Part shown: in pieces, positions 1 through 64,000 of the stretch | Position numbering within the stretch: position 1 is the stretch's first letter | Layout: each line of letters opens with the position of its first letter | Assembly (NCBI GenBank): GCA_910575005.1 | Contig: CAJTCL010000005.1 | Coordinates: 1 to 64,000 of the forward strand | DNA: 64,000 nucleotides | From: Lachnospiraceae bacterium | GTDB lineage: Bacteria > Bacillota > Clostridia > Lachnospirales > Lachnospiraceae | Direction of reading: 5' to 3' | The notes under the pieces: model-generated | Seen by the model: only the letters and a program-made list of their open reading frames with translations | The model's database searches: none | What the model was told of the DNA's origin: nothing | Program-made: the position numbers and the translations under genes

Positions 1-41
1 ATATCTGTAACTGTACTTACATAATCTAAAAGTGCTTTCAT
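1..41 (-). CDS. Start of an unidentified gene, cut by the window edge
   Basis: An ATG at 41-39 opens a frame running off the left edge that reads MKALLDYVSTVTD. An AAAGGATGG ribosome-binding site lies about 8 bases upstream. It follows recD2 by 66 bases on the same strand, so it is probably the next gene of that operon. ComF-type phosphoribosyltransferases often sit at this position and have a similar hydrophobic start, but thirteen residues cannot decide this. Confidence 0.4.
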   Translation of the reverse strand, partial: MKALLDYVSTVTD

Positions 42-107
42 GAACAAATCCATCCTTTTTTCTTTGATTATACCAAAAAATGGATGAAATGTTCATAATT
101 TATTCAT

Positions 108-2330
108 TCATGCGTTTGTCGTGGTCTCTGCCTTTTCTCTTAATTGATTTTTTAATCCTGTATAGCGCTTCTGTTCACTAACATTCTGAATCATATTCTG
201 AAAAGTAACATCATTGCCAACCAAAGTCACACATTTCTTAGCTCTGGTGACGGCTGTATAGAGAAGATTGCGATTCATCAGCATTTTGGGACCTGTGAGA
301 AGAGGAATTACCACCGCTGGATATTCGCTTCCTTGAGATTTATGAATCGTAATAGCATAGGCCAGCTCAAGTTCATCCAACTGCTTAAACGAATAATCTA
401 CCATCCTTCCCTCTTCAAACTCCACAGTTACAATCTCCTGATAATTGTCAACACTGCGAATCAAGCCCATATCTCCATTAAAAACCCCCATGCCTTTGTC
501 AATGGTAAGCCCATATCTGCTGCGAACTTCCCACTCCAATTGATAATTGTTTTTAATCTGCATCACCTTATCCCCCTCACGGAATACAATCTCACCATGT
601 TCCTTTTGTATTTTATCCTTGTCTGGTGGATTTAGATACTGCTGTAAGATCTGATTCAGGCGCTCCACGCCCAGCAATCCTTTGCGCATTGGGGTCAACA
701 CCTGGATATCAAAGGGTTTTGCATCCACATATTTGGGAAGTTTTTGCTGAATAAGCTGAATCACTACACTGATAATTACATTGGCGTCAAACCGTTTTAA
801 GAAAAAGAAATCCATACTTTTATTATCCAAGATCACTTCCTGGCCACGATTAATTTTATGGGCATTGACAATAATATCACTTTGCGCCGCCTGGCGGAAG
901 ATCCGTGTCAGACGGACAACATGGAATTGATCAGATTCTATAATATCCCTAAGGATACTTCCAGCGCCCACACTGGGAAGCTGACTGGCATCTCCTACCA
1001 AAATCAGCCGTGTCCCTGCCACTACCGCCTTAAGCATTGCATGCATCAACGAGGTATCTACCATAGACACCTCATCGACAATGATTACATCTGTTTCCAG
1101 CGGATTTTGTTCATTGCGCTCAAATCCTTCTGTCCCTTCCACTCCTCCATTAAGTTCCAACATTCTGTGAATGGTTCTGGCCTCAAAACCGGTTGTCTCA
1201 CTCATGCGCTTGGCTGCCCGCCCTGTGGGGGCTGCCAAAAAAATATCCATCCCTTCCATCTCAAAATAACGAATAATGGCATTGATCGCAGTTGTTTTTC
1301 CTGTACCTGGCCCTCCAGTAATCACCAACAGACCGTTGCGGGCTGCCTCTCTCACTGCCATTCGCTGCAGCTCGTCCAATTCCAAACCTGTACTCTTTTC
1401 AATAGAATGGATGCGTCTGCTCAACTCTTTTTCAGGCACATCATAGGAGATATCCAATTCCTTCAGCATAACTGCTGTATTCATCTCCATATAATAATAA
1501 CTGGAAGCATAGATATAATGTACCCCATCTATCTCCTTGATGACCAGCTTTCTGTCTATGGCAAGATCCATATAATGCTTCTCGATATACTGTGGCGATA
1601 CTCCCAGAAGCTCACTTGCTCTGCTGCTCAATAACTGTTCCGGCAGACAAGTATGTCCCTCCACAGATGCGCGAACTAAAGTATATAAGATACCACTGCG
1701 AATCCGAAAGTCAGAATCCATATGAATTCCTACACGGGAAGCAATCTCATCGGCAATGCGAAAACCCACACCCTGGATGTCATCTGCCAAACGGTATGGG
1801 TTTTCCTTTAATATGCTGTATAGCTCCTGTTTGTAGGTCTGATATATTTTTATAGCAAGTGTCTGAGAAATACCATACTGCTGTAGAAAAATCATTGCCT
1901 GACGCTGTTCTCGTTTCCCCTCCACCTGCTCTGCAATCTCCATTGCCTTGCGTTCACTAATACCTTTAACTTCTGCCAGCCGTTCTGGTTCATTTTCAAT
2001 GATTTGAAAGGTATCTTCTTGAAATTTTTGGACAATTCGGGCGGCTAACGCCGCCCCGATGCCCTTAATAGCGCCGGAACCAAGATAACGCTCAATGGAA
2101 AGCACATCCTCCGGCGGTTTTACTTGAAAGGACTCCATCTTAAATTGTTTGCCATATGTGGGATGTGTGGCGTAATCCCCTCTCAATTCCAGGGATTCTC
2201 CTTCACTGACCCCGTGAAATATTCCCACACAAGTAATCTCTTCTTCCCCACTGACAAAATTTAATACGGTATAACCATTCTCACTATTCTGAAATACGAT
2301 ATGCTCTACATATCCGCTCAGCGTCTCCAC
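108..2330 (-). CDS. recD2: ATP-dependent DNA helicase RecD2
   Basis: This 740-residue protein matches the RecD2/TraA class of SF1B 5'-3' DNA helicases, which work without RecBC in DNA repair and replication-fork maintenance. The N-terminal third has an OB-like part and paired helix-hairpin-helix segments (GSGAIKGIGAALA near residue 85, KGISERKA near 120, QGVGFRIADEIA near 185). The helicase core follows, with Walker A GGPGTGKTT near residue 340, Walker B VIIVDEVSMVD near 415, GDASQLPSVGAGS near 450 and the C-terminal motif AITIHKSQGSEYP near 665. The start is a GTG four bases after the flgJ-like stop, so the two are probably co-transcribed and coupled. Length is normal for RecD2. Confidence 0.95.
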   Translation of the reverse strand: METLSGYVEHIVFQNSENGYTVLNFVSGEEEITCVGIFHGVSEGESLELRGDYATHPTYGKQFKMESFQVKPPEDVLSIERYLGSGAIKGIGAALAARIVQKFQEDTFQIIENEPERLAEVKGISERKAMEIAEQVEGKREQRQAMIFLQQYGISQTLAIKIYQTYKQELYSILKENPYRLADDIQGVGFRIADEIASRVGIHMDSDFRIRSGILYTLVRASVEGHTCLPEQLLSSRASELLGVSPQYIEKHYMDLAIDRKLVIKEIDGVHYIYASSYYYMEMNTAVMLKELDISYDVPEKELSRRIHSIEKSTGLELDELQRMAVREAARNGLLVITGGPGTGKTTAINAIIRYFEMEGMDIFLAAPTGRAAKRMSETTGFEARTIHRMLELNGGVEGTEGFERNEQNPLETDVIIVDEVSMVDTSLMHAMLKAVVAGTRLILVGDASQLPSVGAGSILRDIIESDQFHVVRLTRIFRQAAQSDIIVNAHKINRGQEVILDNKSMDFFFLKRFDANVIISVVIQLIQQKLPKYVDAKPFDIQVLTPMRKGLLGVERLNQILQQYLNPPDKDKIQKEHGEIVFREGDKVMQIKNNYQLEWEVRSRYGLTIDKGMGVFNGDMGLIRSVDNYQEIVTVEFEEGRMVDYSFKQLDELELAYAITIHKSQGSEYPAVVIPLLTGPKMLMNRNLLYTAVTRAKKCVTLVGNDVTFQNMIQNVSEQKRYTGLKNQLREKAETTTNA

Positions 2331-2334
2331 AAGT

Positions 2335-2682
2335 CTATTCCAGACCGTAATTGCGCTTCATCTGCTCATAGAGCATCTGCGCAAGCCCCAGACCCTCACC
2401 CTGTGCGGACTGTTCTGCATAACTTTGAACCATCTGTTCCTTATAGTAGTCCTGAAGCTGTCTGGTAGATGAAGAAACACTCTCAGACTCTGGAATCATC
2501 TTCTGCATGGCCTTAAACATCTGTTCTGTAAAATATGCCTCAAATTCTTTGCAGACTCCCATCAATTCCTCTTCGGTAGCTTTAGACAAATCAGAATTTA
2601 ATGTCTCCTCCAGCTTATTGGTTGAATTTGAGGTCTTACCAGTATCATATAAATTACCCAATCCTTCTACGCTAAGACTCAT
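2335..2682 (-). CDS. flgJ: FlgJ-type flagellar rod-binding protein (rod domain only)
   Basis: The 115-residue protein matches the N-terminal rod-assembly domain of FlgJ. The typical core runs from EELMGVCKEFEAYFTEQMFK to LGLAQMLYEQMKRNYG, with MQKMIP and QDYYKEQMVQ between. The muramidase domain of proteobacterial FlgJ is absent, which is usual in Gram-positives. FlgJ helps the growing rod pass through peptidoglycan. An AGGG ribosome-binding site precedes the ATG. It sits 23 bases after flgG and immediately before recD2, at the end of the rod gene cluster. Confidence 0.85.
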   Translation of the reverse strand: MSLSVEGLGNLYDTGKTSNSTNKLEETLNSDLSKATEEELMGVCKEFEAYFTEQMFKAMQKMIPESESVSSSTRQLQDYYKEQMVQSYAEQSAQGEGLGLAQMLYEQMKRNYGLE

Positions 2683-2705
2683 AACGCTTCCCTCTTTCTA
2701 TTCCA

Positions 2706-3524
2706 TTATCGTTTTAACTGATTTGCCTGACCAAGCATATCATCTGATGCCTGAATTGCTTTGGAATTCATCTCATATGCTCTCTGTGCCACAATCAAGT
2801 TCACCATCTCATCTGCCACTTGTACATTGGAACCCTCCAGATACCCCTGACGGACAGTACTCAAAACCAGATTTGGTGTAGTCGCCTCATTCATCGCCTC
2901 ACCAGAAGCATCTGTGACACCCAAAAGACTGTTGGACAACTTATCAAGTCCAGCGGGATTGTTAAATTGGAACAATCCAATTGACTGATTTAAAGCCACA
3001 TAATTATTCTGTCCGTCCAGATAACCAAGCGCTCCCTCTTGGGAAACCATCATCTTGCTTGCCTGGATACCGCCTGGGAATACAATCGGATTTCCGTTGG
3101 TATCTAATACAGGGAAACCATCTGCTGTCACCAGGGTAAGATTTCCATCCTCCCCTACACTGAGCTTAAAATCACCATTTCTCGTATAATATGTATTTCC
3201 ATCAGCTCCTCTAACTGCAAAGAAGCCGTCTCCATCTATTGCCATTGCGGTATAACTCTCACTGTCAAGATGCGGACCTTGCGTGAAATTGGAAGTAATC
3301 GCTGCCACTCTGGTTCCCAAACCGACCTGTGCAGATATAGGCTTTTCCTCACCATTTGCTGTGGTAGTCCTAGTCTGTAATGTTTGATATAACAGAGACT
3401 TAAATTCTGTCTTCTCGTTCTTATAACCAGTAGTATTCACATTTGCCAGATTGTTGGCAATGGTATCTACCGCTGTCTGTTGGGAAATCATGCCGGACGC
3501 TGCCGACCACAAAGATCTCATCAT
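2706..3524 (-). CDS. flgG: Flagellar distal rod protein FlgG (FlhP-like)
   Basis: A 272-residue axial flagellar protein. It begins MMRSLWSAASGM and has the conserved rod/hook N-terminal motif DTIANNLANVNTTGYK. The middle has the FlgG signature AMAIDGDGFFAV around residue 92. The C-terminal coiled-coil has MVNLIVAQRAYEMNSKAIQASDDML. Rod proteins are secreted through the flagellar type III apparatus and have no cleavable signal. The AAAGGAG ribosome-binding site is 10 bases from the first of two ATG codons. With the preceding flgF it makes the pair called flhO-flhP in Bacillus, which lies downstream of mbl there as it does here. Confidence 0.92.
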   Translation of the reverse strand: MMRSLWSAASGMISQQTAVDTIANNLANVNTTGYKNEKTEFKSLLYQTLQTRTTTANGEEKPISAQVGLGTRVAAITSNFTQGPHLDSESYTAMAIDGDGFFAVRGADGNTYYTRNGDFKLSVGEDGNLTLVTADGFPVLDTNGNPIVFPGGIQASKMMVSQEGALGYLDGQNNYVALNQSIGLFQFNNPAGLDKLSNSLLGVTDASGEAMNEATTPNLVLSTVRQGYLEGSNVQVADEMVNLIVAQRAYEMNSKAIQASDDMLGQANQLKR

Positions 3525-3541
3525 AATGAAAAAACTCCTTT

Positions 3542-4342
3542 CTATGCCTTACCTATGCTATTAACGGCTTTTTCTAATGTGCTGTCTATGGTCTGGATAA
3601 TTTTCTGATTACTCTCATAAGCACGGGTGATATTGATCATCTCCACCATCTCAGAAACCACATTGACATTGGACATCTCCAAGGTTCCCTGGTTCACCTG
3701 CGCCTCAGAAACCTGCACCTGCCCGCCATCTACAAGATCATACATATTCTCGCCGTATTTTGCCAAAAAATTATAATCGGCAAAATCCACCACTCCAATT
3801 TGTGCCACCAACATATCATTTTGGTAGATGTCCCCATTTTTATCTACTACAATAGGCAGATTGGGATCTACTTGTATGTAGCCACCCTGCCCTGGGTTGC
3901 CTCCCATTGCCGCTGCCTGGTTGAGCACAAAATCACCGTCCTTGGTCATAAGATAGCCTTCCCTATTCACGGTAAAAGCACCATCCCTGGTATATTTTAC
4001 GGAAGCCTCTCCCGCTTTGTTCGTATAGGAAATGGCAAAAAAGCCATCTCCGTCAATTGCCATATCATAGACATTATCGGTGACACGGAATGCTCCCTGT
4101 CCATAATCCGTATAACATTCTCCAATCTTAACCCCCAGAGTGACATCACCCAAGGTCTTGGGCAAACTATACGCTGAGGTATCTTTGATCTTGATAGCCA
4201 ATTGCTCATCAAAGGACTGAGAGGTAGAACCCTCCTTCTTAAATCCGTTGGTGGCAGAATTGGCAAGGTTGTTGGTGAGTACGTCCATGCGGTTTTGCTG
4301 GTTAAGCATTCCCGTATAGGCCGTATATAATCCTTTTACCAT
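3542..4342 (-). CDS. flgF: Flagellar basal-body rod protein FlgF (FlhO-like)
   Basis: A 266-residue rod protein that starts MVKGLYTAYTGM. Its N-terminal motif MDVLTNNLANSATNGFK and C-terminal MVEMINITRAYESNQKIIQTID are the terminal coiled-coil regions shared by FlgB/C/F/G. DMAIDGDGFFAI near residue 84 is the FlgF/FlgG body motif. It is paralogous to the downstream flgG, with an 18-base gap. FlgF and FlgG are hard to separate by eye; order and the Bacillus flhO-flhP arrangement support this assignment. An AAAGGAG ribosome-binding site lies 8 bases before the ATG. Confidence 0.88.
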   Translation of the reverse strand: MVKGLYTAYTGMLNQQNRMDVLTNNLANSATNGFKKEGSTSQSFDEQLAIKIKDTSAYSLPKTLGDVTLGVKIGECYTDYGQGAFRVTDNVYDMAIDGDGFFAISYTNKAGEASVKYTRDGAFTVNREGYLMTKDGDFVLNQAAAMGGNPGQGGYIQVDPNLPIVVDKNGDIYQNDMLVAQIGVVDFADYNFLAKYGENMYDLVDGGQVQVSEAQVNQGTLEMSNVNVVSEMVEMINITRAYESNQKIIQTIDSTLEKAVNSIGKA

Positions 4343-4452
4343 ATTTTCTGCTCCTTTATGTGCCAGTTAATCTGTTCCCCATCTATTTTGCTGGATTTGT
4401 AATGTAGGCTCTGCCTGATATCTTTTAAAATACGCTCTTGCCTACCATGTTG

Positions 4453-5451
4453 TTACTCCTCCATTTTGGCAGTTCCCGACAAAAATTCCACATACTTTCC
4501 TGTGCCGATCGCTACACAAGTCATTGGTTCCTCCGCCGTCATTGTATTGATTCCTGTTCTGTCCTCAATCAGCTCTTCCAATCCGCGAAGCAGCGCTCCG
4601 CCTCCTGTAAGAATAATGCCGCGGTCTGCCACGTCTGCTGCTAACTCTGGCGGTGTCTTCTCCAATACATTATGGACAGCATCGACAATCTGAATCGTTG
4701 CCTCCCGCAAAGCTTCCTCTGTCTCCTCTGAAGAAACAGATACTGTTTTGGGAAGTCCTGTTACCAGATTACGCCCTCGCACATCCATAGTATCATTCTG
4801 TGCCAGTGGAAAACAAGTCCCAATCTTAATCTTAATATCCTCTGCGGTACGCTCTCCAATCAGAAGATTATGCTTCTTTCTCATATATCGGACAATTGCC
4901 TCGTCAAAATCATCCCCAGCAATCTTAATGGAAGTACTTACCACTGTGCCTCCCAGAGAAATTACTGCAATATCCGCTGTTCCTCCACCAATATCAACAA
5001 TCATATTGCCACAAGGCTTACCAATATCAACACCTGCACCGATGGCTGCTGCAATCGGTTCCTCAATAATAGAAACCTCTCTGGCGCCTGCCTGATAGGT
5101 AGCATCTTCTACTGCCTTTTTCTCCACCTCAGTGACACCGCTTGGAACACAGACGCTAATCCGTGGTTTGCGGAAGCTCTTCTTACCAAGAGCTTTCTGG
5201 ATAAAGTACTTTAACATTTTTTCGGTCACTGTGTAGTCAGAAATAACCCCTTGACGCAAAGGTCTTACCGCAACAATATTTCCGGGTGTTCTTCCAAGCA
5301 TCAAACGTGCCTCTTCTCCGATGGCTTTTATCTTATTTGTATCTCTGTCAAACGCAACCACAGACGGCTCCTTTAACACGACGCCTTTTCCTTTTATATA
5401 TACAAGGATACTTGCTGTACCTAAATCGATTCCAATATCTGTAGACATCAC
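4453..5451 (-). CDS. mreB: MreB/Mbl family rod-shape actin homologue
   Basis: A 332-residue bacterial actin. Visible motifs are the phosphate-1 loop DIGIDLGTASILVY at the N-terminus, the phosphate-2 loop NMIVDIGGGTADIAVISLGG near residue 150 and the adenosine motif GIILTGGGALLRGL near 280. MreB-family filaments guide lateral wall synthesis at the inner membrane face. The position directly upstream of flgF-flgG matches Bacillus mbl, so this is probably Mbl rather than the mreBCD-linked paralogue. A GTG at 5451 and an ATG at 5448 both fit the AAAGGGG ribosome-binding site; the true start is one of them. Confidence 0.92.
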   Translation of the reverse strand: MMSTDIGIDLGTASILVYIKGKGVVLKEPSVVAFDRDTNKIKAIGEEARLMLGRTPGNIVAVRPLRQGVISDYTVTEKMLKYFIQKALGKKSFRKPRISVCVPSGVTEVEKKAVEDATYQAGAREVSIIEEPIAAAIGAGVDIGKPCGNMIVDIGGGTADIAVISLGGTVVSTSIKIAGDDFDEAIVRYMRKKHNLLIGERTAEDIKIKIGTCFPLAQNDTMDVRGRNLVTGLPKTVSVSSEETEEALREATIQIVDAVHNVLEKTPPELAADVADRGIILTGGGALLRGLEELIEDRTGINTMTAEEPMTCVAIGTGKYVEFLSGTAKMEE

Positions 5452-5522
5452 ATTTGTCCCCTTTCGTTTCTCTATCTAAACATCGTTGAACATAATAACT
5501 CTATTTTTCCATATACATCTAC

Positions 5523-5550
5523 ATTATATACAATCATAGAGAATTTTCAA
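5523..5550 (-). promoter_or_regulatory. Probable sigma-A promoter of mreB and the flagellar rod genes
   Basis: On the minus strand TTGAAA (5550-5545) and TATAAT (5528-5523) are separated by 16 bases, about 75 bases before the mreB start. No flagellar sigma-D site is evident, so the mreB-flgF-flgG-flgJ-recD2 run may be driven by the housekeeping sigma factor. Confidence 0.6.
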
Positions 5551-5689
5551 AGTGTTTTTTTCAAATATGTAAAAAAAACCCTATTATTAACCTTTTCCAA
5601 ATAACTCCTTATAAAAATTTATATTTTTTTTATACTTTTTGGAAATTCTTTTCTATTTTTTCACATATCGGTCACAATCTTTGGTTATA

Positions 5690-5822
5690 CTAGTACCTGT
5701 ACTAGCTGACAAGCTAATATAATTTTTCATAACTCATGCTTCCTGGGTTCTTCGGAATCCAGGAGGTACTCCCCGAATACTATGGAGCCGCCGCATAAAA
5801 TTGATATGCGCGGCTCCTTTTT
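5690..5822 (+). ncRNA. Candidate structured RNA with intrinsic terminator, family unrecognised
   Basis: Read on the plus strand this segment forms a series of hairpins. CTAGTAC/GTACTAG pairs at 5690-5705 and AGCT/AGCT at 5704-5715. A 12-bp stem closed by a UUCG tetraloop spans 5739-5766 with no mismatch apart from G-U pairs. A final GC-rich stem at 5784-5817 (GGAGCCG with CGGCTCC, extended by CGCATA with TATGCG) is followed by T5. A TATACT lies at 5686 but without a good -35. It does not match the riboswitch, 6S, SRP, tmRNA or RNase P motifs I know. It is antisense to, or independent of, the two flanking minus-strand genes. It could be a small RNA, or the 3' end of a leader whose gene is gone. 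Confidence 0.45.
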
Positions 5823-5903
5823 GTATATGTCCTAAGAACTTTTTCAAAGATTAAATAGCTATGCATACTTCTGTAATCCCTAAATGACAGCATTTTATGA
5901 TAT

Positions 5904-5940
5904 AAAAATATGGAATCTGTCTATTTTCCTAGACAAATCC
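5904..5940 (-). terminator. Intrinsic terminator after uvrA
   Basis: On the minus strand a stem of GGATTTGTCTA with TAGACAGATTCC (one bulge) is followed by ATATTTTTATA, 20 bases after the uvrA stop. Confidence 0.65.
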
Positions 5941-5959
5941 CATATCTTTACACTTGTTC

Positions 5960-8797
5960 TTATTTTTCAAGATATTTCTTGATATATTTTCCTGTATAGG
6001 AGCCTTCCACGTTGGCAACCTCCTCTGGTGTTCCTTTGGCAATCACAGCTCCGCCGCCGTCTCCACCTTCCGGCCCCATATCAATAATATAATCCGCTGT
6101 CTTAATCACATCCAGATTATGTTCAATCACTACCACTGTATTGCCGCCTTCCGCCAATCTCTGTAAAATCTCAGTCAATTTATGCACATCTGCAAAATGC
6201 AGTCCTGTTGTTGGTTCGTCAAGGATATAAATAGTCTTCCCTGTACTGCGGCGGCTTAATTCTGTAGCCAGTTTAATTCGTTGGGCTTCCCCGCCGGACA
6301 GTGTGGTGGAAGGCTGGCCCAACTTCAGATAAGAAAGACCCACATCATACAAAGTCTGAATCTTCCTGTGAATAGAAGGCACATTTTCAAAGAATGTCAA
6401 GGCCTCCTCCACGGTCATATCCAACACATCATAGATACTCTTTCCTTTATATTTTACTTCCAATGTCTCCCTGTTGTAGCGCTTGCCGCCGCAAACCTCA
6501 CAGGGTACATAGACATCTGGCAGAAAATGCATCTCAATTTTAAGGATTCCGTCACCAGAACAGGCCTCACAACGGCCGCCTTTGACATTAAAACTAAATC
6601 TTCCCTTGGCATAACCTTTGGCCTTGGCGTCTGGGGTTGCCGCAAACAAATCTCGAATCTGATCAAATACACCTGTATATGTGGCTGGATTGGAACGAGG
6701 CGTCCTGCCGATCGGCGACTGATCAATATCAATCACCTTATCCAACTGCTCAATCCCTTCTATTGTTCTGTGCTTTCCTGGAATCACTCTGGCACGATTT
6801 AGATCGCGCGCCAGGCGTTTGTACAAAATCTCATTGGTCAATGACGATTTTCCAGAACCAGAAACTCCTGTGATGCAGGTCATCACACCCAATGGTATAT
6901 TGACATTGATATTTTGTAAATTATTTTCTTTTGCTCCCTTAATCTTCAGAAACCCCGTGGGCTTCCTCCTGGTTTCTGGCACAGGAATTTTTATCTTTCC
7001 ACTCAGATATGCTCCAGTAATGGATTCTGGACTCTGCATGATTTCCTGTGCCGTCCCCTGTGCTACAAGCCTCCCGCCGTGTTCTCCGGCTCCCGGCCCA
7101 ATATCCACGATATGATCTGCTGCAAACATCGTATCCTCGTCATGTTCCACCACAATCAAAGTATTTCCCAAATCTTTTAAATTTCGCAGCGTATTCAAAA
7201 GTTTATCATTATCCCGCTGATGAAGCCCAATACTTGGCTCATCCAGAATATATGCCACCCCTACCAGGCCAGAACCAATCTGAGTGGCCAGACGGATCCG
7301 CTGTGCCTCTCCGCCAGACAAGGTTCCTGTTCCTCTGGAAAGTGTCAGATAATCCAGTCCCACATCAACCAAAAATCCCACTCTCGCCCGAATCTCTTTC
7401 AGTACTTGAGCCCCAATTAACTGCTGTTGACTGGTCAATTCCATCTCCTGTAAAAATAACTGCAAATTCCGAATGGACATAGATGTGACTTCATAAATAT
7501 TTTTTTGGGAGACCGTCACTGCCAACGCTTCCCGTTTCAACCGCTGTCCGCCACAGGTCTTGCATGGCGTCACCCGCATAAACTGCTCGTATTCCTGCTT
7601 CATGGTATCAGAACCCGTCTCACGATAACGCCTCTGCACATTGCGTATCAATCCCTCAAAAGCCACATCATAGACACCCTCCCCGCGCTGTCCTTTATAA
7701 TGTACTTTCAACTCTTTTCCATTCGTGCCATTGATCAATACATTTTGAATCTTTTTGGGAAGTTCCTCATAAGGTGTATCTAAATCAAACCCATAGTTCT
7801 CTGCCAAAGCAGTAAGAATGGCATTGGTAAAACTTCCTTTGTCTGTACTCGACTGCCAGCCCATCACTTGAATTGCTCCCTGTGCAATACTTAATGATTT
7901 ATCTGGAATCATCAGATCCACATCAAACTCCATCTTATAGCCAAGCCCAAAACAGTCTGGACAAGCGCCAAAAGGATTGTTAAAAGAAAAACTCCGCGGT
8001 TCAATTTCATCCACACTGACCCCACAATCTGGACAAGAAAAACTTTGGGAAAAATTAATTGGCTCCCCGCCAATCACGTCCACTGTCATCAGTCCTTCCG
8101 CCAATTCCAGAACATTTTCTACAGAATCTGTGAGACGTTTCTCAATCCCTGGCTTTACCACCAGGCGGTCTACCACAACTTCAATGTTGTGCTTAATATT
8201 TTTATCCAAAGGAATTTCTTCAGACAAATCATAAATACTTCCATCCACCTGTACTCGAACATAACCACTGCGCTTGGCCTGTGCAAATAATTTCTGATGT
8301 GTGCCCTTGCGCCCTCGTACAACTGGCGCCAGCAATTGAATCTTTGTACCCTCAGACAAAGACATAATCTGATCTACCATCTGATCTACCGACTGCTTCA
8401 TGATTTCTTTCCCACAGACCGGACAGTGTGGAATCCCAATCCTTGCATACAGCAGTCGGAAATAATCATATATTTCTGTCACTGTCCCCACGGTAGATCT
8501 GGGATTGCGATTTGTGGACTTCTGATCTATGGAAATAGCTGGGGAAAGTCCCTCTATCCGCTCTACATCAGGCTTTTCCATCTGTCCCAAAAATTGTCTT
8601 GCATAAGAGGATAGAGACTCCATATACCTGCGCTGCCCCTCCGCATAAATTGTGTCAAATGCCAGAGAAGATTTTCCTGAACCACTCAAACCTGTCAAAA
8701 CAATAAATTCATTTCTAGGAATATTTACATCCAAATTTTTCAAGTTATGTTCATTGGCGCCTCTGATCTTAATGTATTGTTTTTCTGATTTTGCCAT
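5960..8797 (-). CDS. uvrA: Excinuclease ABC subunit A
   Basis: A 945-residue ABC-type ATPase that recognises DNA damage with UvrB in nucleotide excision repair. It has two ATPase modules: Walker [13 protein letters not shown] near residue 33 with signature [13 protein letters not shown] near 490, and [14 protein letters not shown] near 640 with [17 protein letters not shown] near 830. Zinc-binding cysteine pairs are visible at [23 protein letters not shown] and [21 protein letters not shown] ribosome-binding site lies 8 bases before the ATG. It follows uvrB by 31 bases, so uvrB-uvrA form an operon. Length is standard. Confidence 0.98.
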
Positions 8798-8828
8798 CTG
8801 TAAACTCCTTTATCTTAAAATCTTCTTG

Positions 8829-10811
8829 TTACATATCCCGCAGATTTTTCTTTAATTCAATCATCTTATCGCGCAGTTCTGCCGCTGCCTCAAAATTCAG
8901 TTCTGCTGCCGCCGCCTGCATTTTCTTCTGAATATCACCGACTAATTTTTCCAGTTCCTTTTTACTCATAGATTCTGGATCTTTCTGGAACTGGTACTCT
9001 TCTTTGGCCACCTTCTTGGAAATAGCAATCAATTCTCGGACAGATTTCTGAATCGTGGTAGGCGTAATCCCATGTTCTTTGTTATAAGCTTCCTGTTTTC
9101 TCCTTCTGCGATTGGTCTCCTCAATCGCCACCCGCATGGAATCTGTAATCACATCCGCATACATAATCACATGCCCCTCGGAATTGCGGGCTGCTCGTCC
9201 AATCGTCTGAATCAGAGAAGTCTCAGAACGTAAAAATCCTTCTTTATCTGCATCAAGGATGGCCACCAAGGTGATTTCAGGAATATCCAGCCCTTCCCGC
9301 AATAGATTAATGCCCACCAATACATCAAACACATCCAGCCGCAGATCACGGATAATCTCAGCGCGCTCTAAAGTATCAATGTCTGAATGAAGATATTTGA
9401 CCCGAATCCCCACTTCCCGCATATAATCTGTCAAATCCTCTGCCATTTTTTTGGTAAGTGTAGTGATCAATACTTTATGTTTACCAGCAATCTCCTTATT
9501 TACTTCTCCAATCAAATCATCAATCTGTCCCTCCACAGGACGAACATCCACTTCTGGATCTAATAAGCCAGTAGGCCGGATAATCTGTTCGGTGCGAAGT
9601 AACTCATGCTCTTTCTCATAGACATTCGGAGTCGCCGATACAAACAACATCTGATCTATTTTACTCTCAAATTCCTCAAAATTTAAGGGACGGTTATCTT
9701 TGGCAGAGGGCAGGCGGAATCCATAATCCACCAGCGTACTTTTGCGCGACTGATCTCCGGCATACATTCCCCGCACCTGGGGAATGGTAATATGTGACTC
9801 ATCCACGATAATTAAAAATTCTTCTGGAAAATAATCCATCAGCGTATTTGGCGGCTCACCTGGTTCTAATCCTGACAGATAACGGGAATAATTCTCAATG
9901 CCGCTGCAAAATCCTGTCTCTTTGAGCATCTCAATATCAAAATTTGTGCGCTCAGCAATCCGCTGCGCTTCTAAGAGCTTGTCCTCTCCCTTAAAATATT
10001 TGACACGCTCCTCCATCTCTTTTTCAATTTCCACTGCTGCCTGATGGATTTTCTCTGGCGCCACCACATAATGGGAGGCAGGAAATACTGCCATATGCTC
10101 CAACTGGCTCTTAATCTCCCCCGTCAAGACATCAATCTCTGTAATTCGGTCAACTTCATCTCCAAAAAATTCAACTCGAATAGCTGTCTCGCCAAAGTTT
10201 GCCGGAAAAATCTCCACTACATCCCCTCGCACTCGAAAAGTTCCCCTCTGAAAATCCATATCATTTCTGGTATACTGAATATCAATCAGCTTTCGTATCA
10301 CCTCATCACGGTCTTTTTCCATTCCAGGCCGCAAAGACAACATCATATTCTTATAGTCCACCGGACTACCCAAGCCATAGATACAAGATACACTGGAGAT
10401 AATAATCACATCTTTTCGCTCCACCAAAGCTGCTGTAGCTGACAGGCGCAGCTTGTCGATCTCATCATTGATAGAGGAATCTTTGGCAATATAGGTGTCT
10501 GTGGAGGGAACATAGGCTTCCGGCTGGTAATAATCGTAATAGGAGACAAAATACTCCACTGCGTTATGGGGAAAAAATTCTTTAAATTCTCCATATAATT
10601 GGGCTGCCAATGTCTTATTGTGCGCTATAATTAAAGTGGGCTTATTCAATGCCTGAATGATATTTGCCATTGTAAAGGTCTTACCGGAACCGGTGACGCC
10701 GAGAAGGGTCTGGAACTGGTTGCCTTCTTTGAATCCCTTTACTAGTTCTGCTATGGCCTGGGGCTGATCGCCTGTGGGTTGATATTGTGATACTAATTCA
10801 AAATAATCCAT
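8829..10811 (-). CDS. uvrB: Excinuclease ABC subunit B
   Basis: The 660-residue damage-verification helicase of nucleotide excision repair. It shows Walker [14 protein letters not shown] near residue 40, the beta-hairpin region [12 protein letters not shown] near 90, DEIDKLR, Walker B IIVDESH, SATPN, the motif QTIGRAARN and a C-terminal UVR domain that contacts UvrC. The start was placed at the ATG at 10811 because a GGAGG site sits 7 bases upstream and the protein then begins [18 protein letters not shown] as UvrB should. The frame is open 15 codons further upstream to 10856 but without support. It is the first gene of uvrBA. Confidence 0.97.
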
Positions 10812-11030
10812 GATAATATCCTCCGTGTGAATATTTCCATTTTGGAAGAAATTCATTCCTTAAAACCTCTTCTGCTTAATTGTACAAATACCTTACACAA
10901 TTATTACCAATCTACTTAAAAACACCCCCTTTGAGCAAAAATTGCTACATGTAGCAACTTTTTCAAAATCAGAAAATTCTTCATAAAATTGGATCATTCG
11001 AAAAACAAAACTTTTCTCATAGGAACGTCC
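10812..11030. other. AT-rich upstream region of uvrBA with a 16-bp palindrome
   Basis: No gene is seen here. A perfect palindrome TTGCTACATGTAGCAA occupies 10942-10957. The LexA (SOS) box typical of Firmicutes, CGAACRNRYGTTYC, was looked for before uvrB and was not found in clear form. The region also forms the downstream flank of the decayed gene at 11031. Confidence 0.4.
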
Positions 11031-11303
11031 TTATCGAAATTCTAATTTTTTGCTTAAATTTTTTACAACAGCTTTCCCATACTCTGCTTTTTGTCCATTT
11101 AAAATATTATCTTTAAGTTCTTGTCCAATATGCCAGAATAAATTTACTGTTTGAAGATTAAGAGTTTCAAATACTTTACGTTTAGCTGTCTCAATCAGAT
11201 TAATAATGTTATCATATGTTTGTTTATAATTTTCTGGTGAAATCAGTTCATCTTTCTCATTAGCCTCCTCTTTATCATAGTTATTTGGTATTATTACTTC
11301 TTG
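11031..11303 (-). pseudogene. Remnant of a YhcG/DUF1016-type nuclease gene
   Basis: The minus-strand frame from 11303 to the TAA at 11031 encodes about 90 residues. They resemble the N-terminal domain of the DUF1016 (YhcG) family: LIETAKRKVFETLNLQTVNL, then FWHIGQELKDNILNG and AEYGKAVVKNLSKKLEF. The family normally continues with a PD-(D/E)XK nuclease domain, which is missing because translation stops after KLEFR. No ATG/GTG/TTG start with a ribosome-binding site exists and a stop precedes the frame at 11304. I read it as a broken gene. Such proteins are common in plastic genome regions. Confidence 0.7.
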
Positions 11304-11735
11304 CTATACCCTTCAATAAATCCGCTACACGCGTGTAGTCAAATCATTTTTTAGCTACTTTCCATATTCTTTATTTACAATGGCTCATGCAGTCTATTCA
11401 ACCATGTTTACAAAGTTTATAATTATTGCTTTTACTCCTTTTCAATTTTCTTTGATTTAAGAATATCTTTTTCTTGAAATACACTTGAACCTTTTGTATT
11501 TCAATTAAACTGCTAAGAAAAACTCGGCAGTTACTGCCGCACCTAATTCATCTCTCTATAATAAATTTTTTCAAGTTCACTAAAATATCCGCCTTTATTC
11601 ATTTAGCTTTATCTCATTGATTACATGAATCCAGGTCACAAAACCGCGTTTTTGAAAATAAATAGTACTGAATAACAACAAATAATACACATAGTATTAT
11701 CCAGTCATTTGGTTTTTCATTATAACACATAAGTC
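11304..11735. other. Non-coding AT-rich stretch with palindromes
   Basis: No supported gene. A perfect 14-bp palindrome CTACACGCGTGTAG lies at 11325-11338 and a small hairpin CGGCAG-TTA-CTGCCG at 11525-11539. The rest is low-complexity AT-rich sequence consistent with decayed DNA. Confidence 0.5.
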
Positions 11736-11780
11736 AAAAAAAGTACAGAACAAAATCGAACTTTTGTTCTGTACTTTTTT
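11736..11780. terminator. Bidirectional intrinsic terminator
   Basis: A perfect inverted repeat (AAAAAAGTACAGAACAAAA, 6-base loop, TTTTGTTCTGTACTTTTTT) is flanked by A and T runs on both sides, so it can act in either direction. It lies about 20 bases past the end of the padR remnant and probably ended that transcription unit. Confidence 0.85.
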
Positions 11781-11802
11781 ATCATACAATGCAACATAAA
11801 AG

Positions 11803-12032
11803 TCAAGCAGATATATGATTCAAACATTCCTGCTGTTGTTCTTTTGTCATACTTTCACTTGTAATAAGCCCTTTTTTCTAACTGGATAACCTTTTTGTAG
11901 ATGGATGGTGTACTGATTTTTACCCATTTTGAAATGTTGCGATATTCCACCAGTTTTTGAATATCGTATGCACTTAAAGATTCTCGTTTTAACATTCCCA
12001 ATACAATCAAATCAATATTGGTTTGTATTCAT
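11803..12032 (-). pseudogene. Frameshifted PadR-family regulator remnant
   Basis: The ATG at 12032 begins MNTN and then meets a stop. A one-base shift restores IDLIVLGMLKRESLSAYDIQ, LVEYRNISKWVKISTPSIYK and KVIQLE, the winged-helix part of a PadR-type repressor. A second shift then gives GLITSESMTKEQQQECLNH before the TGA at 11803. At least two frameshifts and loss of the C-terminal helices make this a pseudogene. The start overlaps the end of the upstream P-loop gene (TGATATG), so the two once formed an operon. Confidence 0.75.
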
Positions 12033-12033
12033 A

Positions 12034-12531
12034 TCACGTCTCCCTGGAATCTAGCGCTGGCATAACATCATCTATAGAGACATCTTCTCCAATTTTGTTT
12101 GCTTGTCCCCTTTCAACGGTCTTCTCTCTTTCAATGAACCGTTTATATAATATCTGCGTATCTCCTGTAAACTGAAAAGTCAACGGAGTATAACCGTACT
12201 GATTAATCAATTGCTGAATCATCCCAGCCTCATCTACCTTTTTCACACCACCAGGGACAAAATCACCTTCCATAATAATAGGATTTCCTGTTTTAAATAA
12301 TCTTTCTGCCACATACATCATTGCATCAAATGTGACCGCTGAAAATATGCTGCTCTCACTTCTATTTGCGATAGAAATATTGTTACATATTGCCACCTTA
12401 AATGTGTCTTTGATGAAATAAGGTACCTTTATTGATTGAGACAATTTCATTGCAAATGTAGATTTCCCTGAAGCCAGATAGCCCTCAACAATAATTATTT
12501 TCTTATTTAAAACAACACTTCTTTCTCTCAT
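12034..12531 (-). CDS. P-loop ATP-binding protein, kinase-like, probably truncated
   Basis: About 165 residues starting MRERSVVLNKK. IIIVEGYLASGKSTFAMKLS carries a Walker A (GYLASGKST) near residue 16. IIMEGDFVP follows near residue 88, and FQFTGDTQILYKRFIERE resembles the LID region of small kinases and zeta-toxin or chloramphenicol-phosphotransferase-like enzymes. The substrate cannot be told. It ends right after the LID segment, without the C-terminal strand and helix usual in the fold, so it may be truncated. An upstream TTG at 12540 is possible. The ATG at 12531 was chosen although no strong ribosome-binding site is visible for either. It sits in a decayed neighbourhood beside a dead padR. 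Confidence 0.6.
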   Translation of the reverse strand: MRERSVVLNKKIIIVEGYLASGKSTFAMKLSQSIKVPYFIKDTFKVAICNNISIANRSESSIFSAVTFDAMMYVAERLFKTGNPIIMEGDFVPGGVKKVDEAGMIQQLINQYGYTPLTFQFTGDTQILYKRFIEREKTVERGQANKIGEDVSIDDVMPALDSRET

Positions 12532-12540
12532 AGATACCAA

Positions 12541-12964
12541 TTTTTCAGCGTCTATCTAACAGTTTGTATATTAATATATCATAGATTTCTATCATATAAT
12601 TGGAAATACATTCCTACTTTTATAAATATAATTCAAACAGCTTCCTCCAATAATCTTGCACATTGTCCCTAACTGCTTGGGTTCGCATTCTGACAACATC
12701 ACGTACTTCTTGATCGTCACTATTTCCTGATGCATAATTTATGGATTGCCAAGAACCTTAAGAAAAATAACGATCCTGCTTCTCTTAGCAGTATTGGATT
12801 CATTACGAAAAAGAACCATCATCCCCTAAAGCAGCGTTTTGAATTTGTACTAGAATGTAGTCATTCAAAAATGGAGGTATTTGGAGAGTAAACATTATAT
12901 TTTAACAGGTATCTCTTTAACACTTTTGATAACCAATATTATTCTCTGTCCTATAAAGTTAAAG
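12541..12964. other. Region of probable gene remnants
   Basis: No complete gene is supported. A minus-strand open fragment ending at 12620 reads SWQSINYASGN, then EVRDVVRMRTQAVRDNVQ and DYWRKLFELYL. It looks protein-like but has no start and I do not recognise the family. A 53-codon plus-strand frame at about 12731-12892 overlaps it and lacks a ribosome-binding site. The stretch continues the decayed region to its left. Confidence 0.4.
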
Positions 12965-13007
12965 TAAAAAACACCAGGGACGTGTAAAAATTTTACACAG
13001 CCCCTGG
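12965..13007 (-). terminator. Intrinsic terminator after leuA
   Basis: On the minus strand a stem with CCAGGG/CCCTGG outer and GTGTAAAA/TTTTACAC inner pairing (12974-13007) is followed by GTGTTTTTT, about 50 bases past the leuA stop. Confidence 0.8.
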
Positions 13008-13055
13008 CCTGTAGATCATTTCATTCTAAACATTTGATGTTCTTCCCTATTAGAA

Positions 13056-15056
13056 TCAGATTTTTTTGAGATTGCTGTTGCGAAACTGTATCGGAGTCAT
13101 GTCGTATTTCTTTTTAAACATACGGTTAAAATGTTCCACATTCTGATAACCCACACTGTCAGCAATATTTTCTACTGTCATACTAGTATTTTTAAGAAGG
13201 GTCTTTGCCTTTCCCATACGCACATTTTTGACAATCTCACCAAACGTCTTACCAGATTTCTCCTTAATATACTTTGAGAGGTAAGGCTTTGATAAATGCA
13301 GTTTTTCTGTCAATTCATCCAATGTCACTGTGAGATAATTTTCATGAATATAATTCATAATCTCATTGAGCCGTTCATCCCGACACTGCTCATTCTGACG
13401 AATTTGTTCCAATTTATTGACTGCCACACAGAGCGCGTCTATGGATGAAGAAATAATATCCTCATCAATTCCCACACCCCAGTACTGAATGCCATTACAG
13501 GAAATTCCCACATAGGAGACCGCTTTCGCGGAAGAACCTCTGGAAAGTGAATGTTCCTCATAGACAGACAACTCATAGCTGATATTAAAATATTGCTTTA
13601 AGGCATTGCTCACAGCATCCAGTCGGCCATTTCCATTTCCAGTCACCACACGAACCTGCCCACCATGTGAAATCGTAGCCTCTGCCACCATTCCTCCCTT
13701 TTGTTTAAAATGGCATTCTGGAATCTGAAAATAGGGCATATTATTTACATAATGCTCCTCAAAAATTTGATAAACTAACTGTGGGGACAGTTCCATATGA
13801 CGGCGATCTGAGATTCCTTTTACCGTATAGCCCACTTCCTCGCGCATTTTTTCAGGGATAGTAACTCCATAATTCTGTTTTAAAATATAGGCTACTCCGC
13901 CTTTGCCAGACTGACTGTTGATACGAATCACATCCGAATCATAAGTACGTCCCACATCCTTAGGATCAATTGGCAGATATGGTACAGTCCAGGGTTCCTG
14001 CATATGTTCTTCTCTGCAGGCCATTCCCTTGGCAATCGCATCCTGATGAGAACCTGAAAACGCAGTAAAGACAAGTTCTCCGGCATAAGGCTGTCTCGGT
14101 GATACCTGCATCCTAGTACAGCGCTCATAAGTTTCTGCAATTCGAGACATATCACTAAAATCCAATTTCGGATCCACACCATGAGAAAACATATTCATGG
14201 CCAAAGTGACAATGTCCACATTTCCAGTTCGCTCACCATTGCCAAACAATGTCCCTTCAATTCGGTCTGCCCCGGCAAGTATTCCAAATTCTGCGTCACA
14301 GATTCCCACACCGCGGTCATTATGCGGATGAAGTGAAAGCACCACATTTTCCCTGTAATGCATATGTTTGCTCATATATTCTACCTGCCCAGCAAAAATA
14401 TGAGGCATGGCATTTTCCACCGTGGTAGGCAGATTGATAATCGATTTTTTCTCTGGTGTCGGCTGCCAGATATCAAGTACCGCATTGCATACATCTAATG
14501 CATAATCTATCTCCGTCCCTGAAAAGCTCTCTGGACTATATTCAAACGTAAAATTACCTTCTGTCTGATCTGCAAGTTCTTTCAACAGCTTGGCGCCATC
14601 CACAGCAATCTGTTTAATCTCTTCCTTACTCTTTTTAAATACCTGCTCCCGCTGTGCCAAAGAAGTGGAATTATATAAATGTACAACCGCATGAGGCGCA
14701 CCCTTTACAGCCTCAAATGTCTTGCGTATAATATGTTCTCTTGCCTGTGTCAATACCTGGACAGTGACATCCTGTGGAATCATATCCCGTTCAATCAAAG
14801 CTCGCATAAAATTATACTCTGTATCAGAAGCTGCTGGAAATCCCACTTCTATTTCCTTAAATCCTACATCTACCAAAAGCTGGAAAAAATCTAATTTTTC
14901 CTCTAAGCTCATCGGCTCCACCAAAGCCTGATTTCCATCCCGCAGATCAACGCTGCACCAAATCGGCGGCTCTGTAATATATTCCTTTTTCACCCAGTCA
15001 TACGTTACTTCTGGGGGCATAAAATATTGTCTCACATACTTCTCATAATTTTTCAT
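13056..15056 (-). CDS. leuA: 2-isopropylmalate synthase fused to an AraC-type DNA-binding domain
   Basis: Residues 1-555 of 666 form a complete LeuA, which condenses acetyl-CoA with 2-ketoisovalerate at the entry to leucine synthesis. [16 protein letters not shown] near residue 36 is the metal/substrate motif, [17 protein letters not shown] near 245 is the second signature and [10 protein letters not shown] follows. A C-terminal LeuA allosteric domain lies at about 430-550 ([32 protein letters not shown]). Residues 558-666 are a full AraC/XylS-type double helix-turn-helix: [20 protein letters not shown], then [20 protein letters not shown] and [12 protein letters not shown]. The reading frame is continuous across the join. 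The start is the ATG at 15056 with GGAGG 8 bases upstream. An AraC domain on a biosynthetic enzyme is unusual; it may be an enzyme that also senses pathway state and binds DNA. The gene stands alone behind a T-box. Confidence 0.93.
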
Positions 15057-15184
15057 TGTTAATTCCTCCATTTTGTACAAAAGTACATTGTATTTTTGTA
15101 TCTATTTCGTACACTATAAAAATAGATATTCAGACCTTGCAAATTTATTTGAAAAGGAAGTAATATTTATTTTTTGTTAGTCTG

Positions 15185-15275
15185 ATAATCCCAAAATCCG
15201 CAGGCAAAAGCCTCAGCAGAGGCGTATGACAGCTTCACTGGAATGTCTGAGGCTTGGGGTTGTGAATAGTTACAT
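15185..15275. repeat. Member A of a small dispersed palindromic repeat
   Basis: The segment contains AAGCCTCAG (15208-15216) paired with CTGAGGCTT (15247-15255). It ends in GAATGTCTGAGG, CTTGGGGTTGTGAATAGTTAC, which aligns with the copies at 31538-31596 and 48872-48924 (GCATGTCTG, TTTTGG, TCTRAATAG). This copy lies inside the leuA 5' untranslated region, between the T-box terminator and the start codon. Confidence 0.45.
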
Positions 15276-15360
15276 ATTTTTCTTCTTAATCTTTTCAAAA
15301 ACAAAGACTCACATATTATTTTTATATATTTCGGAAAGTTACAGAACTTTCCGAAATATA

Positions 15361-15722
15361 TAAAAAATCCTCCGAATCTACTATCAACGATAATAGAGAC
15401 GAAAGATATATTAATCCCACGCGGTACCACTCTACTTCATGTTTCCATGCACTCATCCACACTCCATACTGATTCCAGCACTTTCATGTTTATCTCTATA
15501 ACGGGAGAACCCGCCCTGGCCTACTTTCTTGACAGAAGCCCCATATCTGTATACTAACAACATGATCTCTATGATCTTCCTGTCCCATTTCAGCCGGAAG
15601 CTCCAAGGCCAGTTCACTGTATTGGCGCTGCCATCTCCCAGCACCGATGACTCTCTGTAAGCTCCGCCGCAGCTACTACTCCTCTTCCTTGCTTTTACGT
15701 GTCTTATCTTAGCACATATCAA
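15361..15722 (-). promoter_or_regulatory. T-box riboswitch, probably leucine-specific, controlling leuA
   Basis: The minus strand carries the T-box sequence AGAGTGGTACCGCG (15433-15420), matching the consensus AGGGTGGNACCGCG. The CGTCTCT (15401-15395) can pair with it as antiterminator. The same CGTCTCT region joins a competing terminator stem (15407-15367) followed by T6. Upstream lie the Stem I marks GGAGTAGTAG, ACAGAGAG and GGTGCTGGGAG. The probable specifier is CTT (Leu) at 15607-15605 within GGCCTTGGAGC, which fits leuA; the codon assignment is by eye. T-boxes bind uncharged tRNA and allow readthrough under amino-acid starvation. Open frames across this region are incidental. Confidence 0.9.
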
Positions 15723-15755
15723 TTCGATTGTATAGTGATAATTTAATCATTTTTA

Positions 15756-15775
15756 TTGATGTATTTTAACATCAA
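15756..15775. promoter_or_regulatory. Inverted repeat upstream of the leuA leader
   Basis: TTGATGT (15756-15762) and ACATCAA (15769-15775) form a 7-bp inverted repeat with a 6-base spacer, about 35-55 bases upstream of the expected T-box transcript start. It could be an operator or a terminator remnant. A link to the DNA-binding domain of LeuA is speculative. Confidence 0.3.
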
Positions 15776-15796
15776 ATACTTGACCAAGGGCTGCCT

Positions 15797-15949
15797 TCAA
15801 ACAGCCCCTTTTTGGTGAAGATATTTTTCTCTAGTTGCCAGCCCGCCGCGAATATGCCGCTCTGATTTATTGACATCTAATACTTTACGTGCCTGAGATG
15901 CAAGCGCTGGATTTATCTGTACAAGCCGTTCTGTTACATCTTTATGTAC
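15797..15949 (-). CDS. spoIIID: SpoIIID, 3' part (codons 37-86) of an interrupted gene
   Basis: From the shared codons GTA CAT (VH) the minus strand encodes KDVTERLVQINPALASQARK, VLDVNKSERHIRGG and LATREKYLHQKGAV, then TGA at 15799-15797. This is the C-terminal half of SpoIIID, the mother-cell sporulation transcription factor; VHKDVTERL, INPAL, LDVNK and ERHIRGG are family hallmarks. There is no start codon or ribosome-binding site of its own. Just upstream the frame continues for some 15 non-SpoIIID codons to a TAG. The missing first 36 codons, plus the same GTA CAT, lie on the same strand at 22406-22519. Joining at TATGTAC gives an intact 86-residue protein without frameshift or lost residues. 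Until joined, this part is silent. Confidence 0.9.
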   Translation of the reverse strand, partial: VHKDVTERLVQINPALASQARKVLDVNKSERHIRGGLATREKYLHQKGAV

Positions 15950-15962
15950 TGTTGTAACAAAA
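15943..15962. repeat. Left attachment site of the spoIIID-interrupting element
   Basis: The core TATGTAC (15943-15949) is shared with the right end at 22405-22411. Inside the element it is followed after 4 bases by the arm GTAACAAAA (15954-15962), the exact inverse of the right arm TTTTGTTAC (22391-22399). Such a short core with flanking imperfect inverted arms is typical of large serine recombinase sites. Confidence 0.8.
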
Positions 15963-16118
15963 AGATACGTTTTCTAACTCTGCAATCCACACTTTGAGAT
16001 CACATAATAATCCTTCTTAATGGTAAATATGTACAAAAAAAATCCAAATTTTTATTGTATTAACGGAAAAATAACGATATAATAAAAAAGAAGGGATAAA
16101 GATACCAGGGAGGTTACT

Positions 16119-18149
16119 ATGAAAAAACAAAAGAATAAAATTAATTCAAAAAAAAGAATCGCCGATGAAATTCTCCATCGAATTGGAGGCAGTGTCGTTC
16201 TTGTACTTTTGATAATCGCTGTTGTCTCAATCTATATGGTAGGATGGCTGAGCATTACCTCAAAAGAAACAGAACTAATTCAAGAATCCAATGCAGCCGC
16301 AAATCAACTGACAGGATTTTTAGAACAATATACAAAAAGTGTGGAACAATTGGCTGCCAACCCAGAAATCAAATATGTCATGATGAACACAAAAGCAGGA
16401 GACGATATCCGGCAAACAAAAAAAATGGATTCTGTTATGGAGAATCTCATCAATATCTCAAATACAGATACTGAAAATGTCATGGCTGTATGGATCTCAG
16501 ATTTAGATGCAAGTGTCCTCACACAGTCTGATGGTTTTATAAGTGAAGAGGGTTGGGATATCACCGGACGCGGATGGTATCACTGTATTGAGAACAAAGA
16601 AACTATTCTTACAGAACCATATGTTGATTCCTCCACTGGAAAGATGATCTTAAGCGCTGCATCTCCGGTTTATGATGATGCGACTGGAGCCGTTCTTGGC
16701 GCAGTAGGTATGGACATTTCACTAGATCACATGACACAACTTATGAGTGAATACAAGATTGGTCATAAGGGCTATATCTTGTTATTATCGGAAAATGGCA
16801 CCTTCCTTTATCACCCTGATAATAATATTATTCAAAAGAATATTAACGATGTAGACATATCTCAAAATGTCAGAGATGCTGTTACGTCCAAAACCAATAA
16901 ATTTTTAAAATATAGAACAGATGGCATTACAAAATATGGCTCATTACAATATGCTGGAGATACTGGATATATTGTACTCAGCAGCCTGCCTATGTCAGAA
17001 TATCATGCCATATTAATTGCGATGGTAGTTGCATTGATCATTATCTTTGCGATTGGTATCACACTGATAGCAATCAGCATCAAGAAGAGCGCTGCAAATC
17101 TGACAAAACCCATCTTGGAGCTAAATCGTACTGCACAACAGCTTGCTGCTGGAAACCTGGATGTCAATTTACAGATAACTAGTGAGAATGAGATTGGAGA
17201 ACTAGGGGATTCCATCCAAAAAACGGTTGATCGTCTAAAACAATATATTATATACATTGATGAAACTGCAGAAGTACTGGCACAAATTGCTGACGGAAAG
17301 TTAAGTATTGATCTCAAACATGATTATGCTGGTGAATTTCAGAAAATAAAAATTGCCTTGTTCAATATCTCTGATTCTATGAATCAAGTTATGGTTGGAA
17401 TCCATGCAAGCTCTGAACATGTCTCTGTTGGAGCTACTGAACTCGCCACTGCTTCCCAAGTCCTGGCAGAAAGTGCAGAACAACAGGCCGCATCTATTGA
17501 AGAGCTGACAGCAACCACAAATACCGTTGCTGAACAAGTAGAAGACAGCCGCAGAGAGGCAGAAGCTTCTGCCGCAGCAACTGCACAGGCCACCTCAATG
17601 ATTGAGCAAAATCAGGAAAAAATGCAGTTAATGATGAATGCCATGAATGAAATCCAACAGACTTCTCAGCAGGTGGTTGGAATTATTCAAACCATCGAAG
17701 ATATCGCCTCACAGACCAATCTTCTGTCATTAAATGCCTCCATAGAAGCTGCCCGTGCCGGTGAAGCTGGAAAAGGATTTGCTGTTGTGGCTGATGAAAT
17801 TGGAAAACTGGCGTTAGAGAGTTCCAAAGCAGCAAGCACCACAAGAGAATTGATCGAGATTTCACTCAAAGAAATCAACAACGGAAATAGCATTGCTGTT
17901 GGCGCTATGGACTCCCTGAAAGAATCTGTAAATGCCGTAGACCAAGTAAATGAAAAGATCCAAGTAACAGCCGAAAATGCTGCTATCCAAGCAGAAAACA
18001 TGAAGCAGCTCCATATAGGAATTGAAGAGATCGCCCATAGAATACAAGATAACTCTGCTGCTTCCCAGGAAACCTTTGCTACTTCAGAAGAATTGGCTTC
18101 CCAGGCAGAAATATTAAATAAAATGGTACAAAAATTTGAACTTTATTAA
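16119..18149 (+). CDS. Methyl-accepting chemotaxis protein with Cache sensor (element cargo)
   Basis: A 676-residue transmembrane receptor. One membrane segment ([20 protein letters not shown]) lies near residues 27-46. A double-Cache-type extracellular sensor spans about 60-290 ([54 protein letters not shown]). A second membrane segment follows at about 300-325, then a HAMP domain and the cytoplasmic signalling hairpin. Its tip, [20 protein letters not shown], lies near residue 535. It signals to CheA through CheW. AGGGAGG is 6 bases before the ATG. It is the only plus-strand gene inside the spoIIID element, so the receptor is cargo; its ligand is unknown. Downstream is a long inverted repeat. 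Confidence 0.93.
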
Positions 18150-18173
18150 ACAATCTGGCTGATCATTGTTTTT

Positions 18174-18274
18174 GGGGCTGTCGTATTAAGAACAAAACAT
18201 AACGGATATCGTATCTTCTGCAATCAGAATTTTCTATATCTTATATTATGATGTTGTCTTAATGCGGCAGCCCC
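18174..18274. repeat. Long imperfect inverted repeat between the receptor and recombinase genes
   Basis: 18-bp arms at 18174-18191 (GGGGCTGTCGTATTAAGA) and 18257-18274 (TCTTAATGCGGCAGCCCC) match at 16 positions and enclose about 65 bases. The flanking genes converge here, so it may act as a bidirectional terminator. An RNA or small mobile-repeat origin is also possible. Confidence 0.55.
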
Positions 18275-18311
18275 GATTTCTTAATACAAGGAAATAAAAA
18301 ACGCTTCCTTG

Positions 18312-19850
18312 TTATTTTGTATGATTATTGTTAATTGATATGGTATCTTCAAAACCTAACTCCTCAAAAAGACGCAGATAAATATCGACATTCCCCTCAT
18401 GATCTACTTCTATTTTTTGGATAATCTGCTTAAGCTGTTCATTACTCATATCATGGACAGCAGTGATATCCTCAATACTTTTAAATGTCCTACTCAGAAT
18501 ATCCTTTAATTGATCCCCTTGGTTTAAATTGTATTCCACCAACTTTAACTCATTCTCCAAAACTTCTAATTGTGATTTCAGATCGCCCATTTTTTGATTC
18601 AATTCCTGGCGGCTAATTAAATCATCTGTATACATGTCCATATATTTTTGACGAGTCTTTTTGAGCTTTACCATCTTGTCCAACAAATTTCTTTGTATAT
18701 TCACGTTTTCATCTTTTGCTCGATATAGTTTTAGAAATTCTTTGATTACGTAATCTATAATTTTTTTTCTGTATGTTAGTATGTCTGAAAAATAATTTTC
18801 CAGTGCTTGTACTAACTCCTCCTCCCCTAATGTCACAGTATTAGAACAACAGTCTGCTCCCCTTCCATTATGTCCCGAACAAACCCAACGGACATACGTA
18901 TTCTTATAAGTACGGACACTCCTGCGAAAAGACCATCCACACTCTTTACATTTAATTAGTGTGCTAAAAAGATATTTATTGCTTTGGCGTTCACTCTTGA
19001 TATGAAAAGCTCCATGACGGTTTTTTAAAACTTGCTGCGCTTTATCAAACTGCTCTGGTTCAATAATCCGCAAATCAGGACGGTCTGTGACCATCCACTC
19101 CTCTTGCTTCTTTTCTTCTCTCACTCCAGTCAAAAAATCGGTGACTTCCTGCTTGCCATTGATAATTTTTCCAATATATAATTTATTGGTGAGAATACGG
19201 CGGACTGCATTCTGGCTAAAATTACAGTTTCGCTTGGTTTTTAGGCCCCTTTCATTGAGCATATTGGCAATTTTCGCTGCTCCATACCCCTCTTTGGTAT
19301 ACAAATCATAAATTTGATGTACCACCTTCGCTTCCTCATGATTGATCTGCATATCAAAATATTCTCCAACAGTCTTATCATAACCATAGACGAGATTAGG
19401 CACCCGCCCTTTTTCAGCATTAATTTTCTTGCCAAATTTTACACGTTTGGAAGTATTAGCACTTTCTTCCTGCGCCAAAGCTCCAAATATCGTAATCACA
19501 AATTCAGATTGACCTAGAACTGTCATATTGGCTGTTAAAAAGGTTGTCTCAATTCCTAAGGATTTCAAAGTGCGAATGCTCTGTAAAAGATCGACCGTAT
19601 TTCGGGCAAATCGAGAGATATCCTTTACCACCACCATATCAAACAGACCTTGTTTTGCATCGTCCATCAATCGTAGAAATTCTTTTCGATTCTTAATTTT
19701 GGTTCCCGAAATCCCTTCATCTGCATAGAGCTTTACCAAATGATGTCCATTTTTTTCCGTATACTCTGTAAAAAACTTCTTTTGTGCCTCTAAACTGTTT
19801 AACTGATCTGATTTATCGGTAGATACACGACAATAAGCAGCTATATTCAT
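18312..19850 (-). CDS. Large serine recombinase (SpoIVCA-like), probable excisionase of the spoIIID element
   Basis: A 512-residue site-specific recombinase. The N-terminal resolvase domain has IAAYCRVSTDKSDQ with nucleophile Ser10, DEGISGTKIKNRKEF and the catalytic arginines in VVKDISRFARN, then GALAQEES. The recombinase DNA-binding domain is at about 160-260. A zinc ribbon follows (CKECGWSFRR, then WVCSGHNGRGADCCSN), then a coiled-coil at about 370-450. The ATG at 19850 was chosen because AAAGG lies 7 bases upstream and the protein then starts MNIAAYCRVSTD. The domain order is that of SpoIVCA and phage serine integrases. As the only recombinase between the two spoIIID halves it is the obvious enzyme for both insertion and excision. 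The upstream 70-residue frame ends 5 bases before it, so translation is probably coupled. Confidence 0.95.
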   Translation of the reverse strand: MNIAAYCRVSTDKSDQLNSLEAQKKFFTEYTEKNGHHLVKLYADEGISGTKIKNRKEFLRLMDDAKQGLFDMVVVKDISRFARNTVDLLQSIRTLKSLGIETTFLTANMTVLGQSEFVITIFGALAQEESANTSKRVKFGKKINAEKGRVPNLVYGYDKTVGEYFDMQINHEEAKVVHQIYDLYTKEGYGAAKIANMLNERGLKTKRNCNFSQNAVRRILTNKLYIGKIINGKQEVTDFLTGVREEKKQEEWMVTDRPDLRIIEPEQFDKAQQVLKNRHGAFHIKSERQSNKYLFSTLIKCKECGWSFRRSVRTYKNTYVRWVCSGHNGRGADCCSNTVTLGEEELVQALENYFSDILTYRKKIIDYVIKEFLKLYRAKDENVNIQRNLLDKMVKLKKTRQKYMDMYTDDLISRQELNQKMGDLKSQLEVLENELKLVEYNLNQGDQLKDILSRTFKSIEDITAVHDMSNEQLKQIIQKIEVDHEGNVDIYLRLFEELGFEDTISINNNHTK

Positions 19851-19854
19851 ATCA

Positions 19855-20067
19855 TTACCTTTCCATATTGGCACATTTTAAGGCTTCATCCTGCAAAATC
19901 TGGTCAATTTTTTTGCGGTTTACCTTTAGAAGAATTCTTAATATGTAATCCGCCGTAACTTTAGGCGTGTTTGGATTATGAAAATGATATTTTAAATCTT
20001 GATTCTTGGGAATCAGAACCACCTCCCTATTCCGTTTATTTGCTTTCATTTCATGTTTTTCTAACAT
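19855..20067 (-). CDS. Small basic protein upstream of the recombinase, possible directionality factor
   Basis: Seventy residues, rich in Lys and Arg (NKRNREVVLIPKNQDLKYHF, then KVTADYILRILLKVNRKKID). No family is recognised. It ends 5 bases before the recombinase start, whose ribosome-binding site lies inside its last codons, so the two are coupled. Large serine recombinases need a small partner to switch from integration to excision, and such partners are often adjacent, so this is a candidate by position. The own ribosome-binding site is weak; translation could begin at either of two nearby ATG codons. Confidence 0.55.
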   Translation of the reverse strand: MLEKHEMKANKRNREVVLIPKNQDLKYHFHNPNTPKVTADYILRILLKVNRKKIDQILQDEALKCANMER

Positions 20068-20106
20068 ATGATTGCAAAACGAAAAATAGTCCTGATTGTC
20101 CCATAA

Positions 20107-21813
20107 TTATTTTTGATTACTTCCAATCAATACTTTTTTCCCACAAAAAGCAAAACCATATTTTCGTATTCTGTCACTGGAAATTCCTTTTGTGGTTAGA
20201 TATACTTCATATTCTTTTTGACTGATCTGTGCTAAGGCTGCCTTTACCGTATCACAAAGCTCCTTTTCCTCTTCCTGATCTTGTACCTTGAATTCCATTA
20301 TTATGGCGTCTTCTGACTTATTCCGAGGCTCCAGCATCACATCATATCTTCCAAATCCGCTCTCTCGATTTGATGTTATTATATAACGATCTGCCAATTC
20401 CACCATCAGCCCCAGCACAAAGCCATGATAAAAACGTTCTGGTTCGGTTTGGGATGCCTTTTTTCCTGTATCAAAATAGCTAAACATTTCCATACTTACG
20501 CGATTCATATAGACATTCATTGCCTTCACATCATTTATCAGCAGCGCCTTGATAAAATCATTATAATCCGCCCGATTCTCTGCAAACCATCCTTTGATCA
20601 TCCTTCCAAACATCCGCCTTACTTCATGGTTGGTCAGATCCAGCTCATAATTCACTTCCTGAAAATCATCCTCGATTTCCTCATATTTCTCATAACTGAC
20701 CACTTTTAAATATCCACTGGCCAGCAATAAGCTCCAGATTGCCCATTCATTCGTATCTAATTGGTCATATACCATCTGTTCCTCAATCGGTGTTATGAGG
20801 TGCTCTCCCGCCAAAAGTCTTTCAAATGCTTGCTTGATCTCCCTGTTTCCTTCTCGGAGAAGTTTTCCAATCAGGCGGTTTGAGCTGGTATTGGCCCAAT
20901 ACAACCCTGCCTTTCTCTTGTTCAAGTAATTTATGATGGACCACGGATTATAAATATCTTTCTGACTGCCGAATGTAAAGCCATCATACCACAGCTTTAC
21001 TTCCTGTGCCTTATCTAACAGTCCAAATTCCTCTAGTGACGCAAATACTTCTGCTTCTGTAAAACCAAACACATCCGCATATTTATCAGATGTCGTGGTG
21101 ACAACCTCCAAATTATTCAAATCTGAAAATATAGATTCCTTGCTTATTCTCGTTATTCCAGTCATAATTGCTCGTTCTAGATATGGATTATCCTTGAATG
21201 TGGAGTTAAACAAACTTCTGATAAAACCAACTAGTTCCTGCCAATATCCATTTACATATGCCTCCTGCATTGGCGTATCGTACTCATCCAACAATATAAT
21301 CACTTTTTTTTCATAATAACGAGAAAGAAAATCAGACATTTTATGAATTGCCCATACTGCTGTTATCTCTTTCATGCCACCATTCACACTCTGAAAATAT
21401 GCTTTCTCATTGTCTGTCAAAAGATTCCCCTCAATTAAAAATATATTTTTATTATACAAATCTTCCAAAATCTGATTGATAGATTGTCTCGTCCCCTGAT
21501 AATCTTTTTCTTTCACATTGGCAAAAGACAAATTTATAACTGGAAACGTTCCTTGTAGACTTTGATATTTTTTATCCTCCCATATCGAAAGTCCCTCAAA
21601 CAACTCTTGTCTTTTTCCATATTTGACAGAGAAAAACTTTTCTAACATACTCATATTTAAAGTCTTGCCAAACCTCCGCGGACGAGTAATCAAGGTCACA
21701 TCATCCTCCGCTTCCCACCATTCTTTGATAAAACCAGTTTTATCTATATAGAAGGTATTCTTTATCCGTATTTTTTCAAAATCCTGATGTCCTATCCCTA
21801 CTGTTCTAGGCAT
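20107..21813 (-). CDS. AAA-ATPase-like protein with C-terminal PD-(D/E)XK domain
   Basis: 568 residues, starting MPRTVGIGHQDFEKIR after an AGGGGG ribosome-binding site. An AAA-ATPase-like domain comes first: FYIDKTGFIKEWWE, the arginine-rich Walker A region LITRPRRFGKTLNMSMLEKF near residue 42, Walker B VIILLDEYDTPMQEA near 175 and GITRISKESIFSDLNN. A PDDEXK_9-type nuclease-fold domain closes the protein (GFGRYDVMLEPRN, AIIMEFKVQDQEEEKEL near 530). This family is abundant in gut Clostridia and Bacteroidetes and its role is unknown. Inside the element it may serve maintenance or defence. Slightly upstream starts are possible but lack a ribosome-binding site. Confidence 0.9.
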   Translation of the reverse strand: MPRTVGIGHQDFEKIRIKNTFYIDKTGFIKEWWEAEDDVTLITRPRRFGKTLNMSMLEKFFSVKYGKRQELFEGLSIWEDKKYQSLQGTFPVINLSFANVKEKDYQGTRQSINQILEDLYNKNIFLIEGNLLTDNEKAYFQSVNGGMKEITAVWAIHKMSDFLSRYYEKKVIILLDEYDTPMQEAYVNGYWQELVGFIRSLFNSTFKDNPYLERAIMTGITRISKESIFSDLNNLEVVTTTSDKYADVFGFTEAEVFASLEEFGLLDKAQEVKLWYDGFTFGSQKDIYNPWSIINYLNKRKAGLYWANTSSNRLIGKLLREGNREIKQAFERLLAGEHLITPIEEQMVYDQLDTNEWAIWSLLLASGYLKVVSYEKYEEIEDDFQEVNYELDLTNHEVRRMFGRMIKGWFAENRADYNDFIKALLINDVKAMNVYMNRVSMEMFSYFDTGKKASQTEPERFYHGFVLGLMVELADRYIITSNRESGFGRYDVMLEPRNKSEDAIIMEFKVQDQEEEKELCDTVKAALAQISQKEYEVYLTTKGISSDRIRKYGFAFCGKKVLIGSNQK

Positions 21814-21912
21814 ATATTCACCCCCTTCTTGCCCATTTTCCACAATTATACTCTATCACACTCTATTCCACAATCTATGATTTTTATCTTGTGGCTTATA
21901 TCACAATGATTC

Positions 21913-22122
21913 TTATATGTATTTTTCAATCTCGCACTGGAACCATTTTGAAAAGAATTTTTTTCTGCCCTCTTTCGATTTAAAGATTCCTGCATAATCT
22001 ACCTGTATCTGTTTTTTTGTTTTATTTTTCACAAATATAGTATAATTGTCTCCATTTTTCTTAGTCTTAGACCGCGAAAATAATGCCGTTTTACCATCCA
22101 CATTCACAGTATTGGAATCCAT
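21913..22122 (-). CDS. Small basic protein near the right end of the element
   Basis: Sixty-nine residues from the ATG at 22122, which has AGGAG 6 bases upstream: MDSNTVNVDGKTALFSRSK, then KNGDNYTIFVKNKTKKQIQV and SKWFQCEIEKYI. Lysine-rich and probably beta-stranded; no family recognised. The frame is open further upstream to about 22170 without a better start. It could be a DNA-binding accessory protein of the recombinase, or a remnant. Confidence 0.5.
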   Translation of the reverse strand: MDSNTVNVDGKTALFSRSKTKKNGDNYTIFVKNKTKKQIQVDYAGIFKSKEGRKKFFSKWFQCEIEKYI

Positions 22123-22273
22123 AGTAAACTCCTGATCTTTACCAGTACCTTCATTCTGACAGAAACTCAAACCATAACATGCATTGTCAAATAAGTATTT
22201 GTCAGTCTTGCAGCAATGCCTAAAAACTATCTGAAAATTATTTTCTCAATTTTTTAATACTTGGTAACAACAA

Positions 22274-22318
22274 AAGCACCTTTGAGGGTCAGTTCACTCA
22301 CCGCTCTCAAAGATGCTT
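22274..22318. terminator. Hairpin near the element's right end
   Basis: AAGCACCTTTGAG (22274-22286) pairs with CTCAAAGATGCTT (22306-22318) with one mismatch. The plus side is followed by CTACTTTTC. It could end transcription entering from the unjoined spoIIID 5' part or from within the element. Confidence 0.45.
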
Positions 22319-22345
22319 CTACTTTTCAAATTCTTCTTGTCTTCA

Positions 22346-22519
22346 TTATATAACTTGTCTTTTTATTTTATCCTCATATTTACCGTTCCATTTTGTTACT
22401 ACCATATGTACCGTGCTCTTGCTAATTCCAAACTTTTTGGCGGTCTGGCGCACAGTAGCATTCTCCTCAATTATATAATTAGCTATATTAATTGCCCGTT
22501 CCTCTATGTATCCTTTCAA
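22346..22519 (-). CDS. spoIIID: SpoIIID, 5' part (codons 1-38) of an interrupted gene
   Basis: From the TTG at 22519 (GAGGGA 6 bases upstream) the frame reads MKGYIEERAINIANYIIEEN, then ATVRQTAKKFGISKSTVH. This is the complete N-terminal half of SpoIIID with its helix-turn-helix. At the core TATGTAC (22405-22411) true SpoIIID sequence ends. The frame continues with 19 unrelated codons (MVVTKWNG and on) to a TAA at 22346, which are element DNA. The recognition helix is therefore present while the DNA-contacting C-terminal helices lie at 15797-15943. An upstream GTG at 22537 is possible but less like family starts. Expressed as it stands, it would give a 57-residue truncated DNA-binding protein. 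A sigma-E-type promoter precedes it. Confidence 0.9.
   Translation of the reverse strand: MKGYIEERAINIANYIIEENATVRQTAKKFGISKSTVHMVVTKWNGKYEDKIKRQVI
22391..22411. repeat. Right attachment site of the spoIIID-interrupting element
   Basis: The arm TTTTGTTAC (22391-22399) lies inside the element, 5 bases from the core TATGTAC (22405-22411), mirroring the left end. The excised circle would carry TTTTGTTAC and GTAACAAAA as inverted arms around GTACATA. Confidence 0.8.
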
Positions 22520-22549
22520 CGAAAATCCCTCATACACTGCTTTTTTTAT

Positions 22550-22578
22550 AATGTATGAAGAATTGGTGATAGTTATGA
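22550..22578 (-). promoter_or_regulatory. Sigma-E-type sporulation promoter of spoIIID
   Basis: On the minus strand TCATAAC (22578-22572), 14 bases, then CATACATT (22557-22550) closely match the sigma-E consensus (TCATATT and CATACAAT types). The expected transcript start is about 24 bases before the TTG start. spoIIID is a sigma-E target in Bacillus, so the site fits the gene and argues that the locus is still used. Confidence 0.7.
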
Positions 22579-22592
22579 CAACGGTTTTTACT

Positions 22593-23681
22593 TTACAAGC
22601 TACTATCTACATAAGAAAATTTGGTCTCTGTGGCTTTGAAAAATTCGCTTTTGGCCATATCAAAACATTCCATAATTTTAGGAGAGAAAACGCCACATTC
22701 ATTGTTCTTAATCATGTTTACTGCTTCTTCCACTGCATACGCCTCTTTGTATACACGTTTGCTGACCAGCGCATCATAAACATCCACAACAGAGACAACC
22801 TGTGCCCAAATAGGAATGTCATCTCCTTTTAAACGATCTGGATAACCCCTCCCATCATAACGCTCATGGTGATGTCTGCAGATATCATAACAGTATTTAT
22901 AAAACTCATTTTCTTCCTGCTTAAAATTCTCCAAAAGCTCACAGCCATAAATGGTATGCTTTTTCATCTCCTCAAATTCTTCATTCGTCAGTTTTCCTGG
23001 CTTTAACAAAATACTGTCTGGAATCGCAATTTTTCCAAGGTCATGCAGCGCTGATGCATTGACAATCATCTTCAAAGATTCATCGGTAAGTCCATATTCT
23101 GGAAATTCATCCTTGACATATTTTAAGATAATGCGTGTAAAATATTTTACTCGCTGAATATGCTCACCAGATTCCAGGCTGCGAAATTCTACTACAGAAC
23201 TCAGCGCATTTATCAAAAATTCATTGTTGCGCTCCAGCTTTTCCTTACTCTCACGAAGCTGCTTGGTACGTTTTTCCAGTTTCTTTTCAATATCAATTCT
23301 GTTCTGGAATAACTCTATGATATTCTGGGCACGGCGCATCACCACTTTTGGCTCAAAAGGCTTATAAATAATATCAGAAACCCCATATTCATACGCCTTT
23401 ACCTCACTTTTCACAGTTGCTTCCCCAGTAATCATAATGACTGGAATAGAATTCATATAACCTTTTACAGACATATACTCTAAGACATCCAGTCCTGATT
23501 TGTTCGGCATCATCAGATCCAAGAAAATCAGCGATAACGTATCATGATGTTCTTCCAACAAGTCTATGGTCTCCACGCCGTCTGCTGCTTCCAATATTTG
23601 ATACTGCTCTTCAAAAATAAAACTAAGCATTTTGCGGTTAATTTCCACATCATCCGCAATCAATATGATATGATTCTCCAT
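22593..23681 (-). CDS. Response regulator with HD-GYP phosphodiesterase domain
   Basis: 362 residues. The receiver domain spans 1-120: ILIADDVEINRKM, phospho-acceptor Asp in LIFLDLMMPNKSG near residue 53, then MITGEAT and YKPFEP. A coiled linker follows at about 125-165. The HD-GYP domain has NASALHDLGKIAIPDSILLK, then RHHHERYDGRGYPDRLKGDD and VVDVYDAL. HD-GYP domains break down cyclic di-GMP, and the GYP motif is intact. The ATG at 23681 has GGAGG 5 bases upstream; an upstream ATG at 23717 has its ribosome-binding site too close. No sensor kinase is adjacent. It stops just before the spoIIID promoter. Confidence 0.92.
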   Translation of the reverse strand: MENHIILIADDVEINRKMLSFIFEEQYQILEAADGVETIDLLEEHHDTLSLIFLDLMMPNKSGLDVLEYMSVKGYMNSIPVIMITGEATVKSEVKAYEYGVSDIIYKPFEPKVVMRRAQNIIELFQNRIDIEKKLEKRTKQLRESKEKLERNNEFLINALSSVVEFRSLESGEHIQRVKYFTRIILKYVKDEFPEYGLTDESLKMIVNASALHDLGKIAIPDSILLKPGKLTNEEFEEMKKHTIYGCELLENFKQEENEFYKYCYDICRHHHERYDGRGYPDRLKGDDIPIWAQVVSVVDVYDALVSKRVYKEAYAVEEAVNMIKNNECGVFSPKIMECFDMAKSEFFKATETKFSYVDSSL

Positions 23682-23803
23682 TTCTACCTCCAACGGAGCA
23701 GTTGCCGCACTTTTCATTCCTTTTTATCGTACTGCTCGAAATATAATTAAAATCTCTTTCCTATTCTAACATACACCGATTTGTAAAATCAATATAAATC
23801 TTA

Positions 23804-26035
23804 TTACAGTTTTATTTTTGCCAAAGCATCTGCAAACGCATTGTTTACTGGTTCTTTTGCCTCCTGTTTCATCTTATTCATATAACGGGAAACATCTTTT
23901 TTTGATACCCCGCCCCCGCTCTCTTTTTTACGCTTTTCAAAAGCAGACAATTTCTCGCGATAGCCACAGACACAGATAAATTTTCTCTGTTCTCCCTCTC
24001 CCACCAATTCCATTTTTTTATGACACTGAGGACAACGGGCATTTGTAACTTTAGATAATGTTTTACGATAACTGCATGCTCGGTCCTGACACACCAGCAT
24101 CCTGCCATTTTTATGGTTGACTTCAAGCATCAACTTGCCACACTGCGGACATTTCTTATTGGTAAGATTGTCATGACGGTATGTCTTAGAAGATACCTGA
24201 ATATCCTTTACAATATCAACCGTATAAGTACGGATCTCTGCCTCAAAATTCTTCTTTTTTGTTTTACCTTTGGCAATATCAGCAAGTTCCTGCTCCCATC
24301 TTGCTGTAAGCTCTGGAGAAGTCAATCCTTGCGGCGCAAGCTCTAAAACCTGTCTGCCCTTGGAAGTCAGATGAATATATTGATCACGTTTTTCAATCAT
24401 AAAACTGTGAAATAGTTTTTCTATAATATCTGCCCTGGTAGCAACCGTCCCCAAACCGCCAGTCTCTCCAAGGGTTTTTTTAAGTTTCTGATCTGTACTA
24501 TCCATATATTTTACGGGATTTTCCATAGCTGCCAGAAGTGTTGCCTCTGTAAATGGCAATGGTGGTTTTGTCTTTCCTTCGATAATTTTTCCATCTGAAA
24601 ATAAGATTTTATCCCCCTTGGAAAAATCAGGAATACTGCCTGTCATAATCTCCGCCGCAGAACCCTCTAAACCAGATTCTCTTCCATCTGATTCTTCTTC
24701 ATCCTCTGTTAAAATACCAGATTCTTTCTGCAAAATTTTGATTTCCTGCCAGCCTGGGTTCTCTAAAATTCTTCCCTTTAAAGTAAACCATTCACCTTCA
24801 CATACTGCTGTCACTTCCGTCTGCAGATACTCACACGGCGGCAAAAGTACTGCCAGGAATCGAGAGACCACAAGCTCATAAATCTTACGTTCCCCATAAT
24901 CCAAATCCTTTAGATTTACTCCCTGCTCTGTGGGAATTATTGCATGATGGTCCGATACCTTCTTATCATCTACAAACGACTTATTTCCTTTGATAGAAGT
25001 CTTCAACAGCTTGCCGCAGATTGACGCATAGATCCCACTGCGGCATGCTCTTAAACGTTCTGGAATTGTCTCTACAATATCTGCGGTCAGATAACGGGAA
25101 TCTGTTCTGGGATACGTCAAAACCTTATGACGTTCATATAAATTCTGCATATAATCCAAGGTCTGTTTTGCCGAAAATCCAAACATCCGATTGGCATCCT
25201 GCTGCAAAGAAGTGAGATCATAGAGCCTTGGCGCATAAGATTTCTGCTGCTTCTTCTTGACCTCCTGTACCACTGCTGTACTGTTTGTCACTTTTTCCAG
25301 CGCTTTTTGGATTTCCTCTTTGGAGAACGTACTGTTACCATTCTGTGGTGATTTCCAACTCCAATAAATGCCCTTGCCCTTCATCTTTAAACTGTAATAC
25401 ACTTTTGGGGAAAAAGCCTTGATCTGTGCCTCTCGTTTGGCGATAATAGCAAGCGTCGGTGTCTGCACTCTGCCACAGGAGAGCTGTGCATTATGCTTGA
25501 CTGTCAGCGCACGCGTCGCATTTAATCCCACCAGCCAATCTGCTTCTGCACGTGCCACCGCTGCCTCATATAATTTCTGATAGTCGCGGGCATCCTTAAG
25601 ATTGGAAAATCCCTGACGAATGGCCTTATCAGTAACAGAAGAAATCCACAACCGTTTCATCGGTTTTTTTATCCCCGATTTCTGAATAATCCACCGTGCC
25701 ACCAATTCCCCTTCCCGCCCTGCATCTGTGGCAATAATAATTTGTCCGATATCCTTGCGGTACATCTGAGATTTGACTGTCTGATACTGATGTCCAGTTT
25801 TCTTAATTACTTGAATCTCCAAACGCTCTGGAAGCATGGGAAGGGTCTCCATCTTCCATTCCTTCCACTGACTGCCATAACTTTCTGGATCTGCAAGCTC
25901 CACAAGATGCCCAAGTGCCCAAGTTACAACATACTCTTTTCCCTCCAGGTAACCATTGCCGCCCTGCTTACAGCCCAGAACCCTGGCGATATCTCTGCCC
26001 ACACTGGGCTTTTCTGCAATCACTAATGACTTCAT
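23804..26035 (-). CDS. topB: DNA topoisomerase III
   Basis: 743 residues of a type IA topoisomerase, which passes single strands to decatenate and resolve recombination intermediates. The N-terminal TOPRIM domain (KSLVIAEKPSVGRDIARVLG, then ATDAGREGELVARW) is followed by the catalytic tyrosine motif LTYPRTDSRYLT near residue 310. The C-terminus carries zinc ribbons (CPQCGKLMLEV, CQDRACSYRK, CPQCHKKMELV). The length fits chromosomal topB and plasmid-type enzymes alike. The next gene downstream is an exonuclease with a similar zinc ribbon. Confidence 0.96.
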   Translation of the reverse strand: MKSLVIAEKPSVGRDIARVLGCKQGGNGYLEGKEYVVTWALGHLVELADPESYGSQWKEWKMETLPMLPERLEIQVIKKTGHQYQTVKSQMYRKDIGQIIIATDAGREGELVARWIIQKSGIKKPMKRLWISSVTDKAIRQGFSNLKDARDYQKLYEAAVARAEADWLVGLNATRALTVKHNAQLSCGRVQTPTLAIIAKREAQIKAFSPKVYYSLKMKGKGIYWSWKSPQNGNSTFSKEEIQKALEKVTNSTAVVQEVKKKQQKSYAPRLYDLTSLQQDANRMFGFSAKQTLDYMQNLYERHKVLTYPRTDSRYLTADIVETIPERLRACRSGIYASICGKLLKTSIKGNKSFVDDKKVSDHHAIIPTEQGVNLKDLDYGERKIYELVVSRFLAVLLPPCEYLQTEVTAVCEGEWFTLKGRILENPGWQEIKILQKESGILTEDEEESDGRESGLEGSAAEIMTGSIPDFSKGDKILFSDGKIIEGKTKPPLPFTEATLLAAMENPVKYMDSTDQKLKKTLGETGGLGTVATRADIIEKLFHSFMIEKRDQYIHLTSKGRQVLELAPQGLTSPELTARWEQELADIAKGKTKKKNFEAEIRTYTVDIVKDIQVSSKTYRHDNLTNKKCPQCGKLMLEVNHKNGRMLVCQDRACSYRKTLSKVTNARCPQCHKKMELVGEGEQRKFICVCGYREKLSAFEKRKKESGGGVSKKDVSRYMNKMKQEAKEPVNNAFADALAKIKL

Positions 26036-26082
26036 CTATACCTCACACTTTCTATCATTTTTTATATGATTTACAATTTGTC

Positions 26083-26772
26083 TTAGATATTTCTGATTCC
26101 CCGACACCTGGGAAAATCACTGCAGCCATAAAACTGGCCGTAGATGCTGCTGCGCTTTACCATCTGTGCGCCACATTTTGGACACAATACTTCCGGCTCT
26201 GCCTGTTGCTTCTTATCCTGAATTTTTCCCAATTCCTCATAACATTTCTGATTCATCACACAGTCAGCCAAAGCGCGATGCGCGCCCGCCGTACTGATAT
26301 GAAAGTATGCCGCCACATCCGAAAGTCTGTGATGAGATAACTGCGGCAGACACTGTCTGGCCATAAAAAGTGTGTCAATATAATTATTTTCCACTTCTTG
26401 CCCAAATAGACGCTCGGCGCCATCATAGATAAATTTTAAATCAAAGCTATGTATATTATGCCCCACTAAAATATCATTGCTCACAAACTGCAAAAATCCT
26501 CCCAAAGCCTCGGCAAGCTTAGGTGCATCCTTTACCATCTGATCTGTAATATGGTTTACTGCTGTGGCTGCTGCTGGAATATGTATCTTTGGATTGACCA
26601 ATGTGGAATACTCCTCCACAACTTGATGCCCGCGCACCCGAATGGCAGAAATCTCCACAATTTGATCAACACTTGGACGGACACCTGTAGTCTCCAAATC
26701 AAATACTACATAATCGCCCAGATATTGATTCAATCGTTTTCCTTTGTTTCTCGTCACAGATATAATCCTCAT
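26083..26772 (-). CDS. DnaQ-type 3'-5' exonuclease with C-terminal topoisomerase-like zinc ribbon
   Basis: 229 residues. Residues 20-185 form a DEDDh exonuclease: YVVFDLETTGVRPSVDQIVE (metal-binding D and E), VGHNIHSFDLKFIYD near 105 and HRALADCVMNQ near 170 as the ExoIII motif. The tail CPKCGAQMVKRSSIYGQFYG, CSDFPRCRGIRN is a four-cysteine topoisomerase zinc ribbon of the sort that ends type IA topoisomerases. The zinc ribbon should give single-strand DNA binding. The gene lies directly upstream of topB (47-base gap, same strand), so they probably act on shared substrates. A second, differently built DnaQ-like protein is at 61727. Confidence 0.88.
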   Translation of the reverse strand: MRIISVTRNKGKRLNQYLGDYVVFDLETTGVRPSVDQIVEISAIRVRGHQVVEEYSTLVNPKIHIPAAATAVNHITDQMVKDAPKLAEALGGFLQFVSNDILVGHNIHSFDLKFIYDGAERLFGQEVENNYIDTLFMARQCLPQLSHHRLSDVAAYFHISTAGAHRALADCVMNQKCYEELGKIQDKKQQAEPEVLCPKCGAQMVKRSSIYGQFYGCSDFPRCRGIRNI

Positions 26773-26826
26773 TTCTCTTATGATTCCATCATTATAAAGG
26801 GCTTTGGAAATTTTTGCAACCTATAT

Positions 26827-29058
26827 CTATTCTAGCTCCACAGCACTTAATACATACAGTCGAGACTCAAAATCGGTACACGGCGTCTGCTCTCTTCGTA
26901 CCTCTCCGGCAGTACTATCTGTTGTGCAAAGCCCTAGATTCATCAGTTCATCCCCATAACAACAGAAACTATCTGCATTAATCTGATAACAAATTTCTGG
27001 ATCCAATCCATGCAGACGTACTCTGGTAAATCGGCCATTCACCACATTCAATACGCGATACCACCCCACAATAGCCGTTCGTTTGTCCTCGCTGACCACC
27101 ATCCAGGCCATCTCATTTTCCGCAAAAGGACTCTTAATCCGATAAAAAGTACCAAACTGCAGCAGCCTGCGGTATTGCTTCATAAATGCTATCTGAGTCT
27201 TAACCTCTGCAATCTCCTCCTCGGTCAGCTTATTCAAATCCAACTCATATCCAAATGTTCCGAAATATGCCACATTTGCCCTGGTGTGTAAGGGCGTTTG
27301 ACGATATACTTGATGATTGGGAACCATTGATACATGAGTACCAATACTGCTGATTGGATAGCACAGAGAAGTGCCATACTGGATCTTCATGCGCTCCACC
27401 GCATCCGTGTCATCGCTGGCCCACCCCTGCGGCGCATAATAGAGCATTCCAGGGTCAAAGCGGCCTCCGCCGCTGGCACAGGACTCAAATAAAACTTCTG
27501 GAAATTGCTGTGTCAATCGCTCATAGAGGTCATAGACTCCGAGGATATAACGGTGATACACTTCTCCCTGACGCTCTGGGGGCAGATTAGAACTGAAACA
27601 CTCTGTGATACTGCGATTCATATCCCATTTAACATAGGAAACCTTGGCCTGGCCAAGAATTTTTGCCATCATTTCATAGATGCAGTCCACAACTTCCCTG
27701 TTGGAAAAATCCAGTACATACTGATATCTGCCATGTGATTTTGCACGCCCAGGAACAGAAATCACCCACTCTGGATGCCGACGGTACAAATCTGAATCCT
27801 CATTCACCATCTCTGGCTCAAACCACAATCCAAATTTTATTCCCATTTCCTCCATACGCTGTGCAATTCCAGCGATACCATTTGGCAAACGAGCCGGATT
27901 TGCCATCCAGTCTCCCAATCCAGCCTGGTCATTATTCCGCGCCCCAAACCAGCCATCATCCAGCACAAACAACTCTATGCCACATTCTTTGGCCTTGCTT
28001 GCAATCATAAGCAGCTTTTCTTCCGTAAAATCAAAATAAGTTGCCTCCCAGTTATTGATTAGAATCGGACGTTCCCGATCACGCCAATAGCCTCTTGCCA
28101 GACGTTTCTGGTACAATCTGTGGAAAGTCTGGCTCATACCATTTAAACCTTGATCCGTATATATCATAACTGCTTCCGGCGTCTGAAAACACTCCTTTGG
28201 TTCTAATTTCCAGGAAAATGTATCAGGATGGATTCCAGCCAGCACTCTGGTGACATCATGCGCATCCACCTCTGCCTGCATCAGAAAATTGCCGCTGTAG
28301 ATCAAACTAAAACCGATCGCTTCCCCCTGACTTTCTGTGGTCTCTGGACGTTTCAGCGCCAAAAAAGGATTGTGATGATGGGAAGAATTCCCCCGCATAC
28401 TGCCAATCGCCTGGATTCCACTTGCCAGCTTATGTATCTCGATCTGCCGCTCTCTTGACCAGGCACCGGACAACTGCAGCCACTGATATTCACAATCTGG
28501 CAAATCCAGACAAAGACTGAGTGCCCGCTCAAGTTTCAGTGCCTGTGCACCCTCGTTGTGGTAACAGATACTTCTGGCTATGATTCCTCCCTCGGCAAAA
28601 ATCGTGTAAAACAACTCAGCCCTGACTTTTGTGACTGGATCCAACAAATCAATCACCAGTGTGGACGCTTCATCGTCATCCTCTGTATAAGTTGCTGGAA
28701 GTCCTGTCAACAAAGGTTTTCCAGAATCCACATGATGGGAATGGTATTGAAAATCCGAGATCCGGCTGCCATTTTCCTGGCTAATCTCTACGGCTGAACT
28801 GCGATAATCACCAGTCCCAAAAACCGGCAGTTCCTGTTTGATATGTTCCAGGGAAAATGCTTTATCTCCCATAAAGGTACAAGACGCCATCGGCCGCGCC
28901 GCCAACTCCAATAAATCTGACATCCCTTTTCTGTCATGAATCTTTTTTCCAAAATACAAATGACCCAAATGTCCATTTTTCAAAACCATCATCACATAAC
29001 TGATAGATTCATTATACATATGAAATACTTTTGACTGTTGATGATATACAATATTCAT
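26827..29058 (-). CDS. Alpha-galactosidase, GH36 family
   Basis: 743 residues, cytoplasmic (no signal peptide). The N-terminal beta-supersandwich is followed by a TIM barrel with ERPILINNWEATYFDFTEEK, LFVLDDGWFGARNND, the catalytic nucleophile Asp in SYVKWDMNRS near residue 480, ESCASGGGRFD and the acid/base Asp in GWASDDTDAVERMKIQYG near 550. It releases terminal alpha-1,6-galactose from raffinose-family sugars or galactomannan fragments. A well-formed promoter precedes it and an AraC regulator lies immediately upstream on the same strand. No transporter is adjacent. Confidence 0.95.
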   Translation of the reverse strand: MNIVYHQQSKVFHMYNESISYVMMVLKNGHLGHLYFGKKIHDRKGMSDLLELAARPMASCTFMGDKAFSLEHIKQELPVFGTGDYRSSAVEISQENGSRISDFQYHSHHVDSGKPLLTGLPATYTEDDDEASTLVIDLLDPVTKVRAELFYTIFAEGGIIARSICYHNEGAQALKLERALSLCLDLPDCEYQWLQLSGAWSRERQIEIHKLASGIQAIGSMRGNSSHHHNPFLALKRPETTESQGEAIGFSLIYSGNFLMQAEVDAHDVTRVLAGIHPDTFSWKLEPKECFQTPEAVMIYTDQGLNGMSQTFHRLYQKRLARGYWRDRERPILINNWEATYFDFTEEKLLMIASKAKECGIELFVLDDGWFGARNNDQAGLGDWMANPARLPNGIAGIAQRMEEMGIKFGLWFEPEMVNEDSDLYRRHPEWVISVPGRAKSHGRYQYVLDFSNREVVDCIYEMMAKILGQAKVSYVKWDMNRSITECFSSNLPPERQGEVYHRYILGVYDLYERLTQQFPEVLFESCASGGGRFDPGMLYYAPQGWASDDTDAVERMKIQYGTSLCYPISSIGTHVSMVPNHQVYRQTPLHTRANVAYFGTFGYELDLNKLTEEEIAEVKTQIAFMKQYRRLLQFGTFYRIKSPFAENEMAWMVVSEDKRTAIVGWYRVLNVVNGRFTRVRLHGLDPEICYQINADSFCCYGDELMNLGLCTTDSTAGEVRREQTPCTDFESRLYVLSAVELE

Positions 29059-29134
29059 TTTCGTTTCCTCCTCTGCCTCTTTCCACCATATTTCTCTAAG
29101 AATCGTTCATATGTCTGGATTCTTTGATGGACTT

Positions 29135-29163
29135 ATTATAAATACTTTCATCACGTATTGACA
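29135..29163 (-). promoter_or_regulatory. Promoter of the alpha-galactosidase gene
   Basis: On the minus strand TGTCAA (29163-29158), 17 bases, TATAAT (29140-29135). The gene start is about 75 bases downstream. The AraC-type regulator ends 24 bases upstream of the -35, leaving little room for activator sites outside its coding end. Confidence 0.65.
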
Positions 29164-29186
29164 GAGTGTTTTGTATGCAAAAACAG

Positions 29187-30074
29187 TCAAAATGTTTCCA
29201 AAAGCTCCATCATCTCCCAATGTTGCTGCTCCAGCTTGTCCCGCTGGCTTCTGCGATACAACTTGCGGTAAAAACTGGGCGACCTCCCCATAAATTGTTT
29301 AAATGCTTTGGAAAATACCAACACGTCCTGATAGCCACAAGAGACGGCTACACATTCAATTGTCAGCTGTGTCAATTCCAAAAGCTCCCGCGCGCGCATG
29401 ATTCGCAGACGTGTCAAAAATTCTTTTGGCGATACCTTAAGATTTTCCTGAAACACCTTGTACAGATAACTGCGGCTGACACCTGTATGCTTTGCAATCT
29501 CTGTCACGCCAATCCCTTGGGAATAATTGTTGCGAATGAAATTGACTGCCTTCTTCACATAGATGCTTCCCTGAGTCTCTTCCACGACAGCACTCATTGG
29601 TACTTCTCTGGTAAGCACTGCAAAAAATTGATACAATAGACTCTGAAGATCATATTGATTCGTCTGGGAACCGCTATGATGCTTTAACATTTCACTGACA
29701 ATCCGTCTCAATTCCTCGCCATATTTACTTTGAAATATATGTTGATTGGCATTCAGCCCTAAATCCTCTAAAAATATTTCTGCCTGCATACCGGCAAACC
29801 CTACCCATAAATAAGTCCAGGGTTCTTTTTCATCTGCCTGATAAAAAATCAAAGTCTCTGGCTCAATCAAAAATCCCTGCCCTTGCTGCAGCATATATTT
29901 GCGGTCTCCCACTTGATAACTGCCTTTTCCAGACAAGATATAATGCAGAATATAATTCGGACGGATTGCCGGTCCAAAGCTGTGAGATGGTTCACATTCA
30001 GATACCCCGCAAAAGCACAGATACAGATCCTGAAATTTAGAATTCGTAAGCTGTAAAATATAAGCGTCTTCCAT
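29187..30074 (-). CDS. AraC-family regulator, probably of the alpha-galactosidase
   Basis: 295 residues. The N-terminal cupin sensor has RPNYILHYILSGKGSYQVGD and GQGFLIEPETLIFYQADEKE, PWTYLWVGFAG, the pattern of sugar-responsive AraC regulators such as MsmR or RafR. The C-terminal double helix-turn-helix has IGVTEIAKHTGVSRSYLYKV and CVAVSCGYQDVLVFSKAFKQ, MGRSPSFYRK. The ATG at 30074 has GGGAGGG 8 bases upstream. It is directly upstream of the GH36 gene, which suggests control of it, although co-transcription or autoregulation cannot be seen. Confidence 0.88.
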   Translation of the reverse strand: MEDAYILQLTNSKFQDLYLCFCGVSECEPSHSFGPAIRPNYILHYILSGKGSYQVGDRKYMLQQGQGFLIEPETLIFYQADEKEPWTYLWVGFAGMQAEIFLEDLGLNANQHIFQSKYGEELRRIVSEMLKHHSGSQTNQYDLQSLLYQFFAVLTREVPMSAVVEETQGSIYVKKAVNFIRNNYSQGIGVTEIAKHTGVSRSYLYKVFQENLKVSPKEFLTRLRIMRARELLELTQLTIECVAVSCGYQDVLVFSKAFKQFMGRSPSFYRKLYRRSQRDKLEQQHWEMMELLETF

Positions 30075-30177
30075 AGTCGTTCCCTCCCTTACAACACATG
30101 GGCAAATCAAATCGACTGCCCTGTATATAATTGTTTTTTATATTACTAGGAAATCCCCAGGAATTCCTATCAAGAAC

Positions 30178-30204
30178 AAAGAATCCTGCAAAGCAGGATT
30201 CTTT
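30178..30204. terminator. Terminator between glyA and the AraC gene
   Basis: A perfect 12-bp stem AAAGAATCCTGC-AAA-GCAGGATTCTTT, about 35 bases past the glyA stop. On the minus strand it is followed by GTTCTTG, on the plus strand by ATTCTTTCTT. Confidence 0.7.
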
Positions 30205-30238
30205 ATTCTTTCTTACTTCTGCAAGAACACGCTTCCTC

Positions 30239-31474
30239 TTACAGTGGATGCTGATCTGTCAGTTCCTTTACCATTGTACGCACTTCCTCAGATGCCGCTT
30301 CCCCTTCTTTGATTATCTTGGCAATACATTCTGCAACCTTGTCCATATCTGCCTCGGTAAATCCCCTGGAGGTAATTGCAGGAGTACCAAGACGAACTCC
30401 ACTGGTCACAAATGGAGATTTCGGATCATTGGGAATAGTATTCTTATTACAGGTTATATTTACGGAATCTAATAATTTCTCTACTGCCTTGCCGGTCAGC
30501 TCAAAAGGTGTCAAATCTACAAGCATTAAATGGTTGTCCGTTCCTCCTGACACCAGCTTAATTCCTCGTTCTGTCAATCCTTTTGCCAAAGCTTGGGCAT
30601 TCTTGGCAATGTTTTTCTGATACTCTTTAAAGCTATCCTCCAAAGCTTCCTTGAAGCATACTGCTTTTGCAGCAATCACATGCATCAGAGGGCCGCCCTG
30701 TATTCCTGGGAACACTGCTTTGTTAAAGTTAAACTTGTCTGCCATTTCCTGATTTGCCAAAATCATGCCGCCTCTTGGTCCACGCAGGGTCTTGTGCGTG
30801 GTAGTGGTGACAACATGTGCATGTGGGAATGGACTAGGATGGATGCCTGCGGCCACAAGTCCAGCGATATGTGCCATATCTACCATCAGATATGCTCCTG
30901 CTTCGTCTGCAATCTCACGGAATTTCTTAAAATCAATGGTTCTGGCATAGGCGCTTGCCCCTGCAATAATCATCTTTGGCTTACAATCGAGGGCAATCTC
31001 TCTGACCTTATCATAATCAATAAATCCTTCGTCATTGACGCCATATGGCACAATCTTAAAATAAGAACCTGAGAAATTAACTGGACTTCCGTGTGTCAAA
31101 TGTCCGCCGTGATCTAAATTCATTCCCATCACAGTATCTCCTGGCTCTAACATTGCAAACTGCACTGCCATATTTGCCTGGGCACCAGAATGAGGCTGTA
31201 CATTGGCATAATCACAGCCAAACAACTCTTTGGCACGCTCAATGGCCAGATTCTCCACCACGTCCACACATTCACAACCACCGTAATAACGTTTCCCTGG
31301 ATATCCTTCTGCATATTTATTGGTCATGGGGCTTCCCATCGCTGCCATAACAGCCTTGCTGACCCAGTTTTCCGATGCAATCAACTCAATATGACTGTTC
31401 TGTCTCTCCATCTCTGCTGTGATGGCATCTGCCACCTGTGAATCTACATTTTTCACTTCCTCAAATGAATACAT
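30239..31474 (-). CDS. glyA: Serine hydroxymethyltransferase
   Basis: 411 residues. It makes glycine and 5,10-methylene-THF from serine, the main one-carbon source. Motifs: [63 protein letters not shown] and the PLP lysine in [17 protein letters not shown] near residue 228. AAAGGAAG precedes the ATG. It is a single gene ended by its own hairpin. Confidence 0.98.
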
Positions 31475-31537
31475 TTTCTTCTTCCTTTCTGTATCTTAAC
31501 TCAATTAAAAAGTTGTTGATTTTTAACGATATTCACA

Positions 31538-31596
31538 ACTATTCAGAACTCCATGACAGCATGTCTGGCAGATCTGGTGTTTTGGCTCTGAATAGT
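31538..31596. repeat. Member B of the small dispersed palindromic repeat
   Basis: Arms ACTATTCAGA (31538-31547) and TCTGAATAGT (31587-31596) are perfectly complementary and enclose GACAGCATGTCTGGC and GGTGTTTTGG. The interior and right arm align with copies at 15185-15275 and 48872-48924. It lies upstream of glyA and downstream of the DUF368 gene. Confidence 0.55.
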
Positions 31597-31686
31597 ATCT
31601 ATTTTAATCATATTATTTTATATTTTGAAAGTCAATAAAAAAACTCTCTAACGCCTGATTTTATACTTTTTAGAACCTTGATTTTC

Positions 31687-32535
31687 TTATTCTTCCCCAA
31701 GATTTAGAGCAATAATAACTCCAACCACAAGAGCAACAATACCTGAAATGATTGTGAAAATGGTGATCGCGCCAAAACTGTTCATCACAAGAATTGCCAC
31801 TGGAGAGGCCACAATCAGGCCGATAATCGCCCAATATGCATATTCTGGAAATCTGTCAAAAATCACCTCAATGATTTTGGCGATGGCAAAAATTCCAATC
31901 ACAACGCCAATTCCAAACGGAACCAGTACCTTACAGCCTTCTAAAATGCCTGGCATATTAAAATGAATCAGATTGTCAATAAAATTATTGATCTCGCTGA
32001 GCACAGGATTATAATAACCCATCAGCATCAACATCATCGAGCCGCTGACACCAGGGATTACCATTGTGGCAGAAGCTACAATCCCCACTCCAAAAAGCTT
32101 TACTATATTGACCAGGTTAAAACTTAAATCTGCTGCCGCACCTTCCTGTTCCCCTAACAACGCCAGCCCTGCCACGAGACCAAAAAACAATAGAAAAGCC
32201 AGAATATGTCCTACGCGTATCGTTTTACCTTTCACTTTTTTACCAATTGCCGGAAGTCCCCCAATAATCAGGCCGATAAACAATAAGTTTGTCTGAAAAG
32301 GCACTTTTGCAAACATATACTCAATAATCCGTGCCAAAACTACAATGCCCAAAAGCATTCCAATCACAATTGGAATTAAAATCTTCATGCTTTTCTTAAA
32401 TTCAGAAAACAGATGTGTCGCCGCATGGATCATCTTATCATAGACTCCCATAGAGACCGCCATAGTGCCGCCGCTGACGCCAGGAATAATATTTGCTACC
32501 CCCATCACGACGCCCTTCAAAATCATTTTTATCAT
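31687..32535 (-). CDS. popT: PopT-type (DUF368) undecaprenyl phosphate translocase
   Basis: 282 residues, all membrane, with about eight hydrophobic segments. It has the family's repeated motif NIIPGVSGGTMAVSMGVYDK near residue 16 and ATMVIPGVSGSMMLMLMGYY near 157. DUF368 proteins were shown to recycle undecaprenyl phosphate across the membrane for wall-polymer synthesis. The start overlaps the hisC stop (ATGA), so it is the last gene of an aminotransferase-hisC-popT run; no functional link to histidine is obvious. Confidence 0.88.
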   Translation of the reverse strand: MIKMILKGVVMGVANIIPGVSGGTMAVSMGVYDKMIHAATHLFSEFKKSMKILIPIVIGMLLGIVVLARIIEYMFAKVPFQTNLLFIGLIIGGLPAIGKKVKGKTIRVGHILAFLLFFGLVAGLALLGEQEGAAADLSFNLVNIVKLFGVGIVASATMVIPGVSGSMMLMLMGYYNPVLSEINNFIDNLIHFNMPGILEGCKVLVPFGIGVVIGIFAIAKIIEVIFDRFPEYAYWAIIGLIVASPVAILVMNSFGAITIFTIISGIVALVVGVIIALNLGEE

Positions 32536-33596
32536 AGATTCTCTCCTAAATACTGTTCTAGAAATGAAATTAAGGCCTTCATTTCCTGATCTGTGCCAAT
32601 GGAAATCCGCAGATAATTGTCAATTCTAGGTTTTGCAAAATAACGCACATAAATTCCCTCTGCTTTTAATGCCTCAAATAAATCTCTGGCTGCAATGTTT
32701 GGATGACTGGCAAAAATAAAATTGCTTTGGGAATCTTGAAAAACAAAACCAAGCTTCTTTAACTGTTTTTGGGTCCATTCTCTCGTATTAATCACTTTCT
32801 GCAAAGTCTGCCGAAAATATACCTTATCTTTCACTGCTTCCACGCCCATTGCAATGGTAACAGTGTCCATCGTATAGGAATTAAAGGAATATTTGGCATC
32901 ATTTAAATATTTTATCAGTTTCTGATTTCCCAATGCATAACCGATGCGCATACCAGCAAGGCTCCTGGACTTCGAGAAGGTCTGCACCACCAAAAGATTG
33001 TCATATTTGGGCAGCAGACTGAATGCGGACTTCCCACCAAAATCAATATATGCTTCATCTATGATAACAATGACCTCAGGATTACCAGCGATGATCTGTT
33101 CTAACTCTGCCAGCTCCTTCCAAGTTCCTGTGGGGGCATTGGGATTGGCAATTACAATCCCGCCGCAGTCCTTAAGATAATCTTCGGTGCGGATCTGAAA
33201 TTTTTCATCCAACGGCTGGCATTGATAGGGAATGCGAAAAAGTTCTGCCCAGACATCATAAAAAGAATAAGTGATGTCTGGAAATAAAACTGGCTTCTGA
33301 CTGTTAAAAAACGTCAGGAAACTCATTGCCAGCACATCATCTGAGCCCACGCCCACAAAAACTTGCTCTTTTTGCAGACCATGATATTCTGCAAGCGCAC
33401 TGACAAGATCATCCGCTGTCGGATCTGGATATTTCCGCAGTCCTTGTACATCCATTTCCCTTAAAATCTCAGCCACACCAGGCGCAGGAGGATAAGGATT
33501 TTCATTGGTGTTTAATTTTATGATATCAGATCGGTTTGGCTGTTCCCCTGGTGTATAAGGGACAACCTTTCTCACATTTTCTTCCCAAGCTGCCAT
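32532..33596 (-). CDS. hisC: Histidinol-phosphate aminotransferase
   Basis: 354 residues, fold-type I PLP aminotransferase. Motifs: IIKLNTNENPYPPAPGV, VGVGSDDVLAMSFLTFFN, NPNAPTGTW, VIIDEAYIDFGG and the PLP lysine in VVQTFSKSRSLAGMRIGYAL near residue 220. It converts histidinol phosphate and 2-oxoglutarate to imidazole-acetol phosphate in histidine synthesis. Some homologues act on other amino acids, and no other his genes are here. The ATG at 33596 has AGGGGAG 6 bases upstream and lies just after the stop of the upstream aminotransferase. Confidence 0.88.
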   Translation of the reverse strand: MAAWEENVRKVVPYTPGEQPNRSDIIKLNTNENPYPPAPGVAEILREMDVQGLRKYPDPTADDLVSALAEYHGLQKEQVFVGVGSDDVLAMSFLTFFNSQKPVLFPDITYSFYDVWAELFRIPYQCQPLDEKFQIRTEDYLKDCGGIVIANPNAPTGTWKELAELEQIIAGNPEVIVIIDEAYIDFGGKSAFSLLPKYDNLLVVQTFSKSRSLAGMRIGYALGNQKLIKYLNDAKYSFNSYTMDTVTIAMGVEAVKDKVYFRQTLQKVINTREWTQKQLKKLGFVFQDSQSNFIFASHPNIAARDLFEALKAEGIYVRYFAKPRIDNYLRISIGTDQEMKALISFLEQYLGENL

Positions 33597-33607
33597 AAGT
33601 TCTCCCC

Positions 33608-34798
33608 TCAAGATAATCCGTATTCTTCTGCCAACGCTTCAAATGCAGGCAGAGAACGCTCTATCATTTCATAAGAAACACAGTAAGCAAGACGCACAAA
33701 ACCTGAACAGGAAAAGGTTGTCCCGCCTACCAGCAGAATATGATGTTTCTTGGCCGCTTCCACAAATTTCTTCTCATCTGGATCTGGAGATTTGATAAAC
33801 AGATAGAAAGCCCCTTGAGGTTTAATACAGGTAAACCCATACTTTGTCAACGCTCCATAAATCAATTGCCGATTGCGGTCATAATATGCAACATCTGTGG
33901 TACAATTCATACAGGGAATCAAAGCCTTTTGCATCAAAGACGGAGCATTTACAAATCCTAACATTCGATTAGCCACAGATAATCCGCTGCACGTCTGTTC
34001 ACAATCTGCCATCTGTGGACTGACAGCAATATAACCGATACGCTCTCCAGGTATGGACAAGGATTTGCTAAAGGAATAGGTCACAAATGTATTGTCATAA
34101 TATTTTGTCAGAAATGGTACTTTATTACCATCATAGACCAGCTCTCGGTAAGGCTCATCGGAAACCATAAAGATCTCATGGCCATATTGCTTCTGTTTCT
34201 GCTCCAAAAGCGCTGCCATTCTCTGAATAGTCTCCTCTGAGTAAATCACTCCTGTGGGATTAACCGGATTATTGATAATAATTGCCTTTGTTTTCTCGGT
34301 AATTTTACTCTCTAAATCTGCAAAATCCGGCTGAAAAGTATCTTGATTTGGTTCTGCCACTTTTAAAATCCCCTGGTGGTTGGCAACATATCCGCGATAT
34401 TCCCCAAAATAAGGCGCCAACGCCAAGACTTCATCCTCTGGATCTAAAATCGTCTTAAACACCACATTCAACGCGCCTGCTGCACCTACTGTCATCACAA
34501 TATGTTTATGCTCAAATGCTGTCCCAAAGCGCTGATTGAGATTGTCCGCGATTGCCTGTCTGGTCTCTGGATAGCCGGCATTATCCATATAACCATGAAG
34601 CTCTAAGGAACTCTCATTTTTTACAGCGTCAATAATTGCCTGGTTATATTCTGCGGGCACTGGTGTCATTGGATTTCCCAGGCTAAAATCAAAAACATTT
34701 TCGGCGCCAATCTTAGCAGCCATTGCCCTGCCTTCCTGAAACATGGCGCGAATGGCGGAACTGCCTGCAACTGCCTGCTGCATTTTCTCTGAAATCAT
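33608..34798 (-). CDS. Class I pyridoxal-phosphate aminotransferase
   Basis: 396 residues. Motifs: FDFSLGNPMTPVPAEYNQA, MTVGAAGALNVVFKTILDPE, IINNPVNPTGVIYSEE, VSDEPYRELVYDG and PLP lysine in YSFSKSLSIPGERIGYIAVS near residue 238. It is of the aspartate/aromatic/alanine group; the substrate is not decided by sequence. It is first in the run with hisC and popT. The 5' leader contains two strong hairpins. Confidence 0.88.
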   Translation of the reverse strand: MISEKMQQAVAGSSAIRAMFQEGRAMAAKIGAENVFDFSLGNPMTPVPAEYNQAIIDAVKNESSLELHGYMDNAGYPETRQAIADNLNQRFGTAFEHKHIVMTVGAAGALNVVFKTILDPEDEVLALAPYFGEYRGYVANHQGILKVAEPNQDTFQPDFADLESKITEKTKAIIINNPVNPTGVIYSEETIQRMAALLEQKQKQYGHEIFMVSDEPYRELVYDGNKVPFLTKYYDNTFVTYSFSKSLSIPGERIGYIAVSPQMADCEQTCSGLSVANRMLGFVNAPSLMQKALIPCMNCTTDVAYYDRNRQLIYGALTKYGFTCIKPQGAFYLFIKSPDPDEKKFVEAAKKHHILLVGGTTFSCSGFVRLAYCVSYEMIERSLPAFEALAEEYGLS

Positions 34799-34824
34799 TT
34801 TCTCATCCTCTTTCTTTTATTCCT

Positions 34825-34950
34825 ATACTCACGGTTGATGAAATCTACTGTGAGTATCGCGCCAGCCGCAGCCGCAAAGTGGCATAATTCCTTATGCGGC
34901 TGTGCGCATCATATTATGCTGTGCGACAGATTTATCTGACGCTCAGTATA
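34825..34950 (-). promoter_or_regulatory. Structured leader upstream of the aminotransferase operon
   Basis: Two stems are clear: ATACTCAC/GTGAGTAT (34825-34832 with 34850-34857) and CAGCCGCA/TGCGGCTG (34863-34870 with 34895-34902). A small CAGAT/ATCTG hairpin lies near 34930. No T-run follows either stem before the gene, so this is not a plain terminator. I do not recognise a riboswitch class. Confidence 0.35.
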
Positions 34951-35004
34951 ACTACTCCACATTCTCCCTATTCTACCACGAATGCCCATAAAAAAAAAGA
35001 GGAT

Positions 35005-35102
35005 GTATATGAGTGATTAAAAATATCCCCCTCCAAAACCCAAAAAATTCTATAGATATGTTGAAATAAGTATATGAGTGATTAAAAATATCCCCCTCCA
35101 AA
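35005..35102. repeat. 33-bp direct repeat, two copies 65 bp apart
   Basis: Positions 35005-35037 and 35070-35102 are identical (from GTATATGAGTGATTAAAAAT to CCCCCTCCAAA). The second copy forms one arm of the terminator at 35091-35138, so this is a partial duplication of the terminator tail. Confidence 0.9.
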
Positions 35103-35138
35103 GCAGAAATTTCTCTCATTCATCTGCTTAGAGGGGGA
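35091..35138 (-). terminator. Terminator of the galactan operon
   Basis: On the minus strand GATCCCCCTC pairs with GAGGGGGA and AAGCAGA with TCTGCTT (35101-35107 with 35123-35129). ATATTTTTAATC follows. It lies about 30 bases past the GH53 stop. On the plus strand ATCAGATTTTT follows, so it may act both ways. Confidence 0.8.
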
Positions 35139-35169
35139 TCAGATTTTTGGTACAATAACAATTTTATAA

Positions 35170-36309
35170 CTATTCTAATCCATGAAACTTTTTAATGACA
35201 TCCAACGCCGGCAATGGTCTGCCCTCATAGTCGAACAACGCTTGATTTGCCCACTCATTGCCGCATGGTCCTGGATCCTTCATGTATTTTAAAGAAGCCT
35301 CTGTTGCCCAGCCGCTGCCTGGTACTGGGATCCAAGCGGGTTCCCAATAGAAGAATCCTCTGCCAAGACCATCGGGAACTGTTGCAATCCGCTTCATCAG
35401 ATCTGCCATAAAATCTGCTTGTCCTTGTTTGGTCATCGGATAATCAATTTTCTTTACCAGCTCAGGCTTTGTCGCCATTCCCTTACGCTCCTGGGGTTTT
35501 AGCTTCTCATATTTTGCATAGTCCTCCATCGTAAAGCCCATAGAAACCTCGGCAACCACCAATTCCTTTTTATAACGCTTTGCAAGATCATTCATATTAT
35601 ATTCCAAGTCAGCGAGAGAGCCATGCCAGAATGGATAGTAGGACAAGCCAATGATATCAAAGTCAGCGCCATCATTTTCAAAATAGCTGTCAAACCATTC
35701 ACGATACAACTCATTGTTGCCGCCATTGTCCAGATGTATCATAATTGGAATATCTGGATCCATTGTGCGCACAGCACGAATCCCCGCATTGACGAGCATA
35801 GCAATATTCTCATAGTTTGGGCGCTTTCCATCTGGCCACAGCAGGCCATTAGACAATTCATTGCCAATCTGAATCATATCTGGAAACACACCCTCTGTCC
35901 TGAAATTGCGCAGCACAGCGAGCGTATAGTCATATACCGCATACTCCAGCCGCTTGCCAGTAAAGTCTGCCCACGCTTTGGGCTTAATCTGTTTGCCTGG
36001 ATCCGCCCAGAAATCACTATAATGCAAATCAAGCAGCACAGACATATCACGCTCCTTTACCCGCTTTGCCATAGCAATCGTTGTCTCCATGTCGTTATTT
36101 CCGCCCCCGTAAGGCTCTCCCTGATAAGAACAAGGATTATTCCACAGCCGCAGCCTTATGGCATTGGTTCCATATTCCTGTAATATGGTGAGCAAATCCC
36201 TCTGATCTCCATCTTCATCCTGGAATTTTGCTCCCAGTGACTCCAATTCCATAAGGGAGGAAACATCCATTCCCTTGATAAATTTCTTTTTCTCTGAAAT
36301 TTTTCCCAT
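35170..36309 (-). CDS. ganB: Endo-beta-1,4-galactanase, GH53 family
   Basis: 379 residues, TIM-barrel glycosidase that cuts beta-1,4-galactan side chains of pectin. Motifs: FIKGMDVSSLMELESLGAKF at the N-terminus, AIRLRLWNNPCS, SVLLDLHYSDFWADPGKQ, the acid/base Glu in MIQIGNELSNGLLWP near residue 155 and the probable nucleophile Glu in LVVAEVSMGFT near 255. The start at 36309 follows AGGAG by 6 bases. There is no signal peptide, whereas most GH53 enzymes are secreted, so this one should cleave imported galactooligosaccharides in the cytoplasm. It is the last gene of the operon with lacZ. Confidence 0.9.
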   Translation of the reverse strand: MGKISEKKKFIKGMDVSSLMELESLGAKFQDEDGDQRDLLTILQEYGTNAIRLRLWNNPCSYQGEPYGGGNNDMETTIAMAKRVKERDMSVLLDLHYSDFWADPGKQIKPKAWADFTGKRLEYAVYDYTLAVLRNFRTEGVFPDMIQIGNELSNGLLWPDGKRPNYENIAMLVNAGIRAVRTMDPDIPIMIHLDNGGNNELYREWFDSYFENDGADFDIIGLSYYPFWHGSLADLEYNMNDLAKRYKKELVVAEVSMGFTMEDYAKYEKLKPQERKGMATKPELVKKIDYPMTKQGQADFMADLMKRIATVPDGLGRGFFYWEPAWIPVPGSGWATEASLKYMKDPGPCGNEWANQALFDYEGRPLPALDVIKKFHGLE

Positions 36310-36374
36310 AGCTTTCTCCTCTTTCCCATCCAAAAATGAGGGCGCAAAAATTTTCCTTGCTGCCCTCATCCCTG

Positions 36375-36593
36375 TTAGTCAAAATCGAATTTAGTAATGC
36401 GCTTTGCCATTGCCCGATAACGGAAACGAATCATTTCATTCTTTTCCAGAACATCTTTCTCATTTCCTGTATACTGACAACGCATACAATAAAATTCATC
36501 CTTATCCTTGTCATAAAACATATCAATATCCAAATCCCGCATAAAGCAGGAAGGACATCTGTAATTTAATTTGCCTTTTCCAGATTGAGCCAT
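36375..36593 (-). CDS. Small zinc-ribbon protein
   Basis: 72 residues with two cysteine pairs (CPSCFMRD and FYCMRCQYTG) expected to bind one zinc, then a basic tail FRYRAMAKRITKFDFD. The family is not known to me. The start overlaps the end of the preceding 611-residue gene by 28 bases, with GGAGG 10 bases upstream of the ATG. It lies inside the galactan operon, before the galactanase gene. Confidence 0.75.
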   Translation of the reverse strand: MAQSGKGKLNYRCPSCFMRDLDIDMFYDKDKDEFYCMRCQYTGNEKDVLEKNEMIRFRYRAMAKRITKFDFD

Positions 36594-38401
36594 GTTGCAA
36601 ATACCTCCTTATCTGAGATTGTCTTCGTATAACCTAAGGTGAACATTGGAGAGAATGCATATCCCTCTCTGATATATCCCACAGCATCCTTGGAAGATGA
36701 TGTCAGAGATACCTTAGTCTCAATTGCTGGGATCACCGCACTGACAGCCTTAGCTCCTGCAAGCTGTGCTTCCCTGCACTTATATTCATAGGAAATAGTC
36801 TTCTCCTCTGTTCCCTCACACTTTAGGGTAATGCCTGTCATATCCTCTGGATATTCCGTTGTGCCATAACATGCCACCATATATTCATTCAATTCCACCT
36901 TAGCCTCAGGATTGCTCATCTCAAGGATTGTCCGCTCAATCTTAATATTAGAGCTTCCCTCCTCAAATGAAATCTTGGTCTGAAGTTTCACCGTCAAGTC
37001 ATAAAATTCAATCTCTACTGGATCCAATGTCAAGATTCTGATATTGCCCTCCTGTGAGAAATGTGCCTTTGTGCGGCAGAGGCAGAGATCTACCTCTTCC
37101 CCGTTATAGGAGAGCTTAGCGCTCCTTACTGTTCCCTCTCCTGCATAATGTGTAAAATATCCGGCACGATATTTCTCTTGAATCAGGAATGGATAAGAGG
37201 CATCCTGCACATGCTTCGTTCCAATTCCAACTGGCCATTCTAATTTTGCCGCATATGGTCTTAAATCAACTATTGCACCGCCCTGATCCATATTGACACA
37301 GGCACGCATATAGGGATCACAGTACCAGAAAAGCTGTTTGTCTGAGCCATACAGAATATCTCTCCAAAGTGCACACTCTGGCTCTGTATAACCTTTCTTC
37401 TCGCGATAGTAATCTGCAAATTCAGCCATTGTCATATCTACCAGCTTGCCCTCTTTCTTGAGTTTACCATAGTAAGCACAGCCATCGGAATATGATTTTT
37501 CCAACAATTCATAGGGAGATTCCCAGCGTCCCATCTTGTTCATCCAGCCTGGTCCAACAAACATCATATTATAAGCATATCCGTTGTTGTATTTTTCCAG
37601 AGAACGATACTGGTCAATCAAGTTATATAGATATGGATATTCCCATGTCTCACTGTCATAGATCATCCCTCGCAGTACATTCTGCGGATGCGTGCCAAAA
37701 TTGGAACCATTGCCATCATAGCAGGCAATCAAATCCCTGGAAAGATGAGGAATCGCAACAATCCCACTGTCTTCCTCTTTGCTGGCTGCCGGCGCATGCG
37801 TATTCTGTTTTGAAGGAATCCAGGGCGCCCAGGGACCACCATCAAACAAAGTATACCAAGAATTATTACAAGTATGATATGCCTTAGGCCCCTCCTCCCA
37901 ACAGGTGGCAACCGCACATTTTACCGAAGGATATTTTTCCTTGATATAATTCGTCAGATCTGCATCCATATAATAGGAGCCTGTGGATTCTGGATAAAAG
38001 CCAAAAATTTCATGGAACTTTTCAAATACATCATCTACAATTGATTTCTTATCCTCCATAGAAAACATCCAGATACAGAAATCCTTGGTATTATATTTCT
38101 CACGGAACTCCTTACATGGTAAACCCAACAGGGACAAAGCAATCTCATCACCATATTTTTCATGATCTTCCTTTGCCAAGGCCACTGCCTCCTCGTTAAA
38201 TAGACTTGCATAGGTCATCTGAATCGTGGTTTTTAAGCCATTTTCATGAGCCAGGCGCTGCTGTGTCTTAAAGATATCTAAAGACTCCGTCAACAGCGCT
38301 TTCCTTCCGATATCCTCTGCCTTTCCATGTCCGGTCACTTTTTCTGCATATTCTGGCACCATCTCCGGGCGATGGATAATATTTACTACAAACTTATCCA
38401 T
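36566..38401 (-). CDS. Unrecognised protein of the galactan operon, possibly a barrel-type glycosidase
   Basis: 611 residues, no signal peptide. The first 350 or so look like a (beta/alpha)-barrel of the glycoside hydrolase/deacetylase kind: ENGLKTTIQMTYASLFNEEA, YGDEIALSLLG, FGFYPESTGSYYMDADLTNY, FDGGPWAPWIPSKQNTHAPA and IPHLSRDLIACYDGNGSNFG. The C-terminal 200 residues look like beta-sandwich. I cannot name a family or a catalytic pair. The place between lacZ and the GH53 gene suggests a role in cutting or trimming galactose-containing oligosaccharides. It ends inside the start of the zinc-ribbon gene. Confidence 0.8.
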   Translation of the reverse strand: MDKFVVNIIHRPEMVPEYAEKVTGHGKAEDIGRKALLTESLDIFKTQQRLAHENGLKTTIQMTYASLFNEEAVALAKEDHEKYGDEIALSLLGLPCKEFREKYNTKDFCIWMFSMEDKKSIVDDVFEKFHEIFGFYPESTGSYYMDADLTNYIKEKYPSVKCAVATCWEEGPKAYHTCNNSWYTLFDGGPWAPWIPSKQNTHAPAASKEEDSGIVAIPHLSRDLIACYDGNGSNFGTHPQNVLRGMIYDSETWEYPYLYNLIDQYRSLEKYNNGYAYNMMFVGPGWMNKMGRWESPYELLEKSYSDGCAYYGKLKKEGKLVDMTMAEFADYYREKKGYTEPECALWRDILYGSDKQLFWYCDPYMRACVNMDQGGAIVDLRPYAAKLEWPVGIGTKHVQDASYPFLIQEKYRAGYFTHYAGEGTVRSAKLSYNGEEVDLCLCRTKAHFSQEGNIRILTLDPVEIEFYDLTVKLQTKISFEEGSSNIKIERTILEMSNPEAKVELNEYMVACYGTTEYPEDMTGITLKCEGTEEKTISYEYKCREAQLAGAKAVSAVIPAIETKVSLTSSSKDAVGYIREGYAFSPMFTLGYTKTISDKEVFATWLNLEKAN

Positions 38402-38463
38402 ATTCTTCCTCCTTTATTTTTTCATAAAATGCCAAATGGCACAATTAGATCTTAATATTTTCT

Positions 38464-41496
<3,033 letters not shown>

Positions 41497-41582
41497 TTAC
41501 CTCCAGATATGATTTAATAAAATTCTGTTTTACAATAGTTTGGCAGCACCATAAAAGTGCTGCCCAACCAAATATACATTCA

Positions 41583-42404
41583 TTATTTTACTGCTCCCGT
41601 AATACCTTCTGCAAAACTCTTCTGCAATAAGAAGAAAATAATCACGGTGGGAAGACTACAGATCAATACGGCCAACATCAATACTCCATAATCTGTAACA
41701 TAACCTTCTGTAAGGTTTGCTACCAACATTGGCATAGTAATAGTGCCGTCTTCCGTCATCATTACCTTTGGCCATAAGTAGTTATTCCATGCATTCATAA
41801 ATGTAATCGTCATCGCCGCTGCATAAGTGGAACGCATGGTAGGGATAAACATCCTGAAAAATATCTGGACTTCGTTTAAGCCATCAATCCGTGCGGCTTC
41901 AATGATATCATGTGGAAAGCTTCGGGCGCTTTGCCGAAACATCATAATCAAAAACGGCGTAGAGATTGTCGGTAAAATAAATGCTATTGTAGTATTCAAA
42001 AGCTTTGCTGCGGAAAACATCCGAAACAGCGGAACCAGTGTTGCCACAAATGGAACCATCATTGCCAAAAGCAAGATAGACATTACTGTATCTTTACCTT
42101 TATCATGATAAATCTCAAAACCATAACCAGCAAGAGAACAGATGATCAGCGCGCATATGGTCAAAATAATAGCATATTTAAAGGAATTAAACATTGCTGT
42201 CTGTACAGGCTGCGCTGCAAACAATGCCTTAAGATTGTCAAAAAATGCCGTTCCTGGGAGCATAGTTCCTCTGCTGACGTCTATACTCTTATTGGTGGCA
42301 CTGATTAGCATCCAGTAAAGTGGAAATACCGAAATCAGCGATACAATAATCAAAACTACATACATTAACGCATTCGCTCTTTTTGTCTTAGTCACGCTTG
42401 TCAC
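41583..42404 (-). CDS. ganQ: Sugar ABC transporter permease, MalG/GanQ type
   Basis: 273 residues with six predicted membrane helices. The EAA loop HDIIEAARIDGLNEVQIFFR (near residue 185) contacts the ATPase. It pairs with the upstream MalF-type permease, overlapping it by 17 bases. No ATPase gene is in the operon, so a shared MsmX/MsmK-type ATPase encoded elsewhere is expected, as is common in this transporter family. The ganQ symbol follows the Bacillus galactan system by analogy. Confidence 0.88.
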   Translation of the reverse strand: MTSVTKTKRANALMYVVLIIVSLISVFPLYWMLISATNKSIDVSRGTMLPGTAFFDNLKALFAAQPVQTAMFNSFKYAIILTICALIICSLAGYGFEIYHDKGKDTVMSILLLAMMVPFVATLVPLFRMFSAAKLLNTTIAFILPTISTPFLIMMFRQSARSFPHDIIEAARIDGLNEVQIFFRMFIPTMRSTYAAAMTITFMNAWNNYLWPKVMMTEDGTITMPMLVANLTEGYVTDYGVLMLAVLICSLPTVIIFFLLQKSFAEGITGAVK

Positions 42405-43293
42405 CTACTTTCATCTGTACAAATGCCAGAATAGCTACCAAAATAAAGATCAGGAAGGACATTGCTGCTGCATATCCAAACTTTGGCACATATTTAAAGG
42501 ATTGATTATAAATGTAATGAGACATTGTGATTGTTGCATTGGATGGGCCTCCTCTTGTCAGGTTGAGAGACTCATCGAACAACTGCAAAGTTCCGTTGGT
42601 AGACATAATTGCTGTCAGAAGAATGGTTGGCTTTAACAGCGGAACTGTAATCTTAAAGAAAGTCTGCATTGGACTTGCTCCGTCAATCTTTGCAGCCTCA
42701 TACACAGAATATTCTATATTTTGTAATCCGGACAGATAAAATACCATATTATATCCGGTCCATCTCCAAATCAATGCAATAATAATTACAATTTTTGCAC
42801 TGGTTGCATGACCCAGGAAATTATATCCTGTATTTAAAATTCCAAACTTAATCAACACGGAATTGATAAAACCGTCTACTCCAAAAAGAGAACGAAAGAT
42901 AATCGCATAAGAAACAAGCGATGTTGCACAAGGTAAGAAAATTGCAGTACGGAATAAACCTTTACAGCGAAGATTCTTATTATTTAACATAGATGCCAGG
43001 ATCAATGCCAAGATTAACATGATCGGCACTTGGATAATCAGATAGAGAAACGTATTTCCCAGGGACTGCATAAAGACTGTGTCCTTAAACATACGGGAAT
43101 AGTTGCTGAATCCATCAAACTTTAACTTATTAGCTGTTCCAGTCTGTAAAGACAGGATAAATGCCTGGATCATCGGCCAAAAGCTCATGGCTGCAATCAT
43201 CAATGTTGCTGGCGTCAAAAATATCCAGCCGGTGAGATTATGCCTTTTCTCCAATGACATTTTTCTTTTTTTGGCTTCTTTTGTCTGGCTCAC
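42388..43293 (-). CDS. ganP: Sugar ABC transporter permease, MalF/GanP type
   Basis: 301 residues with six predicted membrane helices. It has GWIFLTPATLMIAAMSFWPM at the N-terminus and the EAA loop YSVYEAAKIDGASPMQTFFK near residue 200. The start is a GTG at 43293 with AGGGGGT 6 bases upstream; the frame is open upstream to 43347 without support. It partners the following MalG-type permease for import of oligosaccharides. Confidence 0.88.
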   Translation of the reverse strand: MSQTKEAKKRKMSLEKRHNLTGWIFLTPATLMIAAMSFWPMIQAFILSLQTGTANKLKFDGFSNYSRMFKDTVFMQSLGNTFLYLIIQVPIMLILALILASMLNNKNLRCKGLFRTAIFLPCATSLVSYAIIFRSLFGVDGFINSVLIKFGILNTGYNFLGHATSAKIVIIIALIWRWTGYNMVFYLSGLQNIEYSVYEAAKIDGASPMQTFFKITVPLLKPTILLTAIMSTNGTLQLFDESLNLTRGGPSNATITMSHYIYNQSFKYVPKFGYAAAMSFLIFILVAILAFVQMKVGDKRD

Positions 43294-43442
43294 ATCTTTA
43301 CCCCCTTTATAAATCAGTTGGGGGACAGCAAACTTGCTGGCCCCCACACTGTTTTTATTGAATGCAATTACTTCTATGCACTGCGGACAGGTGATTGCCC
43401 ATATCTACTTACAGATTTACCGTAAGTAAATGGTCAATGTTC

Positions 43443-44849
43443 CTACTGCTCCATATTGAACTCAATTGTGCTCTGTGCTTCTTTAAGTGCATCGTCAATA
43501 TTGCCGCCGCCAACAACGTTCTGCATAGCTGTTGCTACAGCGTCACGTGCTTCATAGTAATATACACCTGTATTATTGCTGGGGATCTTTCCTGCAAACT
43601 CTGTGATCTTTGAGAATACTGCATCGCCGCCGTAGAACTCGGAAGGCTCTCCGTATACATCAGAATCACCAGCTGGCAGATATGTAGCAAGCGCACCAGA
43701 CTTCGGAAGAATAGTTTCGTATAATTCAACGCTTCCTGCAAATGTGCTTGCCAAGAAATCTTTTGCTAAGTCTACATTCTTGCAGTTGCTGGTAACAGCC
43801 CAAGAAGAACCACCATTGTTAGAATAATTTGTTGCGTTCTCTACATCTACAAGTTTTGGCATATTGGTAATGCCCCATTTTCCGCTCTGATCTTCTGCAG
43901 TCTGGATAGATGCCATAATCCAACATCCATTGATGGTACCTGCTACTGTCTCAGTAGTAAGAGTAGAAATATACTGATCCCAGTCATTTACCTCTACCAA
44001 TACTCCAGCTTCTTTCAAAGCAGCATAAGTCTCCATAACTTTCTTCAAAGCAGCATTGTCAACCATTGCTGGCTTTCCTTCGTCATCAAATAAAGAAGAT
44101 CCACAAGACTGAAGCATCATCATGATAACATCGGATTCACCAGCCTGGCAGGAAAGCAATGGCTTGCCAGTCTTTTCTAAAACAGTTTTACCTTTTTCCA
44201 GATACTCATCCCATGTGATATCTGTAAAGTCATCTATTTTCATGCCAGCCTGTTCCAAAATATCAGTTCTGTAAGCAGCAATTACTGCGCCATTGTCAAA
44301 TGGAACACCATAGTTCTTGCCATCTATTACAGAATAAGCAGTCTTAGCTTCACCAAACTTGCTGTAGTCTACAGCGCCTGTTAAATCAACAAATGCCTCT
44401 GGATAAGAAATAACGTTCTTCTGGAATGCATTATCCTGCATCAAGATAATATCTGGTAATGTCTCAAAACTTCCACTGGTTGCAGCGGTTGTCAATTTAC
44501 TCTGAACATCATCCCAAGGAGTCTCAATTACTTCCAATTCAAAATCTGCATGATCTTTTTTATAAATCTCACCTGCGGTCTCCATAGCATACATGTTAAA
44601 TGCTGGGTCCCAGCACCATACAGTCAACTTGTTGCCGCCCTCAGAAGAGGAACTCTCTGAATCGCCTGCTTCTTCACTTTCATCTGTTGCATTGTTGTCA
44701 CTGGATGCACTCTCATCTGATGCACTGTTGTCATTGCTTGCTTCCTGGTTGGTATCAGCAGCATTATCATCTTTCTTGTCGCCGCATCCTGCCAACATTG
44801 TTGCTGTCATTGCTGCACAGAGCAATGCACATAAAAGTTTTCTCTTCAT
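43443..44849 (-). CDS. ganS: Sugar-binding lipoprotein of the ABC transporter
   Basis: 468 residues. A lipoprotein signal peptide (KRKLLCALLCAAMTATMLAG with the lipobox cysteine at 22) is followed by an acidic, Ser/Asn-rich linker (about 30-75) and a type 1 extracellular solute-binding domain: LTVWCWDPAFNMYAMETAGE, then TPWDDVQSKLTTA, DIILMQDN and NYGVPFDNGAVIAAYR. The linker tethers the domain outside the membrane. By context the ligand is a beta-galactooligosaccharide. It is first in the operon and preceded by a strong promoter and a LacI-type operator. Confidence 0.92.
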   Translation of the reverse strand: MKRKLLCALLCAAMTATMLAGCGDKKDDNAADTNQEASNDNSASDESASSDNNATDESEEAGDSESSSSEGGNKLTVWCWDPAFNMYAMETAGEIYKKDHADFELEVIETPWDDVQSKLTTAATSGSFETLPDIILMQDNAFQKNVISYPEAFVDLTGAVDYSKFGEAKTAYSVIDGKNYGVPFDNGAVIAAYRTDILEQAGMKIDDFTDITWDEYLEKGKTVLEKTGKPLLSCQAGESDVIMMMLQSCGSSLFDDEGKPAMVDNAALKKVMETYAALKEAGVLVEVNDWDQYISTLTTETVAGTINGCWIMASIQTAEDQSGKWGITNMPKLVDVENATNYSNNGGSSWAVTSNCKNVDLAKDFLASTFAGSVELYETILPKSGALATYLPAGDSDVYGEPSEFYGGDAVFSKITEFAGKIPSNNTGVYYYEARDAVATAMQNVVGGGNIDDALKEAQSTIEFNMEQ

Positions 44850-44901
44850 ATTCTTTCCTCCCTAAAACTTATTTTATAATTTAGAGCAACAAATGCGCAC
44901 T

Positions 44902-44909
44902 TTGCGCAA
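44902..44909. promoter_or_regulatory. LacI-type operator candidate
   Basis: The 8-bp palindrome TTGCGCAA, within ATTGCGCAAA and next to GCGCA repeats, lies some 15-20 bases after the expected transcript start of the galactan operon. That suits a roadblock operator for the LacI-family regulator encoded upstream. Confidence 0.5.
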
Positions 44910-44929
44910 TCGGTTGTTCTATATCCATA

Positions 44930-44958
44930 AGTTTACCAAAGATGTGATTTGATGTCAA
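44930..44958 (-). promoter_or_regulatory. Promoter of the galactan operon
   Basis: On the minus strand TTGACA (44958-44953), 17 bases, TAAACT (44935-44930), about 80 bases upstream of the binding-protein gene. The -35 is a perfect consensus. Confidence 0.75.
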
Positions 44959-45106
44959 TGTCAACACTTTCCAGTTTTTTTCCGTTTTTTTTGTGTAATG
45001 TGACTAAGAATTTTTCGTCACTATTACCACATTTAACATACAGACAACCACTTTCACAGGCATATTTTAATAGAAATTGCACATATTTTCTGTATCTTCC
45101 TTTTTA

Positions 45107-45120
45107 TGAAAACGTTACCA
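45107..45120. promoter_or_regulatory. Catabolite-responsive element (CcpA site)
   Basis: TGAAAACGTTACCA matches the cre consensus TGWAARCGYTWNCW at every position. It is about 150 bases upstream of the galactan promoter, in the 670-base gap to the LacI gene. The rest of that gap is AT-rich and holds no supported gene. Confidence 0.6.
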
Positions 45121-45518
45121 TTCCTATAAAAACGGCATTTTTTTATTCACAATTGTTTTACTGAATTGTTTGGTAAATTTACCGATATTTTTCCATTATT
45201 TTACTGTTATTATTTACTAAATATTTAATAATTTAAACCTATTTTTCAAAATATTTCTTAGATGCAAATGACAAATTCAACAAAAATTTCTGTCACAAAC
45301 TATCACTTGCGCTCAAGATGTTCCGCAGTATTCTTATATTTAAGTTTATATCTCAATAATGTTGCTGACCTCTTCCACTTTAACACTAAAACAAATCTTT
45401 ATTATCATAGAATATTAATTAAAATTAAAGAAAGAACAGATACTCTAACACTTTCTCATAAGTATCTGTCCTTTAAAATTTACTAAACTTGTATATTCTG
45501 TCGATAAACTTCTGTTTC

Positions 45519-46526
45519 TTACATCGTAGATTCTTTTAGTATTACTTCATATCCTAACAGCGTCCTTTGCTTCACAGCATTTCCCTCAATCAGCTCCATC
45601 AGTGTCTTACATGCCACTGTTCCTAGCTCTCTGGCATTGAAAGAGAGCGAGGTAATGGAAGGAAGATTATTCTCCAAAATAGAGCTATCATAAAAAGATG
45701 CCACCTTCATCTGTTTTGGCACAGCAATATGCTCTTTTCGCAGTTTATTCAATACATGCATACACACAGCATCATCCAGGCAGGCAATACAATCAACTTG
45801 TTCTTGCAGAAGCTTTTCCACCGCACGCTGAATCATAATCTCTTTTTCGACATTTACAAAAACAATGTCCTGATTCAAGGCAATCCCTGCCTCTTTATGA
45901 GCCTCAATATAGCCTTTGAGCCGATTTTGAGTCACCACATGAGATTCAATCCCTCCAATCAGCCCAATACGGCTGAGTTTTTTCATTAGGAGGATGGAAA
46001 TCAGCTCCCGACAAGCATTCTTATGGTCATTATCTACTTGGATCACATCTTGGTCATTGGTACTTCCCACGGTCACAAATGGGATTCCCTGGGATTTTAA
46101 ATACTCGATATGAATATCTTTGGTAAAGGTCCGCATTAGCACAATTCCATCCACCTTATGATTTTCCACCATCCGCACAAGCTGCCCACAATCATTTTCG
46201 CGGCTCATGGTCAGCAAAATATCATAATCCATACTGACTGCTGTCTCCTCAATTCCAATCAGGCATGTCTGAAAAAAAGGCAAATCAACTACTGAATAAT
46301 CCTCTGGCAGCATTACACCAATATTATATGTTTTTAACTGCGCCAAACCTTTGGCAAGGACATTGGGTTTATAATTGTGTTTTTCAATGTAAGTCAACAC
46401 CCGCTCTCTGGTTGTTTTTCCAATTCTCCCTTTACCAGAGATGGCTCTGGATACTGTGGATTTAGACACTCCCAGAGCTTCTGCCACATCTGAAATTGTC
46501 AGCTTTTTCTCATTTAACTGTTCCAT
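45519..46526 (-). CDS. ganR: LacI-family repressor of the galactan operon
   Basis: 335 residues. The N-terminal LacI helix-turn-helix and hinge are LTISDVAEALGVSKSTVSRA and GKGRIGKTTRERVL. A periplasmic-binding-protein-like sensor fills the rest: NIGVMLPEDYSVVDLPFFQT, KVDGIVLMR and ACLDDAVCMHVLNKL. It stands upstream of the galactan operon on the same strand and probably represses it through the TTGCGCAA site. The inducer is likely a galactobiose-type sugar, by context. The ganR name is by analogy to Bacillus. Confidence 0.88.
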   Translation of the reverse strand: MEQLNEKKLTISDVAEALGVSKSTVSRAISGKGRIGKTTRERVLTYIEKHNYKPNVLAKGLAQLKTYNIGVMLPEDYSVVDLPFFQTCLIGIEETAVSMDYDILLTMSRENDCGQLVRMVENHKVDGIVLMRTFTKDIHIEYLKSQGIPFVTVGSTNDQDVIQVDNDHKNACRELISILLMKKLSRIGLIGGIESHVVTQNRLKGYIEAHKEAGIALNQDIVFVNVEKEIMIQRAVEKLLQEQVDCIACLDDAVCMHVLNKLRKEHIAVPKQMKVASFYDSSILENNLPSITSLSFNARELGTVACKTLMELIEGNAVKQRTLLGYEVILKESTM

Positions 46527-46576
46527 CGCATCACCTCATACTCATTCCCCACAGTGTTATCGACAATCCTGTCTTA

Positions 46577-48649
46577 TCATTGCTCTGGTTCTGACCCTGG
46601 CTCTGGCTGCGGTTCCGGCTCTGGCTGCGGTTCCGGCTCTGGATCTGGTTCTGGCTGTTGCTGTTCCAACTCACTTAGAATCTGCTCTGCCTCTTCTAAA
46701 ATGGAGATATTCGTCACCTTACTGCGGGCTGCTTCTGATAGTTGGTTATACTGAGCCCGTATTCCTTCAATCTCTCCTTTCATCTCCAATGTGATACCTC
46801 TTCCAGCCAATCCATTGATTGCATCAATCACTGGCTGCGCTTCTGCCTGTGCCTGCTGATCTATGGTATCTGTCTCGAGCTGCGCAATCGTTGCTTCTGC
46901 TGCTTCCAACACTGCATAATTACCTACATATTCTTTTGCCAAATCACTAAGCGCATTGTACTGATTTCTGACATTTATTACAGCTTCCTTTCGCTCTAGT
47001 GTAATCTCTCCTAAACTGTCAATGGCCGCAATTACTGGCTGTGCTTCTGCTTCTGCAGCCTGCCTTGCTTCTGCTTCCTGTGCTTCTCTTGCTGCCTCTG
47101 CCTCTTCCTCGGCCTTTGTCTGCGCACTTTCTGAACCTGACAGATTGTATACTAAAATAGCACATCCTGGCTCAATATTTTCATACAATGTCTGTGCTGC
47201 GCTAAAAGGCATATTAACACAGCCGTGAGATCCATTTCTTTTATAATAAGTTCCCCCAAAAGCAGATCTCCAATTGGCATCATGAAACCCTACTCCGCCG
47301 TTAAACGGCATCCAATAAGATACGGGCGTCGCATAATCTTCACCTCTGAGTGTCTTGTCCCGTTCCTTATAATACAGTCCATAAGCACCGACAGGTGTAC
47401 TCCAGCCCTTAGCATCATTTCCTGATACAAAATCTGTATCTAAAATCAATTCACCATTTTTATAATAAAACAAATGTTGTGATGTCAAGTTTACTTCCAC
47501 ATATGTATCTCCATAATCATTTCCACTGCGGCTGTTCGCCCATTTGTCATATTCTGGCTCTCTGGCAACGGACTCTCCTTTTTGAATTAGATCAAACAAC
47601 GCCTGTGACTCTTTTTCCCGATCAATCCTCCAGCCATAATCACCGCCACTCACTGTCACCTCAGTCCCATAGGAAGTTTTTAAATTTTTGGATTTGCCAG
47701 CCGTATTCCATGTTTCGGCCAACTGATCTACGTAAGCTGTAACCTGCTCATTTGACAACTGCGCTTCAAAATTTTCTGTATGCGTGACCCACTGGCTAAT
47801 TGTCTCTCCATCTAAAACTTGCTCCTGGTCTCCAAATTGGTATGTGATTACTGTATTCACATACTGATTCATTTTATTGACCAAATCTTTCAGCTCCTGA
47901 GATTCTTTGGTATACGTAGGTTTTGTATAACAATCTTCTTCTTCCAGTGATATCGAGGACTGCAAATTTAAAATTGCCTTTCCCAATTTCTTGAGAAACT
48001 TTTTCTTATTGACAGTGGTACCCTCTTCCTCAGGCATAATCTTATATCCATCTTCCTTGGAATATTCTGACACAAAAGCATTCTCTGGCTGTTCCATCTG
48101 TTTTTTATCTAACATCTTAAGCTCGCCAGCCTTTTGTTTCATTGCCTTCTTATCATAATCTACCATAGTCTCTACTTCAATTAGATTTGTCTCAAATAAA
48201 GATATTGGCCAGGCAAAACCATTTTGTTTTCTCAATTCTTTCTGCAAAGAACCATCAAATACAGTTTTCAAGGCGATATCTTCACCTGTAATAATTTCTT
48301 CCTCCTCATAACGCCCTTCTATTCTAATCTCATATCCCTTAGTCTGATGTATAATCTGCTGTTCCACATCTTCCACATTTTTTCCTGATGCGTCAACCCC
48401 ATTGATTGTTGTACCTGGAAGATAATGTTCATTAAAATAAACTGCTATTCCTATATAAACGAAAAGGCATCCGATTATTGTTCCCATTGACAACCAAATC
48501 CAAAGTCTCTTGCGTTTTCCTTTTGATTTCTTGTTTCCGCTATTCGGTTTCTGATGGATTCTCTTTGAGTTCTGCTTTTTTTCCCCTGATCTTTGATTTT
48601 TGATCTGGGAACGTTGCTGTTTTGCTTCTGTCTTCTCTGTCTTTTTCAT
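46577..48649 (-). CDS. Membrane-anchored L,D-transpeptidase with helical repeats
   Basis: 690 residues. A very basic cytoplasmic tail (about 1-48) and one membrane segment (49-72) are followed by a region with peptidoglycan-binding (PG_binding_4-type) repeats. The YkuD L,D-transpeptidase domain is at about 395-510, with GVGFHDANWRSAFGGTYYKR and the catalytic motif SHGCVNM near residue 475. After it come two copies of a helical module (AAIDSLGEITLERKEAVINV and DAINGLAGRGITLEMKGEIE types). A Pro/Glu tail (PEPDPEPEPQPEPEPQPEP) closes the protein. The enzyme makes 3-3 crosslinks or attaches proteins to peptidoglycan. A similar PG_binding_4 protein is at 59008. Confidence 0.92.
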   Translation of the reverse strand: MKKTEKTEAKQQRSQIKNQRSGEKKQNSKRIHQKPNSGNKKSKGKRKRLWIWLSMGTIIGCLFVYIGIAVYFNEHYLPGTTINGVDASGKNVEDVEQQIIHQTKGYEIRIEGRYEEEEIITGEDIALKTVFDGSLQKELRKQNGFAWPISLFETNLIEVETMVDYDKKAMKQKAGELKMLDKKQMEQPENAFVSEYSKEDGYKIMPEEEGTTVNKKKFLKKLGKAILNLQSSISLEEEDCYTKPTYTKESQELKDLVNKMNQYVNTVITYQFGDQEQVLDGETISQWVTHTENFEAQLSNEQVTAYVDQLAETWNTAGKSKNLKTSYGTEVTVSGGDYGWRIDREKESQALFDLIQKGESVAREPEYDKWANSRSGNDYGDTYVEVNLTSQHLFYYKNGELILDTDFVSGNDAKGWSTPVGAYGLYYKERDKTLRGEDYATPVSYWMPFNGGVGFHDANWRSAFGGTYYKRNGSHGCVNMPFSAAQTLYENIEPGCAILVYNLSGSESAQTKAEEEAEAAREAQEAEARQAAEAEAQPVIAAIDSLGEITLERKEAVINVRNQYNALSDLAKEYVGNYAVLEAAEATIAQLETDTIDQQAQAEAQPVIDAINGLAGRGITLEMKGEIEGIRAQYNQLSEAARSKVTNISILEEAEQILSELEQQQPEPDPEPEPQPEPEPQPEPGSEPEQ

Positions 48650-48741
48650 AATCCTACCTTTCTTTCCTTTGTAGTTTCTCTATTTATTATAATTCTATTT
48701 TTCATAAAGTCAAATAATTTCTGTTTTTCAATATTTTACAG

Positions 48742-48770
48742 TTGACAATTTTTTATTCCTATGATAGACT
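48742..48770 (+). promoter_or_regulatory. Promoter of the tRNA-Pro gene
   Basis: TTGACA (48742-48747), 17 bases, TAGACT (48765-48770) on the plus strand. The tRNA begins 12 bases downstream of the -10. Confidence 0.8.
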
Positions 48771-48781
48771 ACTATATGTTT

Positions 48782-48856
48782 CGGGGTATGGCTCAGCTTG
48801 GCTAGAGCGCACGGCTGGGGGCCGTGAGGTCGCAGGTTCGAATCCTGTTACCCCGA
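48782..48856 (+). tRNA. tRNA-Pro (anticodon GGG)
   Basis: A full cloverleaf of 75 bases: acceptor CGGGGTA/TACCCCG, D stem GCTC/GAGC, anticodon stem CACGG/CCGTG around CTGGGGG with anticodon GGG, T stem GCAGG/CCTGT with TTCGAAT. CCA is not encoded. It stands alone on the plus strand. Confidence 0.97.
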
Positions 48857-48871
48857 TTTTTATGCTTTTTG

Positions 48872-48930
48872 TACCTATTTAGAATTTAAGCTGGCATGTC
48901 TGCGGTTTTGGTTCTAAATAGGTATTTTTC
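48872..48930 (+). terminator. tRNA terminator formed by member C of the dispersed repeat
   Basis: TACCTATTTAGAA (48872-48884) pairs perfectly with TTCTAAATAGGTA (48912-48924) and is followed by TTTTTC. The interior GGCATGTCTGCGGTTTTGG matches the copies near 15.2 kb and 31.5 kb. Here the repeat has become the terminator of tRNA-Pro. The bases from 48931 to 49119 hold nothing else that I can support. Confidence 0.75.
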
Positions 48931-49119
48931 TCAAATACAATCATTATTTTCTCATTATAAAAATCTAATTATCTTTTTAAATTCCCATGTTTAAATATAG
49001 TGTAAATGCAAAAAAAGAATCATAACAGATAAAGAAAAACCAGAGATACTATGTACGAGCTGATAAGAAAATATACTCTGGTGCATGGAGTAAATACAGT
49101 AAAATAGTGGAACATTTGC

Positions 49120-49156
49120 AAAAAATCCCCGAAAACACTAACCTTTCGGGGATTTT
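49120..49156 (-). terminator. Terminator of rplM-rpsI
   Basis: AAAATCCCCGAAA with TTTCGGGGATTTTTT around an 8-base loop on the minus strand, about 25 bases after the rpsI stop. Confidence 0.9.
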
Positions 49157-49182
49157 GAGTACTTTTTGAAATTGTAAAAAAA

Positions 49183-49575
49183 TTATCTCTTGGAGAACTG
49201 TGGTGCACGACGAGCTGCTTTCAGTCCGTACTTCTTTCTCTCCTTCATTCTTGGGTCACGAGTTAAGTAGCCCGCTGATTTTAATACTGGTCTGAAATCA
49301 GAATCAGCCTGCAGCAAAGCTCTGGCAATACCATGACGGATAGCTCCCGCCTGCCCTGTGTAGCCGCCACCGCGAACATTTACCAGTACATCAAATTTAT
49401 CAACCGTTTCTGTTGCCACCAGGGGCTGACGAACGATCACTTTCAAGGTTTCCATACCCAAATAATCATCAATATCTCTTTTATTAATTGTCACCTTACC
49501 AGTTCCAGGTACCAGATATACCCTGGCAATTGATTTTTTTCTTCTACCTGTTCCATAATATCTTGCGTCTGCCAT
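49183..49575 (-). CDS. rpsI: Ribosomal protein S9
   Basis: 130 residues. [20 protein letters not shown] at the N-terminus, [19 protein letters not shown] near residue 70 and the basic tail [17 protein letters not shown], whose last arginine reaches the P-site tRNA. It follows rplM by 14 bases in the universal L13-S9 operon. Confidence 0.98.
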
Positions 49576-49589
49576 CTTGTTTTACCTCC

Positions 49590-50018
49590 TTAAAATGTCA
49601 AAACTTCCGGTTTCTGAGCTTCATGCTTATGTTCTGGTCCTGCATAGACAAACAATTTCTTATACATCTGTCTTCCCAGAGGTCCCTTCGGGAGCATTCC
49701 TTTGACAGCAAGCTCAATCACTCTTTCCGGTTTGTCTGCCAACATCTTCTTTAATGTGGTTTCTTTCATTCCTCCCACATATCCGGAGTGATGGTAATAA
49801 ATCTTCTGATCTAATTTCTTGCCAGTTACCTTCACCTTTTCTGCATTGATCACAATTACATAATCACCGGTATCCATATGAGGAGTATAAATCGGCTTAT
49901 GCTTTCCTCTTAATACTTTTGCAATCTCAGATGCCAAGCGGCCTAATGTCTTCCCTTCCGCATCAACTACATACCATTTTCTTTCAATTGCAGCAGCGCT
50001 GGCGATAAAAGTTTTCAT
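49590..50018 (-). CDS. rplM: Ribosomal protein L13
   Basis: 142 residues. [20 protein letters not shown] at the N-terminus, [20 protein letters not shown], then [20 protein letters not shown] and [16 protein letters not shown]. The ATG at 50018 is preceded by AAGGAGG at 9 bases; an adjacent in-frame TTG is possible. First gene of the L13-S9 operon. Confidence 0.98.
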
Positions 50019-50248
50019 CAAATGTTACCTCCTTGAATTTTACAATGTTACTCTGATATCCGAATGCCGTCCTGTGGTCTCCAAACAAAACCCTGTTCCC
50101 AGTTATAGTAAGATTCCATCCGTTCTATCTGTTTCACACCATTTACATTTTTCCTTGTACTTCAAAGCAAAAACGCTTCGCCGGAGTAAGGCTTGCATTT
50201 CTAATTTGCATACCATAACATTCTATTATAATACTGTGTATCTGTCAA
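50019..50248 (-). promoter_or_regulatory. Promoter and 200-base leader of rplM-rpsI
   Basis: On the minus strand TTGACA (50248-50243), 17 bases, TAGAAT (50225-50220). The transcript would have a leader of about 195 bases before rplM, long enough for an autoregulatory L13 leader as known in Firmicutes. The GC-rich part near 50160-50200 (CTTACTCCGGCGAAGCG) looks structured, but I cannot match the consensus by eye. The 100 bases upstream of the promoter hold no gene. Confidence 0.6.
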
Positions 50249-50351
50249 CTATTTTTTAATTTGATTTTAGGAGTTGCAGTTCACTCGTCAGCACAAATGA
50301 TATCTGTCCATACCACGCCTCCTAATTACGACTTCTATATTTTCAAATTCC

Positions 50352-52037
50352 TCAAAACTTGCCTACTCTAAATTGACGAATCATTTCCTTTAATGTCTCT
50401 GCCTGTGCTGTCATCTCCTGACTTGAAGCAGCACATTCTTCTGACATTGCGGAATTATTTTGTACCACATGATTGATTTGGTCAACCCCACTGTTAATCT
50501 GTGTCACAGCTCCGGCTTGCTGCTCAGAAGCATGTGCAATCATATCTACTTTCTGAATGATAGATTTGGCGCCAGCTACCACATGTTCAAGCTGCTCTGC
50601 AGTTTCATTGGCAATCTTCATTCCGCCCTGTACCGCCTGGACAGATTCTTCAATCAAAGCAGTAGATTCTTTCGCTGCCTGCGCACTTTGCGCTGCCAAC
50701 AGTGATACTTGGTCTGCCACTACCGCAAACCCCTTTCCGGCTTCTCCAGCACGTGCTGCTTCAATAGATGCATTTAAAGCCAAAAGATTTGTTTGAGAAG
50801 CAATGTCATTGATCGTGGCAATAATTTTGCTAATCTCATTGGAAGAATCACTGATGTGATTCATGGAATCCACCATTTCTTTCATCTTTCCATTACTATT
50901 ATCAATCTCCACACCTACCTGCTGAACCTCAATGCTAATGTCAAGTGCTTCTTTTGCATTTAACTCAATCTGCTCAGATACACTTTCAATCCCTGCAGAA
51001 AGCTGCTCTGTCACCCCTGCCTGCTCAGTAGCTCCCTCTGCCAGTTCAGAAGACCCTGAAGAAATCTGCTCAGAAGCTCTGCTCACCTGGTCTGCCACAG
51101 TTTGAATATTCTTGACCATATCTGCCATATTCTTTTCAAAGCCCATAAAAGACTCCTCAATACCACAGAAATCTCCACGATATTCCACATTTGCCTTCAC
51201 ATCAAAATTCCCATTGGAAAATTCTTTCATGGCACGGTCAATATCTTCCACATAGGAGGCAAGACGCCGAATGGAACTGCGCAATGCATGAGCCAAGGTT
51301 CCAATCTCATCCTCATTGTCATAGGAAACCTCTGTATGTAAATTTCCGTGAGAAAGCTCAACCGCCGCGCCTTCAATCTCTTTCAGAGGAGACACAATCC
51401 CACGTACAATGATACCTCCAATTTTTATTGCTAAAAAGATCGCGATTGTCAGAAGGACTACCATAACAACTGTCACAAATATCACCGTTTGGGTAGCAAT
51501 ATTTACTGCTTTTTGTTTGAGCAAATCCGTCTCTTCATCAATTTCTTTGGAAATTGCATCTGCTTCCTCCAAAGCTGGTGCACATTCATTGATAATCCGC
51601 CTAGCTCCTTCTCCTGCATCTCCATCTTTCAAAGTCTCTATTATACTGTAACCACTTTGCAGCCAGTTCTCAATAGCTGTCTGATAGCGTTGATTTAATT
51701 CATTACTGACAACTCTTGCATTATGCAAATCCTCTAGAGCCCTTCCTATAATCTCAGCACTCTCCTTGACATTTGCCTCATAATTTGCAAAACTATTGTG
51801 ATTTGCATTCAACGCCATCTCGCGAATATTTCTCGCTGCAACATTTGTATTCACCTGACACTCTTTCACTGCTGTATCTGCTGCCTGGGCACCTTTGATA
51901 TAATCATTCATCTTGCTTTGCACAACAAACAGTCCAATCAACGCAAATACAGTAAGAATTACCATCAGGCCAATCACTAAACCATAACCATAAACCAGCT
52001 TATCCTTGATCTTCATCCGATCAATCTTTTGAAACAT
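50352..52037 (-). CDS. Methyl-accepting chemotaxis protein with four-helix-bundle sensor
   Basis: 561 residues. The first membrane segment is [20 protein letters not shown] near residues 18-37. A 4HB_MCP-type helical sensor follows at about 40-185 ([20 protein letters not shown]), then a second membrane segment at about 190-215, HAMP, and the signalling hairpin with tip [20 protein letters not shown] near residue 415. The ATG at 52037 follows AGGGG by 10 bases. It interrupts the usual truA-rplM neighbourhood, so it is a lineage-specific insertion. It differs in sensor type from the receptor at 16119. Confidence 0.93.
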
Positions 52038-52203
52038 ACATAAAGCCCCTTTCGTATTTTTCATTTTTTGGGTTTCAATTACTAGAATTTATTTATTTCA
52101 TGACGGTCGATATTACACAAATTATATATATTTTTTCAAAAAAATTCAACTATTTTTATCTTTTTACCAAAAATAAAACATCAAAATATAATTTTTCGAC
52201 ACC

Positions 52204-52956
52204 TTAATCTTTTGTACATTTATATTGAATCCCGATCATTGTCAATCCCTGCGCAGGAGCAGTAGGTCCCGCCGCACTGCGCTGCATCTGGTTTAAAATC
52301 TCTGGAATCTGTTCTGGTTTCATTTCTCCAACCCCTACCAGAATCAACGTTCCAGCAATAATTCTTACCATATTGTATAAAAACCCCGTCCCAGTCACCC
52401 GAATGGTAATTACGTCATCCTGAGATTTCTCCACATTGCAGGAAAGAATCTGACGCACAGTATTTTCTACACTGCTCTTTACTGAACAAAAGCTTTGAAA
52501 GTCATGTTTTCCAATCAGATACTGTGCTGCCTGCTGCATCTTTGTTATATCTAAACTGCGGTAATAAAAATAAGTATATCTCCTCAGCGTCGGCACTGGA
52601 ATCTTACGGTTTAAAATGCGATATTCATAAGTTTTTTCACTATAGCAATGCCTGGGATGAAACTCTTTGGCCACCTCACAGGAACTTTGCACCACAATAT
52701 CCTCTGGCAGCCGCTGATTTAAGGCATAACAAATCTTTTCTGGTGGAATCCTCGTTTCTGTGTCAAATACTGCCACATTTCCCAGAGAATGTACGCCAGA
52801 ATCGGTACGACTGGCACCAATCACCCGAATCTCTTCCCCCAAAAGCTGTGTCAATGTCTGATTGAGTACTCCCTCTATCGTAATCCCTGTCGGCTGTATC
52901 TGCCAGCCACAATAATTCGTCCCATCGTATGCCACCACCAACTTAATCCGCTTCAC
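52204..52956 (-). CDS. truA: tRNA pseudouridine(38-40) synthase
   Basis: 250 residues. KRIKLVVAYDGTNYCGWQIQ at the N-terminus, the catalytic Asp in GASRTDSGVHSLGNVAVF near residue 53 and GTGFLYNMVRIIAGTLILVG near 200. The start is a GTG at 52956 with GGAGG 5 bases upstream. It follows ecfT in the conserved ecfA-ecfT-truA order. Confidence 0.95.
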   Translation of the reverse strand: MKRIKLVVAYDGTNYCGWQIQPTGITIEGVLNQTLTQLLGEEIRVIGASRTDSGVHSLGNVAVFDTETRIPPEKICYALNQRLPEDIVVQSSCEVAKEFHPRHCYSEKTYEYRILNRKIPVPTLRRYTYFYYRSLDITKMQQAAQYLIGKHDFQSFCSVKSSVENTVRQILSCNVEKSQDDVITIRVTGTGFLYNMVRIIAGTLILVGVGEMKPEQIPEILNQMQRSAAGPTAPAQGLTMIGIQYKCTKD

Positions 52957-53052
52957 ATATTCCTCCATTTTTCTGTAATATTCTGTATAATGCAAACTCT
53001 TCCAAATAAATTTAAAGATCCTGATTTCCCATTTTTATGGGTTTGCGAATAG

Positions 53053-53850
53053 TTAAGCTGCTCTGAGCCAAATCACTATTGCAAAGTAAACAAACACAAT
53101 GATATAAGCTGCTCCATCAAGCCGCCTATACTTCAAAGGCTTCATCTTCGTTCTGCCCGCACCACCATGATAACAACGTGCCTCCATCGCCATAGCAAGA
53201 TCATTGGCCCGGCGAAATGCAGAGACAAACAACGGTACCAACAAAGGCACCATAGATTTTGCCTTTTTTAGTAAATTTCCACTCTCAAAATCGGCGCCTC
53301 TGGCCAACTGCGCTTTCATAATCTTATCAGTTTCTTCAATCAATATTGGAATAAAACGCAGAGCAATTGACATCATCATCGCAATCTCGTGTACTGGGAC
53401 ATGAATCTTGTTCAAGGGTTTCATAGATTTCTCAAGTCCGTCTGTCAACTGATTTGGGGTCGTGGTCAAAGTCAATACAGAACTTCCCAAAATCAGATAT
53501 ATCAAACGAATAACCATAAAGCCTGCATTTTGCAATCCTTCATAAGTTATCTTAAACTTCCAAACTATAAAGATTGTTTCTCCCGGCGTCAAAAACAAGT
53601 TAAAAACTGCTGTAATCAACAAGATCACGACGATAGCCTTTAATCCCTTAACCATATAACCAACGGGAACTTTAGAAAGCCATATCACCAAACATAAGGC
53701 CACGGTGACAGCCACAAATCCTGCCAACCCACGAAATACAAACAAAGAAACCACATAGATCAATGTCGCCATCAGTTTCGTCCTTGGATCCAACTTATGA
53801 AGCACAGATTCTGCCGGATAATACTGCCCGATTGTAATATCTCTCAACAT
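53053..53850 (-). CDS. ecfT: ECF transporter transmembrane subunit EcfT
   Basis: 265 residues with about six membrane segments. SVLHKLDPRTKLMATLIYVV is the N-terminal EcfT motif, MSIALRFIPILIEETDKIMK lies near residue 170, and the coupling motif ARGADF is followed by SAFRRANDLAMAMEARCY. It links substrate-binding S components for vitamins or metals to the ATPases. The start overlaps ecfA2 by 7 bases. Confidence 0.95.
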   Translation of the reverse strand: MLRDITIGQYYPAESVLHKLDPRTKLMATLIYVVSLFVFRGLAGFVAVTVALCLVIWLSKVPVGYMVKGLKAIVVILLITAVFNLFLTPGETIFIVWKFKITYEGLQNAGFMVIRLIYLILGSSVLTLTTTPNQLTDGLEKSMKPLNKIHVPVHEIAMMMSIALRFIPILIEETDKIMKAQLARGADFESGNLLKKAKSMVPLLVPLFVSAFRRANDLAMAMEARCYHGGAGRTKMKPLKYRRLDGAAYIIVFVYFAIVIWLRAA

Positions 53851-54710
53851 ATCGGTTTTCCTTTCTCTGCAAACGCCTGCAAAATAGAATGTTTTGCCTC
53901 CTCTAATGTGGTGGCATTGCCTTTTACTTGTATTCCATGTTTGCGAAGATCATGCATCAGATATGTGACCTGAGGAGCTGCCAGCCCCACAGACTCCAAT
54001 TCCTGATAATGTGAAAACACTTCCTGAGGCGTACCATCAAATAGAACACTGCCCTGATTCATTACAATCAAACGCTCTACATACTTGGCCACATCCTCCA
54101 TGCTGTGTGACACTAAAATCACGGTCAACTGACGTTCCTGATGCAATTTAGCCACTTGATCTAAGATTTCGTCACGCCCTTTGGGATCTAATCCGGCGGT
54201 AGGTTCATCTAAAATCAACACTTCTGGTTCCATTGCCAGCACTCCGGCAATTGCAACCCGCCGTTTCTGTCCACCGCTAAGTTCAAAAGGAGAACGATAC
54301 CAATAATCCTCAGGAAGCCCCACACTGCGCAGCGCCGTAAATGCCTTTAGTTCTGCTTCTTTTTTACGAAAGCCCTGATTCTTAGGGCCGAAACAGACAT
54401 CTGCAAAAATTGTTGTTTCAAATAGCTGGTGTTCTGGGTATTGAAACACCAAGCCCACCTTACCGCGCAATTTATGAAAGCTAAAATCCTGATCATAGAT
54501 ATCCTGTCCCTGATAGTAAATGCCGCCAGAAGTGGCTCTCATCAATCCATTGAAATGCTGAATCAACGTTGATTTTCCAGAACCAGTATGGCCGATCACA
54601 CCGATAAATTCTCCATCTTCAATTTTTAAACTGATATCTTTTAATGCCTGAATCTGATATGCAGTTTTTTCACTGTAAACATAATTGACTTTATCTAATA
54701 TAATCGACAT
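53844..54710 (-). CDS. ecfA2: ECF transporter ATPase EcfA2
   Basis: 288 residues. Walker A GVIGHTGSGKSTLIQHFNGL near residue 36, Q-loop VFQYPEHQLFETT, signature PFELSGGQKRRVAIAGVLAM near 142, Walker B VLILDEPTAGLDPKGRDE and switch His in VSHSMEDV. It overlaps ecfA1 by 16 bases; the two ATPases form the heterodimer of the ECF module. Confidence 0.95.
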   Translation of the reverse strand: MSIILDKVNYVYSEKTAYQIQALKDISLKIEDGEFIGVIGHTGSGKSTLIQHFNGLMRATSGGIYYQGQDIYDQDFSFHKLRGKVGLVFQYPEHQLFETTIFADVCFGPKNQGFRKKEAELKAFTALRSVGLPEDYWYRSPFELSGGQKRRVAIAGVLAMEPEVLILDEPTAGLDPKGRDEILDQVAKLHQERQLTVILVSHSMEDVAKYVERLIVMNQGSVLFDGTPQEVFSHYQELESVGLAAPQVTYLMHDLRKHGIQVKGNATTLEEAKHSILQAFAEKGKPIC

Positions 54711-55546
54711 ATTGCCTCCACCAACTCCTGCCTGGTCAGTATTCCCTCTGGAATTTGCAAGCCTTCCTTACGCAGTTCATAGGCCAATAATGTAATCTGC
54801 GGCACATCTAAACGGTAATCTTTGAGTGTGTCAACCTGAGAAAATATTCCTCTGGGCGTTCCCTGCATCACCACTTTTCCATTATCCATCACATAAACTC
54901 GATCCGCATAAATAACCTCTTCCATATAGTGCGTAATGAGAATTATAGTGACATCTTTCTCTTTATTAAGCTGTTCCACAGCCTCCAACACTTCCCTGCG
55001 CCCATTCGGATCAAGCATCGCGGTAGGTTCGTCAAGGATAATGCATTTGGGCTCCATTGCCATGACACCAGCAATCGCAACCCTCTGTTTCTGCCCGCCG
55101 CTAAGCTTGTTAGGCGAATGTTCCCGATATTGTATCATCCCCACAGATTTGAGGCTCTTTTCCACCCGCTTCCAGATCTCATCGGTTGGCACGCCGATAT
55201 TTTCTGGGCCAAAGGCCACATCCTCCTCAACCACACTGGCAATAATCTGATTATCGGGATTTTGAAATACCATACCTGCATTCTGCCGAATCGCCCAGAG
55301 ATTGTCTGCATCCTCTGCATCTTTGCCATCCACCCATAACGTTCCACCGCCAGGGCGCAGCAGCACATTCAGATGCTTAGCAAGGGTAGATTTTCCAGAA
55401 CCATTATGTCCGAGAATCGCCACAAATTCTCCCTGTTTGACATCCAGATCTACCTCATCCAAAGCTGTAAGAATGCTCTCCACATTTCCTTCCTCATCGC
55501 GCCGGATATATTCATGTATCAGTTTTCTAGCCTCTATAAATTTCAT
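54695..55546 (-). CDS. ecfA1: ECF transporter ATPase EcfA1
   Basis: 283 residues. Walker A AILGHNGSGKSTLAKHLNVL near residue 42, Q-loop VFQNPDNQIIASVVEEDVAF, signature PNKLSGGQKQRVAIAGVMAM near 145, Walker B IILDEPTAMLDPNGRRE. The start overlaps the trmL stop (ATGA), so trmL, ecfA1, ecfA2 and ecfT form one transcription unit. Confidence 0.95.
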   Translation of the reverse strand: MKFIEARKLIHEYIRRDEEGNVESILTALDEVDLDVKQGEFVAILGHNGSGKSTLAKHLNVLLRPGGGTLWVDGKDAEDADNLWAIRQNAGMVFQNPDNQIIASVVEEDVAFGPENIGVPTDEIWKRVEKSLKSVGMIQYREHSPNKLSGGQKQRVAIAGVMAMEPKCIILDEPTAMLDPNGRREVLEAVEQLNKEKDVTIILITHYMEEVIYADRVYVMDNGKVVMQGTPRGIFSQVDTLKDYRLDVPQITLLAYELRKEGLQIPEGILTRQELVEAICRLY

Positions 55547-56055
55547 GTCTCTACCTCATCCCAATTTAGATGGTGCAGCTCTCCTTGCAGTTTCATTTCC
55601 TGAAAATGATTTTGCCGCAATGCCTCATACAACAAAATTGCCACAGAATTAGATAAATTCAGGGAACGTGTCTCTCCAATCATAGGGATCCGCACACACG
55701 TATTTGAATACTCTTTTAATATTTCTTCTGGGATGCCGGCACTTTCCTTGCCAAACATAAGATAACAATCGGATTCATAGGAAACTTCTGTGTAAACCTT
55801 GCGTCCTTTGGTAGTTGCCATATAGATTTTGGCCTGAGGATTTTTGGTCAGAAAATCTTCCCAATTGATATAACGTACAACATCCAGATCTGACCAATAA
55901 TCCATACCAGCACGTCGGAGTGCTTTTTCATTGAGCAAAAATCCCAGAGGCTCAATGAGATGGAGCCTTGTGCCGGTGGCAACGCAGGTTCTCCCAATAT
56001 TTCCTGTATTTGCCGGAATCTCCGGCTCATAAAGCACGATATTTAATCTTGACAT
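55543..56055 (-). CDS. trmL: tRNA (cytidine/uridine-34-2'-O)-methyltransferase TrmL
   Basis: About 170 residues, a minimal SPOUT enzyme. LNIVLYEPEIPANTGNIGRT at the N-terminus, LHLIEPLGF, YLMFGKESAGIPEEIL near residue 108 and the knot motif IPMIGETRSLNLSNSVAILL near 133. It methylates the wobble base of leucine tRNAs. The ATG at 56055 is typical for the family, but its GAGG site is 13 bases away; a GTG at 56064 is better placed. Confidence 0.92.
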   Translation of the reverse strand: MSRLNIVLYEPEIPANTGNIGRTCVATGTRLHLIEPLGFLLNEKALRRAGMDYWSDLDVVRYINWEDFLTKNPQAKIYMATTKGRKVYTEVSYESDCYLMFGKESAGIPEEILKEYSNTCVRIPMIGETRSLNLSNSVAILLYEALRQNHFQEMKLQGELHHLNWDEVET

Positions 56056-56094
56056 TATTTGCACCAAGCCTCAAGCGAAAATATTTACATTTTC

Positions 56095-56123
56095 ATTATA
56101 AGGCACAAACACAAAGGTGGAAA
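56095..56123 (-). promoter_or_regulatory. Promoter candidate of trmL-ecf
   Basis: TTTCCA (56123-56118), 17 bases, TATAAT (56100-56095) on the minus strand. An inverted repeat ACAAACACA/TGTGTTTGT (56105-56113 with 56128-56136) overlaps it and may be an operator or the end of the previous transcript. Confidence 0.45.
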
Positions 56124-56213
56124 GATGTGTGTTTGTAATTTATCCTTTCTTCTTTATTTCTTCCACCTTTTTCTCCATCTCCTATCGCAAAGTCTATGCA
56201 AATATAAAAGTTA

Positions 56214-57380
56214 TCAGACTTGACGGATTTTTGTGATAAATCCTTCCATCCGATCTAACGCTTCTTTTAATTTTTCCAGAGAATACGCATAAGAAATTCG
56301 CAAAAATCCTTCCCCGCAATCTCCAAACGCAGTTCCTGGCACCACCACTACCTTTTCCTCCTGAAGCATGCGAGTGGCAAATTCATCTGAACTCATCCCA
56401 AATTCTTTGATACATGGAAATGCATAAAAAGCGCCAAAAGGTTCAAAACAGGACAATCCCATTTCCTGAAAACGATGCATCAGATAACGCCGTCTGCCAT
56501 TGTATTCTTCACGCATTTGAGCCACATCTGCATCTCCATTGCGCACTGCCTCCACAGCCGCATACTGGCTGGTGGTAGGAGCACACATAATGGCATATTG
56601 ATGAATTTTAAGCATTTGTTCCAGAATCACTCTTGGAGCACAGGCATAACCCAAACGCCAGCCAGTCATTGCATATGCTTTGGAAAAACCATTGATCAAT
56701 ACGGTCCGCTCCCGCATCCCTGGCAGAGAAGCAATTGTCACATGACGATCCAGATAGGTTAGTTCTCCATAAATTTCGTCACTGAGTACAAACAAATCAT
56801 GCTCTATGATAACCTCAGCTATCGCCTCCAAGTCCTTTCGTTCCATAATTGCGCCAGTAGGATTATTGGGAAAAGGCAGCACCAAAAGTTTTGTTTTTGA
56901 AGTAATTGCATTTCTCAATTCCTCCGCTGTAAGACGAAATTCATTTTCTTCTTGCAAATTGATGATCACTGGCGTTCCATTGGCTAATGCTGCACAGGGT
57001 ACATAGGACACATAACTAGGCTGTGGAATCAGCACTTCATCGCCTGGATCCAGCATGGCACGCATTGCTAAATCAATAGCTTCACTGCCGCCCACAGTAA
57101 TCATCATTTCCGTATCATAATCATAAGATACCTCAAATCTGCGTTCCAAATATTTGGCAATCTCCATTTTTAACTCTTTTAAACCTGCGTTGGAAGTGTA
57201 AGCTGTCCTGCCTTTTTCCAGAGAATAAATACCTTCGTCACGAATATGCCAGGGCGTATCAAAATCGGGTTCTCCTACCCCCAATGAGATTACATCCTGC
57301 ATCTCTGCGGCAATATCAAAAAACTTACGGATTCCAGAAAATGGGATGTCAACAATGCGTTCAGACAATGGGTTTCTCAT
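56214..57380 (-). CDS. Class I aminotransferase
   Basis: 388 residues, fold-type I PLP enzyme. SLGVGEPDFDTPWHIRDEGI, TVGGSEAIDLAMRAMLDPGD, FPNNPTGAIMERKDLE, LSDEIYGELTYLD and the PLP lysine in INGFSKAYAMTGWRLGYACA near residue 235. It is of the aspartate/aromatic type. It overlaps the upstream Lrp-type regulator gene (ATGA), so the regulator and enzyme are co-expressed, a common arrangement for amino-acid catabolic aminotransferases. Confidence 0.9.
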   Translation of the reverse strand: MRNPLSERIVDIPFSGIRKFFDIAAEMQDVISLGVGEPDFDTPWHIRDEGIYSLEKGRTAYTSNAGLKELKMEIAKYLERRFEVSYDYDTEMMITVGGSEAIDLAMRAMLDPGDEVLIPQPSYVSYVPCAALANGTPVIINLQEENEFRLTAEELRNAITSKTKLLVLPFPNNPTGAIMERKDLEAIAEVIIEHDLFVLSDEIYGELTYLDRHVTIASLPGMRERTVLINGFSKAYAMTGWRLGYACAPRVILEQMLKIHQYAIMCAPTTSQYAAVEAVRNGDADVAQMREEYNGRRRYLMHRFQEMGLSCFEPFGAFYAFPCIKEFGMSSDEFATRMLQEEKVVVVPGTAFGDCGEGFLRISYAYSLEKLKEALDRMEGFITKIRQV

Positions 57381-57868
57381 AAGCTCACCAACATCCTTTC
57401 ATCATCCTGAGGTTTGGCAATCACAGTACCATGATCTTTATACTTCTTAAGGATAAAATTTGTCTTGGTGCTGAGTACAGATTCCAAGGTAGACAATTTG
57501 TCAGACACAAACTGTGCCACCTCGCGCAGTGTCTTGCCCTCCAATGTCACCAACAAATCATATCCCCCAGAAATCAAATATACTGCATTGACCTCTGGAT
57601 AATTATAGACGCGCTCTGCCACACTGTCAAAACCTCTGCCGCGCTGTGGTGTGACACGCACCTCAATCAAGGCATTGACCTTCTCAATACTGGTCTTTTC
57701 CCAATCCACCAGAGTATGATACCCACAGATAATGTGCTCCTCTTCCATAGCTTCCAGTTCATTTGCCACAGTAGCCTCTTCTACTCCCAGCATAACTGCC
57801 AGATCCTTCAAATCCACGCGACTGTTTTTCTCGATAAAAGTTAAAATCTTTTCTCTCATCTCCATCAT
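57377..57868 (-). CDS. Lrp/AsnC-family regulator
   Basis: 163 residues. The N-terminal winged helix (ILTFIEKNSRVDLKDLAVML, then EEATVANELEAMEEEHIICG) is followed by an RAM ligand domain (NALIEVRVTPQRGRGFDSVA, then VNAVYLISGGYDLLVTLEGK). It senses an amino acid and probably controls the overlapping aminotransferase. GAGAGG lies 6 bases before the first of two ATG codons. Confidence 0.9.
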   Translation of the reverse strand: MMEMREKILTFIEKNSRVDLKDLAVMLGVEEATVANELEAMEEEHIICGYHTLVDWEKTSIEKVNALIEVRVTPQRGRGFDSVAERVYNYPEVNAVYLISGGYDLLVTLEGKTLREVAQFVSDKLSTLESVLSTKTNFILKKYKDHGTVIAKPQDDERMLVSL

Positions 57869-57886
57869 TCTTATCCTCTCTTTGTC

Positions 57887-58870
57887 TTAAATCACCTTAT
57901 AGAGCTGATCTGTTTTTGGAGGCTCCAAAAAACGTCTCTCCTCCTCGTTGAGCAATACTCTGTCATTGCCTGACATCGCTTTACCAATCAAGGCCGCCGG
58001 AATACCCGCCTTTTGTAAATTGCGCAGCAGTTCATTTCCATCTGGTGAGGCCATCAGCATACAGCCGCTGGAAATCAGTTCATAAGGATTGATTTGAAAA
58101 AATTCACTTATTTCAATTGTCTCTTGTCTCACAGGTATTTTTTTTAAGTCAATCTCCAGTCCAACGCCAGAACTCTCTGCCAGTTCCCAGAGAGCCCCAA
58201 AAATTCCTCCCTCTGTCACATCATGCATCGCACTAACGCTGGACTTCACGGCCACTGCAGCCTCCGGCAGTACAGAAAGATATTGGTCAAAGGCCTGCGC
58301 TGTCTGAATCAGTCGCATAGGATAACGCTTTAAAAGTTCCTGCTGCTTTTCCTTGGCAATGATAGAGGTTCCTTCCAGGCCAATCCATTTACTCACCAAA
58401 ATATCATCCCCTGGATTTGCCCCTGCGGTTGTCACCAATTTGCTCTTCTTGACCTTACCAACCCCACAGACATTGATTACTGATTGGTTTACCGCTTTTG
58501 TAACCTCCGTATGGCCACCCATAATCTGCACACTTGCCTGGGCACAAACAGCTTCCATCTGTGCCATCATCTCTTTTAAATCTGATTCCTTTGCATCTTC
58601 TGGAAGCAGAATCGTCAACAACACTCCCACAGGCTCTGCCCCAGCAGAAGCCAAATCATTCATTGTGATATGAATCGCAAGCTTTCCAATGTCTCTCGCT
58701 GTTCCAGTAATCGGATCTGTAGAAACCACAAACATTTCATCCTCATGCAGTTCTACGGCTGCACAGTCCTCGCCAATGCCAGCTCCTAGAAATATCTCAT
58801 CACGCTTTGTATGAATCTGTCGAAATACAGATCGCTTCAGTACACTTTCCGGCACTTTTCCAATTTTCAT
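57887..58870 (-). CDS. AIR-synthase-like (PurM/HypE superfamily) protein
   Basis: 327 residues. GIGEDCAAVE near the N-terminus, STDPITGTARDIGKLAIHIT with NDLASAGAEPVGVLLTILLP, MGGHTEVTKAVNQ and SAMHDVTEGGIFGALWELAE near residue 225 are the ATP-binding and dimer motifs of the PurM/HypE/SelD group. There is no HypE C-terminal cysteine motif and no hydrogenase-maturation genes nearby, so the function is open. The start at 58870 gives the natural family N-terminus; the frame is open 26 codons upstream. It follows on directly to the Lrp/aminotransferase pair. Confidence 0.82.
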   Translation of the reverse strand: MKIGKVPESVLKRSVFRQIHTKRDEIFLGAGIGEDCAAVELHEDEMFVVSTDPITGTARDIGKLAIHITMNDLASAGAEPVGVLLTILLPEDAKESDLKEMMAQMEAVCAQASVQIMGGHTEVTKAVNQSVINVCGVGKVKKSKLVTTAGANPGDDILVSKWIGLEGTSIIAKEKQQELLKRYPMRLIQTAQAFDQYLSVLPEAAVAVKSSVSAMHDVTEGGIFGALWELAESSGVGLEIDLKKIPVRQETIEISEFFQINPYELISSGCMLMASPDGNELLRNLQKAGIPAALIGKAMSGNDRVLLNEEERRFLEPPKTDQLYKVI

Positions 58871-59007
58871 CTCCGCACGCCTGCCTCTCCTTTTCGCTAT
58901 GAACTCACCACTTATGGAGGTGATGACATCTCCATCTGATATATTCATATAATCTAAGTCAAGGCTGTTCCGCTATGGAAACAGCCTTGCAAACGTTTTT
59001 CCAAGAA

Positions 59008-60834
59008 CTAATCGCCGCTCTCTGGATTCTCTCCTCCATTATTATCCGTTGGCGTCTCGCCTCCTGGATTTTCGTTACCTGGGTCTTCGCCTCCCGGATT
59101 CTCGTTACCTGGATTTTCATTACCTGGGTTTTCGCCTCCTGGATTTTCGTTACCTGGGTCTTCGCCTCCCGGATTCTCGTTACCTGGATTTTCATTACCT
59201 GGGTTTTCGCCTCCCGGATTCTCGTTACCTGGATTTTCATTACCTGAATTTTCTCCTTCTGTATTTGGATTATTCGGGTCAGTTGGATTCGGATTGTTCG
59301 GGTCTACTGGATTATTTGGGTCAGCCGGATTCGGATTGTTCGGATCTACTGGTGGCTGTTCTGGCGGTTGCTGTGCTGCCAGTGCCGCATCATTCCACTG
59401 GGCAATTGCCTCATGAATTGCCCCCGAACTCTGACTTCCAATCGCTGCATTGATCGCATTGACTGCATCCGGGCTTGCTGAGGCTGTCCCCACCAATATT
59501 ACCGTCGGTGAAGCTTTATAACTGCTCTTATTAAAGACTTCCCTGCTCTCCTCCTTACCATCAACTGTGACAATTTTCCATAGCTGTGCGGTATATCCAG
59601 TATGAGAAGACTGCGTCTGACTCATATATCCAATTGGCTGTCCGGGAGCCGCACGATATTCTGTCCCTGGATTTGTGGTAGATAATGTTTCACTCTCAAA
59701 ACTAATTTCTCTGTTTTCTGGTCTGGTTTCCTGACCAAAAATGTTAAAATAAATCACCTTATCAGCGGTATAGCCCTCAATATAAATCGGCGCTTTTGTA
59801 TTGTTAGTAAATTTCAAATCCTTATAAGTACCTGCAATTGCTGCATCCGCAGAAGGATCAACATAATTTACAATCATAGAATGGTTAAAACGCTCTGTTA
59901 TCTCAAGCTCTGCACGGATCACCGCATTGTATAGAGTGGTAGACACCTGACAGATTCCTCCACCGTAAGTCTCTACGGTAGTACCATTTTCATAAGAACC
60001 TGCAAGCTCATAGCCATTTTCTGCATCAAAGGGACTGACCGTCTCATAGACAGAAAAACTGTCTCCCGGATAAATAACAGAGCCATTGATCTTAGAAGCC
60101 CCATTTTGTACATTTTGGGAACGGTTTCCTCCAGAACTGCCATAAGATGTATGAAATGAACCCAACAAATCTTTTACTTTGCCCAGTTCTTCCTCAGAAC
60201 CTTTGGGTTCCACCACGTCCGCCGCAACCTCAATAGTTGCCGCTTCCCCTTTCCAGTCCTTAGAAAAATATTTTTCCAAAATTTCTACTGATTTCTCAAT
60301 GTTGACAGTCACGCCCTGGCTGCCTGGAACAACAGTAAACGAACCATTTTCCCTGGTCAGACCACCATCCTCGGCTTCCGTATTCAATTGTTCTGCATTG
60401 CTCTCAAGCACCTGGCTGATCTTTTGACTATCAACTTTATAGGCGAGCTCATAGACCTTATCCTGATTCTCCAGATCCTTCATCGCCTTATAGCGGGTAA
60501 TCAAATTACCACTCTTTCCAAGTCCTGCCGCTTCCTGGGCAATCTCAGGATTACCCCAGGAAATGCCAAGCTGGGAAACCGGAACCTGTACCGTATTTTT
60601 ACCAGCCTGAAGTGTTACATTCTTGCTCTGCATCCCGCTTATATATTCTTCTACTGCACGTTTTGCCTCATCCTGAGTCATTCCCCCCACTGAAACTTCG
60701 CCAAAATATACTCGCTGCGGAATAGTAGAGTTCTCATCTGTCTCGGCATTTACTGGAATGGTCACAAATGCTGCCAGTGCCAATACGGAAAAGACACCGA
60801 CAATCGAGAGATATTTTTTCCACTTCTTTTTCAT
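59008..60834 (-). CDS. Secreted VanW-family protein with peptidoglycan-binding domain and repeat tail
   Basis: 608 residues. The signal peptide or anchor spans 1-30 (YLSIVGVFSVLALAAFVTIP). A PG_binding_4-type region is at about 45-215. A VanW domain follows at about 225-370 (INGSVIYPGDSFSVYETVSP, then TYGGGICQVSTTLYNAVIRA and ERFNHSMIVNYVDPS). A G5-like strand region is near 400-440. The low-complexity tail starts with DPNNPNP repeats and continues with five-residue units such as NENPG, GENPG and GEDPG. VanW proteins are linked to the wall but their biochemistry is unclear. The tail could span or bind the wall. Confidence 0.9.
   Translation of the reverse strand: MKKKWKKYLSIVGVFSVLALAAFVTIPVNAETDENSTIPQRVYFGEVSVGGMTQDEAKRAVEEYISGMQSKNVTLQAGKNTVQVPVSQLGISWGNPEIAQEAAGLGKSGNLITRYKAMKDLENQDKVYELAYKVDSQKISQVLESNAEQLNTEAEDGGLTRENGSFTVVPGSQGVTVNIEKSVEILEKYFSKDWKGEAATIEVAADVVEPKGSEEELGKVKDLLGSFHTSYGSSGGNRSQNVQNGASKINGSVIYPGDSFSVYETVSPFDAENGYELAGSYENGTTVETYGGGICQVSTTLYNAVIRAELEITERFNHSMIVNYVDPSADAAIAGTYKDLKFTNNTKAPIYIEGYTADKVIYFNIFGQETRPENREISFESETLSTTNPGTEYRAAPGQPIGYMSQTQSSHTGYTAQLWKIVTVDGKEESREVFNKSSYKASPTVILVGTASASPDAVNAINAAIGSQSSGAIHEAIAQWNDAALAAQQPPEQPPVDPNNPNPADPNNPVDPNNPNPTDPNNPNTEGENSGNENPGNENPGGENPGNENPGNENPGGEDPGNENPGGENPGNENPGNENPGGEDPGNENPGGETPTDNNGGENPESGD
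59050..59250. repeat. 75-bp tandem repeat encoding the VanW-protein tail
   Basis: A 75-bp unit (five copies of a five-codon module) recurs at 59086 and 59161, followed by a partial third copy. Copy-number change would alter tail length in steps of 5 or 25 residues without a frameshift. Open frames on the other strand here are by-products of the repeat. Confidence 0.85.
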
Positions 60835-60980
60835 AATCTATTCTCCTACTATTTTGCTTCGTTGACACTTTACCAGTCCTATTCTAACACAAAAATGCAA
60901 TTTTTCAAGATACACAAACCACGAATTTCATTGACATAAGACAACTCTTTCTGTATATTATGAACAGGTACTGGCTCTTT

Positions 60981-61088
60981 TCATACAAATGCAGAGAGAA
61001 ATACAGACAACACCATAGATACCACCAGAATCAAGGCAATTACTGCCGCAAATGTTTTCTTGGTTTTAGGGTTATTAAAATTTAACAT
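60981..61088 (-). CDS. 35-residue single-span membrane protein
   Basis: The ATG at 61088 has GGAGGTG 6-7 bases upstream and reads MLNFNNPKTKKTFAAVIALI, then LVVSMVLSVFLSAFV and TGA. It has a short basic N-terminus and one hydrophobic helix (13-35). The ribosome-binding site is among the best in the window, so I take it as real. It lies between the VanW gene and the divergent gene at 61131. Function unknown. Confidence 0.7.
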   Translation of the reverse strand: MLNFNNPKTKKTFAAVIALILVVSMVLSVFLSAFV

Positions 61089-61130
61089 AACTTTCACCTC
61101 CATTATATTTTAGAAAGGAATATTATTGAT

Positions 61131-61748
61131 ATGGCTCTTATTCTTATCATCGGATGGACGATTATTTTTATTGTGGTCGTCTCCTACAAACGTTTTAAAG
61201 CAAATCGTATCAATCAGGCTGCGGAAAACGCTTTCTGGAATCGGGAAAATGCTGCAAACAGCACTCGCAAACAGGACATCTCACATCTCGATTATATACA
61301 GTTCTCCAATGTCACACTTCCCTTTGCCCTCTTTCGTGATGATATATTAAAGGAATGCGAACAACAGGTTCTTACACTGAAAGAGAAAAAAATTTTGAAC
61401 CTTACCGGTATCAGCAACACCGATTTAAAATTAAAATATGGACCCGCAAATCTGCCGCTGCTGACCCAATATGATCAAAATTTTACGCTATTGGTACGCA
61501 CTTTAAATACTTGGGGACAACGCCTTAACGAACTGAACCACCCAGAAGAGGCCGTTTCTGTACTTGCCTTTGCAGTATCTATCGGAAGTGATATCAAGGC
61601 AACCTGGCAGCTTTTGGCAAAACTCTATGCGCAATCAGGTGAAACAGAAAAACTAAAAGCCCTCAAACCGTCCGCCCAGGCTCTTAATTCCTTGTCAAAA
61701 ACCCCCATTCTCAACACGCTGGACAGCTATCTGGGTACTTTGCCATAA
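61131..61748 (+). CDS. Membrane-anchored hypothetical protein with TPR-like helices
   Basis: 205 residues. One N-terminal membrane helix (MALILIIGWTIIFIVVVSYK) is followed by a cytoplasmic helical region. LNELNHPEEAVSVLAFAVSI and WQLLAKLYAQSGETEKLKAL look like tetratricopeptide helices. AAAGGAA precedes the ATG. It is divergent from the 35-residue protein and its 3' end overlaps the convergent exonuclease gene by 22 bases. No family recognised. Confidence 0.75.
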   Translation: MALILIIGWTIIFIVVVSYKRFKANRINQAAENAFWNRENAANSTRKQDISHLDYIQFSNVTLPFALFRDDILKECEQQVLTLKEKKILNLTGISNTDLKLKYGPANLPLLTQYDQNFTLLVRTLNTWGQRLNELNHPEEAVSVLAFAVSIGSDIKATWQLLAKLYAQSGETEKLKALKPSAQALNSLSKTPILNTLDSYLGTLP

Positions 61749-62440
61749 GATGCCAGTATCTTATCTGTGATTCGGGAGGCTTCGTTACGTGTCAAACTGT
61801 CCAGCTCCCGATCCAGTTCTATTTTATGATACTCTGCCAATTCCTTCAAGTGCCTTTTTTGCACAGAAGTAGCTGGACTTTGTTTTTTCACTTTGTACTG
61901 TAGTAATTTTGGCACAAAAGCTTTTGGCTCAATGGTGTAAAAATGTGCTTTTAGATACTCCAGCAATTCTGCCGTCGCTTTGGCATCCTCCAATGCCCGA
62001 TGATTTCTGGCTCGTTCAATCTTTAGCACCTCACAGAGATAATCCAAAGATTTCTTTTCCACTTGAGGAAGAAACTTTCGTGCCAGCTTCAAAGTATCTA
62101 CTGCTTCTTTTTCTAATACTATTCCATGATTGACGGTATACTGTTTTAAAAAACTATAATCATAGATAATATTATGTCCCACCAACGGCAGATCTTTCGC
62201 AAATTTTAGAAATCCTTCCACTGCCTCACCAGTATCACTGCCTTGTTTTGCCATCTGATTGGTAATCCCTGTCAAACTTATAATTTCCTCCCGCAGCTCC
62301 ATCCTTGGATTGACCAAACGTTGATATGTCTCACTCACGATTCCTTGCTCTACTTTTACAGCACCAATTTCTAAAATACGGTCTGTGCGGGCGTGCAATC
62401 CTGTCATCTCCAGATCGACAGCTACATATGCTTCCAACAT
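61727..62440 (-). CDS. DnaQ-type 3'-5' exonuclease
   Basis: 237 residues from the ATG at 62440, with GGAGGG 6 bases upstream. DEDDh exonuclease motifs: YVAVDLEMTGLHARTDRILE, VGHNIIYDYSFLKQY near residue 92 and HRALEDAKATAELLEYL near 148. The C-terminal 60 residues are helical and basic (KKQSPATSVQKRHLKELAEY). Its start overlaps the stop of the radical-SAM gene (TAATG). It may trim nucleic acids or proofread; PolC-type epsilon function is less likely. Confidence 0.9.
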   Translation of the reverse strand: MLEAYVAVDLEMTGLHARTDRILEIGAVKVEQGIVSETYQRLVNPRMELREEIISLTGITNQMAKQGSDTGEAVEGFLKFAKDLPLVGHNIIYDYSFLKQYTVNHGIVLEKEAVDTLKLARKFLPQVEKKSLDYLCEVLKIERARNHRALEDAKATAELLEYLKAHFYTIEPKAFVPKLLQYKVKKQSPATSVQKRHLKELAEYHKIELDRELDSLTRNEASRITDKILASYGKVPR

Positions 62441-64000
62441 TATATTCCCTCCACACGCACTGTCGTTGCCTGCCCAGTAAGCGCATCTCTTTCCTGATAA
62501 CAAAACAGGTAAAAACTCTGTGTTTTATTTTTGTCAGGATAGGCTGTCAATGTTTTGACCTGCCTAATGGTCTCCATATCATACCAAAAAGGTTCCAAAT
62601 GGGACAACTTTCCTTTCTTACAGTATACTCTAAAAACATCTTTAAATGTTGAAAGTTCAGGCGCCCAAACGGGACGGCTCTTCATATTTTCGCGTTGATA
62701 CAGATCAAATGTCAAGGTTTCCTGATATAATTCTCGATGAGAAGCATCATTTTCTTCTATATAATCCAACAAAATCTCACAACGACGCATTCTAGAATGG
62801 CTCATAGCCAGCAGGCCATGTCTCTCATAAAATTCTCCCAATTCTAAAAACAACGCAAAGGGATTCTTCTTTGTCAGCTCCAACACTTTGATGGTCAATG
62901 CAAATTGTCCGCTATTATAATACACCTCCAGCATTTCCTCCACCAGCTTAATCTTTAAAATCTCCTCATAAGTAATCCAGCGGGTAGTGCGCACTTCATA
63001 AGGCGGATATTCCTGAAATACCAAGCCATACTCTCCTTGACGTCGATACATCTTTGAACCCTTTAACACTTTTAAAAAGCCAAGCTGAAGCTGCTGTGGC
63101 TTCATGGCGTACACCTGTCGGAAAGATTCTGCAAAAGTCTCAAATCCCTCTTTGGGAAGTCCGGCAATCAAATCTAAGTGCTGATGGACATTTCCAGCCT
63201 GGCATATCTGTGCTGCCACCATTTCCAACCGCGACAGATTCATTGTGCGGTGAATCTCCTGTATCGTTGGCTCATAAGTAGATTGAACACCAATTTCAAA
63301 CTGAATCAATCCTGGTCTGAAAGAAGCAATCAATGTCAGCTCTTCTTCTGTCAATAAATCTGCTGAGATCTCAAAATGAAAATTAGTGATACCATTATCG
63401 TGCTCTTTCAGATACTGCCATATCTCTGTGGCATGTCTGTGATTACAGTTAAATGTACGGTCTACAAATTTAACCTGCGGTACTTGATGATCAAGAAAAA
63501 ATTGTAGTTCCTGTTTTACCAATCCCAATGAACGAAAGCGCAGATTTTTTTCAATCGACGAAAGACAATAACTACAAGAAAATGGGCAGCCACGACTGGT
63601 CTCATAATATATGATGCGATTGTTAAAATCCTCTAAATTTGTATAGCAAAATGGTAACTGATCCAAATCCAAGGGCTTTCGCTCAGTCGTTCTCACAAAA
63701 TTCCCATGTATAGTTCGAATCAGAAGTCCCGAAATCTGATACAACTGTGTATCTTTCTGTTCAATATAATATTTACACAATTCCCGAAAGGTTTCTTCCC
63801 CTTCCCCAATCATAACTCCTGTCACCATAGGATAATTGCGCAAAAATACTTCTGACTCATAAGAGACCTCCGGCCCTCCAACCCAGATTGGCACACTGGG
63901 CAGAAGTTTATGAAACTCAGTGATCAATTCCTGCACATAACGAATATTCCAGATATAGCACGAAAAGCAAAGCACATCTGGCTTTTGCTTATAAAGCTCT
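62440..64000 (-). CDS. B12-binding radical-SAM protein (DUF4080 type), 5' end outside the window
   Basis: At least 519 residues are present; the start is beyond 64000. The visible part begins inside a cobalamin-binding-like domain (KPDVLCFSCYIWNIRYVQEL, then PIWVGGPEVSYESEVFLRNY and TGVMIGEGEETFRELCKYYI). The radical-SAM core has the cluster motif RGCPFSCSYCLSS near visible residue 140, then KFVDRTFNCNHRHATEIWQY and QFEIGVQSTYEPTIQEIHRT. The C-terminal 170 residues match the DUF4080 pattern. The substrate is unknown. It is translationally coupled to the exonuclease gene. Confidence 0.88.
   Translation of the reverse strand, partial: ELYKQKPDVLCFSCYIWNIRYVQELITEFHKLLPSVPIWVGGPEVSYESEVFLRNYPMVTGVMIGEGEETFRELCKYYIEQKDTQLYQISGLLIRTIHGNFVRTTERKPLDLDQLPFCYTNLEDFNNRIIYYETSRGCPFSCSYCLSSIEKNLRFRSLGLVKQELQFFLDHQVPQVKFVDRTFNCNHRHATEIWQYLKEHDNGITNFHFEISADLLTEEELTLIASFRPGLIQFEIGVQSTYEPTIQEIHRTMNLSRLEMVAAQICQAGNVHQHLDLIAGLPKEGFETFAESFRQVYAMKPQQLQLGFLKVLKGSKMYRRQGEYGLVFQEYPPYEVRTTRWITYEEILKIKLVEEMLEVYYNSGQFALTIKVLELTKKNPFALFLELGEFYERHGLLAMSHSRMRRCEILLDYIEENDASHRELYQETLTFDLYQRENMKSRPVWAPELSTFKDVFRVYCKKGKLSHLEPFWYDMETIRQVKTLTAYPDKNKTQSFYLFCYQERDALTGQATTVRVEGI

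Follow-up and report, generated by a model that had tools for sequence, protein, structure and literature searches.

In the Lachnospiraceae genome analysed here, spoIIID, the gene of an early mother-cell regulator that is described as activating sigK (PMC5025042), is separated into two in-frame halves by a stretch of about 6.5 kb. From our point of view, this stretch is likely to be a skin-like, phage-derived intervening element that is excised to rejoin spoIIID, probably in the mother cell.

The split of spoIIID

Both halves lie on the minus strand of the window, by which we mean the whole stretch of 64,000 nucleotides that was analysed, and they are in frame with each other. Codons 1-38, starting with TTG, occupy positions 22406..22519 (read from 22519 to 22406; 68.8 bits in Pfam SpoIIID, scored over the open frame 22349-22519), and codons 39-86 with the stop occupy 15797..15943 (read from 15943 to 15797; 69.2 bits, model positions 38-81). 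Each half aligns with the intact genes of relatives, and the sequence GTACATA (TATGTAC on the plus strand) is common to both sides of the split, at 22411-22405 and 15949-15943. The intervening element, 6,462 bp by computation, covers 15944..22405 on the minus strand, and the corresponding empty site is present in 22 intact relatives. The first-pass annotation of this DNA had proposed the two minus-strand halves, the identical 7-bp sequence, a serine recombinase gene between them and the restoration of an intact SpoIIID upon joining, all of which we could confirm, the recombinase gene lying at 19850-18312. No stop interrupts the joined frame up to codon 82, the limit of the test, and its translation resembles those of the genus relatives. 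Only the junction, which had been placed at 22412 to 15942, was a few bases off, since the last base of codon 38 is 22406 and the first of codon 39 is 15943.

Two circumstances that would have spoken against a split gene were not encountered in the assemblies. A profile search of the genome (99.45% complete, 88 contigs) revealed no second intact spoIIID: at E <= 0.001 nothing but the two halves matched SpoIIID, and both lie above the Pfam cut-off. Nor do the two pieces derive from different genes, given that they align adjacently in the 22 intact genus relatives.

The reading frame of the 5' half continues for 19 codons into the element, and its Pfam match reaches model position 55, in part owing to the similarity between the element end and the host site. 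One could imagine that the functional protein is this short product, 38 residues followed by a tail of 19, and that excision plays no part, since the tail is open in the window and lies inside a Pfam SpoIIID match. We regard this as barely conceivable: among the 31 5' halves counted, that of the window included, 19 have a tail of exactly five residues, and the 3' half, which would be useless under such a reading, is conserved.

Association of the split with a recombinase

Among 29 genomes of the genus, spoIIID is intact in 22 and split at the same codon in seven, in two of which the halves are on different contigs. The uninterrupted copies that the first-pass annotation had suggested looking for in relatives thus exist, and in all 22 the two flanks are adjacent, with an overlap of about 10 bp or more. 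Close homologues of the recombinase (about 70% identity or more) occur in exactly the seven split genomes, the next best match having 42% identity. An assembly artefact could be rejected, as many independent genomes show an identical split.

The association extends beyond the genus. The spoIIID 3' half is present on 76 of the 80 named loci that carry this recombinase, in 74 cases at most 166 bp from the recombinase gene, while three (L086, L096 and L104) have no spoIIID half; wherever a locus holds both halves, these are on the same strand (26/26). In four genomes from other families with recombinases of 50-70% identity, the 3' half adjoins the recombinase gene in three and is 2.4 kb away in the fourth (G304). 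Within the family, the gene is split in 12 of the 134 sampled genomes that have spoIIID. Carriers with strain names in the named set include Sporofaciens musculi WCA-9-b2, Schaedlerella arabinosiphila DSM 106076 and Lachnospiraceae bacterium A2.

Genes and attachment sites of the element

The recombinase gene (18312..19850, minus strand) encodes 512 aa with the Pfam Resolvase, Recombinase and zinc beta ribbon domains of a large serine recombinase (serine integrase) and matches the phrog_95 integrase. Ending 4 bp before its start is the gene of a 55-aa protein, here called HNPN (19855..20022, minus strand), which is recognised by a family profile and is a candidate recombination directionality factor. 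Further upstream on the same strand lie the genes of a 568-aa AAA-ATPase-like / PD-(D/E)XK protein (20107..21813; PF09820 and PF08011) and an uncertain short open frame of 85 aa (21913..22170) that has no Pfam match and is not conserved in the split relative G015; a PADLOC search gave no match for either. On the plus strand, between the recombinase gene and attR, a gene for a methyl-accepting chemotaxis protein with Pfam MCP domains is found (16119..18149). Judging from its homologues, which lie upstream of intact spoIIID in three loci (L005, L014 and L022) and inside the element at the same place in G015 (L036), this is a host-like gene caught inside the element; its weak PADLOC match (E 0.0012) was set aside as a likely coiled-coil similarity.

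As read from the sequence, attL consists of the core GTACATA and the left element arm (22380..22411, minus strand) and attR of the right element arm and the same core (15943..15975, minus strand), the attR arm of the window element departing from the consensus more than those of most elements do. Together, the two ends of the element make up a near-palindromic attP, and the host codons form attB. An outer motif lies at +19 in attP and at +14 in attB, hence 5 bp nearer to the centre in the latter, a shift seen for the arm of attB that lies in the 3' half; by eye, the second attB arm has no clear motif. A 5-bp shift of this kind corresponds to the serine-integrase model as outlined in PMC3783163.

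Uncut attP sites are carried by IMG/VR phage contigs. One of them, L139, which has this integrase, additionally has genes for a polymerase, a head protease and an endolysin, and the gene adjoining its attP encodes a protein with 67% identity to the AAA-ATPase-like / PD-(D/E)XK protein of the window. Part of the family is hence a working phage lineage, and excision could be an ordinary or stress-induced prophage-like event of low frequency outside the sporulation programme, with cells lacking the element being those that sporulate. The account of SP-beta in PMC6957869 lends this some plausibility, as phage and sporulation triggers can coexist there.

The HNPN gene and sigma-E-like promoters

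The family profile of HNPN recognises a protein in 68 of 77 elements, and none of the 27 complete elements lacks it. The protein has no match in Pfam, NCBIfam or PHROGs. By this association, from which its assignment comes entirely, HNPN is the best candidate for the excision or directionality factor.

For spoIIID itself, the best match to a sigma-E-like promoter is TCATAAC - 14 bp - CATACATT (22550..22578, minus strand), and among 32 regions upstream of 5' halves, 30 of which are distinct, 31 score above the shuffle threshold. The HNPN gene is preceded by GACTATT - 14 bp - CATATGTT (20063..20091, minus strand), a sigma-E-like promoter with a score of 11.2 against a control 95% threshold of 6.8, which in the window element probably also serves the recombinase gene behind. 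Across the elements, the HNPN upstream regions score above 845 control ORFs. An [AC]TA-N16-CATA box, defined after inspection of the same regions, is present in 54 of 74 of them (0.64 expected) and missing from the other 20 in the range searched; its -10 part often has G in place of the C of the classic sigma-E box. The SpoIIID box KRTAACARK, as given in PMC5025042, occurs upstream of HNPN in two of 74 regions (2.73 expected), yet it is found upstream of spoIIID in only one of 32 and is hence uninformative.

The presence of a sigma-E-like box before the HNPN gene, spaced by 14 bp just like the spoIIID promoter, argues against excision outside the sporulation programme. Spores would in that case be formed without the element, whose loss would be likely, yet it recurs across species. 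As such, we consider prophage-like excision of this kind an unlikely, though not far-fetched, alternative to programmed removal.

Selection on the separated halves

The separated halves are under undiminished purifying selection, with the same constraint as intact genes: pN/pS is 0.025 and 0.074 for split spoIIID compared with 0.023 and 0.075 for intact copies. Between the window and G015, spoIIID differs by 14 synonymous and no amino-acid changes, and all 29 joined frames are unbroken, although these loci were picked by their recognisable halves. The outcome was mixed when co-inheritance of the two elements was tested. Since the recombinase and HNPN genes (dS 0.51 and 1.1) diverge more than the host genes (0.22-0.34), joint inheritance free of exchange may not hold for the elements of the window and G015.

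These figures bear on whether the insertion simply inactivated spoIIID, its carriers being sporeless or sporulating without SpoIIID. Three of 220 family genomes have a single half (G031, G199 and G227) and one has parts only (G143), which would fit permanent gene loss or gaps, and an excised form is absent from the assemblies: the joined junction of codons 38 and 39, allowing up to two mismatches, does not occur in the genome's own assembly, and a search of 29 assemblies of the genus and 397 of the family for the circle (attP) pattern recovered attL only, besides one ambiguous match in G031, and no clear circle. This pattern is narrow, having missed the attL of G005, and its negative outcome weighs little either way. 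Undiminished selection on both halves, the purely silent differences between the two split relatives and the unbroken joined frames, however, speak against inactivation, as do four relatives (G009, G139, G715 and G779) that have both an intact spoIIID and an element remnant, with no recombinase in the examined stretch. Overall, mere inactivation seems very improbable to us.

Proposed excision and its implications

In the mechanism that we favour, a reduced prophage would sit in spoIIID as a developmentally removable element. HNPN, as the best candidate partner, would switch the serine recombinase to excision, whereupon attL and attR would recombine at the CA dinucleotide within GTACAT. The element would be released in circular form, and codons 38 and 39 would meet in an intact spoIIID. 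The sigma-E-like promoter would read the HNPN gene and, in this element, the recombinase gene directly behind; since HNPN would be expressed from such a promoter, one would expect excision to take place in the mother cell once sigma-E is active. The spore chromosome would retain the element and pass it on, and the need for excision may delay SpoIIID-dependent steps, sigK included. The comparative evidence thus supports the reading of the first-pass annotation, in which a programmed excision would gate the mother-cell programme one step before sigma-K.

One could further speculate, and this is quite tentative, that a phage-derived pair of recombinase and directionality factor has made spoIIID a composite gene in several families of gut Clostridia, that sigma-E-driven excision acts as an irreversible mother-cell checkpoint, and that control has moved from sigK to its activator. 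Such a move one step up the cascade is suggested by sigma-K of the window genome and G015, which has neither a skin element nor room for a pro-sequence.

We found no report of an interrupted spoIIID in the open-licence PMC papers searched. A removable element in spoIIID would, if true, be a DNA rearrangement upstream of those otherwise known, and with a split gene in the above fraction of sampled family genomes it may be among the commoner developmental rearrangements in gut bacteria. For annotation it means that genomes with the split gene are not spoIIID-negative, and the recombinase group that it provides comes with predictions of attP, of attB and of a partner.

Comparison with known intervening elements

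Among the features that characterise a skin-like element, an in-frame split, an uninterrupted gene in relatives, a recombinase of its own and selection on the rejoined gene are found here; the candidate HNPN, behind its sigma-E-like box, may correspond to a directionality factor under a mother-cell promoter, and precise excision during sporulation is predicted. The principle is already known; what is new is the target gene and the recombinase group. The skin elements in sigK of Bacillus subtilis and Clostridioides difficile, as portrayed in PMC5025042 and PMC6957869, are likewise prophage-like, split a mother-cell regulator gene in frame and carry their own large serine recombinase. They have a small directionality factor, whereas HNPN is a candidate only, and sigma-E controls either the factor (CD1234 of C. 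difficile) or the recombinase (B. subtilis), compared with a sigma-E-like box before the HNPN gene. The target, however, is sigK in one case and spoIIID in the other. According to PMC5025042, SpoIIID is needed for skin excision in both model species; as spoIIID is itself the interrupted gene, excision here could not await SpoIIID. A skin element in sigK of the present genome was rejected, the gene being one uninterrupted frame (G000:C2:359480-360115) with the counted stop lying before it.

SP-beta in spsM of B. subtilis is also a phage in a sporulation gene with a recombinase and a small factor, but it is a complete phage and its target gene serves polysaccharide synthesis, in contrast to 6.5 kb in the gene of a master regulator (as presented in PMC4191935 and PMC6957869); its factor has a mother-cell promoter, to which the sigma-E-like box before the candidate factor would correspond (PMC6957869). 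In PMC5595907, gin is described as splitting gerE of Bacillus cereus ATCC10987, like spoIIID the gene of a very small mother-cell transcription factor, and as being excised during sporulation; it differs in its 28.6 kb, three serine recombinases, reported lack of phage genes, host group and target. Finally, yin in yabG of Clostridium botulinum V73 is clostridial and prophage-like and has a recombinase and a candidate directionality factor, but by the account in PMC10747680 it was found in no other NCBI genome as of November 2023, whereas the spoIIID group spans many species and several families.

spoIIID in the window genome and its relatives

The first-pass annotation had placed spoIIID in two halves on the minus strand, around an element with a serine recombinase, and the Pfam SpoIIID model recognises each half separately, the 5′ half (codons 1-38, 22519-22406) and the 3′ half (codons 39-86, 15943-15797) both passing its cut-off alone. 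The spacing between them is 6,462 bp. It had also considered a second intact copy; at E ≤ 0.001, the two halves are the only SpoIIID matches in the window genome (4.29 Mb, 88 contigs, 99.45% complete), and the joined codon 38-39 junction was not found in it with up to two mismatches allowed. Before excision, the open frame of the 5′ half (22346-22537) extends past the element boundary by 19 codons, from which a short SpoIIID-like protein with a helix-turn-helix could result; this tail ends after five codons in 19 of 31 5′ halves counted.

Uninterrupted genes in close relatives, as that reading anticipated, were indeed present: spoIIID is full-length in 22 of 29 genus genomes, with the window flanks adjacent on alignment in all 22, and occurs as two halves without a full copy in 7 of 29 (the window genome G000, G002, G003, G005, G015, G021 and G024; on different contigs in the last two). 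Downstream, leuA aligned in 21 of 22 short intact loci, the exception being L021. In a family survey of 220 genomes from 219 genera, SpoIIID was above the cut-off in 134. By reading of the match tables, and among the matches listed, 12 genomes carried the two halves but lacked an intact copy (G000, G056, G059, G083, G104, G121, G134, G151, G160, G198, G201 and G215; on different contigs in 7), G031 and G227 had a 5′ half and G199 a 3′ half only, G143 had parts of spoIIID only, and G052, G064, G139 and G210 had an intact copy plus a half. Where halves share a contig, in genus and family, they lie 3.5 to 75 kb apart.

Some arrangements are unusual. In G009, G139, G715 and G779 (loci L037, L148, L184 and L185), an intact spoIIID is preceded, at a distance of 4-11 kb, by an element left end with a 5′ half; recombinase and HNPN genes (HNPN being a small element protein) were not found in the stretches fetched, and the 5′ parts are identical at 114/114 bases in G139 and G715 and at 97-98/114 in G009 and G779. 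This looks like a split bypassed by duplication, followed by element decay. G052 (L149) has two tandem copies, an intact spoIIID and, immediately downstream of it, one split by an element whose recombinase is 46.9% identical. The halves 75 kb apart belong to G134 (L145, L146). About 2.8 kb inside, this genome has another left end as well as another 5′ half, which is broken; insertions may be stacked here.

A recombinase group tied to the split

A recombinase homologue at about 70% identity or more occurs once in each of the seven split genus genomes and was not found in any of the 22 with an intact gene, and the next best matches do not exceed 42%; the comparison covers the best 52 candidates in four genomes of the intact set and three of the split set. 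Screening 84,980 species genomes gave 244 loci encoding a relative, of which the best 80 were analysed. Among these best 80 of 244, 76 carry a spoIIID 3′ half, and in 74 of the 76 the aligned recombinase end is within 166 bp of codon 39 (outliers: L059 from G015, window-like at 2.4 kb, and L135 at 7.2 kb). Both halves are present on 26 of the 80, always on the same strand, and the elements there measure 3.75 to 11.45 kb. L086, L096 and L104 lack a spoIIID half, and L134 stops at the att core.

In a class-wide sample, the recombinase was present in at least 7 of 391 genomes; no more than three candidates per genome were scored, so the count is a minimum. These include the window genome and G317, which agrees in position and size with L086, a locus outside spoIIID. 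The 3′ half adjoins the recombinase in G539, G532 and G477 (70, 67 and 62% identity) and lies 2.4 kb from it in G304 (50%); in G380 (48%) the 5′ half adjoins it on the opposite strand. In MT838016, a 6.4-kb human faecal record, a 58% recombinase adjoins a 3′ half. In G104 (L153) the serine recombinase lying 1.6 kb from a 3′ half that begins at codon 39 is only 24% identical, so a second recombinase lineage may use spoIIID.

In 53 of 66 loci with a stop placed nearby by script (for example L072, L111 and L065), the recombinase stop codon begins at the core T and takes its other two bases from the start of host codon 39; allowing a 3-base model offset adds 10 loci. In the circle, the recombinase frame would extend (14 extra residues in 10 of 27 elements), so that the enzyme may have two C-terminal forms.

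Attachment sites, probable phage origin and search for excised forms

The element ends form inverted arms, with the left-end consensus TATGGTTGTAACAAAATAGAACGGTT read outward from the central CA and the right end a near copy (31 left and 79 right ends compared); the host arm within spoIIID is TAAAGACGTAACAGAACGG. The inner motif GTAAC lies at +8 in attP (the joined element site) and attB (the uninterrupted host site) alike; GAACG, the outer motif, sits at +19 in the former and at +14 in the latter. In the serine integrase model, as given in PMC3783163, the zinc-ribbon motif is shifted 5 bp inward in attB. The second attB arm showed no clear motif by eye.

An uncut attP directly follows the recombinase in four IMG/VR contigs (L139, L140, L141 and L142), the first three of which (50, 69 and 119 kb) apparently represent one phage. 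L139 also encodes a DNA polymerase, a head protease and an endolysin. The AAA-PD-(D/E)XK gene with which the window element begins on its left shares 67% identity with the L139 gene located right of attP, so the window element looks like a reduced prophage.

Across 29 genus and 397 family assemblies, excised molecules were not seen: the attP pattern, a narrow one (attL of 6 of 7 split genus genomes at three mismatches, 6 of 397 family genomes at two), matched attL, the left element end, only. The exception is G031, which has the 5′ half only and an attP-like sequence with an altered core (G031:C35:3416-3452).

Selection and descent

pN/pS is 0.025 (5′ half) and 0.074 (3′ half) in the seven split genus genes, and 0.023 and 0.075 in the intact ones. 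The joined frames are open to codon 81 or 82 in 29 of 29 loci tested, which were chosen by recognisable halves, so that badly decayed ones could be missed. Between the spoIIID halves of the window and of G015 there are 14 silent and no amino-acid changes, a pattern with a chance of about 1e-9 without constraint (from site counts).

These two genomes have in common an unusual layout, in which a chemotaxis gene separates the recombinase from attR. Their dS is 0.51, 0.43 and 1.1 for the element genes recombinase, AAA and HNPN, and 0.22-0.34 for leuA, HD-RR and topB, with 0.25 for the chemotaxis gene (MCP). Given the higher values of element than of host genes, inheritance of the whole element from their common ancestor is likely but not proven. 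The MCP gene (16119-18149) is host-like; homologues lie upstream of intact spoIIID in three relatives and of split spoIIID in G002 (L070) and G003 (L033).

The HNPN protein and a sigma-E-like box

HNPN, a candidate recombination directionality factor, is 44-88 residues long as called (mostly 55-75), with a core resembling KLNYRFHNPNT...TADYILKI. It is present in 68 of 77 elements and in 27 of 27 complete on their locus; the nine in whose sequence it is absent (L073, L105, L109, L113, L117, L121, L125, L131 and L137) are all incomplete on the 5′ side. The members tested had no match in Pfam, NCBIfam or PHROGs. A distant relative occurs in three further viral contigs (L158, L159 and L161), where a recombinase-like frame with 31% identity lies about 3 kb away.

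The box [AC]TA-N16-CATA, a pattern picked after inspecting spoIIID and HNPN upstream matches, lies 35-75 bp before the HNPN start in 54 of 74 upstream regions, with 0.64 expected from shuffles (78 HNPN genes, four left out with too little sequence). A matrix built from 21 distinct spoIIID promoters exceeds its threshold, the 95% level of 845 control ORFs, in 36 of 72 HNPN upstreams versus 3 of 67 recombinase upstreams; because box and matrix rows share descent, both sets of counts overstate independence. For the HNPN promoter of the window the score is 11.2 (threshold 6.8). In 25 of 68 elements, no more than 200 bp separate the end of the HNPN gene from the aligned recombinase start; the window element is among these, and in it both genes would be read from the HNPN promoter. 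In the remaining 43 the two are further apart or on opposite strands (L130). The roles of HNPN and of its promoter are predictions.

Comparison with known interrupted sporulation genes

sigK is uninterrupted in the window genome, and its frame begins at what, from comparison with B. subtilis, we take to be the mature-protein start, leaving no room for a pro-sequence. The sigma-K model start range is the same in most other genus members, those with intact spoIIID included, so such a brake is not obligatory. Skin excision requires SpoIIID in B. subtilis and C. difficile, according to PMC5025042; since the present insertion lies in spoIIID itself, excision here would have to proceed without SpoIIID, in response to sigma-E alone or to a vegetative signal.

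The principle of a sporulation gene split by an intervening element is known. The interrupted genes named in the accessible parts of the open literature searched, including PMC5595907, PMC6957869, PMC5025042 and PMC10747680, are sigK, spsM, spoVFB, spoVR, gerE and yabG, and spoIIID is not among them; within that literature, three things appear to be new: spoIIID as the target, the dedicated recombinase group, and how widely this group extends. Where HNPN and recombinase genes lie apart, the box tends to precede the HNPN gene only. In this, elements with separated genes recall the C. difficile skin element, for which PMC5025042 describes sigma-E control of the factor but not of the recombinase.
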